A DNA stretch of 44,406 bases from Chrysochromulina tobinii (taxonomy: Eukaryota; Haptophyta; Prymnesiales; Chrysochromulinaceae), in assembly GCA_001275005.1 (NCBI GenBank), contig JWZX01003019.1:1-44406 (forward strand), read 5' to 3'. The notes below the pieces were generated by a model. It ran no database searches. It worked only from the letters and a program-made list of their open reading frames with translations, and had not been told where the DNA came from. Shown here piece after piece: positions 1 to 44,406 of the stretch (positions are counted from its first letter, which is position 1; each line of letters opens with the position of its first letter). A program made the position numbers and the translations under genes.

Positions 1-110
1 GCGCCGATCACGGCGGCGAGCGAGATGAGGCGCAGGTGGTGCGTGAAGAAGGAGGTGGTGGCCGTGCGCGACGTGCCGTAGACCGTGCACCCGAGCACCC
101 CTCGGCGCGC
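1..110 (-). CDS. possible partial exon of a gene running off the left edge
   Basis: The minus strand is open from about position 110 to the window edge. It reads as a plausible protein segment with GCTVYGTSR, then SFFTHHLRLISLAAVIGA, which looks like the start of a hydrophobic helix. No convincing initiator ATG lies upstream, so this would be an internal exon or one with an unseen start. The family is not recognised. The call rests only on amino-acid composition and on the open frame, so it could be chance. Confidence 0.25.
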
Positions 111-544
111 GTCTCGGCGTGCCACGCGTGTGTGCATACGTACGCAGAGCGTACTGGTACATATGGCACAGTGGCACGGTGCCCGCTGTGTGGGGAATTA
201 GAGGGAACGTGTCGTCAGGTTCGCGAGTCTTTCTCTGTGCAGAGTGGCTCTGCTCGACCTCGTCCTCGAGCCCGTGTGCGTGTACGAGGCCTGCGGTGTT
301 GACCCGCAAGCAGTGTAGCTGATTGCCTGACAATCAGTCGAGGAACGTAACGGATTATATAGTCCTGTAATTGAAAATGAAAATGATTACTGAAAGCCTA
401 TAGGATTTTTTTCGCATGATGATGATGATGCTGGCCTTGCTGCACAATCGCCGACTGACATCGATAAGGAAGCGGCGCACAGCCGCGAATCAGCTGACAG
501 TCAGGACCGGTCCGGGCGTCCGGCGCACACTTCCACCATGTGAC
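111..544. other. non-coding stretch
   Basis: No gene can be supported here. Around 340-420 the DNA is AT-richer than its surroundings and holds an ATG/GAT microsatellite at 416-430. It follows the 3' end of the FABP-like gene and precedes the possible edge exon, so it may hold a 3' UTR, a promoter or an intron. Confidence 0.4.
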
Positions 545-2269
545 TTACACGGTTTTTCCACGCGTGATCGGCAGAGTCCCTTTGGTGGAAGACCTGTGGA
601 AGACGCGCTCAAAGGAGATACCGGCATTGGTATTGGTCTGCACGAGCGCGCCATCGTCGCGCCGTATGCTCCGGCGCGTGATCGTATCCGCAGTCGTGCC
701 CGCCTTGTCCCTGGCGACGGTGACGAGGGTGGATCCCTCCCACCACGACGTCTTGATAAACTCATTGCCAGCGGGGTCGACGTCAATCACCTCCTGGTGC
801 AGTGGCAGCAGCTCGAGCCGCTCTCCAATAGGCGATGGCATTAGCACCTGCAGCACGCCATCGATGATCGCAAACGAGAGCTCTGGCTTGAATGCGCCGG
901 CCAGCTTGCGCTTAGCCCAGGGGATGCCAAGGTGCTTTAGGTACCCCTCGAGGTTCGTCACGCTCACCTGCCTCCAGCTGCCCACGAATGCGAGCGCGTT
1001 CTGTGCGGTCTCGACGCTCGAGATCGCGCGGGAAGAGCGGTTGCGCGGCGAGAGCAGGTTCGACGTGACGGAACGGCTGAGCGAGCGGCGGAGCGTCGAG
1101 GCTCTACTTGAGAGCTCCAGGTCGAGTTGACGAAACTCTATATCGAGACTCCTCTCCGAGGGCAGCCTGCCCAACGGTGCACACAGGGTGCGTAGCCGTG
1201 CGCCACCAGGCGTAGCGGGGCCATCACCAGCGGTGGCGTCGGCAGCGCCGACGGCGGTGGGCGCTGCCTCAGCGGCGGCGGCACTGGCGGGCGCCGTGGC
1301 GGGCGCCGTGTCGGGCGCCGTGTCGGGCGCCGTGACGGGCGCCGTGACGGGCGCCGCCCCGTCGTCGATGCGCGCTGTCGCGCTCGTCGCTGCCTCGAAT
1401 GCTCTTTTAAAGACCGCTTGCGCGTCCGGCTCCGCGGGAGCTGTGATTGCCGTGATGTCCGCGAGAGCCACAGGGGCATCTGCGGCGTCTGCCGAGGCAG
1501 ACACGTGGCCCAACGGACTGGATGCTCTTGTGGATTCACATGTGGAGACCGCATCGAAGTACATGGACGTCCTCGAACTCGCGCTGGCCTCATCGAGCGC
1601 GTCAAAGTACATGGACTCGCGTGGCTGCTTCGAGCCCGGCATGCCGAGCTCGACCTGCGGAGATCCATGTGAGTGCTTGATATCCCGGATTCGGACCCGT
1701 CTTGGGCGCAGCACGTCATCCACCGCCTCCACCGCCTCCACCGCCTCCACCGCCTCCTCCGCCTCCACCGCCTCCTCCGCCTCCTCCGCCTCCTCCGCCT
1801 CCTCCGCCTCCTCCGCCTCCTCCGCCGCCGCCGCCAGCTCGGTGGCGGTGAGCCACTCCTCAGTGAGCTTTGTAGGGTCCGGCAGCTCGGCGTATTCCAA
1901 CTTGGCCAGCTCTTCGTACTCGAGGATGAACTCGGCATTACACTCGTTGGGGTCGAGCACAGAGCCCTCGGCAGGCCCGTTGCGATACTCGGGCGACATG
2001 CGCACGAGCCTCGAGGCGACGGCCAGCTGAGCTTTCTCCATGAAGGTGCGAGTGGCTTCCGGGTCGTGGCGAAGCTGCCGGATCAGGGTTCGCATCGAGC
2101 GCCTGCGCTCATTGGCCATGTGGCGCTTCTCGTCCGTCAAGATCGACAAGGGAGGCAGCCCATTGGGTCGATTGTTGTAGCTCACCGCCCGAGTCAAGCT
2201 CGGCTTCACCGTCGACACTACCTCGACGACATCCTTCTTGGATGAGGAGCAGACGGAGCAGCACATCAT
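545..2269 (-). CDS. calycin/FABP-like domain protein with low-complexity N-terminal half
   Basis: The 574-residue protein starts with a true ATG (MMCCSVCSSS). Residues about 427-559 resemble the fatty-acid-binding/calycin beta-barrel. They have an opening GSWRQVSVTNLEGYLKHLG, then IPWAKRKLA, alternating strands, and a closing TxTRRxIRxDD...FERVFHR, as in FABPs that close on an arginine-bearing strand. This suggests binding of a small hydrophobic ligand in the cytosol. The N-terminal half has a Glu-Ala repeat (about residues 150-185), two copies of an SMYFDA motif, and an Ala-Pro-Thr tract. The gene is divergent from the Ala-rich gene at 2419, with a 149-bp shared upstream region. The domain call is by pattern only and the ligand is unknown. 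Confidence 0.7.
   Translation of the reverse strand: MMCCSVCSSSKKDVVEVVSTVKPSLTRAVSYNNRPNGLPPLSILTDEKRHMANERRRSMRTLIRQLRHDPEATRTFMEKAQLAVASRLVRMSPEYRNGPAEGSVLDPNECNAEFILEYEELAKLEYAELPDPTKLTEEWLTATELAAAAEEAEEAEEAEEAEEAEEAVEAEEAVEAVEAVEAVDDVLRPRRVRIRDIKHSHGSPQVELGMPGSKQPRESMYFDALDEASASSRTSMYFDAVSTCESTRASSPLGHVSASADAADAPVALADITAITAPAEPDAQAVFKRAFEAATSATARIDDGAAPVTAPVTAPDTAPDTAPATAPASAAAAEAAPTAVGAADATAGDGPATPGGARLRTLCAPLGRLPSERSLDIEFRQLDLELSSRASTLRRSLSRSVTSNLLSPRNRSSRAISSVETAQNALAFVGSWRQVSVTNLEGYLKHLGIPWAKRKLAGAFKPELSFAIIDGVLQVLMPSPIGERLELLPLHQEVIDVDPAGNEFIKTSWWEGSTLVTVARDKAGTTADTITRRSIRRDDGALVQTNTNAGISFERVFHRSSTKGTLPITRGKTV
1724..1830 (-). repeat. GAGGCG-type triplet repeat coding Glu-Ala tract
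   Basis: On the plus strand this is a (CTCCGC/CACCGC)n tract. It codes a run of EEA, VEA and VEAV units in the FABP-like protein. Interruptions by V codons show partial decay. It is prone to length variation and to assembly errors. Confidence 0.85.
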
Positions 2270-2418
2270 ACTGTGGGTTTTGCAACTGTGAATTCACGCT
2301 CCGATAAGTTCGATAACAAAGAAGGTTGCAGGTCTTCAGTCTGTGTCTCGTTTCACTGATACATGTAACAAGAAAGCCCCAAAAAGGTCACGAAAGGCAA
2401 CCATCACTTTCACGCGGA
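2270..2418. promoter_or_regulatory. bidirectional promoter region
   Basis: These 149 bp separate the divergent ATGs at 2269 (minus) and 2419 (plus). The region is relatively AT-rich (around 2290-2330 and 2370-2410) compared with both genes. No specific box is recognised. Confidence 0.45.
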
Positions 2419-3234
2419 ATGGCGTCTGTCGTTGTTTTCAAGGAGCCTCCTCCTCCGACGTCAGCCGCTGCACGATCCTCGGCGTGTGCCACGCTGTGGC
2501 CGCCGCCGTCGCATTTTTTCGCGACTTACACGGACCTGAGGCCGTGCCTGGCGCACGTCGCGGTTGCCAAGGCCTCGCTTCTTCACCTCGAGGATCAGCT
2601 CGATGATGGCGATGCAGAGCAATCTCTCAAGCGAATCCTCGCCGCGACGGCCGAGCTGCAATTGGCCTTCGAGTTCATTGACGCGCTCGAGCTCGGCGTC
2701 GCCTCGGCCGGAGATCTCGTCGAGGCGACTGAGCGCCGGCTCAACACGCTTGAGCTCGGCGAGCCGCTTCCCGACTCGCTTGCGCAGCTTCCGCCGCCAA
2801 CCTTCTCGGCGTCGCAGTTCTCTCGACAGCTTCGCCGCCGCGAGAAAGCTGCAACGCTCGACCTGCCCGAGCTCGTGCTGTTGCCACCGTCGGACAGCGC
2901 TGGCGGTGGCCAGCGACCACGCACCTCAGTAGAGGGGCTCGCGACTGCAGCGGAGCAGGTCGCCACTGTCGCGGCCGCGGCGGCCGCTGTGGCTGCTGCG
3001 GCCGCGGCCGCTGCGCCCAAGAGCGTGGACGAGGCGCGCGTCCGCGCGGAGCAGGTCGCCTCCGCAGCCGCATCGGCGGCCGCGGCGGCCGCGGCCGCTG
3101 CGCCTAAGAGCGTGGATGAGGCCAAGGCGCTGGCCTCTGCCTTCCTTGGCCGCGCGGTGGCCAAGACACCGTCCTCTTTGGCCGACGGCATCAACGGCGC
3201 GTGGACAGCCTTCAGGCGGTTCCAGGAGAAGTAG
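2419..3234 (+). CDS. Ala-rich protein with duplicated AAAPKSVDEA block
   Basis: The 271-residue protein starts at MASVVVFKEPPPPT; the frame is open further upstream, but that part has no ATG. Residues about 35-110 form a hydrophilic helical region with many Leu and Glu. Then come Pro-rich and Ser-rich segments and two Ala blocks that each end in AAAAAPKSVDEA followed by a short helix. The last 30 residues (AKALASAFLGRAVAKTPSS...) are again helical. No known domain is recognised and no signal peptide is evident. The duplicated Ala-PKSVDEA unit of about 30 residues arose by internal DNA duplication. Function unknown. Confidence 0.6.
   Translation: MASVVVFKEPPPPTSAAARSSACATLWPPPSHFFATYTDLRPCLAHVAVAKASLLHLEDQLDDGDAEQSLKRILAATAELQLAFEFIDALELGVASAGDLVEATERRLNTLELGEPLPDSLAQLPPPTFSASQFSRQLRRREKAATLDLPELVLLPPSDSAGGGQRPRTSVEGLATAAEQVATVAAAAAAVAAAAAAAAPKSVDEARVRAEQVASAAASAAAAAAAAAPKSVDEAKALASAFLGRAVAKTPSSLADGINGAWTAFRRFQEK
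2966..3125 (+). repeat. tandem internal duplication (Ala block plus PKSVDEA)
   Basis: Two copies of a unit containing a GCC/GCG/GCT run followed by GCGCC(C/T)AAGAGCGTGGA(C/T)GAGGC occur at about 3007-3037 and 3097-3123. The coding product repeats AAAPKSVDEA. The near-identity of the DNA, including synonymous sites, suggests a recent duplication. Confidence 0.75.
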
Positions 3235-3339
3235 CAGCTTAAAGCAGGTCGCATGAGGTCGGAATTTCGTCACACGTCACACAGGTTTGACTCCCGCTCG
3301 CTTCACAGTTCGCATTTCTGCGCGTCTCCTTCTGCAATC

Positions 3340-5027
3340 ATGCCCGTGCTCGTTGGCATGCCCGAGACCTTCGTAGAAGGTTTCCACGAAGTCACGGCTG
3401 TCATGAAGATGAAATACAGAACTGTGCCTCACCTAGGGTGTGTGCCGCTCCCGCGCTTGCCTCTCGTGCCTTGGGCTCGCTCATTGTGTGTGTGTGCGTG
3501 CGCCCGCATCGGCAGCAAAGTATCGGTGCTCTCCTTAGGCGGCTCGGGGTTTGCTGGAATGCACAGCGCCAGCTCGGCGGCGGGGGTGAATAGCGCCTCC
3601 GCGCTGCCAATGAGCTCCGAAGACAAATGGTTCGCAGAGGACGCAGAGGCCGACAAGCAGAAGGTGCTCGAGATCGTGACCGCGTGCCTCAAGGCAGGTG
3701 TCAATCTGATCGACACCGCCCACTGGTATGGTCAGGGCCGCAGCGAGCGTCTTCTGGGCCACGCGCTCAGCAAGCTGCCTCGCAACGCGTACCACATCTT
3801 CACCAAGATTGGACGGTACGACACGGCCCTTTTGCAGATGTTTGACTTCAGCTACGAGAAGACGTACCAGGCGGGACAGGACTCGCTCAAACGGTTGCGC
3901 TGCGAGTACATCACCTCCCTGCAAGTTCACGACCCCGAGTTCGCGCCCTCATACGAGATCATCCTCAACGAGACACTGCCCGCACTCCAGGTGCGCTCGC
4001 AGTTCGTGTCGCCGGATGATCGCCTCGATTGCCTCAGAGCATGATTGCCTCTGATTACCTCTGATTGCCTCTGATTGCCTCTGATTGCCTCATCTGATGA
4101 TCGCCTCGATTGCTTCTGAGCATGAGCGTGGATCTCAATCTGGATCTCAATCTGGGTCTCCATCTGAATCTCTTCGCGCCGCAGAGACTCAAGGAGGAGG
4201 GCGTGTGCCGTCTCATCGGCATGACCGGCTACCCCCTCGATCTGCAGCAGGAGATCATCAGCCGCTCGTCCATTGCCCTGCAGACGTCGCTCACATATTG
4301 CCACTACACGCTGAGCGACACGTCGGTGCTCGCGTCGGGCTTCATCGAGTTTTGTGAGAAGAAGGGCATCGCGCTCATCAACGCGGCACCAATTGCTATG
4401 GGGCTGCATACACTCGCCTCGCCGCCCGGCTGGCATCCAGCGAAGCCCGAGACCAAAGCGCTGTGTGCGAAGGCGGCCAAGTACTGCATGCAGGAGAATG
4501 TCGACATCTGCAAGCTCGCGCTCCACTTCTCTATGTCGCACGAGCGTCTCCCGAGCACCCTGATCTCATGCACGAGCCTGCAGGAGCTCGCCGCCAACGT
4601 CCGGGCGGCGACCGAACCATTGAGCGCCCACGAGCAGCAGGTGCTCGCGTATCTCGTCGACAAGATCTTCAAGCCCGCGGGCCCTCAAACATGGCACGGC
4701 GTCGAGCTGCAAGCGTACTGGACCAGCGTAGGCAAGGCGCTGCTCACCCAGCGGTTGTACGACGGTGGCGCCCAAAATGGGTGCTCAGCCGGCCAGGGAG
4801 ACAGCATGGGGGCAAGATATGGGAGCTCAGCCGCCCGCAAACTTGTCCCTACCGTCGCGGACTCTGACTTCTCCATCGCTGTCGGCATGGCGCTACTGCT
4901 CGTCGGCATCGCCGTCCTCGTCGCCGCATGTATGGGCTACAACGACTACGAGCGCCTCGTCGTGCTCCTTGGACCATCGCCCCCGCCGCCCCCACCACCA
5001 CCCTCCAAATTCCTCGGCCTCTTCTGA
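3340..5027 (+). CDS. aldo/keto reductase, L-galactose dehydrogenase-like, with C-terminal membrane anchor
   Basis: This NAD(P)H-linked oxidoreductase is spliced from 3340-3990 and 4185-5027, joined in phase 0 across LPALQ/RLKEEG. The AKR signature is complete: VSVLSLGGSGF at the first strand, NLIDTAHWYGQGRSERLLG with the catalytic Asp and Tyr, TKIGRY with the Lys, LQVHDPEF with the His, then RLIGMTGYPL. The closest family pattern is L-galactose/D-threo-aldose dehydrogenase, which would fit ascorbate synthesis. The ATG at 3340 (MPVLVGMPETF) is preferred over one at 3253. A 78-base in-frame insert at 3438-3515 (CVPLPRLPLV...) breaks the first strand and is probably a retained-frame intron; removing it leaves HLGKVSVLSLGG. 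Unusually, the C-terminus adds one membrane helix (AVGMALLLVGIAVLVAAC) and a Pro run. Confidence 0.85.
3438..3515 (+). other. probable 78-nt intron (length divisible by three)
   Basis: It starts GTGTGTGCC and ends CGGCAG. It is rich in TG dinucleotides and pyrimidines. Its translation has no counterpart in aldo/keto reductases, whose first strand follows directly from the YRT start. Excision joins GG|C in phase 2 to give HLGKVSVLSLGG. Because the length is a multiple of three, the frame stays open either way. Confidence 0.55.
3991..4184 (+). other. phase-0 intron with decamer minisatellite
   Basis: The donor is CAG|GTGCGC and the acceptor CCGCAG|AGACTC. Splicing restores the conserved LPALQ-RLKEEG-IGMTGYPL path. 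The interior at about 4036-4095 is a tandem array of GCCTCTGATT units. A second 12-base repeat (GATCTCAATCTG) follows at about 4131-4170. The decamer family recurs in two other introns in this window. Confidence 0.9.
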
Positions 5028-5891
5028 GCTCCAGGGCGGACCGCAATCTTGTGACTTGTCTACCCCCCGACCGAGGACCGACGGGCAAACGCGGACACAC
5101 ACGACTCCACGAATGCGCCGGCCGGCATCGCATGTTCGATGTTGGGCTGCTGCTATACACGGGGCTCGGGGGTCCTAGAGGCGTGCGCAATACGTAGAGC
5201 CCGCAAGCACAACGTGCGCAACGCAACCTTAGCGCAAAAACTGCACTTCTCTCGAGGTATACACCCGGCGGCGTCGACGGCGGCGGCCCGCGACGGCGCG
5301 TGTTGGTGTTCCGTGAGCGGAACTTCGTCGCTATTTCTTTTCACTTTCGGGTCTTCGAATCCGGTTTGGTTTTGAGCGCACGCGCCGGGGGGCCGCGCGG
5401 CCGCGGTTCCGACTTCCGTTGGCGTTGCGTCGCGCCGTTGCGCGTTGGTTCCGTTCGGCGCGGTTCCGTTCATACGGTCCGGTTGGAGGCGCGCTGCGCG
5501 TGACCGGTCGGCCACCGACCCCGGAGGACGCGCCACCCAGCCGCAGCAGCCACCCCGCTCTACACAACCCGCTACCTTGATCCTTGTACCTAGGCATAGG
5601 CTCTGCCGTGCCGTCTAAGGCTACACGTACGCTATACGGATCGCTAAAGTGACCATGCTGTAGAGCGTAGTAACGCACACTACGGAATACCGCTCGCCTC
5701 TGCACGGCTTCAACCGTTGTAGTCGGCACTCAGCGGTTGCATGCTGATGAATGCCCCGTTCATGGCGGCCCGACGTGAGCAGCACACGCTCCGCGCGACT
5801 GCACATGGCATGCCATTCCGGGGCATCCCACCCCCAACGCGGCGCACGCGCACCTCTTGCGTCAGGCGCGAACGTTATGATGAGCATGGGC
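5028..5891. other. long convergent intergenic region
   Basis: It lies between two convergent genes. It contains a TTCCGTT-rich segment at about 5410-5490 (GTTCCGTT, TTGCGTCG, GTTCCGTT variants) and no open frame that looks coding. The string TTCGAATCC near 5354 resembles a tRNA T-loop, but no pairing stem or clover-leaf is present. The region probably holds both 3' UTRs. Confidence 0.45.
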
Positions 5892-7157
5892 TCAGCGACC
5901 TTGCCCTCGCGGTTGCAAGGCACTTACAGTCTTCCTCCATACCGGTGACACCTTATTCCAGTCGGGCGCAGCCGCCGGAGGCGGCGCCACGTCAACGCCC
6001 ACTCGCGTACCAGAATCTTCTCCGGAGAGTTCTCGTGTCAGCTGGTGGATCGTCTCGGCCTGGGCTAAGTGCTCCGCCCGCCAAGCGGACTCGAGCGCAG
6101 CTATGCGCCTCGCAAGGGTGGCCTCGGTGCTCGCGTCGCCTCTGCTACCAGTGTCGACGCCGATGTCTGGCTTCCATCCGGGCGTCATCTCGAGCAGGAT
6201 CTTCTCGAGGTCGATCAGGAAGGCCTCGATCGGCAGGTCGTTGGCGTCGTTGCCAAATGGCTGCTCGATCTCGACGGCCATCTGCTCGATGTTGAGGAAG
6301 AGGAAGGCGATCAGCGACGACACCGGCACCGCAAGCCACCCGAACTCGCCGATGAGCGGGATGGACATGGTGGACAGCCAGAGGATTAGGAACGAGCGTA
6401 GCGTGGCGATGTAGGAGAAGACCATGGGGGTGCGCTTGATCTTCATGCATGCGCCCACCATGTCGTTCATCTCGCGGATCGCCTCGGAGGTTTCGTCATA
6501 GATCGCCGGCCCGAGATTCGAGGCTAAGTTTTGGCGCGCCGTGCGCGAGAGGCATTGCAGTGCCGTGACGGGCGGGTTGTGCGCCGCGTTGAGCTTGCGG
6601 ATGTACTCCCAGTCCATGCGGCCGCCGCACTCCTCGCGCTGCACCGTCGTGTCACGCAGAAACGCCTTGAGGCACACGCAAAACGCCATCAGCTCCATGA
6701 GCATCTGCTCTGAAGCCTTGACCGTCTGCAATGCAGGCGCCGTCTGGCAGCCGATCGAAATGCAGGAATTCATGAGCTCCTGCCACGAGCACCGCGCCTC
6801 CCACCAGCGGTTCATCGACGCATCAGTGCGCATGACGACGAGGAAGGCAAGCGCGCCGCCTAGGATAACGTGTGCGTCCAGCGGAAAGATGATCGCCGCG
6901 GCGGAGTCGGGGTTGACCTCGAGCAAGTACAGGGCCTGCAGAAACGTCAGCACGGAGATCAAGAGCCAAGGCCAGAACATCATACCCTTGACGGAGAATC
7001 GGAAGGTGGGCAGCCACAACGTGGGATCGTAGATGTTGAAGCCGTCGAGTGCCTCCTTGTAGTACGCAGTATCTAGCCAAGGCGTCATGCTCATCGTCGG
7101 GGTCTCGGGTGGCAGCTGATGGTAGCCGTCGCCCGGCTTGGCGAGGTATTGCGTCAT
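5892..7157 (-). CDS. bestrophin-like chloride channel (UPF0187/VCCN1 type)
   Basis: The 421-residue membrane protein starts at MTQYLAKPGDG; the frame upstream of 7157 lacks an ATG. After a soluble N-terminus come WLPTFRFSVKGMMFWPWLLISVLTF (first helix), then LGGALAFLVVMRTDASMNRWWEARCSW, typical of the bacterial and plastid bestrophin-like family. FLILWLSTMSIPLIGEFGWLAVPVSSLIAFLFLNIEQMAVEIEQPFGNDANDLP is the most conserved block. The family forms pentameric anion channels. In plants the VCCN/BEST members sit in thylakoids and tune the proton motive force, and algal members are linked to bicarbonate movement. No plastid transit signal is obvious in this model. Residues after about 345 are a variable cytosolic tail. 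Confidence 0.9.
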   Translation of the reverse strand: MTQYLAKPGDGYHQLPPETPTMSMTPWLDTAYYKEALDGFNIYDPTLWLPTFRFSVKGMMFWPWLLISVLTFLQALYLLEVNPDSAAAIIFPLDAHVILGGALAFLVVMRTDASMNRWWEARCSWQELMNSCISIGCQTAPALQTVKASEQMLMELMAFCVCLKAFLRDTTVQREECGGRMDWEYIRKLNAAHNPPVTALQCLSRTARQNLASNLGPAIYDETSEAIREMNDMVGACMKIKRTPMVFSYIATLRSFLILWLSTMSIPLIGEFGWLAVPVSSLIAFLFLNIEQMAVEIEQPFGNDANDLPIEAFLIDLEKILLEMTPGWKPDIGVDTGSRGDASTEATLARRIAALESAWRAEHLAQAETIHQLTRELSGEDSGTRVGVDVAPPPAAAPDWNKVSPVWRKTVSALQPRGQGR

Positions 7158-7433
7158 GCCGATGTCAGTTTTGGTGACTCTTTTCCCACACGCGAAAACA
7201 TGCGAGGTCGCCGTCCCCAATCTCCCATCTCAAGACACACTGAGGCTCTCGCCTCATTGTAAACACGCCCCACGTGGGCGCGCGCTTGCATGAGCGCCGT
7301 CGTAGGAATTGCAGTACACGCACAGTAGTACATGTACTCGTGTCGAGCCACTGTCTGTCGACCTAGACCGACTCGGGCGGGCGGGCGCCCGCCCGCGTCG
7401 CGTTACATCGGTTTCTTCACGAATAGACCATTT

Positions 7434-7495
7434 TAATTGCGGGTCGTTTTATTGCAAAAATCAATTGATTTTAATTGCAAAAATTGATTGCCGAA
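7434..7495. repeat. AT-rich near-direct repeats upstream of the EF-hand gene
   Basis: Three imperfect copies of TTTTAATTGC or TTTTATTGCAAAAA lie within 60 bp, and two are followed by (A)ATCAATTGAT or AATTGATTGC. The centre includes the palindrome ATCAATTGAT. In a very GC-rich neighbourhood this island about 130-190 bp before the ATG at 7624 is a plausible promoter element. Confidence 0.5.
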
Positions 7496-7623
7496 ACGCC
7501 TCGTAACGATCTACTGAACGAAGTGCGTTGGACACTTGTGTCACCAAAAATCTTCCATTTGCTGTACCATCTTGATCGCGCACCCTCGAAGAGCCCGATT
7601 GGGGCCGCGTTGAGGTCGCAGCC

Positions 7624-9440
7624 ATGCAGGGCCAAGCGATGGCGAGACGTATCAAAGAGGCCAAAAAGAGTCGGAGCGCAGAACAGGAGCGCAAGTCGAA
7701 AATGCTCACGTTCTTGACCCGAAGTCCGAAGAAAACATTAGAGGCGATTCCGCCCGGACAATCGGAACTGGTGCAGCAATTGACGCCGCAGCAGTACGGA
7801 GAACTGCGCATGCTCTTCGATCAGTTCGACAGTGACGGTTCAGGTACGCCCGCCGGCGCACAATAGTCGCAGCATAGGAGCCGCAGCCCAGCGATGGCAC
7901 TCACCGCGACCCCACGCCCCACGTTTCGACTCGCGCACCACTCGCAGGCCAGCTCAGCGAAGCGGAGATGAAGGCGGCGCTGCGGCTTATGGGCGTCGCA
8001 AAATCCGATGAGGAGATTGAAGAGCTCTTCACGCTGGTCGACTTGGATCGAAACGGCACCATCGAATGGGGAGAGTTTCTTGAATACGGGGCGTCTCTGA
8101 TCAACAACGGCAGCATCCTCGAGTCGCAGCTTGAGCTGGCGTTCACCGCAGTCAGCAAGCACTGCTTCGCCCAGGGGACGTCGAGAAAATTGGAGCTCCA
8201 GGAGCTCGAGCTCGACCGCAGGAAGCTCATGGAGCTGCTGACGACGGCGGGCTTCCCTCCCTTCACGGTCGAGGAGGCCGAGGAGTTTTGCAACGTGCTC
8301 GACCCCCAAGGGACGGGACGCATGCCGATGGCCGCCTTGATGAACCTACCTTGCTGGGCCAGCGAGGACGAGTTGGCAAAGCTGCGCCAGCAAGCCGCAA
8401 GCAGGCCACCAAGGTCAAGGAGGTCCTCAAGTGCAGAGGCGTTCGAGGAGGAGGGTTCATTACCCGCCGCCACGGCGCCACGGCTGCTCACGGCGGCGCC
8501 ACCTATGGCGGGCGCTATGGCGGGCGCCGGACCCTCAGGGCTACCATTGGTGACGCCGACGCCAAGCACGGAGCCCTTTTGGTGGGCGCCCGTCATCGCG
8601 CCCGCAGATGAGAGGGCAGCTCGCCGTCCCTCACACGAGGTCCTGCCAGCGCCGCCTCCGGCGGAGGCGCAGCCGTCTCGTGCAACGCAGCCACCGCGAG
8701 AACGACCCTCCGCGGCAGCGCCGCCCGCCGCTGAGCCTGCGCTGCCGCCATTCGATGCTCCCTCGCTGACGCCGCACCTGGTGCCTGAGCCTGAGCCACC
8801 GCCTGAGCCGACTCGGTCGGTCCCTCCGACGCCGCCACCTCGCCGGGATGCGGCGGCGGTGCCCTCGAGCAGCAGCAGCATAGCCAGCACGCGAGAGCGA
8901 GCCTCGGCCACATCCGGCGCTGGCGCCGTGCTGAGCGCGCTGGGGACGCGCATGCGCGCGGCCCTCACGAGCAGCCTGCCTCGCGACGAGCGCGCGATCG
9001 AGTCCATTCCCAACGAACGCACCGCCATTGAGCCAGCTAACGACCAGAGCTACGCGTTGCAGTCGCTGGAGCAGCGGCGCGCCCCGCAGGATGGATACGC
9101 TGGGCATGGCTATCCGACGGGCGTACGAGCACATCTCGAGCACAGCTCGAGCACACCAGGCGCGATTACAGGGCTCACGAGGGTGCCGATCAATGCTCCC
9201 TTGCCGCAAGTAATGGCCCACGCGATCTTTGAGGCCGCGCAGGCCAAGCTCGAGGCGGTGCAGGTCGTGGCACAGGCAAGAATGGAGCTCGCGCACGCCA
9301 GGCTGGCGGTCGTGCACTCGCACGTAGAAAACACACCAAGCGACGACAAATGGGTCGGCGGCGTTTGGGAGAACCTCTCGACACTATGGCCGCTCCCGCA
9401 GGATTTGCCAAAGAATCGGGACCGCCAACTGTTCGCATAA
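7624..9440 (+). CDS. EF-hand calcium-binding protein with long Pro-rich linker
   Basis: The exons are 7624-7843 and 7948-9440 (570 residues), joined in phase 1. The intron sits inside the first calcium loop, and splicing yields the canonical DSDGSGQLSEAE with ligands at loop positions 1, 3, 5, 7, 9 and 12. A second EF-hand reads DLDRNGTIEWGEF. A third, LDPQGTGRMPMAAL, is degenerate. This half resembles calmodulin or a calcium-dependent kinase regulatory lobe, but no kinase domain is present. The second half is a disordered Pro/Ala/Ser-rich region, and it ends in an Ala-rich helix (AIFEAAQAKLEAVQVVAQARMELAHARLAVV). It is likely a calcium sensor with an unknown partner. Confidence 0.85.
7844..7947 (+). 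other. phase-1 intron within an EF-hand loop
   Basis: The donor is TTCAG|GTACGC and the acceptor CTCGCAG|GCCAGC. The 104-nt intron carries an in-frame stop, and its removal rebuilds a perfect calcium-binding loop. It lacks the decamer repeat found in other introns. Confidence 0.92.
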
Positions 9441-10079
9441 ATTAGAGCATCGCGAGCAAGCTTGGCGATACATTGGCATACGGTCCGCCGGGCAACCGCA
9501 CGGCAGCCTGCGGAAAGTTTCACTAGAGACGCCCGGCTCCCGACAGAGTCGTCAGTCCCCCGGCCGTCGAGCCCCTCGCGCGGCTCGTTCTCAATTCCCG
9601 TAGGTCGCTCGTCGATATGTTTCTTTGTTATTTTAGGGGGAAAAGCCGATGGCGATGCGTGCGTCTGTCGTCTTCGCTTCTGGACCTTCGTCGTTCGTGA
9701 ATTACTTTGTAAGCGCCTTTGCGTACCTACCGTACGATAGCCTAGTAGAGGAGAATTTCGGAAGGAAGAACCGGACGTAAACCGGACGAGGCGCCTCGGG
9801 CGCCTGACACCCGGTGGGCGGTGGGTGACTGTCCGGTCGGACGGCATGGTCGACGGGCTCTGACGTGAGCGCGGACGCGGTTCCGCTCGGCTAAAGAAGC
9901 GAATCGGCACTCTGAGCAGTGGTTTTCGGAGGCATCCCTCTTGACATGAATATATGCGCGTAGTTGTTCCGTCGTGTAGCCGAGCGTAGTCCGTACGGTC
10001 GGCGTGCGGTGGGGTATGAATCCGATCGGCGCGGCAAACGGGTCGGAAACGAAGATGAAGTACTCGAGAGAAACTCCTC
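9441..10079. other. convergent intergenic region, no gene seen
   Basis: It lies between the EF-hand gene (plus) and the exostosin gene (minus). It contains an AT-rich patch near 9615-9645 and no open frame with coding character. It probably holds the two 3' UTRs. Confidence 0.45.
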
Positions 10080-12422
10080 CTAAGCCTCCCCTCGGCGCCT
10101 CGGCGCGCTGGCGGCGCGGTAGAGAAGCACGCGAAGCATCGTTTGAAGAGCGTCCTCGTGTTGCTCGTTGTGCACAGCAAGCTTGAGGAGGACGTTCCGC
10201 TGCGGCCCCGCTGGCCACAGGCGCAGCTCGTTCCGGGCGAGCGAGCCATAGCCAAATCGGGAGCGCACACGTGCCAGTCCCGCCTGCAGCGTGGCGATGC
10301 GCTCGGGCGGCACTGCGCGCAGGATGGCTGGCAGCCGCGGCACGTCCTTTTCGGCGATTCGTATCGAGAAGGCGCTGTAGTTGAGCACGTTCTCAAAAGG
10401 GAACTCGATGCCATCCATCACGATCACCGGCACGCATCCGGCGAACACAGCGGATGAGATGCCGCCTGACCAGCCGTCACCCGGAAAGGCGCCGCAAAAG
10501 GTGGCGTTTCGCAGCTTGGCGTGGTACTGGATGTGCCACCAATCGCGCGTCAGGTGGCCGGTCACTTCGATGTCGTCGGCCCGCGCCGCAGCTGCCGCCC
10601 GATAGACGGCCTGTCGGATGCCCATAGAATATTGTGGGGAAGTATGTGGGCCGGCGCCCGTCGTGCCCGGTGGTGAACCCAGGTCGCCGGAGAAGAAGAA
10701 GAGCGCACGCCGGGGGGCGGGCACGCGGCGCGGCGGCTCGGGTAAGAAGGTCTCAAGCTCGCGAAAGGAAGGCAACACGAGGTCCTTGCCTGGCACGAAG
10801 CACGGGTGGCCCTCGATGAGTGAACCGAGTGGCCAGCCAGTGTACGGATCAGTGGCGACGTCCCAACGGTCGTCGCTGTACGTCGTGGTGCATCGGTTGT
10901 GCGCGCTCATCGTATTACCCCAGTGCGAGATGAGCAGAGACGGGCGCAACGGCGCAGGCGCGAAGCATGCGCCCTCGTCGTACCCGAATGCCCAAATATG
11001 GTCAGCGCCGCCCGAGGCGTTCCAGTACGGCAGGCTGGTGCGCACATGCTCATACGCACGCAGGTAGAGGCGCGAAGCGATGGCGAGCCGGTAGCGCGTG
11101 GGCCTCGTCGTCGGCGTGCCGAAGATGGCCGTTACGATCGCGCACGTCGCGTACACAGGCACAAAGAACCAGTCAGCTTCGGCGGGGTCGGTGGTGCGGT
11201 GTGCCGAGCCGAGTAGCCATTCGTGCAGCATCACCTCGAGCACATAGCCCTGGTAGATACCGTATGCGTACTGCGTCGCGTTTGCCTTGAGATACGTCCG
11301 ATGCGCGCAGAAGAGCTTGTCGTGGCGCCGCTGCAGCAGGTCCGTGGTGAGACTCTGCGGCATCTCGTACACGTAGATCAGCGGCCGCACGCGCGACGCC
11401 GCGGCCGTAGCGGCCGCCGCGTGCGCCGCGCTGGCTGTCGGTGCTGCGGCCGACGCTGCCGTCTGAGCGATGCCTGCTGAGGCGTCAGTATTCGCAATCG
11501 AGCAATCGATGCCCCACCACCCAGGCTCACAGAGGCAGAACCCATGCTCACATCGACCACGGAAATTGCACTGGTTGAGGCAGAACATGGCCACGCTGTA
11601 CTGGCACAGATAGCCGTCCCGCCCGTCGTACCGGCACGCGCACACAACCGCCGGCTTCTCGCCCACGCTCGCGTTCGCGTCACACCAACCGGGAAGCTCC
11701 GCCGTTCCCTCTCTCGGCCGACCCCAGATAGAACTCCATGGATGGCGCTCCGCTTCGTTCCGCGCGTCCACCTTCCATGGCTGGATCTCGCGCTCGATGC
11801 CCCGCGGCTCGCATTGGAGCAGCGGTCGGTCTGGATACGTCGCCCGTGCGCCGCAGTAGCAATGGCCGTAGCGCTTGTCGCACTCGCCGGCACAGCGCGT
11901 CCACAGATACCGTCCGTCGTCCGCGTTGCACTCCCAGCGCTGTTCGATATCGCAGCGATCGCCCATCCAGCCACTAGTGCAATGGCACGTGCCAAGCTGT
12001 GCGTTGCAACTGCCATGGTCGCCGCAGCCGCCCGCGCACCCAACCCACCGCTTCACGAGCGATCGGCTGGTTACTTGCATGCCGACGTGCCGCGTAAGCC
12101 ACGAGCCGATGCGCGGCTGCCAAATGGCCGTGCTCTCGTCGGCATGCAAAGGTCGCGTGTGGAGCTCTGACCCTCTATCGGAACGTTTGAGACCAACAGC
12201 GGACGCTGGTTGTGAGATTGGCAGCGACGGCTGCGATGGCGGAGGCGGCTGCAACTCATCGGGCGTGGGCCCTCGGTCTATGGCGTGAAGCGACGACACG
12301 CTGGCGGCGATGCGAACTACGACCGGGTGTGACCATGCCGTACGCTCGGTGAAATGCTCCGCGCAGCGCAGGAGGAAGAGGAAGAGGAGCAGGACGACAG
12401 GGCCGAGCGCAATCGGTCGCAT
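10080..12422 (-). CDS. exostosin-family (GT47) glycosyltransferase with EGF-like modules
   Basis: This is a 780-residue type II membrane protein. The ATG at 12422 is followed by an uncleaved anchor (PVVLLLFLFLLRC). Cys-rich EGF/tenascin-like modules lie at about residues 130-160 (CGDHGSCNAQLGTCHCTSGW) and 280-308 (CNFRGRCEHGFCLCEPGWWG), with two less regular Cys-rich segments between. From about residue 340 the exostosin domain runs: RPLIYVYEMP, EADWFFVPVY, HIWAFGYDEG, KDLVLPSF, ALFFFSGDLG, and CGAFPGDGWSGGISSAVFAGCVPVIV near the nucleotide-sugar site. It probably acts in the Golgi on cell-surface or scale polysaccharides. EGF plus exostosin is known from other algae. The acceptor is not predictable. 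Confidence 0.92.
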   Translation of the reverse strand: MRPIALGPVVLLLFLFLLRCAEHFTERTAWSHPVVVRIAASVSSLHAIDRGPTPDELQPPPPSQPSLPISQPASAVGLKRSDRGSELHTRPLHADESTAIWQPRIGSWLTRHVGMQVTSRSLVKRWVGCAGGCGDHGSCNAQLGTCHCTSGWMGDRCDIEQRWECNADDGRYLWTRCAGECDKRYGHCYCGARATYPDRPLLQCEPRGIEREIQPWKVDARNEAERHPWSSIWGRPREGTAELPGWCDANASVGEKPAVVCACRYDGRDGYLCQYSVAMFCLNQCNFRGRCEHGFCLCEPGWWGIDCSIANTDASAGIAQTAASAAAPTASAAHAAAATAAASRVRPLIYVYEMPQSLTTDLLQRRHDKLFCAHRTYLKANATQYAYGIYQGYVLEVMLHEWLLGSAHRTTDPAEADWFFVPVYATCAIVTAIFGTPTTRPTRYRLAIASRLYLRAYEHVRTSLPYWNASGGADHIWAFGYDEGACFAPAPLRPSLLISHWGNTMSAHNRCTTTYSDDRWDVATDPYTGWPLGSLIEGHPCFVPGKDLVLPSFRELETFLPEPPRRVPAPRRALFFFSGDLGSPPGTTGAGPHTSPQYSMGIRQAVYRAAAAARADDIEVTGHLTRDWWHIQYHAKLRNATFCGAFPGDGWSGGISSAVFAGCVPVIVMDGIEFPFENVLNYSAFSIRIAEKDVPRLPAILRAVPPERIATLQAGLARVRSRFGYGSLARNELRLWPAGPQRNVLLKLAVHNEQHEDALQTMLRVLLYRAASAPRRRGEA

Positions 12423-12430
12423 TAGGAATG

Positions 12431-12450
12431 TCAAGTCAAGGCAAGTCAGG
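12431..12450 (-). promoter_or_regulatory. CTTGA/CTTGC pentamer tract just upstream of the exostosin ATG
   Basis: In sense orientation it reads CCTGACTTGCCTTGACTTGA, 9-28 bases before the ATG. The same pentamer tract lies upstream of the minus-strand genes starting at 16003 and 36406. It may be a promoter or 5' UTR motif. Confidence 0.4.
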
Positions 12451-12599
12451 AATGCGAGCGGGGAGAAGGGAACGCCGTCTTTGTCGAAAGAGCGAGGCCG
12501 AGTCGCACGTTACATGTACGTGCCCGGTGAGGTGGACAAGAAGCTCGCAGAAACGTTTTTTCTCGCGTTCCCCTTTCCATATCCAGCTGTGGAGAGAGT

Positions 12600-14126
12600 A
12601 TGCCGTCCGACAACCCGGGTGTGGACGATAGAGCGCCGAGCCCGCGCGCGAAATCCGAAGGTGGCGCGTCCTTGGAGATCAAGCTTGAGAAGGTCCCCGG
12701 GATGGCCGTGGGCATCAGCCTCATGAACCGCAGCGCAGGCGGCGGGGTCAAAATCGCAGACGTGAGCGCAGCGAGCCCACTTGCCCCCTACGTGAGCAAG
12801 GGCGATGTCCTTGTCTCCATCAACGGCCAGGCCTGCGAGCAGGGGCATGAAAGGGCAAGCGACATGCTGCGCGCATCCACAGGCATGGTTGATTTGGTCT
12901 TCAGGGCCAAGACAGGTTCGATCCTCGGGACATCGCGTCGCAGCAGGATTGCCACCGCATTTCGAAAGGGATCTGATGCCATGATCTTCATCGGGGGTGA
13001 CGGCCAGCGACGCGATGAGTTCGGGAAGCCATCTGAGGCGCTGGAAAAGCTGATCTCGCCCCGTGATGACACCTCCGGTGGGGTCTCGACCAACGCCGAG
13101 GTCGGCCAGAGCGGCGGCGGCACGGATGTGCGCAAGCTGCAGGCAGAGGCGGAGGCAAAGGCGAATAAGGCGGAGGCCAAGGCGATCGAGGCGAAGGCGA
13201 TGCGTGCGCGTGTCGGCGAGCTGCAGGCGCAGCTCACCAACGGCACCATCACGCCCGAGGGACGCAAGGAGCTCGAGCGCTATGAAGTGCAGCTCAAGGA
13301 GCTCAATGAGGCGCTCAAGGAGCTCAATGAGGCGGCGGACGAAGCTGCGCTGGGGGTGCAAATGGCGGCACACACGGTGGGGTCAACGGTCGACGCAGAG
13401 ACTCCAGCCGCCGCCGTCCCATTCGCCGTCGCCCCTGTCACCACCGCCGCTGCCAGCGCGGCCGCTGCCAGCGCGGCGCCCCGTGTTCGAGAACCGTACG
13501 GTCGAGAGATGTCGCGACCGCCCCGCGGCGCATCTGAGGGCGCCGTATCGAGCGGCTCGACGAGGGACGAGGGCGCCGTATCGAGCGGCTCGCCCCGCGG
13601 CGCATCTGAGGGCGCGGGAGCCCTCGCATCGCCGGGCTTGCCAAGGCTGGCTGCACGTCGGATCGAATCCAGCCCCGCGCCGTCAAGAACGCCGAGTTGG
13701 GCTCCGCGCGTGTCTGTGACCATCGACGCGACCGGTGGACTGCCCGTGCTATTCCGCGCGACGTACGTGCACACTCGCATCGTCCAGGATAGCACCATCG
13801 TCTCCAACACGCAGACAGTGAGCTGGCGGTACAGCGTGTGGCGCGCGCTGCACCAGTACCTGTGCCACTGGTTCCCGAACGAGGTGCGCCCGTTACGTTT
13901 CCCGCCAAAGGGATTCCACTTGCTTGGGCGCCCAGGGCCCCAATCGGCTTTCGTGCAGCAGCGGCGCGAGGATCTTGAGGGCTACTTGCACGTCTTTGTG
14001 TCGGCTTGCGGCGCGGAGCTGCTGCACGCCGCCATCACTGCCGTACACGAGAACCCTTTACTTCCTCCTGTCCCCGTCTCGCGTGCCGCGTCATTCACGC
14101 CGCGCTCCGGGACACACACGCCGTAA
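12600..14126 (+). CDS. PDZ - coiled-coil - PX domain protein
   Basis: The 508-residue protein starts at ATG 12600. Residues about 22-105 are a PDZ domain (VPGMAVGISLMNRSAGGGVKI, then SPLAPYVSKGDVLVSINGQ, then MVDLVFRA). Residues about 175-260 form a charged, Ala-rich coiled coil (AEAEAKANKAEAKAIEAKA, ELERYEVQLKELNEALKEL with a short internal duplication). A disordered Ser/Pro segment has repeated GAVSSGS units. Residues about 375-485 look like a PX phosphoinositide-binding domain: WRYSVWRALHQYL, then HWFPNEVRPLRFPPKGF, and the closing QRREDLEGYLHVFV. Such proteins usually act at endosomes as scaffolds or sorting nexins. The domain order resembles SNX27 (PDZ then PX) but lacks a FERM module. 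Confidence 0.8.
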   Translation: MPSDNPGVDDRAPSPRAKSEGGASLEIKLEKVPGMAVGISLMNRSAGGGVKIADVSAASPLAPYVSKGDVLVSINGQACEQGHERASDMLRASTGMVDLVFRAKTGSILGTSRRSRIATAFRKGSDAMIFIGGDGQRRDEFGKPSEALEKLISPRDDTSGGVSTNAEVGQSGGGTDVRKLQAEAEAKANKAEAKAIEAKAMRARVGELQAQLTNGTITPEGRKELERYEVQLKELNEALKELNEAADEAALGVQMAAHTVGSTVDAETPAAAVPFAVAPVTTAAASAAAASAAPRVREPYGREMSRPPRGASEGAVSSGSTRDEGAVSSGSPRGASEGAGALASPGLPRLAARRIESSPAPSRTPSWAPRVSVTIDATGGLPVLFRATYVHTRIVQDSTIVSNTQTVSWRYSVWRALHQYLCHWFPNEVRPLRFPPKGFHLLGRPGPQSAFVQQRREDLEGYLHVFVSACGAELLHAAITAVHENPLLPPVPVSRAASFTPRSGTHTP

Positions 14127-14818
14127 TCGTCATGATCAGTCGTCATGACGGCGTCACGTGGGCCACCGCTCGCGCAAGGGAAGAAAATAGGTCACGTCGC
14201 TGTCTATGGTGGATCGGATGTTTCGGATCCGCGAGCCGCGGTCCGGCTAACGCACACGGTGGTCTCAATCAGTCGCCGCGCGATCGCGCCCGGTACGTAA
14301 CGCATGGCCATGGCCTACGTATAATCGCGTCCATCTATGACGAAAGGGATCTTGTTCTTGAGGATCGGCCGAACGTAAATCCCCGTAATCGACGTAGCAC
14401 GTACGACGATGGACGAACCGTCGTTGCGAGATCGTCGCCGTCCCATCGGCATCGCGCAAAGACGGTATGGAGATGTGCAGATTCCCCGATATTTTAGCGT
14501 AGCGGTATGCGGTTCAATCACATGTACGCAGAATGAGTAACGCGAGTAGCCTATAATAGGCATTTCTGAGTTGCCGGGTCACGACCGCGTCTCCGCCGCG
14601 GACGCGGTGCGACGCGGTCCCGAGCCTCCCCGTCTACATCTCCCACGCGACTGCCTCCCTCCCCCCCCCTCCCCCCGACACTTCACACTGCTGTTGGCGT
14701 CTCTTCTGCTTGGGATGTTCATCATTCCCTGTACGAACCGCGAACCGCTGCGCGCGGAAAACCGACTCGCGATGTGTTGTCGTGCCGCTAGGAATCGGGA
14801 ACGCGACCAGAATGAGGC
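14127..14818. other. convergent intergenic region with polyC tract
   Basis: No gene is supported between the PDZ-PX gene and the HAD gene. A C-rich run (CTCCCTCCCCCCCCCTCCCC-like) at about 14650-14675 is followed by CACTTCACACTG. The composition is mixed and no conserved structural RNA is recognised. Confidence 0.45.
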
Positions 14819-16003
14819 TCACGATGCCCCCCCCGTGGCGGCGCGTAGGCCCTTCTCACGCTCGATGATCCAGTCGACGGCGTCGCCAATGCCGTCCACC
14901 ACCACGGTCGCGCCGTTGGTCTCGTCTCCCGACTTGTACACGCCGGTGCGCACGAGCACGCCGTCCCACGAGGTGCACGTGCTTTTATGCACGATGTTCG
15001 AGCGGCGCGTGCCCTCGATGTCGGATGTCGGATTATCGCCCACCATGTAGAAGCGCTCGGTCGTCGCGTGCGGCATCGGCGCGAGCTCACGAAGCCGTTG
15101 CTCAACGAATCGGAACGTCGCGTCTGTCGGCTTTCCCCACTGTCGGATGGCCGCGATCCTCTCATCGATGGTCTCTTGGGGGATGCGCAGGAAGCGCATC
15201 CGCTCCATGTAGAGGGCCTTGAGCGCAATCTTGAAGGCGCCCTGCCCAAAGCGCGGGAAGGGGTGCTCCGACTTCCACAACACATCCGGATTCGAGAAGT
15301 GGCACGGCATGGGCGGCACCGTGACGTCGAACTCGACAGTCAGCGGTGTTGGCGAGCACAGCACATCGACGCCGACTTGCACGGCCTCATACCACTCGTA
15401 CGGATCGCACATGACGAGCACGGCCTCAAAGGGCCGATCGTCCGCGCCCTCGCAGGCAGTGCGTTTCGCGCCTTCCGCGTTAGACACCGCCGTCGTCGCG
15501 ACGGCCGTATGTGAGTGGCCGCCCTCGCGCGCGCCGCGGAACGGATTGATATTATAGTGCTTCACGGCGTAGTCGGAGTAGTGCACGGCGTACTTGAGGC
15601 CGTAATTATGCGCCACCTGGAGCACCTGTTCTTTCGGGTCACCGATGATCAGCACAGCGCCCTCGGCAAGAGACGGTGCCAGCAGCGACTGCCAGGGCGT
15701 ATACGAGAGCACCATCCGGCTCCCATCGATGATGACATCGGTGCGCTCTTTCTCGGGCAGCGAGGACGCCGCGCGGATCTTTGATGACATGCTACTCGCG
15801 TAAGAGGCCTCTGTGAGCCCACCACCGCCGTTGGTCACGAAGACAAAGGGCATCTTTGCTTCGGTCACCTTTTGCAGGGCCCGCAGGCCATCTTTTGACC
15901 ACTCGCGGCCGTACTTGAAGACGCCGTCGATGTCGAAGGCGATGGCCACGCGGGCCTCGCCGGCTTCGGTGTCCGTGCGTGCGCGCTTGGCGGGGCTCGA
16001 CAT
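14819..16003 (-). CDS. HAD-superfamily class IIA hydrolase, CECR5/HDHD5-like
   Basis: The 394-residue protein starts at MSSPAKRARTDT. Motif I is AIAFDIDGVFKYG with the nucleophile Asp and the general acid Asp. Motif II is FVFVTNGGGG. A large class IIA cap follows with ADDRPFEAVLVMCDPYEWYEA, then SNPDVLWKSEHPFPRFGQGAFKIALKALY. The terminal motif is YMVGDNPTSDIEGTRRS, which binds magnesium. This pattern is that of CECR5/HDHD5 and yeast YKR070W, mitochondrial-type phosphatases of undefined substrate. No clear mitochondrial presequence is visible. It is convergent with the PDZ-PX gene. Confidence 0.9.
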   Translation of the reverse strand: MSSPAKRARTDTEAGEARVAIAFDIDGVFKYGREWSKDGLRALQKVTEAKMPFVFVTNGGGGLTEASYASSMSSKIRAASSLPEKERTDVIIDGSRMVLSYTPWQSLLAPSLAEGAVLIIGDPKEQVLQVAHNYGLKYAVHYSDYAVKHYNINPFRGAREGGHSHTAVATTAVSNAEGAKRTACEGADDRPFEAVLVMCDPYEWYEAVQVGVDVLCSPTPLTVEFDVTVPPMPCHFSNPDVLWKSEHPFPRFGQGAFKIALKALYMERMRFLRIPQETIDERIAAIRQWGKPTDATFRFVEQRLRELAPMPHATTERFYMVGDNPTSDIEGTRRSNIVHKSTCTSWDGVLVRTGVYKSGDETNGATVVVDGIGDAVDWIIEREKGLRAATGGAS

Positions 16004-16600
16004 CTCCGCACGCTTCAGTCGAAGTCCGGTTCTGCACCAAGATCGGAGATGTCATCTTGTCGCTCGAGTCAAGTCAAGTCAATCAAGTCAAGACGAGGCG
16101 GTGAATTGAAGGACACATTTCGACTTGCCTCCACCTGGCCCCTGATATGTCAGCAAGAAGGACACCCAAAGGTGAGGTGTCGAGTTGACCTCTTGGCTCT
16201 CGCCCTAGCCTTCATACACGCTTACACGCCGAGAGCTCAAGTCGGTGGTCGCCCGCGACGTCCGACGAAAAGCGCATCGACCACAGCGGGGCGAAGCAGA
16301 GGAAGAGGAACACCCTCGCCCGCTCGGTCCTCGCACCTCGGACAAGGTAGGACAAGGAATATCGCGTGCCGACCCCCCGTTATGCGTTAAATATCCGAAA
16401 ATCCGGAAACCCGGAAAGACGAAAGTGTCCGTGAGTGAGTTTTTCATCTGAACAAGCTGCCTAATGTAATGAAGGGACCCCTGGAGTGCGCACTCCGGGG
16501 AATTGAAGGTGATACGTGCCGTGCTGCCGTCGTCGCGTACTCGCATGACGTGGCAGGGTCACAGATGGATGAAAGGTCGCGGCTCGCGCACCTCGCACTG
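16004..16600. other. intergenic region with CTTGA tract
   Basis: It lies between two minus-strand genes. A TCAAG-type tract at 16069-16092 (sense CTTGACTTGATTGACTTGACTTGA-like) sits 66-89 bases upstream of the HAD ATG. The remainder (16100-16600) shows no coding frame I can support and probably includes the 5' UTR of the HAD gene and the 3' UTR side of the coiled-coil gene. Confidence 0.5.
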
Positions 16601-18205
16601 CTAACTAATGGGCGCGTCCTTGACCGAGAGCCCGAGATCTTGCATCGCGAGCTCGCGCTCGAGGTTCTGCACGAACACGGGCGTGAATTTCGCGGCAAAT
16701 GCCGCACGGAGACCCTCGAGCTCATGGCGGCGCAGCCCCTCATTTCGAAGTGCCTTCTCGAGCCGCTCCACTTCGAGGTGCATCGTGAACAGACTGACGC
16801 CTTGAGAGTTGCGCATAGCCGCCGACGCGGATAGCCGCCGGCGTGCCTCGAGTTCCGCACGAACAGAGATGCCGGCAGTGCTCGGAGCACTCTCCGCGTC
16901 CTCGTCCGTGCGCTCAGGGTTGGCATGCTTCGACCGTTCGATCATCAGCTCCGTCTTGAGCTTCGCCTTCTCGAGGCGCGCTGCCTTCAGTTCCGCCCGG
17001 AGCGCGGTCACCTCGGAGGCCAGCTCGGAGCTCCCTTTTCTGGTGGACGAGGCGGCTACGTCGGCAGCGGCGGCCGGCGCCACGGCGAGAGCGCCCCGTC
17101 GCCTCTCCTGCGTCAGCTCCGCGTGCAGCCGCTCGACCTCATTCTCAAGCCGCTCCTGCGTACGCGCCCAGCTGGACACGTCAGCGGCCTGCCTGTCGGC
17201 GAGAGCATCTAAAGTGAGACGGTCGCGCTGCAGCCGACGCAGCTGTGCCATCAGCGGCTCCGCGCGCTGCCCAAAGTGTGTGAGCAGCGCGACGAGGGCA
17301 CGCCACATGCACAGTGCCAGGCCGTCGCCAGAGACGCGCAGCAGGCCACCGACATGCTGGCACACATCGTGCATGGCGCGCCGGTGCTCGGCGAGGAGGA
17401 GATCCGCCGAGGCCGCCGAGGAGGCCGCCGACGCGCCGGCGCCGTCGCTGACCACCATGTCCACGAAATTGTACAGCCAGGTGATGGCTGGTCGGATCTG
17501 CTCCACCCACACGTCGCTCATGTCTGCAGAGGGTGCGCCCTCCGGAGCAAACGATGCGGCCGATGGTGCCGCCGTCTGAGCTGGCGGCGTCGGCACCGGC
17601 TCTGCATGGGCTAAAGGGCCGGCGGCAGGTGGCGGCCGGTGCGTGGCGCCAAACGAAGGCGGCGCGCGGTGCACGGGCGTCTTCCGAGTGCTTGGGCTGG
17701 CGACGGGTCGGTACGGCGCCGCCGGTCGTGGCGCGCGTGGGGACGCCGACGTCATGCTGGTTCGGGGGGGAGGCTTTCGCGCCTCCCACTGGAAGCGGCC
17801 ACCAGGGCCAATCTCCCAGCCGGGCGTCGCCAATGCCTGCTTGGCCGGCATGACGCCAAAGGAGCACGCAGCGATAGCTGCAACGGCAGAGGCGGCCTCC
17901 GTCCCAGCAAAGCGCGAGATCGCAGAGCCAGGCTGCGTTCCCTTTGCACGCTTGTCGAACATCCTTTTGCCGGCGAGGTAGGCCGATTCCCAGGCTTCAG
18001 GCGGCTTCAGGCCCTCGCTGCCAAAGTGTCCATGCGTGAACTGTCCGTTGCCAGCCTGCGCATGGCTGAGGGCAGCTCGTGCGCTGGCGGGACGTCGGTT
18101 GGGTGCTGCGATCGCGGCGGGCGCGGCATCGTGAGCGATCGGAGACGCAGGAGCCGTCCATGGTGCCGGCGCCGCCTCGACGGCCATTCGTGCTGCTGCT
18201 GCCAT
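16601..18205 (-). CDS. coiled-coil protein, family not recognised
   Basis: The 534-residue model starts at MAAAARMAVEAAP (18205). The frame is open to another ATG at 18445, but that extension has no coding look and would overlap the divergent gene at 18444. The first part is Ala/Pro-rich with two distinctive short segments (GSEGLKPPEAWESAYLAGKR and ATPGWEIGPGGRFQWE). The middle is helical (PAITWLYNFVDMVVSDGAG, then VCQHVGGLLRVSGDGLALCM). The last 200 residues are coiled coil (TQERLENEVERLHAELTQER and ELKAARLEKAKLKTELMIER). It ends LERELAMQDLGLSVKDAPIS. A cytoskeletal or ciliary scaffold is possible but unproven. Confidence 0.65.
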   Translation of the reverse strand: MAAAARMAVEAAPAPWTAPASPIAHDAAPAAIAAPNRRPASARAALSHAQAGNGQFTHGHFGSEGLKPPEAWESAYLAGKRMFDKRAKGTQPGSAISRFAGTEAASAVAAIAACSFGVMPAKQALATPGWEIGPGGRFQWEARKPPPRTSMTSASPRAPRPAAPYRPVASPSTRKTPVHRAPPSFGATHRPPPAAGPLAHAEPVPTPPAQTAAPSAASFAPEGAPSADMSDVWVEQIRPAITWLYNFVDMVVSDGAGASAASSAASADLLLAEHRRAMHDVCQHVGGLLRVSGDGLALCMWRALVALLTHFGQRAEPLMAQLRRLQRDRLTLDALADRQAADVSSWARTQERLENEVERLHAELTQERRRGALAVAPAAAADVAASSTRKGSSELASEVTALRAELKAARLEKAKLKTELMIERSKHANPERTDEDAESAPSTAGISVRAELEARRRLSASAAMRNSQGVSLFTMHLEVERLEKALRNEGLRRHELEGLRAAFAAKFTPVFVQNLERELAMQDLGLSVKDAPIS

Positions 18206-18443
18206 TCGTGCGGTTGCACAACCCACAACGACGCGTTCAGTCAGTCGGAGAATGAGCGGAGGTGAATATGTTCGTAAACGGCTATTCACAGTTTGAAGTT
18301 CGGACAGGCACTGAGGGGGCGTGGGGACAGCTTGGCACTTTGGAATCCAAGTCTCTGCTTTTCGAGCTGGCTGGGCACACGCACGCATTGACGACCTCGA
18401 CGTCCGGCAGGAGACTGGCGCGAGCGCACGCTGGCCAGTAACC
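18206..18443. promoter_or_regulatory. bidirectional promoter region
   Basis: It separates divergent start codons at 18205 (minus) and 18444 (plus) by 238 bp. No specific motif is recognised. Both flanking frames extend into it without a supported start. Confidence 0.45.
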
Positions 18444-19178
18444 ATGTCGCCGCCGACTCATAGTAACATGCTGTCCCTCGAGCAAAAGATGGCCGCGCTC
18501 CAGCTCCCTAGCGGCTCGATGACCGACCGGTCCACCTGCTCGACGACCCGCTCCGAGTACGGCCGCGACCCCAATCGGAGGGTCGCGGGCGCGCTCACGC
18601 TCGAGCAGGAGGAGGCGCTCCTCGGGCTAATGTACGACCACTTTCAGATGAGTGACAGTCAGACCCTCGACCTCGAGACTGTCATGCGGTGCGCGCTCAC
18701 GTTGCAATGTGACCCCGACGTGTGCAAGGCGCTCGGCGCTCAGCCTGTGCCGATGGAGGAGGCGTGGTTGCCAGAGCAGGATTGGGTGACGGACATGTGC
18801 TTCGCGTTTACCGATGCCGGCTCGCAGCTGACGGCGCGCTCCAAGCCCAGCGGCATGGTCACGCCCGAGGGCATCTCGTATCTGGTCGCCCAGGCTATCA
18901 TGACAGACCTGCAGAGTGCGCCGGCGGCGGACCCGGGGGCGATCCCCCCGCCGGCGGTGCTGGTGCCGGTGACCGCGATCCCCTCGTCTGCGGATAATGC
19001 GCGCTCTACCTCCAGGAAAAATAGCAAGAAGAAAAGCACCAAAAAGGACGTATCCGACGCTGATCTTCTCGCCGATCCTCGATCGCAGCGCAAGGCGACG
19101 CCGACGAAGCCGAAGGCGACTCCCAAGCCGAAAAAGTCGCCCAAGCGTGGCGCGACGCCGCGCGAGGTGACAATCTGA
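18444..19178 (+). CDS. protein with Lys/Pro-rich basic tail, function unknown
   Basis: The 244-residue protein starts at ACCATGTCG, a good eukaryotic context. Residues about 45-150 form a compact helical domain (LTLEQEEALLGLMYDHFQMSD, LDLETVMRCALTLQ, EQDWVTDMCFAFTDAGSQL, then VTPEGISYLVAQAIMTDL). It has the helix-loop-helix rhythm of an EF-hand pair but no intact calcium loop. The last 60 residues are very basic and contain repeated KATPKPKKSPKR-like motifs, as in nucleic-acid or tubulin-binding tails. Function unknown. Confidence 0.65.
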   Translation: MSPPTHSNMLSLEQKMAALQLPSGSMTDRSTCSTTRSEYGRDPNRRVAGALTLEQEEALLGLMYDHFQMSDSQTLDLETVMRCALTLQCDPDVCKALGAQPVPMEEAWLPEQDWVTDMCFAFTDAGSQLTARSKPSGMVTPEGISYLVAQAIMTDLQSAPAADPGAIPPPAVLVPVTAIPSSADNARSTSRKNSKKKSTKKDVSDADLLADPRSQRKATPTKPKATPKPKKSPKRGATPREVTI

Positions 19179-19589
19179 TGGCGCGGCCGCCGCCGCGCCT
19201 TGGAGCGCAGCTTGTTCCTTAACTTGCTCCGGTCCGCCCCGTTTCCCTCACGTGTGCCCGCGTGCCTCATCGAAGCGTTGTTGCGTGGCTGCAAGCATGC
19301 ATGAGGGACCTAACATGTGGTGGTCAGACTACGACGATGATGACTGATGATGGCGATGCAGATATGAATATTCATACGTTGTGGCGTGTGTGCTCCCCTC
19401 GAAGCAAGTATTGAGTAATAGCATGTGCGGATTACACGCCCCGTTATTTGAATACATTCTAGGGACTAGCGGCCGGCGACGCGGCCGCGTTGCTTCCGCC
19501 TTCCGCGCCGTCCCGTCCGGTGTGATTCCCGTCTGCGGAGCTCGTCGTTTTAATTACGGAATAGCGGCGCCCTGCAAGAGGTCTACCGT
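19179..19589. other. convergent intergenic region
   Basis: No gene is seen. A perfect 12-base palindrome ATGAATATTCAT lies near 19364-19375 in an AT-rich patch. It probably holds 3' UTRs of the two convergent genes. Confidence 0.45.
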
Positions 19590-20384
19590 TCACAATAGCA
19601 AGTGCTTTCCTTTGAATGGCGTATCTTCATATCTGGAGTTTGGTGGCGGCGCAGCAGGGCTTGATAGCGGGCGAACCCAAGTCGCTCCATCTGGGCTCCT
19701 CGGGCTCTCGTAGGTTTCGAGGTCTGGAATGCCGGCTTCTCGGAGGGCCTCGGAGGCGACCGCGCCCACCTTGTACACCGTTAGGAAGGTCACCACCAAT
19801 CCAAATATAGATATCGCGAGCAGCGGGCCGTCTGTGGGCGGGAACTCGTGGAGCACCTGCTGGCCGACGACCGCCGCGTACGCATAGGGGAACCCAGATG
19901 GGATCATCCCAACCACCATAGTCCACGTGTACGTCCAGAAATCGATTGAGGTGAGAGAGAGCATGAAATTGGTCAACACCGCCGGTGATGCCGGCGTCGA
20001 GCGTATCAGCAGCGGGATTTTCCAGCCGTCGCGTGCCAAGGCACCATCCATTGAGCGCCACACTTTCGCATTCTCGCCGAGGCGTTCTAGAAAATAGGGC
20101 TTGAAGGAGCGCGCAATCGCAAACGAAATGGAGCAGCCGATCGCACTCGTGACCATGGCAAAGATGAATCCAACCACCGGCCCGTACAACACGATCGCCG
20201 CGATCCAAAATACGCCCGAGAGCGGTATTGGGAGGACCGAGTGGATGAGCATGTTGCCAAAGGAGAAGGACAGCACCGTTGTAGGGTTGTTGGAGTCCCA
20301 AGAGATGCCATACGGACCATCCACGTGGTCGTCGGGCAGCAACTCAGCGAATGAGCCCGTCAGGTTGGCCAAGCTCAAGCCCAT
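19590..20384 (-). CDS. VTT-domain (DedA/TVP38/TMEM64-like) membrane protein
   Basis: The 264-residue protein starts at ATG 20384 (MGLSLANLTG). The VTT domain has LPIPLSGVFWIAAIVLYGPVVGFIFAMVTSAIGCSISFAIAR, a re-entrant-like region ending in ..R, then WKIPLLIRSTPASPAVLTNFMLSLTSIDFWTYTWTMVVGMIPSGFPYAYAA, matching the LLLR-SP-P-NF signature. A further membrane helix is LAISIFGLVVTFLTVYKVG. Eukaryotic VTT proteins are scramblases or lipid-handling proteins of the ER/Golgi, while DedA relatives occur in plastids. The N-terminus may be incomplete: the start lies in a local tandem duplication and an upstream exon cannot be excluded. Confidence 0.85.
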   Translation of the reverse strand: MGLSLANLTGSFAELLPDDHVDGPYGISWDSNNPTTVLSFSFGNMLIHSVLPIPLSGVFWIAAIVLYGPVVGFIFAMVTSAIGCSISFAIARSFKPYFLERLGENAKVWRSMDGALARDGWKIPLLIRSTPASPAVLTNFMLSLTSIDFWTYTWTMVVGMIPSGFPYAYAAVVGQQVLHEFPPTDGPLLAISIFGLVVTFLTVYKVGAVASEALREAGIPDLETYESPRSPDGATWVRPLSSPAAPPPNSRYEDTPFKGKHLLL

Positions 20385-20407
20385 GAGGGTTGGCAAAGCT
20401 CAAGCCC
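20362..20407. repeat. tandem duplication at the VTT start codon
   Basis: TTGGCCAAGCTCAAGCCC (about 20365-20382) and TTGGCAAAGCTCAAGCCC (about 20390-20407) are direct repeats with one mismatch, about 25 bases apart. They flank the ATG of the VTT gene on the minus strand. Confidence 0.8.
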
Positions 20408-20897
20408 GGGTGCGAGGGGGTCGAGACAAAACTCCACCATGATTGTCATTGTGCCGCCGGGCGGGAATTTCACATCAACACCTCTCTGCTTGTGTCCACC
20501 CAAGAAGCTACAAGTACGTACTAACAACTCAGACTCTTCTGTTGTTGGCACCGTTCGGGTTCTACAGCACTGCCTACTGCAGCCACACATTCGCTCATCG
20601 TCAGCGCGCCGCTGAGCATCAAAAGCCGACCTCCATTACCCACAATCCTCTGTACGAGTACACTGTCCGTCAGGGACTGAACGGGGAAAGGCGCGTGGAG
20701 CTGGACCTGGAGGCGAACCCCGGAGAACATGATCTGATAGCATCTCAGCTCGTCACCTGTCCGCGATGCACAGTTCGTCTCGGGCGCGACGTGAGCGCAA
20801 CCTGTCCCCTTCCCGCATCCGCGCAGCTCCGGCATGCACGCATGCACGCATAGCAGCGTTGCGCTCAGAAACGGTCTCTCCCTGGCACACACGCCTC
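20408..20897. other. intergenic region upstream of the VTT gene
   Basis: It lies between the 3' end of the PDI-like gene and the VTT start, both on the minus strand. No convincing exon is seen. It likely holds the VTT promoter and the PDI-like 3' UTR. Confidence 0.4.
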
Positions 20898-21690
20898 TCA
20901 GGCCTTACCAGCCTTCTTGGCCTTCTTCTTGGCCTTGGCCTTCTTCTTCTTAATGGCCGCGAGCTGCTCCTGCAGCTTCCGCTCCTTATCCACTGCCTTG
21001 AGCTGCTTCTCACGCCGCGCCATGCACAGCAGGTCCCTATCTTCGCACTCCTCGACGTCCGCCTCGAGCTTCTCTAACTTCGACATGTCCTTCCTCTCCT
21101 TTTTCGCGCCGGCGCCGCCGCCGGCCGCGTCTGCCTCCGCAGTCTCGCCCGCGGACGCCGCCTCGCGTTCCTCGCGCGCCCGCGCCTCCTCTGCGAGGAT
21201 CTCGGCCATGATATCGTCCGCACCCTCGTCGCCTTCGCCCTCCTCCGCGTACGCCGCCGCGCCGCGCTTCACCTCGGCGCAATCGACCTCTTCGAGGGTG
21301 GGGAACGCGTCGAGCGTCTCGGTGCTCTTCTTGCCGGCAGCGACGAGCGAGCCGAAGGCGCCGAGGGTCTCGACGTCGAAGGCGCCCATGTGCCGAGCCC
21401 ATTTGAGCTTGGTCGGCGAGATGAAGATCATCGTGGGCAGGTCGACCTCAGAGAGACCGAAGGCGCCCGCAAAGGACGGTTGACAGGTGGCGTCGAGCCA
21501 CGAGAAGGAGAGAGGCGAGCCACTCTTACGCTTCTTGAGCTTCGTGAGCATCTCGAGGTGCGCCGTCTTGGCCGCCTCGTTCTCGGGAGCGCCGTCGAGC
21601 ATCGCAATGGCGCACAAGCCGCCCTTGGCCACGCAGAGCGGGCCGATGGTCGCCGCATTCAGCTCCTCGATCGGTCCCTCCTCCTTCTTC

Positions 21691-21721
<31 letters not shown>

Positions 21722-23303
21722 CTCCCTGGTCGGTGCCGCCGCCTTCGCCGCCCGCGCCGCTGCCAATCTTTTGCTCTCGCATGAGCACGATCTGCGCCAC
21801 GAAGTTGGCAATGTTGCCGTAGTTGAACTTACCGTGCATCTGCGGCGTGAAGATCATTCCCGTGAGCGGCACCTGGCCTTGCTCGTCGACCTTATCCCCG
21901 GGGAACATGACGAGCAGCGTGGGGGCCTTCTGCACATTGAAGCGCTTCGCGAGCGCAGCCTCACTCGCCTGCGCCATGCCGAAGGCGACCTTGCCCTCGA
22001 AGGAGAGAGAGATGGCGCGGAGCAGGGGAGGAATCTCACTCTTGTCGGAGAAGAGGAGGCAAAAGGATTGGGCGGACGCTGTCTGCATCGCCTCCGCGAT
22101 GAACCGGTCGATATTGCCCCCATTGAGCTGCATCACGCCCGTCTCAGGCAAGGACTCGAGCGCCGCCTTCTTGGCCGCCGCCACCCCCTCCTCGTTGGCT
22201 GCGAAGGGCTTCGAGGCCTTGCGCTTCACACCGACCTTTCGGAATGGATAGACGACCAGCTGCGGCTGCGCGCTCGGTTTGAGCCCGAAGCGGTCGGCGA
22301 GGTCGGCGGCCGCGCGGCCCACCTTGACCTGCCCGTACAACGACTCCGCGAGCGCGCCCACTCCGCCGGGAGTCGAGAGCGCCGCGACCTCGCTCCCGGC
22401 GAAGAGGAGGACCCATGCGTCACGCTCACCCTCGACGAGCTCCGCCACATTGCTCGCGCTCACGGCGAGCGACAGGTCCTCAGCCGCGGCTGCGTCGCCA
22501 CCGTCACCGCCCGCCGCGCCCGCCTCCTCTGCCGCCGCGGGCGCCTCGGCTGCATGCGTCATGAGGAAGGCGGCCAGAGCCTGTGGCTTCAGCTCGCCCT
22601 CGTACGGGACAGGCGCCGCGTCGGGTGCGCTGGGCAGCACGACGACCTTCGGGAAGTCAGTGACGCCAAACTCGGCGACCGTCTTCTCGGCCGTCTCGCG
22701 AGCCTCGCCCAGCAGCATCCGCCCCTGAAGCTGCACCGAGAGTGACTTGAGCAGCGGCGGAGTCTCCTCCTTCTTAGTGAAAAGCACCGCCTTGGGCAGC
22801 GTGCCATTCTTCTGGAACTTGGCGAGCGACTTGTCGGTCACCGGGACGACGAGCGACGGCAGCGTTGCGGTCGCAAATTCCACCACGCCCTTGGCCGTGC
22901 GCGGCCCGCTGTAGTCGACCGGCGTCTTGTAAAATTTGCCAGTGTACGGGTTGCGGCTGCCGGAGCCAGGCAGGTACAGCTTGACGCTCGGGTAGCCCTG
23001 GACGCCGGCGGCCTGCACCGTCTTCTTGGACTCATCCGCGTTCACCGCGCCGAACTTGACGATGCCGGCCAGGTTCTCCGCCGCCTTCTGGAAGCCCTTT
23101 GCAAATTGCTTGCAATGCCCGCACCAGTCGGCGTAGTACTCGACGACCCACAGGTGCCGGTCGTCTTTGATGACCGTCTGGTCAAAGTTGGTGTCGTCGA
23201 GCTTTGTGAGCGGCGATTCACCGAAGTCGTACAGCGGCGGCGGCGTCTGCGCCAGTGCAAGGAGCGCAGTCCAGCTGAGCACGATAGAAAGCAGCGACGC
23301 CAT
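20898..23303 (-). CDS. PDI-like thioredoxin-domain protein (PDIA6/P5-type a domain) with coiled-coil tail
   Basis: The 801-residue protein starts at MASLLSIVLSWTALLALAQT, a signal peptide; the frame upstream is open but not supported. Residues about 30-150 form an active thioredoxin fold with WCGHCK (Cys61, Cys64) and the cis-Pro loop GYPSVKLY, closest to the a domain of P5/PDIA6. Further thioredoxin-like, redox-inactive folds follow (FGVTDFPKVVVLP, then FNVQKAPTLLVMFPG, then FGLSEVDLPTMIFI). A Gly run splits the middle. The C-terminus is a Lys/Glu coiled coil with CEDRDLLCMARREKQ, and it ends KKAKKAGKA rather than KDEL. It probably assists disulfide formation in the ER. ER retention is unexplained. 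Confidence 0.88.
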
Positions 23304-23704
23304 CGCTGCCACGTCACACAGCGAGCACCTTGTGGTTACTGGTACAACAGTTAAGAAATCCGCGGCCGGGGCTCCTTGCTTAGCTTGGGGCGACAAGATG
23401 TACCATCGAGCATCTACCTTAGCCATGTGGATGTCGTGTGCAGAAGCGACGGTTAGTGCAGAGCCACGCGCCCCCACGCCGCACGCCCCCTACCCACACA
23501 AGAATCGACACTGCGCGGTGCACCCTTGCCGCGGACGCGCCGCGCCATCTCGCTCTCCCATCCCCGTCGCGCTCACCGTCGCGCTCGGGCCGCTCGCACG
23601 CGGCGAGTGGCCTCGCACACGCGTCCATCGCGCGCAGCCGCTCGCTTTGGGCCGGGCGGCTTGAAGGTTACATCCGCCGTCGGACGGTCGCCTATGGGCA
23701 TCGC
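23304..23704. other. upstream region of the PDI-like gene
   Basis: This 401-bp gap lies between two minus-strand genes. It is C-rich at 23460-23600 and has no supported coding frame. It likely holds the PDI-like promoter and the protease 3' UTR. Confidence 0.4.
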
Positions 23705-24830
23705 TTATGCCTCGACCATCTTGGTATTGGCAGCATCCATCTCGGACTTCTTGCCCCACTGGGCGCCGGTGGGCGAGCCCATGACCGACGACTCGATGCC
23801 GCCCTCGTTGTTGCCGCGCACGATGCGGAAGTAACCCTTCTCGCCCCAGAACGGGTTCCAGCTGTTTTGGACCTTCCAATACTTGACGCCATTCTCGACG
23901 CCCCAGCCGACGAACTTGACCGCGTGGCCACCGGCCATGCTGCCCGAGACATGGTGGTAGATGCCCGAGTCGTAGTCCTCAAAATCCGAGTACACGGTGA
24001 ACGCCGTCTCGACCGGGCCGGCCTCCATAATCATCTGCTGGATCGCCAGCTCGCCGCTCGCCGACACGGGACGGCCAGCGAAGGTGATCTTGTCAGCAGC
24101 GAAGCTCGAGTGCGCGGGGGAGGCGGTTGGGTCGCATGTGGTGGGGCCCTGCGGCGAGTGCTCCGACGGGCAGCCCGGGGTGCCCTCGGCCGGCCACGGG
24201 TCATTCTTGGTCGGGCCGTGGTGGTGGCAGTGGGGCCAGAGAGAAGTCCGAGCACATGCCCTTGAAGCCGGTGTCTTGGCCCTCGGAGTCCTTGTACAGA
24301 CCGCCCGTGACGACGCCCTTTGACGAGATGTACGTCCATGGCGTGCTGATCTGGCCGCCGCCGCACCCGTTGTAGTTCGCGTTGAAGCAGATGTCCTGGT
24401 CCGAGAGCGGGAAGAGCATCGATGCGTTCGTGGCGATGCACATGCGGTCTGAGGCCGCCTCCGAGCCGCCGAAGGCCCAGCAGCAACCGCAGTTGCTCTG
24501 GTCGCGGATCATGCCAATCGACTTGGAGCATTGCGGCCAGAAAGTCGCCGAGTCAAAGCTCTCTGGGATGGCCATGTTCGCGTTCTGCGGCACGAATGGC
24601 GTGACCAGGCCCTTGGCGATGTGCTCGCGGATGTCCTGCGCCCAGTCGCCCTTGACGCCGAGCAGGCTCATCGAGGCGCCCGGCCGGAAGCTCGCGAAGC
24701 GCGGGTGCGCCTTCGCGACCCACTTGGCGCCGGCCTTGGCGACGGAATCGATCTGGGCCTGGCGCTCCGGGTGGACCTCGACCTCAGGCTGGGTGGCGAG
24801 CGCGAGGGCAATCGTGGCGATGTACAGCAT
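23705..24830 (-). CDS. cathepsin B-like papain-family (C1A) protease, reading frame interrupted
   Basis: It starts [18 protein letters not shown], a signal peptide. A cathepsin B-type propeptide follows (residues about 20-75), then the mature domain. The catalytic Cys lies in [15 protein letters not shown], the His in [21 protein letters not shown], and the Asn in [16 protein letters not shown]. The segment [20 protein letters not shown] matches the place of the cathepsin B occluding loop, whose two His give dipeptidyl activity. The first frame (24830 to a TGA at 24201) and the second (to 23705) differ by +1. Similarity switches near 24231-24238, next to a GGCCCC run, so one extra base is implied. 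No splice sites fit. This may be an assembly error, a null allele or a pseudogene. Lysosomal or secreted digestion is the likely role. Confidence 0.82.
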
Positions 24831-25076
24831 AGTTGATGGGGCTGCTCACGGAGGTGAGGGGGAGGGCGAGAGCGTGATGAGGAGGAGGCGGCGGCCAAGG
24901 CGTCAGGGGGGACAGAAAGCCTCACATCTTGCGTGTCGGGGTCTCCGAGTGTCGTCAATCTCATCACGTTACGAAGATGACTTTTCTTGTCATCGCTGAT
25001 GTCCACTTGGAGAACTTCCATGGACCGATGTGTCACGGCGTGGATGAAACTCCCTTGGCGCACGGACCGGCACACG
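24831..25076. promoter_or_regulatory. bidirectional promoter region
   Basis: It separates divergent starts at 24830 (minus) and 25077 (plus). GGAGG-rich sequence lies next to the protease and AT-richer sequence lies at 24955-25000. No named motif is seen. Confidence 0.4.
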
Positions 25077-25850
25077 ATGAGAGTTGTTTTCTTCGTGCTC
25101 ATCTCACTTGCCGCGACTGCTCCTACGTATATCGGGTGCAAATCCGTGCGTCAACACGCATTCGGTACGCCAACAGTCACATGCAGCCGCTCTCGCCTCT
25201 TAAGCCATCCACGGCTCGACGAGCAGCGAACGCCCGGGCTCGGCGGAAGGGTGCCATCCCAGCGGCCGTCGCCTCCACCGTTTGACGACGACATGCTCAG
25301 CAGCTCATCGGTCCTCGATACGTCACGGCGCCCGCGCGGTGCCCGCACGCGCATCTCGAGCACCGATGCCGGGTCGCTCGTCATCGACGTGCCAGCCGCC
25401 GGACTCAGCACCAGCACACTCTTCGGTGGTGCCTTCACAGCTGCGTGGTTCTCGGCCATTGTGCCGGCGACCTTCAGTGCTGGCGCGCCACTCCTCTTCA
25501 TGGCACCATTTTGGCTCGCCGGCGGCCTCGTGGCCAAGCAGTCCCTCTTCGATCCCGCCAAGGCGACGAGCCTCACCGTGGGTGAGTTTGCGTGGGAAGT
25601 GACCCAATCAGTAGCTGGGCTCGTGAAAGTCGCGAGTGATGGTGGGCCGACGAGCGAGCTGGACGGTGCATCGGTCGACGTATCTGCCTTCGTGAACGGC
25701 GTGCCGGTGTACGTCTGTAGGTTGGTGGCCGGTGCCGATGAGTGGACCATCGGCGAGTGCTTGCCCGAGGCCGAATTACAGTGGATCGCGCTGGAGGTGA
25801 ATGCGCATTTGGCGGCGCTCAAGGGTGGCGCAGCGGTAGAGCGATGGTAG
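25077..25850 (+). CDS. putative plastid-targeted two-helix membrane protein
   Basis: The 257-residue protein starts at MRVVFFVLISLAATAPTYIG, a signal peptide. It is followed by a basic, Ser-rich stretch, the two-part arrangement expected for import into a complex plastid. The core at about residues 85-165 reads RTRISSTDAGSLVIDVPAAG, then LFGGAFTAAWFSAIVPATFSAGAPLLFMAPFWLAGGLVAKQSLF, a pair of membrane helices. A soluble domain of short beta-strands follows (SLTVGEFAWEVTQSV, VYVCRLVAGADEWTIGECL). Similar TM-hairpin proteins of unknown function occur in cyanobacteria and plastids, as far as I can judge by pattern. The start at 25077 is chosen for the signal peptide; an ATG at 24999 is also in frame. 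Confidence 0.7.
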   Translation: MRVVFFVLISLAATAPTYIGCKSVRQHAFGTPTVTCSRSRLLSHPRLDEQRTPGLGGRVPSQRPSPPPFDDDMLSSSSVLDTSRRPRGARTRISSTDAGSLVIDVPAAGLSTSTLFGGAFTAAWFSAIVPATFSAGAPLLFMAPFWLAGGLVAKQSLFDPAKATSLTVGEFAWEVTQSVAGLVKVASDGGPTSELDGASVDVSAFVNGVPVYVCRLVAGADEWTIGECLPEAELQWIALEVNAHLAALKGGAAVERW

Positions 25851-26011
25851 AGGGACGTGGAAATCCATGGCCCTTTACACGCGCGACTTGACCGTGTAAT
25901 ACATACTTCGAAGATATTATACTATTAGCGAGTTAGGCTACAGGGCTACACAGCCCTCACAGGTGGAGACCCAGCAACGAGCGCGACCTGGTGGTGGCGC
26001 GAGGGATCACC

Positions 26012-26465
26012 TCAGTAGATATGGACGATCTGTGCGGCACACGACGGGAAAGAGTGCGCGATCGCGACGGAGCGAGTGAGCAAGAGCGGAGTCAGAATAG
26101 CAGGATGGGCGGGGGCAGCGATGTGTACGGAGGCACGTGCTGGGGCTCACATCGTAGAACAGCGTCCAAAAGAGGACGTAGGACATTCCAGCCTGACTGA
26201 TGCCCTCGGACCAGATGTCGTTCGGGTTCTTGAAGTAGGGTCGTGGGTTGCAGCCGACCGAGAGGTACAGGCCGACCGAGAGGAGCAATGTGCTCCCGAA
26301 GAAGGCAAGGAAACCGAGGATGCCGGTGAGCCCGAGGATGCCTGACGCCATGCCGGAGACGATGGCGACGAAGACCCGGCAAAAGTTGATTTGACGCATG
26401 TTGTACCCTATCCGGTCCATGGCGTAGATCTCTGAGAAGTCGACGTTATCGGCGCCGGGCTCCAT
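26012..26465 (-). CDS. EMC6: ER membrane protein complex subunit 6
   Basis: The exons are 26465-26151 and 26029-26012, giving 110 residues, the same length as human EMC6. Exon 1 codes INFCRVFVAIVSGMASGILGLTGILGFLAFF, then LLLSVGLYLSVG, then SYVLFWTLFYD, the three membrane helices of the family. Without splicing the frame runs on into a non-conserved basic tail. Splicing GAT|GTGAGC to GCACAG|ATCGTC adds IVHIY and a stop, matching the FYGMVHVY end of animal EMC6. The EMC inserts tail-anchored and multipass proteins into the ER membrane. The terminal exon has only five codons plus the stop. Confidence 0.93.
26030..26150 (-). other. phase-0 intron of EMC6
   Basis: The donor is GAT|GTGAGC and the acceptor CCGCACAG|ATC, 121 nt. 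Its translation is basic and unlike EMC6. It lacks the decamer array. Confidence 0.9.
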
Positions 26466-26727
26466 GTGGCAGAGCCGATCTAGGGCGAGGAGCGGGCAGA
26501 AAAGTTACGTGCCCCGAAAGGCTTTGTTTCGTGCAAGCAATACTTGTAAGGCAACTTAGAGGCACGGTTGCAGGGAGCGGCCCATTCAGCTTCAGGCGTG
26601 TACGAGGAATGAACGAAACCTACCTGCCGCCAAATCCGCAGGAAGGAGGCTTCTGCTGAGGCTCCGCCGACCGGCTGCTGGCCGCACGCTCCAAAAGTAG
26701 CAGCAAAGGCAGCGCGCTGCAATCGGC
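26466..26727. promoter_or_regulatory. bidirectional promoter region
   Basis: It lies between the divergent EMC6 start (26465) and the C2/coiled-coil start (26728). No motif is recognised with confidence. Confidence 0.4.
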
Positions 26728-29700
26728 ATGGCGCTCGCCGTCAAGGTAGTCGGCGCACTCAACATCGAGGCCTCGTACGAAGCGTTCCACGTCGTCGTGC
26801 ACCTGCAGGCAGCTGATGGCCGCCACCTCGCCTCGGTGCGCACCGGCAACGCGGCCGAGGTGGCACCCGGAGCGGGTGCGATGTGGAACGAGGAGCTCGT
26901 GCTGCCCATCTCGAACGATGCCGGTTCGGAGGTCGCGAGCGTGCTCTTCGAGCTCCAGGGCGGCAGTGCCAGGGACTCAGCGGCGCACGGCATCGGCTCA
27001 GCAGCCATCGACTGGCCGACCGTGTGTACCAATGCGGTGGGCGACGGCTGGGCGACGGAGCCACCGCTGCTCGCGGCGCACGGCGTGCCCAATGGCAGCC
27101 GGCTCCTCGTGCGCCTGCTCCACGTCGACGCGGCTGCCTCGGCGGCCAAGCTCAAGCAGCTCAAGGCTCAAGTGTCCGAGGCCATCTCGGTGACGGGACG
27201 CGAGCGCCAGGCGCTGCTGTCTGCGGCGACGGAGCACACGCGGCAACTCAGCTCGACGCGCACGCAGCTCACGCTCAAGCTGCGCACCGTCTCGCAGAAG
27301 GCCACCGAGAAGGAGGTCGGAGACTTTCGCGCCGCGCTCGAGTCGCGTCTACAGGCGGCGCGTTCGGGACGCGACGCCGCCCTGGTGAACTTCAATGTGC
27401 TGCACCAGCAGGCGCTGAGGAAGGCGATGCCGCGAGTGCACGAGCGGCTCAATCGAGAGGCGCGCCAGCAGAGGGAGGCCATTGGGCGCGTGGGCGGCAA
27501 GGCGCGCGAAACGGAGGCTAAGATGAGAGCCGAGCGACGTCAGCAGTGGCAGGTGAGATGGCCTCTGAGGGCCTCTGAGGACCTCTGATGACCTCTGAGG
27601 ACCAGACCTGATGACCAGACCTCTCTTGAGTGCGCCTCGGAGTGCGCGCGCCTTGGAGCGCCGAGTACCCCTTTCCTGACGCCGCGTCCCGTCGCCGGTC
27701 GCAGGTGACAATTGTCAACGAGCGCGAACGTTCGTTACTCGCTGCCAGCCAGAAGGCAGCGCGCGCTGCGCACCGCCTGCAGGTGGCCTTCAAGCGAGCG
27801 GCAGCCCATGAGGGGTCGACCCTCGGACGTAGGCTACGTCGGATCGGGCTGGACGCCGAGGAGGCGGCCACAAAGGAATGCGCGGCGCTCCAGCCTGCAG
27901 GGGACCTGCTGGCGAAGCAGATTGGTCGAGGCCGCGCGGAGATCGACGCTGAGGCAGCGGAGGCGGTGAGTGCAGTGCGCCTCGAGGTGAATCGATTGGC
28001 CGCCGAGTGGTCGAATAGCCTGGCGGCCAGCTCGCGGGGCGCGCGCGAGGTGCAAGCGCACACGCTCCTAGAGCACCAGCAGGCCCACCGTGAGGCACGC
28101 GCCGCGCGCCGCGTCGTCGACAACTCGGCCGAGCAGACGAGGCGCGTCGCGATCTCGTCTCGCGAGAGCTCCCTCACCCAGCTCACGACCAATCTCGAGA
28201 AGGAGATTGAGGGCCTCGCTGGCTGGCTGGCGAAGCGCATCGAGGCGGCGAACGCGGCGGCGCAGGCGGCCCCCGCAGCGGGGGCCTTGTCGGCGCCGGT
28301 GGATTGGTCAGTGGCGGCGACGCGCTTCGAGGGCGAGGTGAGTGATCTGCGTGGCCGGATCGAGGCACAGCGCGTCAAGATGGGCGAGCTGCACACGCAG
28401 CTCTTCGTGGCGCGTGCCAAAGGCACGGCCACCCGCCAGGTGGCGGAGGTGATGAGGGCCGTCGAAGACCGGTGCGAGGAGATGATGGCGAGCGCCGCCG
28501 CTGTCGGAGACGATGCGGCAGGGAGCTTGCGCTGCGCGCTGGAGGGTCTGCTCGCCGAGGTTGGCCGCCAACACGACGCGTCGCTCGCGCAGACTGCCGT
28601 GGATGCGGACGCGTACGAGCGGGCGCTCGTCGCGCCGTCGGTGCGCGACGCGCCCAAGCACGAGGAGCTGCTTCGTCAGCTCGAGCACGAGCTCAGCCTG
28701 CAGACGCAGCTCTCGCTCTCCCGCCCAAACGAGTGGTTTGAACTGCTCGGGCGCAAGCTCAAACTCGACGAGCATGAGGTGGCCGAGTGGCGGGAGCGCG
28801 CCGCCGTGGGCACCGCGCGCCACACGGAAGAGCTCTCAGCGCTTGAGGCGCGAGCGGCGGAGGAGGTGGCAGCGGAGGAGGGGCTACAGGCTGCGCGTGA
28901 GGGCGCACTCATTGCAGACGCTTCCGCAGCGGTCCACCGGATGGCGCACGAGCGGCGCGAGCGCCTGCGGGAGCTTCCGATGCCCGAGCTCGCGTCCGTC
29001 ATCCGAGAGGCCGTCGAGAAGACGGCAAGGAGCGGCGAGACGATGGCGCTCGAGCGCCGGCGCGCCGCGTTTGAACGGCTCGACCTTTCCCGCCCAAAGC
29101 TGCCTGCGCCGGCGATTGTTGGCGCACGGCCCAAGGGCAGTGGCGGCGGCGCGGCGGCGCACGCGCAGGGCGAAAGCTTGGACGGCCGTCGCCACCCATC
29201 GCGCCGTACCGGTACGGCGGACGTCGCCGCAGACGAGGCCGAGGGTTTCGTCACCGGCGCCGAGTCGGAGCTTCTCTTGAGGCTCCGCGAGACTTTCCAT
29301 CAGTTGGCGGCGGAGGCGACGGCGACGCAGCCGTACGCGGCGGCCGCGAGCTCGCTGCAGCTCGACTGGGCCGAGGAGGCGGCCGAAGGGAAGCACGGGC
29401 TGCCGGCCCTCGAGACGCGCCAGCTGCGCGATCTCGAGGCGGAGCTCGCTACCAGTCTGCGCGAGACCATTCGAGAGGAGCACCTCGAGTTCGCCGCCAA
29501 GGTCAAGGCCCTCGCTGAGGAGCGCGAGGAGCTCCGCGCGGCCGCGAGCGCCGCGCCGCCGCAGTCGCCCACGAAAGCGCTCGATTCGGCGCCTCCAGTG
29601 CGCAAGGCAGAGGCGCGTGTAACTGCCGCCCGCGCGGAGCTCGCGCCTATCACAGCTTCTGAGCTCAACCGGAGCTTGGGTTCGCCCACGAGAGCGCTCG

Positions 29701-31220
29701 TCAGCGCCAATGCGCCCAAGCGGCGCGCGTTTGACGAAGCCCTCGAGGAGCAGCGTCGGGTGCGTCGGGAGGCCGTGCGCGCGCTGATCGCGGAGCGTGA
29801 GGACGGGGCAGCGGCGAGCGGCGCGCTACGCGCCACGGCGCTCGAGGCGCGCACGGACGCAGCGAGATCTGAGCTCGACAAGGGCAATCGTGAGTTCAGC
29901 GCCAAGCTCGACGAGAAGATCGCTGCGGCGCGGCTGCGGCTCGAGCCGGCGCGTAAGCGGCTCGCAGCCTCGAAGCGCTCATGTGCGGCGGAGCTGCTCG
30001 CCGGGCTGGTGGAGGAGTCTGAGGAGGCGTCCTTGGGTCTCGTCAGATACAATCTCAAGGCCAAGGAGGCCAAGGAGGCGGCGTGGGCTCGGCGGGTGGA
30101 GGCGCTCGTGAGAGCGCACGAGGCCGAGGCGGCCGAGCTCGCCGCAACCCGCGCGAGCTTGCTCGAGCATCTCTCGCACCAGAGCGGTTGGGCCGACGGC
30201 TTCGTGCCTACCCTCGTGGCCGTCGGGGCGCTGGGTGAGCCGCCAGCGCCGCCGCCGCCCTTCCCGCCATCCAAGCCCGCGCGCGAGATCACCGACGAGC
30301 TCCGAGATCTCAATCTCCCCGAGGGGATCGACGAACCCCGACTCCCGCGGTTGAGCTCCAACCCTCTGCCCACCGCCTCGGCGCGCGCGCGGGCGGCGTT
30401 TGTGAAGCGGCCGCTGCTCCTGAGCGCGCTCGCGCCGCGCTCGATCCCGGCGGCCAAACCGCGCCCGCCCGCGCCTCTCGAGCCGGTGGACGTGAACGCG
30501 GTGCTCGAGGAGCTCGGCACGGCGCTCCAACTCGACGGCAGCGACAAGGGCGGCGGCGCTCACGGCGGCGCGTGGGTGTGGGAGCGCGCGTCGCTGGAGC
30601 GCGCGCGAGCGCTGCATGCGCCGCTCTCCCGCGCGCGCGCGCCCCGTGCGCCGTCGCTCCCGCCTGAGGAGGACCTCTCGCCCGAGGCGCTCCGCGCAGC
30701 GGCTGTCAAGGCCGCGACGACGGCCGAGGGCGAGACGGAGGATGCGAAGCTCGCGCGCGAGATCGCGCAGCTCGAGCGGCACGTGGAGCAGCGTGCGGCC
30801 CAGAAGCGTGCCCTCGAGGCCCAGGCGGCGGAGCGCGTCAAGGCTCAGCGGTTCGCGCAGCTCGCGGCGGCGCGTGAGCGTGCGGAGGCGGAGCTCACAC
30901 AGGCCCAGCAGGCTTTCGAGCGCGAGGAGTACAGCATGCAGGAGCTGACGGCCCAGGCCAAAGCGATGGCGGTCGCGCGGATACAGGACCGAATGCGCGC
31001 CGAGGCGGCCGCCAATGGCGGCGTGGCCGCGCGCATCTGGTCCGAGGCGCTGTTGCGTCGTCAGTCCGAGGAGGCGAGGAGCCACGGGCGACGGCTCCGG
31101 CACGAGGCCCACGCGGCGGCGAGCAGCACGCTCGGCGAGCGCGGCGAGGCGTCCAAGGAGCAGCTCGCGAGTATGCGCGAGCTCATGGCCACGCTGAGCG
31201 CCATCGCCGAGGAGCACTAG
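26728..31220 (+). CDS. C2-like domain plus very long coiled-coil protein
   Basis: The exons are 26728-27552 and 27705-31220, joined in phase 0 (QWQ/VTI), giving 1,446 residues. Residues about 1-135 resemble a C2 beta-sandwich: ALAVKVVGALNIEASYEAFHVVVHLQ, then WNEELVLPIS, then EVASVLFELQG, and a final SRLLVRLLHVD. It lacks the usual Asp calcium ligands, so lipid or protein binding without calcium is more likely. Almost all the rest is Ala/Glu/Arg-rich coiled coil. A Pro-rich break lies near 30235-30300 (GEPPAPPPPFPPSKPA). The design resembles basal-body, ciliary or vesicle-tethering scaffolds, but no orthologue is identified. Confidence 0.8.
27553..27704 (+). other. phase-0 intron with decamer minisatellite
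   Basis: The donor is TGGCAG|GTGAGA and the acceptor GGTCGCAG|GTGACA. It is 152 nt long. From about 27559 to 27625 it holds a tandem array of GCCTCTGAGG, ACCTCTGATG and similar units, followed by GACCAGACCT repeats. It carries stops in frame with exon 1. Confidence 0.92.
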
Positions 31221-31621
31221 AGCGTATAGCCGCTGAAGTTCAGAGATGGAGGAGAGCCAGAGGCAGCAAAGGCACAAGGCGCCGCATGAGCACCGCAGGC
31301 TCGGGGTCCACGCCTGATTGCCCCACGGAGCGACGGCACTCGGGCGACGACGCCGGCACGCCGCGCGGTCCAGCGGTCCGGCGCGGGTGCCTGCGCCGCT
31401 TAGGCGCCGCGCTGGGCCTCGGGCGCCGCTCGCGACCCGCGCCGCCGTGTTGCGCCTTCCGGGCTCGCGGTTGGTCGGCCTTGCGCGCGATCGAGCCGTC
31501 GCGTCGTCGTAATCGACGGTAATGTGCAGGTAATGAAACCTAAGCTGCAGGATCCACGGTGCTATTTCCGGAGAGGCACACATGCTCCACGTATACTGAT
31601 ACTGGCAGCATGCGAGTGGCC
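31221..31621. other. convergent intergenic region
   Basis: No gene is seen. It probably holds 3' UTRs of the coiled-coil gene (plus) and the hypothetical gene (minus). Confidence 0.4.
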
Positions 31622-32200
31622 TCAGGCTATCCTCCGAGGTATGCTGCGGTACCGAGAGCCAAACGGTCTGTAATCCACGTCCGGACTTCTCCTCGGCCCC
31701 GTCGCGGCCCCGATCTTCTCGTCGCTCGAGTCCGAGCCCGAATCATCCGAGTCCAAACGGTCGAGCTTTTCGAGCGTGCCGCGCATTCTGGAGATCATGA
31801 AGTTGAGCGGCGCGCCGCTGCCCGGCCCTACGTGCGGCCCTACGAGCGAGTTCTGAGCCAGACGGGCTCCGGTCGCAAACACCGCCTGCTGATCGGGACG
31901 CACGTATCGCAGGATGTGCCGCGGAGGATCGGAGCTTACGGGAATATGGACAATGTGACATTCCGTGCCGACTTGGCGCAGCGATGCGGCGAGCTGCGGC
32001 TGACGTTGCGTGGCAAGGTAGGCGGGGTCGTTGTAGGGAACCCTCGGCTGCGGAGGCGGCGGTGGCGGCGGCGGCGGCAGCGTCGGCGGCGACTGCGCTC
32101 TTCGGACAAACTCCTGGTCGGTGTCCAGGGTCTCCCACATCGCGGAGGCGCTCACGGACGACGCGCCTTCAGAGGTGGCCCAGCTCAGTGGACGGTGCAT
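31622..32200 (-). CDS. hypothetical protein with polyproline run and acidic Ser-Asp tail
   Basis: The 192-residue protein starts at ATG 32200 (MHRPLSWATSEG); the frame upstream lacks an ATG. A Pro run (LPPPPPPPPPQPRVPYNDP) suggests binding to profilin, SH3 or WW partners. The middle reads ECHIVHIPVSSDPPRHILRYVRPDQQAVFATG, which has the look of a folded strand-rich segment. The C-terminal part reads LNFMISRMRGTLEKLDRLDSDDSGSDSSDEK, an amphipathic helix followed by a CK2-like acidic stretch. It is divergent from the NF-Y fusion with a 205-bp gap. Family not recognised; the gene is supported mainly by composition and position. Confidence 0.5.
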   Translation of the reverse strand: MHRPLSWATSEGASSVSASAMWETLDTDQEFVRRAQSPPTLPPPPPPPPPQPRVPYNDPAYLATQRQPQLAASLRQVGTECHIVHIPVSSDPPRHILRYVRPDQQAVFATGARLAQNSLVGPHVGPGSGAPLNFMISRMRGTLEKLDRLDSDDSGSDSSDEKIGAATGPRRSPDVDYRPFGSRYRSIPRRIA

Positions 32201-32405
32201 GAGCCGACTCCTGTCGTGAAGAACGAAACCGTCTTCCACGCCGCCGGCGACCCGAACTCAAGACGTTGTGTGTGCACTTCGAATGGCTATTCGACTTCAG
32301 TCTACCTGCAATGTAACTTTCTGTCAAACTTGCGGATTGGTCGGGCGAGTCGGCACGGCACCTCGACAGTCTACACGTGCACGCGTGGCACAAACGCGTT
32401 TTGCC
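32201..32405. promoter_or_regulatory. bidirectional promoter with an inverted CCAAT box
   Basis: It lies between divergent starts at 32200 and 32406. ATTGG at 32336-32340 (sense GACCAATCCG on the minus strand) fits the NF-Y consensus core RRCCAATSR closely, 66 bp before the ATG of the NF-Y fusion. A chance match in 205 bp is quite possible. Confidence 0.4.
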
Positions 32406-34360
32406 ATGGCGCGTGAGCTTCTACAAGTCCGTGCCTCTGATGGCGTAACTATCGACCATCAATCCTCGAGCGTGCCGCTGTTGCAACTTCGTGAGCCCGT
32501 GACGCTGGCGTGCGGGCACAATTTTGAGCTGGCGCTCTTGAAGGCACACTTTAGGGCGGGCGCCCACCAATGTCCGGGCTGCGGCGCGCTCGTAGGCATC
32601 GAGGCGGACGAGCTCAGGATCAACGCCGAAGTCCTGCATTTGATCCTGAAGCTGCGGCCGCCGCCGCCGCCTCCACCGGTACCGGGGGCGCAGCCATTGC
32701 AGGTGGTGGCGGGGGACTTGGCTGCGGGCACGGAGAGCCCGTCGCGCGCGGACGCTGCGGCTGCGGCAGTTCTCGCCGGTGTTGCAATGTCGACCGTCGC
32801 CGCTGTCGACCGCAGCTCCAACCTTCGCAGCAGCTTCGGAACCGGCGCTGCCGGCGCCACCTGTGCGCCCTCTCTGCCTCTGGTCGTCAGGGTCGACTCG
32901 GGCAGTAACAAGGGCATGTCGCCGCTTGCGTCGCGCGTGCGTACCGGCCTCCCAACTTCGTACCCCTTTTGCCGCGACTCGGCCCAGGTGGAGGCCGTGA
33001 CGGCGACGTACTTCGCGCGGCAGCTCACGGCGGTCATCGCCCGTAGTCATCAGGGCGAGGCGCTCAGCGAGCTGCCGATCTCGCTGACGAAACGCGTGAT
33101 GAAGCAGGATGCGGTCAACATGCATTTGCGTATGGTGAGCGCCGAGGCCGTCGACTTGATGGCCTGCGGCAACGAGCTCTTCATAGGGCTGGTCACCGAA
33201 CTGGCATGGCATGTGTCCACGTTGCCGGGCAAGCGCGTGACCGTCGACTTACGCGACCTGCAGGTGGGCTGAGTGCCCCAGAGTGCTTCTGAGCGCCCCT
33301 GAGTGCTTCTCTGAGTGCCCCTGAGTGCTTCTGAGTGCCCCTGAGTGCCTCTGAGTGCCCCTGAGTGCTTCCGAGCGCCTCTGAGTGCCTCTCTGAGTGC
33401 CTCTCTGAGTGCCTCCCATGGTTGCCTCTCGCGAGCTTCAGAATGCGGTCAGCTCGACGAGCAAGCTCGACTTTTTGTACGAATTCTCCCTCCAGAGCGA
33501 CCTGCGCGCCGCCGAGTCGCCAGACGGTGGGAGGAGCGTCGAGGAGCAGTTGCGAGCGTTCGACACGCATCGCGAACGCTCGCCAGCTGCCTCGCATCCG
33601 CGCGCGACGCGAGGAGAAGGCCCACGCGCTTGCCAGTGGCAAACTTTCCGGCCGCTCGCATGCATCTCGTCGGCTGCATGCAATGAAACGGCAGCGTGGG
33701 CTTGGGGGGCGCTTCCTCGGGCGTGCTGAGGAAGATGCCGTCCAGATGCTCGTTGGGCAGGGGAGCGATGATGGATCGCTGTCCGCCCTCCGGCGTCTTG
33801 ACAGCGCTGCAAGCTGCGCGAGTGACGCATCGGCCGCAACGTTGGGCAACGGTGCTCAAGATGGTTCGTTCACATGCAAGATGGGGGCGCCGTTGCCGGG
33901 GGCGACATTGCTGGCCGCCGCCGCCGCTGCCACCTGGACGGTCGCGCCCGGCATGGCGCCCGGCTCACCAATGACCCTCGGCGTGCCACGCGCCGAGTTG
34001 AGCTCGTCGGTACCGGTGCATGCTCAGGCCGTCTCCTCGCTCAAGCGCGACCATGCGCATCTCTGCCCGACTTGGGAGGGCCGAGAGGGCGCTCGGGACG
34101 GCGCTCGGGGCGGCGCTCGGGACTGCGCTCGGGACGGCGCTCGCCCGACTTGGGAGGGCCGAGAGGGGGAAGGCTCAGGGGCTAGCATGCCTCTGGCTAG
34201 CGTGCCTCTGGCTGGTGTTGTGCGCAGCCGTCTGCGTGAGAGCGTGCTGAGCGTCCCGGCGCACGACGACGCTGCTCACGACGACGCTGCGCACGAAGTT
34301 CTGACGATCCTCTCCCGTGTGTCGAGTGATCCCGGGCCGTCGACGAGCTACGCAACGGCG

Positions 34361-34396
<36 letters not shown>

Positions 34397-35167
34397 GCGG
34401 CGGCAGTGGTGGCGAAGGCAAGCGCACCAAGGCAAGCGCATGGCGGACCCCGTTTTGAGAGAACAGGCTGCTCGTGGCAATCCCTCGGCGCCGAAAGGGC
34501 GGCTGGGTCCACTGTGGGCGCGCTCGGCGTGCTCGCGGCGGGCGCATTGTATGAGCAACAGCAGCAGCAGCAGCAGCAGCACCGCCATCAGCAGCATCAG
34601 CAGCATCAGCAGCACCAGCAGCACCAGCAGCACCAGCAGCACCAGCAGCACCAGCAGCACCAGCAGCACCAGCAGCACCAGCAGCACCAGCAGCACCAGC
34701 AGCACCAGCAGCACCAGCTCAGCGGCGGCGGCGGCAGCCCGGCTTCTCAGGTCGACCGTGAGCGATCTGTATTCCCACTCGCGAATGTGACACGTGTCAT
34801 GGGTCAGAATCTGCCCGCGGGCACGAAGATCTCCAAGGAGGCCAAGGAGGCCATGTGCGAGATGGCCGTTGAGCTCACGGCCTTTGTCTCGATGGAAGCA
34901 GCCATGCTCGCCGCGCACGAGTCCTCGCGCTCGATCTCGGCCGAGTGCCTCCTCGATGCCTTCAAGAGGCTCGACCTCGGGAGCTTCGCGCCGCCGCTCC
35001 AGATGTGGTTGGTAGGGCGCGCCGTGAAGGCTGAGCCCCAGATGATGCCTGATGCGGCAGCCAACTACACGGCGTCCGCTGTGGCCGATCTGCTCTTTAC
35101 CGAAGTGGAGGATGACGTGAATCAGAACGTCTATCATGACGCGGCCCCTGCCAGGGCCATGGGCTGA
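32406..35167 (+). CDS. single-locus NF-Y: RING/U-box-like - NF-YC - NF-YA - NF-YB fusion
   Basis: NF-Y is the trimeric CCAAT-box transcription factor. Exon 1 (32406-33263, 286 residues) has a RING/U-box-like module at about 23-85 (EPVTLACGHNF, CPGCGALVG) and an NF-YC histone fold from about 195 (ELPISLTKRVMKQ, LRMVSAEAVDLMA, ELFIGLVTELAW). Exon 2 (from 33442) completes the fold with NAVSSTSKLDFLYEF, aligning without gaps to NF-YC. NF-YA follows at 33566-33721: ANARQLPRIRARR is the NF-YB/C-binding helix, and HASRRLHAMKRQRGLGGRF the DNA-binding part. The same frame continues through low complexity and a Gln-His tract to an NF-YB fold at 34772-35011 (FPLANVTRVMGQNLP, KISKEAKEAMCEMAVELTAF). NF-YC is in frame 1, NF-YA/B in frame 2, so a +1 change near 33477-33568 is required. 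As one chain it is about 860 residues. Confidence 0.85.
33264..33441 (+). other. phase-0 intron inside the NF-YC histone fold, with decamer minisatellite
   Basis: The donor is CTGCAG|GTGGGC and the acceptor GCTTCAG|AATGCG. Its 178 nt hold a long GCCTCTGAGT/GCCCCTGAGT array at about 33268-33417. Splicing joins VDLRDLQ to NAVSSTSKLDFL, restoring the last NF-YC helix at the exact spacing of the family. Confidence 0.93.
34556..34718 (+). repeat. CAG and CAGCAGCAC repeat coding a Gln-His tract
   Basis: A pure CAG run is followed by about 14 nine-base CAGCAGCAC-type units (Gln-Gln-His). It lies between NF-YA and NF-YB. Gln-rich regions are typical activation domains of NF-YA and NF-YC in animals. 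The tract is likely length-variable. Confidence 0.92.
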
Positions 35168-35620
35168 GGTCGCCGGAGGAACGCGCCTCAACCAATGCAC
35201 GAGGGGAGGCACAGGTCAGGCGAGAGGTAATGCGCCCTCCTCTGAGCATGAACGTTTCTCGAGGGTGCCGATGGGGGGGGGGGGCGCGACTGCCGCACCA
35301 CGGAACGTAACGCGCAGGGGAGTGCCGTATCATATGTATACGTGTTCGGACGCCCACGCCAGACGCGCGCGGCACCACCGGAGTGTTGACGAGACCACAG
35401 CACCGCGCACGACAGTGGCGCGGTAACCGCGGTGCGGCGTGCAGTGTGGCCCGCGGCCGTCACCGGACACCGCCCGCCGGGCGATCGCACCAAACCCATT
35501 GCGTTACCGTCGCTTATTATTGCGATGTAGAGCCGACCGGCGCGCCCCGGTGTACCGCACGCGCGGTGTCGGGGTATGCCAAAAGAGTCAGACGCTCCAA
35601 CCCTAACTCTAACCCTATCC
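35168..35620. other. convergent intergenic region with G-run and telomere-like tract
   Basis: A run of about ten G lies near 35273-35284. At about 35597-35626 there is a degenerate (CCCTAA)n tract that reaches the stop codon of the minus-strand gene at 35621. No gene is seen between them. Confidence 0.5.
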
Positions 35621-35626
35621 CTAACC
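35597..35626 (-). repeat. interstitial telomere-like tract (TTAGGG variants)
   Basis: Read on the minus strand it contains GGTTAGGGATAGGG followed by TTAGAGTTAGGG, about four hexamer units with two substitutions. The TAG stop codon of the membrane-protein gene is the TAG of the first GGTTAG. The tract is not at a sequence end. Confidence 0.8.
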
Positions 35627-36406
35627 ATAAAGGCGTACAATAAGAGCAACAGAAACAGCCAAAGCCATCGCACGTAGACCGGGCGCAGCTCTCACCGTCA
35701 GGCTTCGGGAGGATGTTGGAGCCAGACCAGACGTCATGGTACCCCACGCCCTTCTGATCGCCTCGTTCGTAGTATTGTACGCCTTATCGAGGGCGTCTTT
35801 CGATGTCTCGATCGACTCGTCCGCGGCCTTGCGAATCTGCTCGAGAGCGCGGCCGTCCCTTTCAGCGCGTTCGATCTGTTCGAAAACGGCACTCGTCATG
35901 TTGGCAATGTCTTCTGCGGCTCTGGTCGAGGACCTTTTTATATCCTCCAGCTTGCTGCAGAAGGCCCCGGACGCGACCGCGAGGGTGCCAGCGAGCGGAA
36001 GCCCCTGCTTGAGGATGCTGAGGAGCTGCCCACGGGCTCCAAGGCTTTGGAGTGTCGCGAAGAGAGATTCCTTCTCAACATTGGGAAAGGTCGCTTGCCA
36101 GGCGGCTGCAGCGCTCTCAGCTTCGACGCCACCCTCGGCGAACCCGAAAGCGGGAATGATGGCAGCAACGGCAGCGAGCAGTGCGGTACCACTGAGCGCC
36201 ACGCCTGCCATTTCATACAGGCACACTGGTGGAACGGTGAAATTGAAATCGAGTTCCATCATCATGAGTTCATCCTCGAGTTCCGTCTGGCTTGATTTGA
36301 TGCAGGCATACACGACGGCCGATGCGCATGCGATGCCCAGGAGCGTGACCCACAGTGCCGATGGTTGATTCCTCGTTGGCCGAGCGAGAAGAGGTTCCGA
36401 TAACAT
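35621..36406 (-). CDS. membrane protein with coiled-coil region, function unknown
   Basis: The 261-residue protein starts at ATG 36406 (MLSEPLLARPTR). It has membrane helices at about 20-40 (ALWVTLLGIACASAVVYAC), 65-90 (MAGVALSGTALLAAVAAIIPAFG), about 135-150 (PLAGTLAVASGAF) and the last residues (ALAVSVALIVRLYG). Between the third and the last lies a long helical segment with repeated charged residues (CSKLEDIKRSSTRAAEDIA, EQIERAERDGRALEQIRKAADESIETSKDALDKA) like a methyl-accepting or apolipophorin-type coiled coil. Family not recognised. The stop codon lies in a telomere-like repeat, so the natural C-terminus may have been altered. A CTTGA tract lies upstream. Confidence 0.6.
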   Translation of the reverse strand: MLSEPLLARPTRNQPSALWVTLLGIACASAVVYACIKSSQTELEDELMMMELDFNFTVPPVCLYEMAGVALSGTALLAAVAAIIPAFGFAEGGVEAESAAAAWQATFPNVEKESLFATLQSLGARGQLLSILKQGLPLAGTLAVASGAFCSKLEDIKRSSTRAAEDIANMTSAVFEQIERAERDGRALEQIRKAADESIETSKDALDKAYNTTNEAIRRAWGTMTSGLAPTSSRSLTVRAAPGLRAMALAVSVALIVRLYG

Positions 36407-36802
36407 CAAAGGACGTGCCCGCTCCACACACGCACCCTGGAGGGGAACATCATGATGTTTCGCCCGACGGCAAGGCAAGTCTGCAAGGCAAGTCAAGTCA
36501 AGTCAATGACCACCACTTTGTGAAACTGCGGAAACCATTTACTAGCAGGCTTTTGCCGGGTCTACGACTAGTACATAAGTACGATGTAACGGTACGCAGA
36601 CCGGTACGATACTCTAGGCGTCCTAGGGGGGTTCCGGCGGGTTCGGGGTTCCAATCGCGCCAAACGCGGAAACGCGAACCGCCCCCGCGCCCCGGTGCAT
36701 ACGGCCCCTGGGGTCAACGCCGACCGATGGCGTCGCCCGCCCCTCGTTAGGTACGGTTCAAGGTACGGTCCGGTGAGACAAAAGACAAAGACTTTTCTAC
36801 GA
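36407..36802. other. intergenic region with CTTGA/CTTGC tract
   Basis: The tract at 36471-36507 reads, in minus-strand sense, TTGACTTGACTTGACTTGCC and further CTTGC units, 65-101 bases upstream of the ATG at 36406. The rest (36510-36802) shows no coding frame and lies downstream of the RRP45 stop. Confidence 0.5.
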
Positions 36803-37473
36803 CTACGATGCAGTGCCTGGGTCGAATACAGACCGAACCGTGACCGTCTCCTCCTCGTCGTCATCGTCACCCATGGTGGCGGCGGCAGTGGTGGCTCGCT
36901 TCTTGCGCTTCTTTTTACGATCCGAGCGGCTCGGCTCCGCCGCTGCATCCGCACGCTCCGCCGCCTTCTCCACCTCTGCCTCTGCCTCTGCCTCCGCTGG
37001 CTCCGCTGCCTCCGCACCATTCTGCGCCGCCGGCACTAATGGCACTGATGCCTCTGCCACTGCCTCCGCACCATCCGTCGCCGCCGGCACTGATGGCGGC
37101 GGCGGCGCTGATGGCGGCGGCGCTGACGGCGGCGGCGGCACACCGAGAGGCACGAGTGTCAGGGGAGGAAGGGCCATGGCGCCGAGGGTACGGCGCGCCT
37201 TGCGCCCAGTGCGCCGGAGTGTCTCCGCTGCCGCCGCGAGCCGCGCCGCGTGCTGTGCCAGCACCTCCTCGAGCGCAATCAAGCGCTCAGGGACAAGCGC
37301 CGCCGCGTGGCGGATGGCTTCGAGGAGGCGCGCAGGGGCGACCGGCAGGCCGCCTGGCTTGTGGAGCGCGCAGAGCTCCTGATGCTGGTTGAGCACCACC
37401 GTCAGCCTTCCCTCGAGCACCAGCTCCTCGCGATCGGACGGATCCACTACGGATAGCATCTCCGCCGACGCGC

Positions 37474-37504
<31 letters not shown>

Positions 37505-38152
37505 GCCACCGCCGCTGCCGCCGCCGCTTCCGCCGCGGAAGAAGCCGAGGCTGACTGCAACAGGCGTGTGGTGGAAGACGAGCGGCGTCGGCTCGCCTTG
37601 ATCCATCGAGAGCACCGATGCACTCGCCTCGTCACCCACGCCGCTCACCGACACGGGTGGCAGGCGCAGGTGGCGCAGTGCCACGAGCGCCGCAAAGGTG
37701 GCGGCGTCTGTCAGGTTGCCGCGGTCGTCGATCACAGTCACATCGGTGCGCACCGACCATACGTGCTTGCTCGCGACGACGCACAGCGACTCAACGTCGA
37801 TTGCCTGGCTCATGCGCAGCGCGCGGTCGAGGAGCCTCGACATCTCGACTGCTGCCTCGGGCGGCCGCCCTGCCTCGAAGGCGGGTGAGGCCATCGGCGA
37901 GAACTCGACGAAGAACTGAAGCACGCCTTCAGCCGGCCGGTCGGGATACGGCTCCACCAACTCAGCAGTCGCGACAGCAAGCACCTGCGTTGCACCCAAC
38001 TTCACCTGCACACTTCCTGCCACGGAACCGAGCGCCACCAGAAGAGGGCGCGCCTCGAGCGGCCGCCGGCCGTCGACACGCAAGCCGGAGGCGAGCGCGT
38101 TCGTGATGAATCGGGACTCTGAGGTCGATATGAGCGGCGGCGCGTGCTGCAT
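36803..38152 (-). CDS. RRP45: exosome core subunit RRP45/EXOSC9 (RNase PH-like)
   Basis: The 449-residue protein starts at MQHAPPLISTSESRFITNAL, matching the short N-terminal helix of RRP45. RNase PH domain 1 follows: LASGLRVDGRRPLEARPL, then VQVKLGATQVLAVATAELVEPYPDRP, then FFVEFSPMASPAFE, then EMSRLLDRALRMSQAID and VWSVRTDVTVIDDRGNLTDAA. RNase PH domain 2 follows (PLVFHHTPVAVSLGFF, VDPSDREELVLEGRLTVVLN), interrupted by a Gly-rich insert. The C-terminal 170 residues are helical, then Ala/Pro/Glu-rich, and end near a KKKRKKR basic motif that may direct it to the nucleus. In the exosome, RRP45 is a non-catalytic ring subunit for 3'-5' RNA decay. Length matches human EXOSC9 (439). Confidence 0.93.
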
Positions 38153-38384
38153 TTGTTCCGCTCGTGGCAAAAAAGGCGACGTCGCCACACCCTGCAACGC
38201 TTTTTTGGAAAGTAACCTGGTAGGGCCTCAGGTGCCACATGCAGACGTCCCACGCGAAATGCCAAAAGTGTGTCGCGTTACGCCCACAAAGGCGCGTCGT
38301 CGACCGCCTGAATTGTAAGGGCGGATCGCGAACCGCCCCTTGACGCTTGAGCGCTACGCGTTTCGAGGCGAGCCGGGCTCGACG
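38153..38384. promoter_or_regulatory. bidirectional promoter region
   Basis: It separates RRP45 (minus, ATG 38152) from the methyltransferase-like gene (plus, ATG 38385). A T/A-rich patch with TTTTTTGG lies near 38200. No named box is recognised. Confidence 0.4.
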
Positions 38385-39231
38385 ATGCAACAGCGCAGCA
38401 TCGTCGTGCTCATCGTGGCGACGGCACTACCAGCGCCGGTGCGTCCCGAGCCCTTCTGGCAGAGGTGGCAAGACTCGGTGATCGAGCGGCTGGGTGTGAA
38501 CTACTCTTCGTATGTTGCAGCCCAGGTGCACAAGTTTGATCGGAAAGTGGTCATGAATCCGGAAGGTTCGCTGGACACGGACGCCCAATCCAAAAAAACC
38601 ACGAGTGAACACGCAGGCAAGTTTGGCAACCTGCTTCGCGGCGGCGTCAGCAAGGAGTCCATGAAACAGATCGCAGACTACATACGAGCGCATGTGCCAC
38701 TCAGCAAAACATTTGCCCTTTGCCATATGAGTCAATCACAGATTTGAGGTTCAAGCTTTCCGGGACGAGTTCCCGGGAGTTGAAGTGTTGGGCACGGAGC
38801 TCGCACCGATGACCGCCAAGATGAGCCAATGGACCATTAACTGGGACTTCCACGTTGTGAAGCCCGAGTGGCGACACAACGCAGACTTTGTCTACTCAAA
38901 TGCGCTCGACCACTCACCAAATCCAAAGCTTGCTGTCACGCAGTGGATGCGAGAGGTGGCGTCGCACGGTGTGCTCATCCTCGAATGGTCTGAGCATTTT
39001 TCAGGCAGTGGTCGTACATCGGTCACCGATGTGTTCGGCACGACGTTCGCCGGCCTCATCAAGATGGTGACAACGGCCGCCGCCGAGGCGGTGGTTCGCT
39101 GGGGGCGGCCTCTTCTGAGTCGGCCGCGGGGAGCGGTCGGCTCCGGGCCTGCGGCTGTTGAGTCGGCCGCGGCTTCGGTCGTCGCGCTGACGTGCGGGGT
39201 GCGTGTTGTTGGTGGGTTTGGATGGTTGTGA
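38385..39231 (+). CDS. SAM-dependent methyltransferase-like protein, frame interrupted at a TGA
   Basis: It starts MQQRSIVVLIVATALPAPVRP, a signal peptide or anchor. The first frame (to TGA at 38745-38747) and the second (to 39231) make one methyltransferase-like fold. SKTFALCHMSQSQI is the motif-I region, followed in the +1 frame by EVQAFRDEFPGVEVLGTEL, then TINWDFHVVKPEWRHNADFVYSNALDHS and TQWMREVASHGVLILEW. Skipping one T at ATT-TGA-GG joins the frames with the spacing expected of the family. After about 39065 the similarity stops and GC-rich repeats begin, so the C-terminus is probably replaced or truncated. It may be a pseudogene, may use +1 frameshifting, or may hold a sequence error. 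The neighbouring glycosyltransferase suggests glycan modification. Confidence 0.6.
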
Positions 39232-39325
39232 GGTTCGTCTGTGTGGTCCGTGTGCCTTTGTGCGTCCGCGTGTCCCGTGTGTCCCGTGTGTGTCCCGGCT
39301 CCCCCCGGTGTCTTTTTACCGGTAA
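39205..39325 (+). repeat. left copy of an inverted repeat of about 100 bp (IR-L)
   Basis: It runs from GTTTGGATGGTTGTGAGG through TTCGTCTGTGT and several GTGTCCC units to GGCTCCCCCCGGTGT and the end TTTTTACCGGTAAGT. It contains a short hairpin CCGGT...ACCGG. The reverse complement of nearly the same sequence lies at 41932-42030. Both copies point toward the start of the next gene. Confidence 0.85.
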
Positions 39326-39346
39326 GTGCATGGATTGTGGACTTCC

Positions 39347-40408
39347 ATGCGTGATGCGAAACCACATTTCACCGCGACCACAGATATGCCGACGTCGGCC
39401 ATTGCCACGAGCTCGCCGCAGCGATGCGCCATCTCCAACACCGTGGTCGGCACGGTGGCCTCCGCCTCATACGCGGTTGGCATGCTCAACCTAGCGCAAA
39501 CAGCTCGCAACGTTGGGTTTGCATGCATCGTGGTGATGCCATTCGACTGGTTCGACGAGCTGCGACACGAGCTGATCGCGCCATTACCCGTTGCCTCTCC
39601 ACCACTGCGCCCACGTCCGCTGTGGTGCAACCCACCGTATCATCACCAATATGGCTGGCGACGCTCTCAGCTCTACCGTGCGCGTTTATGGCGGGTTGTG
39701 CTCGAGATGGGACTGGACCTGCTGGCACTCGACCTTGACCACCAACTTGGTAGCATGAATCCCGTCCCATTCCTGCACGCCATCTATGCGCCCTCGGAAA
39801 CTGTGGTATGGGTCCATCCTATTGCAGCAAACGCGCGCGTCCCTGAGCACACGGATGTTGTTGCAATGTGGGATGGACCGAGCAACAGATACCTCAACGT
39901 GGGAATCATGTGGCTGAGGTCAACGGATCGCACACGCGCACTCACCCGACGCTGCGAAAATCGCACCTTTGGGGGCTGGGAGCAAGGCGTCTTCAATGAA
40001 GAGATCAATTTCAACGAGGAGTTAAGCAGCGTACGCTGCTGTCATTCAATGTGCTTCAAGCGGCTCTTTGCCCAGAGCAAGGTTGATAAATTACTGCCAA
40101 CAAAAAGCGCGCAGGGTGATATAGCGCGTCTCAAGGCTGAAGGGGCAGACCGGTGCACTGATGACCAACCGTTCGCCGCCATGCCACCGCGTGGGTCCCA
40201 CGAGGTTCAGGTGAAGCAGTGGACTGGCGTCAACGACACGTTGCGCTCGAAGCACGGATCGAATCGGAAATTTGGCCGCTGCAACCACGAGGGGAATGTA
40301 TGCATAATGCTCAACGCCTCGGGACTGCCCGCTTTCAAAGCCACAGCCGACTCAAACTGCAGCCTTCACTATGGGACGGTGCATCACGGACAATCGCCCT
40401 TGCCGTAG
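39347..40408 (+). CDS. nucleotide-diphospho-sugar transferase, GT77-like
   Basis: The 353-residue protein starts at ATG 39347 (MRDAKPHFTATTDM). The fold begins AISNTVVGTVASASYAVGMLNLAQTARNVGF. The metal-binding DxD motif is in VVLEMGLDLLALDLDHQLGS. The family block NRYLNVGIMWLRSTDRTRAL follows, then the acceptor region WEQGVFNEEINF. These match the Nucleotid_trans/GT77 pattern of enzymes that extend plant and algal extracellular glycans. No membrane anchor is present in this model, so an upstream exon may be missing; the ATG lies only 20 bases after the inverted repeat and its GTAAGT motif. The acceptor and the sugar are unknown. Confidence 0.8.
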   Translation: MRDAKPHFTATTDMPTSAIATSSPQRCAISNTVVGTVASASYAVGMLNLAQTARNVGFACIVVMPFDWFDELRHELIAPLPVASPPLRPRPLWCNPPYHHQYGWRRSQLYRARLWRVVLEMGLDLLALDLDHQLGSMNPVPFLHAIYAPSETVVWVHPIAANARVPEHTDVVAMWDGPSNRYLNVGIMWLRSTDRTRALTRRCENRTFGGWEQGVFNEEINFNEELSSVRCCHSMCFKRLFAQSKVDKLLPTKSAQGDIARLKAEGADRCTDDQPFAAMPPRGSHEVQVKQWTGVNDTLRSKHGSNRKFGRCNHEGNVCIMLNASGLPAFKATADSNCSLHYGTVHHGQSPLP

Positions 40409-40587
40409 CCCGTGTTAGGTGTTAACACCTCCGTGTGTCGGTAGCTGCATTGGGTAGCTCTGTGTACAGCTCCGGTGTGTTAGTATCCAATCCAATCCGA
40501 TCGGTCCAGCCGGTCGGTCGCAAAAGGCATCACATAAATTGAATAAAATCAAAATTTGTCTGCGCAAACCCGCAAATACACGTCAGG

Positions 40588-41667
40588 TCAACCCTGGGAT
40601 CGAGCACGCTCGACGCTGCGCTGCACGAGCGCGCGCACAGTGGCACGCATCGACTGGTTGTGTGCGTCTTCGACGCCGTACTCGTTCTCGAGGGAAATGA
40701 GGTACGGTGCGCACAACTTCACAGCAAGGTGAGAAGCATCGTCATCTCGCATGGCCACAAGACATGCAAAGGTCTCAGCAACCTGGGAAGAGACGAAATG
40801 ACGCTTAGCAGGGAAGTTGGACTCGCACCAGCCAAAGTAGGAGGTGAGCAGAGACATCCCACGCTGTGCCAGACTCTTATCACCGCTCAGCACCCCGGAG
40901 CGCAGCGCGTCGACACCATCGCTCCACATCTGCAAGACTGCGTCAGTCGCCCCTACCTCATCATCGCCCCCCCTGCAGCGTTCACATTGACAAGTGAACC
41001 GCTTGCGAGCGCTCAGAAGCTTCCGCCGTGACGCACTGGGAAGTAGCAGCTCGTGCGAGTGCAAGTAAGTGAGCAGAATCGGTTCGCCGGCCTTGATAGG
41101 CCTTATGGCGCGGTACACGAGCGCCCCCGTGTTGTTGGTGTGGAACACCACGTTTGGATCACATGAGTGATTAGCCAATGACCCCACAGTGAAGATCGCA
41201 CTTCCCCCGCCACAGTCGTGTGAAGAGAGGAGCCAGGTTGTGATCGCGTGCACGAGATCTAAAGCCTCGCAAGCGGCTGCCGGTGCCCATGCAGCCTGAA
41301 CGCTGTGTACCACGTTTTCAAGGAAGCCAACAAGCCCGATCTCGCCAGGCTCTAGGCCCTCGTCATCGGGCTTGTGAAAGATGGCAAGCATTTCCCGCCG
41401 TCGTGCAACGTCGCATGAAACGTACAGGTTGAGAACGCTGGCGATATGTTGACACATTGCATTCTCTGGATTCGTCTGCATCGCAGCGCATGTAGCTGCG
41501 AGGGCCTCTACACTCTCAGGAGGGCCATCTGGCAACATGTGCAAAGGCTGCTCGGTGAGAACAATCTCACCAGCAGCCCACGATGATACGCTGACGAGCC
41601 CGTTGCCGAATTCCGTCGGCACGCTCAGCAGACCCGGCGCCACACTATTGGCGGTGATGACCGCCAT
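40588..41667 (-). CDS. SET-domain protein, SMYD/SETD-like
   Basis: The 359-residue model starts at MAVITANSVAPGLLSV (41667); a longer frame to 41790 lacks an ATG. The split SET domain begins FGNGLVSVSSWAAGEIVLTEQPL. The SAM-binding core is FTVGSLANHSCDPNVVFHTNN, then ALVYRAIRPIKAGEPILLTYL. The post-SET Cys cluster is RFTCQCERCRG. The MYND zinc finger of true SMYD proteins is absent, as in many algal SMYD-like proteins. It probably methylates lysines of histone or other proteins. It is convergent with the glycosyltransferase and lies with it between the two inverted repeats. Confidence 0.87.
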   Translation of the reverse strand: MAVITANSVAPGLLSVPTEFGNGLVSVSSWAAGEIVLTEQPLHMLPDGPPESVEALAATCAAMQTNPENAMCQHIASVLNLYVSCDVARRREMLAIFHKPDDEGLEPGEIGLVGFLENVVHSVQAAWAPAAACEALDLVHAITTWLLSSHDCGGGSAIFTVGSLANHSCDPNVVFHTNNTGALVYRAIRPIKAGEPILLTYLHSHELLLPSASRRKLLSARKRFTCQCERCRGGDDEVGATDAVLQMWSDGVDALRSGVLSGDKSLAQRGMSLLTSYFGWCESNFPAKRHFVSSQVAETFACLVAMRDDDASHLAVKLCAPYLISLENEYGVEDAHNQSMRATVRALVQRSVERARSQG

Positions 41668-41931
41668 TACCACGTCGACGCGCTGTCGTGAACGTTCTGA
41701 TCGCAGCCTGCAATCTGTCAGTTTCGTCGCGGGCGGTACCCGGCGGTCCCCCCGCGCTCCACTCCACCCTCTCAAAGGACGGCTCCGCACCCCTCGGTCA
41801 ACGCAATTACTGAGTACTCGTTGTGCTCAGCGTCGGCCCGCGCGACGTACGAGTGAGAATTGACGACATGCGTGACGAGCGCTTCACTTGAAGCAATTTG
41901 GGCGCGGGGAACAGCAGACTGAATTTTACAT

Positions 41932-42030
41932 GACTTACCGGTTCAAAAACACCGGTGGGAGCCGGGACACACGCGGGACACACGGGACACACGGATCGAC
42001 ACAGACGAACCTCACAACCAAACCGACTCA
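41932..42030 (-). repeat. right copy of the inverted repeat (IR-R)
   Basis: On the plus strand it runs GACTTACCGGTTCAAAAACA, then ACCGGTGGGAGCCGGGACAC and GGGACACAC units, to GACGAACCTCACAACCAAAC. It is the reverse complement of 39205-39325 with a 21-base identical block (GGTTGTGAGGTTCGTCTGTGT in the left copy) and a few indels. It sits about 260 bases upstream of the SET gene ATG, pointing toward it. Confidence 0.85.
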
Positions 42031-42340
42031 GTGCGTAGAGAGTCCCCCGCTCGACTCTGAGAGTGTTTGTCGTTATACACATATTGGACGGAGTTATATG
42101 CCGTGCCGCGGTGAGAGAGCCGCCCTGCGCGACCTCACACAGGCGCGTGGCACTAGCGCGACAAGACAGGCGACGCGGCCTTGCGCTTTCCACAGTACTG
42201 GTTAATTACCACTGATAATTCATGTATGGTATGTATCAAGCATGCATTCGCAGATCCACACCCACCCGCCGTCGCGCCCTGCTCGTTTCAGGGTTGCGCC
42301 TCCTCCCAAAGTTGCATTGCTCGCCCCAGAAGACAACCAA

Positions 42341-42360
42341 TCTAGCGCTAAAGCGCTAGA
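42341..42360. repeat. 20-base near-perfect palindrome
   Basis: TCTAGCGCTAAAGCGCTAGA has two 9-base arms around AA. It lies just inside a candidate minus-strand intron donor (GTGAGT at about 42371). Confidence 0.75.
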
Positions 42361-42639
42361 ACTCACCTTTCCAAGACGCGGCCGCGACTTCTGAGCGCAG
42401 AGATTACTCTAAGATTACTCCACCGTATCAACTCAGCCCGAGTTGAAAAGGCGCTCTCGTGGTCATAGATGATGATGAGCTCATCCGCGACGGTCCACTC
42501 AAGCTGATCCAACTTGTGGGGTGGGGGTTGACCAGCGGGATGCCGTTGTTGGAATGCCTGTGTCGCCAGCCTATTAGCTTACCGAGCTCCTGCTCCACGG
42601 CACGAGGTTCGGCGACATTGGGTGACAATCAGAAATAGG

Positions 42640-42780
42640 CATTCAGAGGCACTCTGCGAGGCGCTCAAAGACAGTCAGAGGCACTCCGCGAGTCACTCAG
42701 CGCGAGTCACTCAAAGGCACTCAGGGGCACTCAGAGGCACTCCGCGAGGTACTCGGCGAGGCACTCGGCGATGCACGCCA
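42640..42780 (-). repeat. decamer minisatellite, same family as the intronic arrays
   Basis: In minus-strand sense it is a series of GTGCCTCTGAGT, GTGCCCCTGAGT and GTGACTCGCGGA-like units. It matches the arrays in introns at 3991-4184, 27553-27704 and 33264-33441. Here no spliced gene is confirmed. Confidence 0.8.
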
Positions 42781-42850
42781 AGCCCGCCGTCGTACCAGCG
42801 TCTCGACGAAGAAATTGAAGGCCACGCGCTTCTCGGTGCCGTCTCCGGGA

Positions 42851-44406
42851 TCACGCGGTAGCTTGAGAGGGAGCTACATCAAATTTATGAATGTGCACGG
42901 TAGAACCAGATGGTACCACATTCATAAATCTGCTGTTGAACGAAAATTTCCGCGGAGCTCGTCCGTTAGAGGCAATACGAAGGGCACGCAGGACACAGCA
43001 GCAGAAAGAAATTATGAGAACAGCTCCATAAGCGAAGTAGCCGGCGATTTCAATGGTACTCGACCCACTGGCACGTGCATACAATGGAAACGCGAGGAAG
43101 ATGCAGACGAACCCAAGTACTAATCCGCACCAGCCAGAGCCTTTGTGCAGGATCTCCCAAGCGAAGCGTCCGTAGGACTTATCTTCTCCTTTCTTTGGTG
43201 GATGTGGGCGGAAGAACGCATTGGCGGGTTGAAGAACGCCGATTCCCATGACCACCAAACCAAGGTAGCCGTGAATGGTATCGATGGCTCCAAACTCTGG
43301 CCGCGTTAGTGCAATAACAATGCCCGCAATCGCAACCAGTAAGCCAACGGATTGGAAACCTCGGTGCAGCTTGAACCAGAGGCCGTTATTGCTGAGCCTT
43401 GTCTTGAAGAGACGAGGAATCAGAGCTCCCACGGGGAGAACGACGCCCCATGAAGCCAGCATTAGCACGCCATGGATCAGCTGCCATTGATATGCGGAAA
43501 ACGACCGATCGACTGAGGTCCCACCGGAGGTCAGAGAGAGCTGCATGGTACCCGAACGCGAGTGATCAGAGATGGTGGGCATGTCTGAGAGCGCCCAGAT
43601 CAGCTTGAAACCCGCCTCAGCGTTGAAGTTCCGCGGTGCACTCCTCGCGTCCAGGGTGAACTTGATCGTCGTCGCTCCGTTCACACACGAAGCAGACGGG
43701 GCGTTCACGGAGAACGTGCTCGTCGCCGTCACGGACGTGGGCGTCTTGCCCCCCAGGAGATACGCGCCGACCGTTCCAGCTGCACCGCTGCTGCACCAGC
43801 CGATGACCGCTTCACTGCCCACCATGGCGCCATCGGAAGAGAAGCCGACGCCCACGTATCCTGCCATGCTCGCCCCCACCGCCGCCATACGGGTAAGGCT
43901 GCCATCGACCGCCCAGTGCAGGCTAAAGCCACCCTGGCTCACCATGCAAACGTAGCGCTCGGGGTCGTTGGCGAGGGTGGATGAGGTGCAGCCGGGCGTG
44001 AGACTTGACCCCGCCGGCGTGGAGATGACCAAGCTAGGAGGCTCCAAGACGACGACTGTCACACTGACGGCGCGAAACGCACTCTCCACCGCTGCGGCAG
44101 TCGGGAGCGCATCGCCGAGCGACTGGCGCACTGCGGCGACTTGGGCAGTAGTCGACGTGACCTCAAACGCAATGATGACTGAGGCGGCCGTCACCGCCGC
44201 ACTGACGGCAGACGGGTGCACCCCGGCGAGCAATGCGACACGCGCAGAGAGGGTCGCAAGGACAGAGCTTGGGAAGTCGCTCACCTCGCCGGAGAGCTTC
44301 AGGCGTAGCGTCACCACCGGGGCCGGGGGTGGGGGCAATGGACGCGCCCCTGGTAGTGGTGAGGGAGGCGGAGGCGTACGTGGAGTGGGCGCGGAAGGTG
44401 GGGGTG
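42851..44406 (-). CDS. DOMON - cytochrome b561 protein (5' end beyond the window)
   Basis: The frame is open to the right edge through a Pro-rich linker, so the N-terminus is missing. Residues from about 44320 down to 44040 form a small alpha-beta domain (VVTLRLKLSGEVSDFPSSVL, ASVIIAFEVTST) found with Pro linkers in algal surface proteins. A DOMON domain follows (FSLHWAVDGSLTRM, YVGVGFSSDGAMVGSEAVIGW). The cytochrome b561 core carries four haem-ligand His: LIHGVLMLASWG, KLHRGFQSVG, TIHGYLGLVVMG and EILHKGSGWCGLV. A fifth and sixth helix complete it. Such CYBDOM proteins move electrons from cytosolic ascorbate to extracellular acceptors or iron. The aldo/keto reductase in this window could feed the ascorbate pool; that link is speculative. 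Confidence 0.92.
   Translation of the reverse strand, partial: PPPSAPTPRTPPPPSPLPGARPLPPPPAPVVTLRLKLSGEVSDFPSSVLATLSARVALLAGVHPSAVSAAVTAASVIIAFEVTSTTAQVAAVRQSLGDALPTAAAVESAFRAVSVTVVVLEPPSLVISTPAGSSLTPGCTSSTLANDPERYVCMVSQGGFSLHWAVDGSLTRMAAVGASMAGYVGVGFSSDGAMVGSEAVIGWCSSGAAGTVGAYLLGGKTPTSVTATSTFSVNAPSASCVNGATTIKFTLDARSAPRNFNAEAGFKLIWALSDMPTISDHSRSGTMQLSLTSGGTSVDRSFSAYQWQLIHGVLMLASWGVVLPVGALIPRLFKTRLSNNGLWFKLHRGFQSVGLLVAIAGIVIALTRPEFGAIDTIHGYLGLVVMGIGVLQPANAFFRPHPPKKGEDKSYGRFAWEILHKGSGWCGLVLGFVCIFLAFPLYARASGSSTIEIAGYFAYGAVLIISFCCCVLRALRIASNGRAPRKFSFNSRFMNVVPSGSTVHIHKFDVAPSQATA

Follow-up and report, generated by a model that had tools for sequence, protein, structure and literature searches.

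The window, that is, the whole stretch of 44,406 nucleotides analysed here (GC content 63.7%), carries on its forward strand a gene in which a RING-like domain is followed by the conserved domains of NF-YC, NF-YA and NF-YB (Table 1). NF-Y is a heterotrimer that is regulated through its separate subunits and the exchange among them. Here the subunits do not come from separate genes but from one gene, and in relatives of the encoded protein from one chain. The original prediction had placed NF-YC, NF-YA and NF-YB at this locus in the same position, strand and order, and matches to Pfam and to PDB sequences were obtained for each of them, confirming the three domains as described; since each part best matches its own subunit among the PDB sequences, the names given to the subunits were also correct. 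That description lacked the RING-like domain in front of NF-YC. The further claim that one gene encodes all three subunits is supported by sequence comparison, as NF-YC, NF-YA and NF-YB form a single chain in three of the six protein matches.

Table 1. Features of the predicted fusion gene and the evidence on which each assignment is based.
Feature	Position	Strand	Basis
Whole gene, RING-like + NF-YC + NF-YA + NF-YB	32406-35167	+	within contig C1860
Exon 1: RING-like domain plus the larger share of the NF-YC histone fold	32406..33263	+	276/286 residues identical to P0001
RING/U-box-like domain	32472..32654	+	five-row profile retrieves TRIM5 RING
NF-YC histone fold, exon 1 share	33069..33263	+	PF00808 21.5 bits; HapE 1.6e-7 together with exon 2 share
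Intron 1, 178 nt, GT-AG	33264..33441	+	splice-site reading, continuity of the NF-YC fold
Exon 2 through the stop: NF-YC tail, NF-YA, linker, NF-YB	33442..35167	+	past the step, open frame 33365-35167
Last helix of NF-YC (NAVSSTSKLDFLYEF), in exon 2	33442..33486	+	alignment reaches the end of HapE and of 9rif_B
Frame-step site	33565..33577	+	one-base length difference from P0003, which is continuous there
NF-YA: A1 helix, A2 helix with GLGGRF loop	33575..33715	+	PF02045 33.9 bits; human NF-YA 3.4e-7
CAG/CAC tandem repeat, Gln-His linker between NF-YA and NF-YB	34559..34718	+	repeat listing
NF-YB histone fold	34766..35011	+	PF00808 35.7 bits; rice NF-YB11 3.7e-12

Exon 1 sits in the open frame 32220-33272, and its ATG at 32406 coincides with the start of P0001. 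Taken alone, its share of NF-YC barely exceeds the PF00808 cut-off of 21.4 bits, and it was overlooked by the whole-genome PF00808 scan. The spliced sequence, when searched against PDB sequences, matches HapE/NF-YC structures best, across the intron and through the last helix, as is typical of an NF-YC-type histone fold with its C-terminal helix. Splicing from the donor GT at 33264 to the acceptor AG at 33441 joins DLQ to NAVSSTSKLDFL, matching the point where NF-YC/HapE runs on, and this correct continuation of the fold supports the 178-nt intron. The original prediction, which joined NF-YC by an intron plus a "+1 step", was thus borne out for the intron, while the step turned out to be a length difference specific to this copy and not part of the gene structure. 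P0001 terminates at DLQVG and P0003 starts within intron 1, so that the P0003 entry looks like a plain ORF call and not a gene model. The intron consists mostly of a 10/20-nt tandem repeat that is found again elsewhere in the genome. Its unit (CTGAGTGCC..) recurs genome-wide, with L041, L042, L046, L047 and L049 among the loci, lies after a GT donor-like site in several of the 10 loci listed, and resembles the intron donor GTGAGTGCC, as though an intron could lengthen by making copies of its splice site.

NF-YA and NF-YB share a 600-codon open frame (33365-35167) that contains both Pfam matches, in agreement with the predicted uninterrupted frame of at least 570 codons, and the proposed HMM check of the frame from 33443 to 35167 found PF02045 (33.9 bits, cut-off 27, profile positions 5-56 of 56) as well as PF00808 (35.7 bits, cut-off 21.4), both above cut-off. 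Searched alone against PDB sequences, the NF-YA part retrieved human NF-YA; its A1 and A2 helices are both present in the window, and the linker between them is four residues shorter than in human NF-YA. The motif GXGGRF, described as CCAAT-reading in the accessible text of PMC11802806, occurs as GLGGRF in the window, P0002 and P0003, with SRRLHAMKRQRGLGGRF kept, and is lost in the alignment in P0004 (SLRGRF) and in P0005 and P0006 (both GLHGRF), the latter two of which have also lost the HAM histidine. Given this divergence of the loop in P0004-P0006 and the short A1-A2 linker, specificity may have moved. The Gln/His stretch after NF-YA is shorter in P0003 and absent from P0002, P0004 and P0005. 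The NF-YB part alone matched NF-YB structures best (3.7e-12), ahead of CHRAC-14 (2.5e-7) and NC2-beta (0.017), which identifies it as an NF-YB-type histone fold.

The first protein search, whose query ended before NF-YB, returned six proteins (P0001-P0006). The RING-like domain, NF-YC, NF-YA and NF-YB lie in one chain in three of the six (P0002, P0004 and P0005), whereas P0003 has three parts, namely the NF-YC tail, NF-YA and NF-YB; the original prediction's proposal to look for the fusion in relatives was therefore rewarded. P0006 comprises NF-YC and NF-YA with no NF-YB recognisable by Pfam, and P0001 is exon 1 only. NF-YB is present at the C-terminus in four of the six (P0002-P0005) even though the query did not contain it, which argues against a misassembly at the repeats of the window. 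P0004 and P0005, while only 43% and 42% identical to P0002, retain its four-domain order. The PF02045 cut-off of 27 is exceeded by P0003 and P0004 but not by P0002 (26.3), P0005 (20.2) or P0006 (18.1), with the motif aligning in all five. The order of the domains is constant among the relatives and the lengths of the linkers vary: the distance from the last helix motif of NF-YC to A1 of NF-YA is 16-32 residues in all five measurable proteins (16 in both P0005 and P0006), and that from NF-YA to NF-YB is 45-298 residues in four of the five, P0006 having no NF-YB, and about 350 in the window. A profile search added only the exon-1 pieces P0007 and P0008, and a search with the NF-YC/NF-YA region returned P0002, P0004 and P0003 and nothing new. 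As both later searches missed P0005 and P0006, and as scoring covered the 7999 (first search) and 8000 (profile search) candidates with the most words in common, the number of relatives is a lower bound. With P0002 as the single query, no relatives were found in viral contigs.

A five-row profile of the N-terminal domain retrieved the TRIM5 RING from PDB sequences (1e-7), and residues 41-100 of the predicted P0002 model, with block means of pLDDT between 87 and 94, match U-box/RING folds, the chains of which were retrieved with a Foldseek probability of 1.00 (TM-scores to the target of 0.61-0.67 and E-values of at least 0.046 in the eight best U-box/RING rows). Both the profile and the fold are thus RING-like and resemble RING/U-box E3 ligases such as TRIM5/TRIM21 and the plant PUB U-box proteins, whereas the RING-type Pfam matches of single proteins, in the window and its relatives, all remained under cut-off. 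Only C14, H16, C34 and C37, i.e. C-x-H and C-x2-C, are invariant in all five rows, so that one of the two RING zinc sites is kept while the residues of the other are absent, and the domain does not have the eight ligands and two sites of a RING. We take it to lack the canonical RING's zinc ligands C1-C2 and C5-C6, and its pattern presumably resembles that of the one-zinc SP-RING. In P0006, residues ~45-110, in front of the RING-like domain, appear Tudor-like by eye, with no such Pfam match listed.

The genome (53.15 Mb in 2253 contigs) was searched for separate NF-Y genes, as the original prediction had suggested, and genes of the NF-YA, NF-YB and NF-YC type were all found. PF00808 occurs at 18 places and PF02045 at five, numbers that are lower bounds as the window is counted once per list and its NF-YC exon was missed. 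C1354 (by residues and Pfam) and C1759 (by residues) are of the NF-YB type, C1317 (by residues and Pfam) is of the NF-YC type with C2234, C1892 and C2113 being NF-YC-like by eye, and C3 (by residues and Pfam) is of the NF-YA type; by eye, C1445 is a divergent NF-YA, and C2096 and C2183 are the second half of an NF-YA. Other than the contig of the window, none in the genome lists has both PF00808 and PF02045. P0002 gave 12 matches in the genome, its parts occurring together only in the window and otherwise at single-domain loci, and no second copy of the fusion was seen in the DNA and protein searches of the genome, the DNA search (40 of 434 first-look candidates scored) yielding a single full match, all further matches being pieces that cover repeats of the window. 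The fusion is thus an addition to stand-alone genes of all three types; with these encoded in the genome, subunits could still be exchanged, whereas the original prediction expected a single chain to remove combinatorial exchange.

The fused NF-YC fold is 84% identical to that of P0002, 55% to C1317 and 39% to HapE, and for the fused NF-YB fold the identity is 75% with P0002, 39% with a rice NF-YB and 30% with C1354. C1317 has the RIMKQDA and STSRLDFL stretches and differs from the fused NF-YC in having neither NF-YA nor NF-YB behind it, its contig being without a PF02045 match and its ORF containing one histone-fold stretch. Histone-fold trees were built from 12 and 9 rows. In them, all four rows of fused NF-YB cluster together (88/91) on a branch that is not starred, and those of fused NF-YC split into two clusters (92/89 and 88/95) that share an open fork with stand-alone C1317 and with the C2234 group. 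As such, these small trees do not establish a single origin of the fusion, no starred branch settling the matter and the NF-YC rows being split. Other histone-fold genes were noted in passing. C870, C1250 and C1257 form a small, diverged NF-YB-like family (C870 and C1257 are 76% identical over the fold), and C1354 and C1759 each contain an NF-YB-type frame of 246 residues, the compared parts of which are almost identical, and are duplicates or alleles. At L024 (C2203:21500-25500), two tandem frames share a histone-fold stretch that is identical over the 66 residues compared, one with a CXXC zinc finger (PF02008, 36.8 bits) and the other with C2H2 fingers (PF00096, 65.3 bits); these are further fusions of histone folds to DNA-binding domains, with partial DNA matches on other contigs.

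Structure models of two chains had a mean pLDDT of 41.4 and 50.1 and a pTM of 0.28 and 0.26, and are too weak to bear on assembly within the chain. Helices lie at the places of NF-YC, A1 and A2 of NF-YA, and NF-YB in both models, and the P0002 model retrieved NF-YB chains first in Foldseek (best 8.3e-4, two rows under 0.001). Rows that VIA-align placed on one histone chain, from model residue ~259 to ~627, mix parts of NF-YC and NF-YB.

The order of the gene, the intron across which NF-YC continues, and the same fused order in relatives have been shown here. Judging from the sequences, the single polypeptide with its RING-like, NF-YC, NF-YA and NF-YB parts probably represents a pre-assembled CCAAT factor that is encoded beside ordinary separate subunits. 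According to the accessible text of PMC7692634 and PMC11802806, ordinary NF-Y is built on a pair formed by its two histone folds; helix A1 of NF-YA binds to this pair, and A2 together with the GXGGRF motif recognises CCAAT from the minor groove. In the fusion, the NF-YC and NF-YB folds of one chain would pair together, with the long and variable stretch between NF-YA and NF-YB letting NF-YB fold back, A1, which follows NF-YC after 16-32 residues, could dock on the pair in cis, and A2 with the GLGGRF loop may then recognise CCAAT from the minor-groove side in the manner of ordinary NF-Y. The predicted product would have a 1:1:1 stoichiometry. The short NF-YC-NF-YA and the long NF-YA-NF-YB link suit such an assembly within one chain, and the combination of varying linkers with a constant four-domain order in P0002, P0004 and P0005 counts in favour of the single-chain reading, while the divergent NF-YA, the frame step of the window and the missing NF-YB of P0006 count against it. 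In addition, the RING-like domain might recruit an E2 loaded with ubiquitin or SUMO to the promoter on which the factor sits. Here we speculate, and only tentatively, that a protist lineage possesses a self-assembling single-chain CCAAT factor whose one-zinc RING modifies promoter chromatin, or the factor itself, with ubiquitin or SUMO; the same tentative reading would imply that a sequence-specific histone mimic and a chromatin-modifying enzyme are combined in one protein.

It is also conceivable, if unlikely, that the fusion is real but has diverged such that it no longer reads CCAAT, and titrates or redirects stand-alone NF-Y subunits through its histone folds or binds other DNA. The shortened A1-A2 linker, the changes of loop and histidine in P0004-P0006 and the coexistence of stand-alone subunits in the genome would fit such a regulator, but SRRLHAMKRQRGLGGRF is retained in the window, P0002 and P0003, and the presence of all three subunits in three of the six matches would not be needed for titration alone.

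In the window copy, the frame changes near 33571, between NF-YC and NF-YA. Up to this step (33442-33570), 42 of 43 residues are identical to P0003, a protein of 521 residues from another record that reads in one frame from the NF-YC tail through NF-YA to NF-YB without a break at the step, and from NF-YA to the end 428 of 519 alignment columns are identical, with 50 gap columns in the linkers. Given the continuous frame of P0003, the step represents a difference of one base in the length of the window copy and appears to be either a sequence error or a broken allele. GT/GC-AG pairs restoring the frame within 33442-33600 were enumerated, and the query of the first protein search contained one of them; a second intron and a programmed +1 frameshift at the step are both ruled out, as P0003 reads across it. 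Third-position GC exceeds that of the other two positions ahead of the step (0.84) and across NF-YB (0.78), but not in the repeat block (0.92, with 0.97 at another position) or in the two linker blocks past the step (0.71 versus 0.72 and 0.72 versus 0.75); it gives weak extra support to the length-difference reading, the real evidence on the step being the protein comparison with P0003. A broken or polymorphic window locus, with a true frameshift near 33571 and a fusion made in relatives only, would account for a step that P0003 does not have, yet we consider it improbable: the protein is kept on both sides, including 276 of 286 residues of exon 1, and a one-base error could be explained by 454 reads if the genome is the same as that of the haptophyte Chrysochromulina tobin, the assembly of which, according to the accessible part of PMC4580454, has 59 Mb in 3,472 contigs and 63.4% GC and was built from 454 and Illumina reads.

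That one mRNA or precursor is cut into separate NF-Y subunits, as a polyprotein or through alternative transcripts, is very improbable; the NF-YA-NF-YB linker is long and nothing observed forbids cutting, but the NF-YC-NF-YA link of 16 residues in P0005 and P0006 leaves scant room for separate genes. An artefact of assembly or gene calling, in which the intron repeat or the CAG/CAC repeat, each with many partial matches at other places in the genome, brought neighbouring genes together, has next to no probability and is already contradicted, misassembly at these repeats being ruled out by the same order in P0002, P0004 and P0005, which come from other records and have no Gln-His repeat, and by the correct continuation of NF-YC across the intron.

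The fusion shares all three conserved domains with the NF-Y/CBF/HAP2-3-5 complexes of human (4awl), Arabidopsis (6r2v) and Aspergillus (CBC, 4g91) and, in the window, P0002 and P0003, the CCAAT loop GXGGRF, but differs from them in being a single C-A-B chain where they have three genes, in its RING-like N-terminus and in its shorter A1-A2 linker. The NF-YC/CONSTANS chimeras in the PDB (7cvo and 7cvq) likewise combine an NF-YC fold with a second, DNA-reading protein in one chain; these are two-protein chimeras, deposited as such, whereas the fusion is a natural three-subunit gene. The original prediction knew of no description of such a fusion, and the titles and abstract beginnings of the open-access matches listed for NF-Y fusions and for haptophyte NF-Y name no natural one. 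In the accessible text of PMC4827209, the NF-Y subunits of three haptophytes are counted as separate families and Tisochrysis lutea is without NF-YA, and in PMC12936444, a survey of 320 plants including 20 algae, neither "fused" nor "fusion" occurs in the main text. Surveys that count NF-Y subunits as separate proteins could thus misread fusion-bearing lineages. If a natural single-chain NF-Y is true, its stoichiometry would have been fixed by evolution, the end of NF-YC and the start of NF-YA would be seen to tolerate a 16-residue link, and CCAAT recognition would be coupled to a RING-like domain. In addition, a single-chain NF-Y could provide structural and synthetic studies with a tool encoded by one gene.

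In the DNA around the gene, imperfect telomere-like CCCTAA repeats were seen by eye just downstream (35599-35627), followed on the reverse strand by a weak match to the interferon-induced 6-16 family (35621-36502; 28.2 bits against a cut-off of 29.1) and by an RNase PH-type exoribonuclease with a glycine/serine insert (36803-38227; PF01138 93.8 bits, PF03725 34.2 bits). Upstream, on the forward strand, lies an open frame of 1196 codons (27630-31220) that has no Pfam match at an E-value of 1 and appears charged and alanine-rich by eye.
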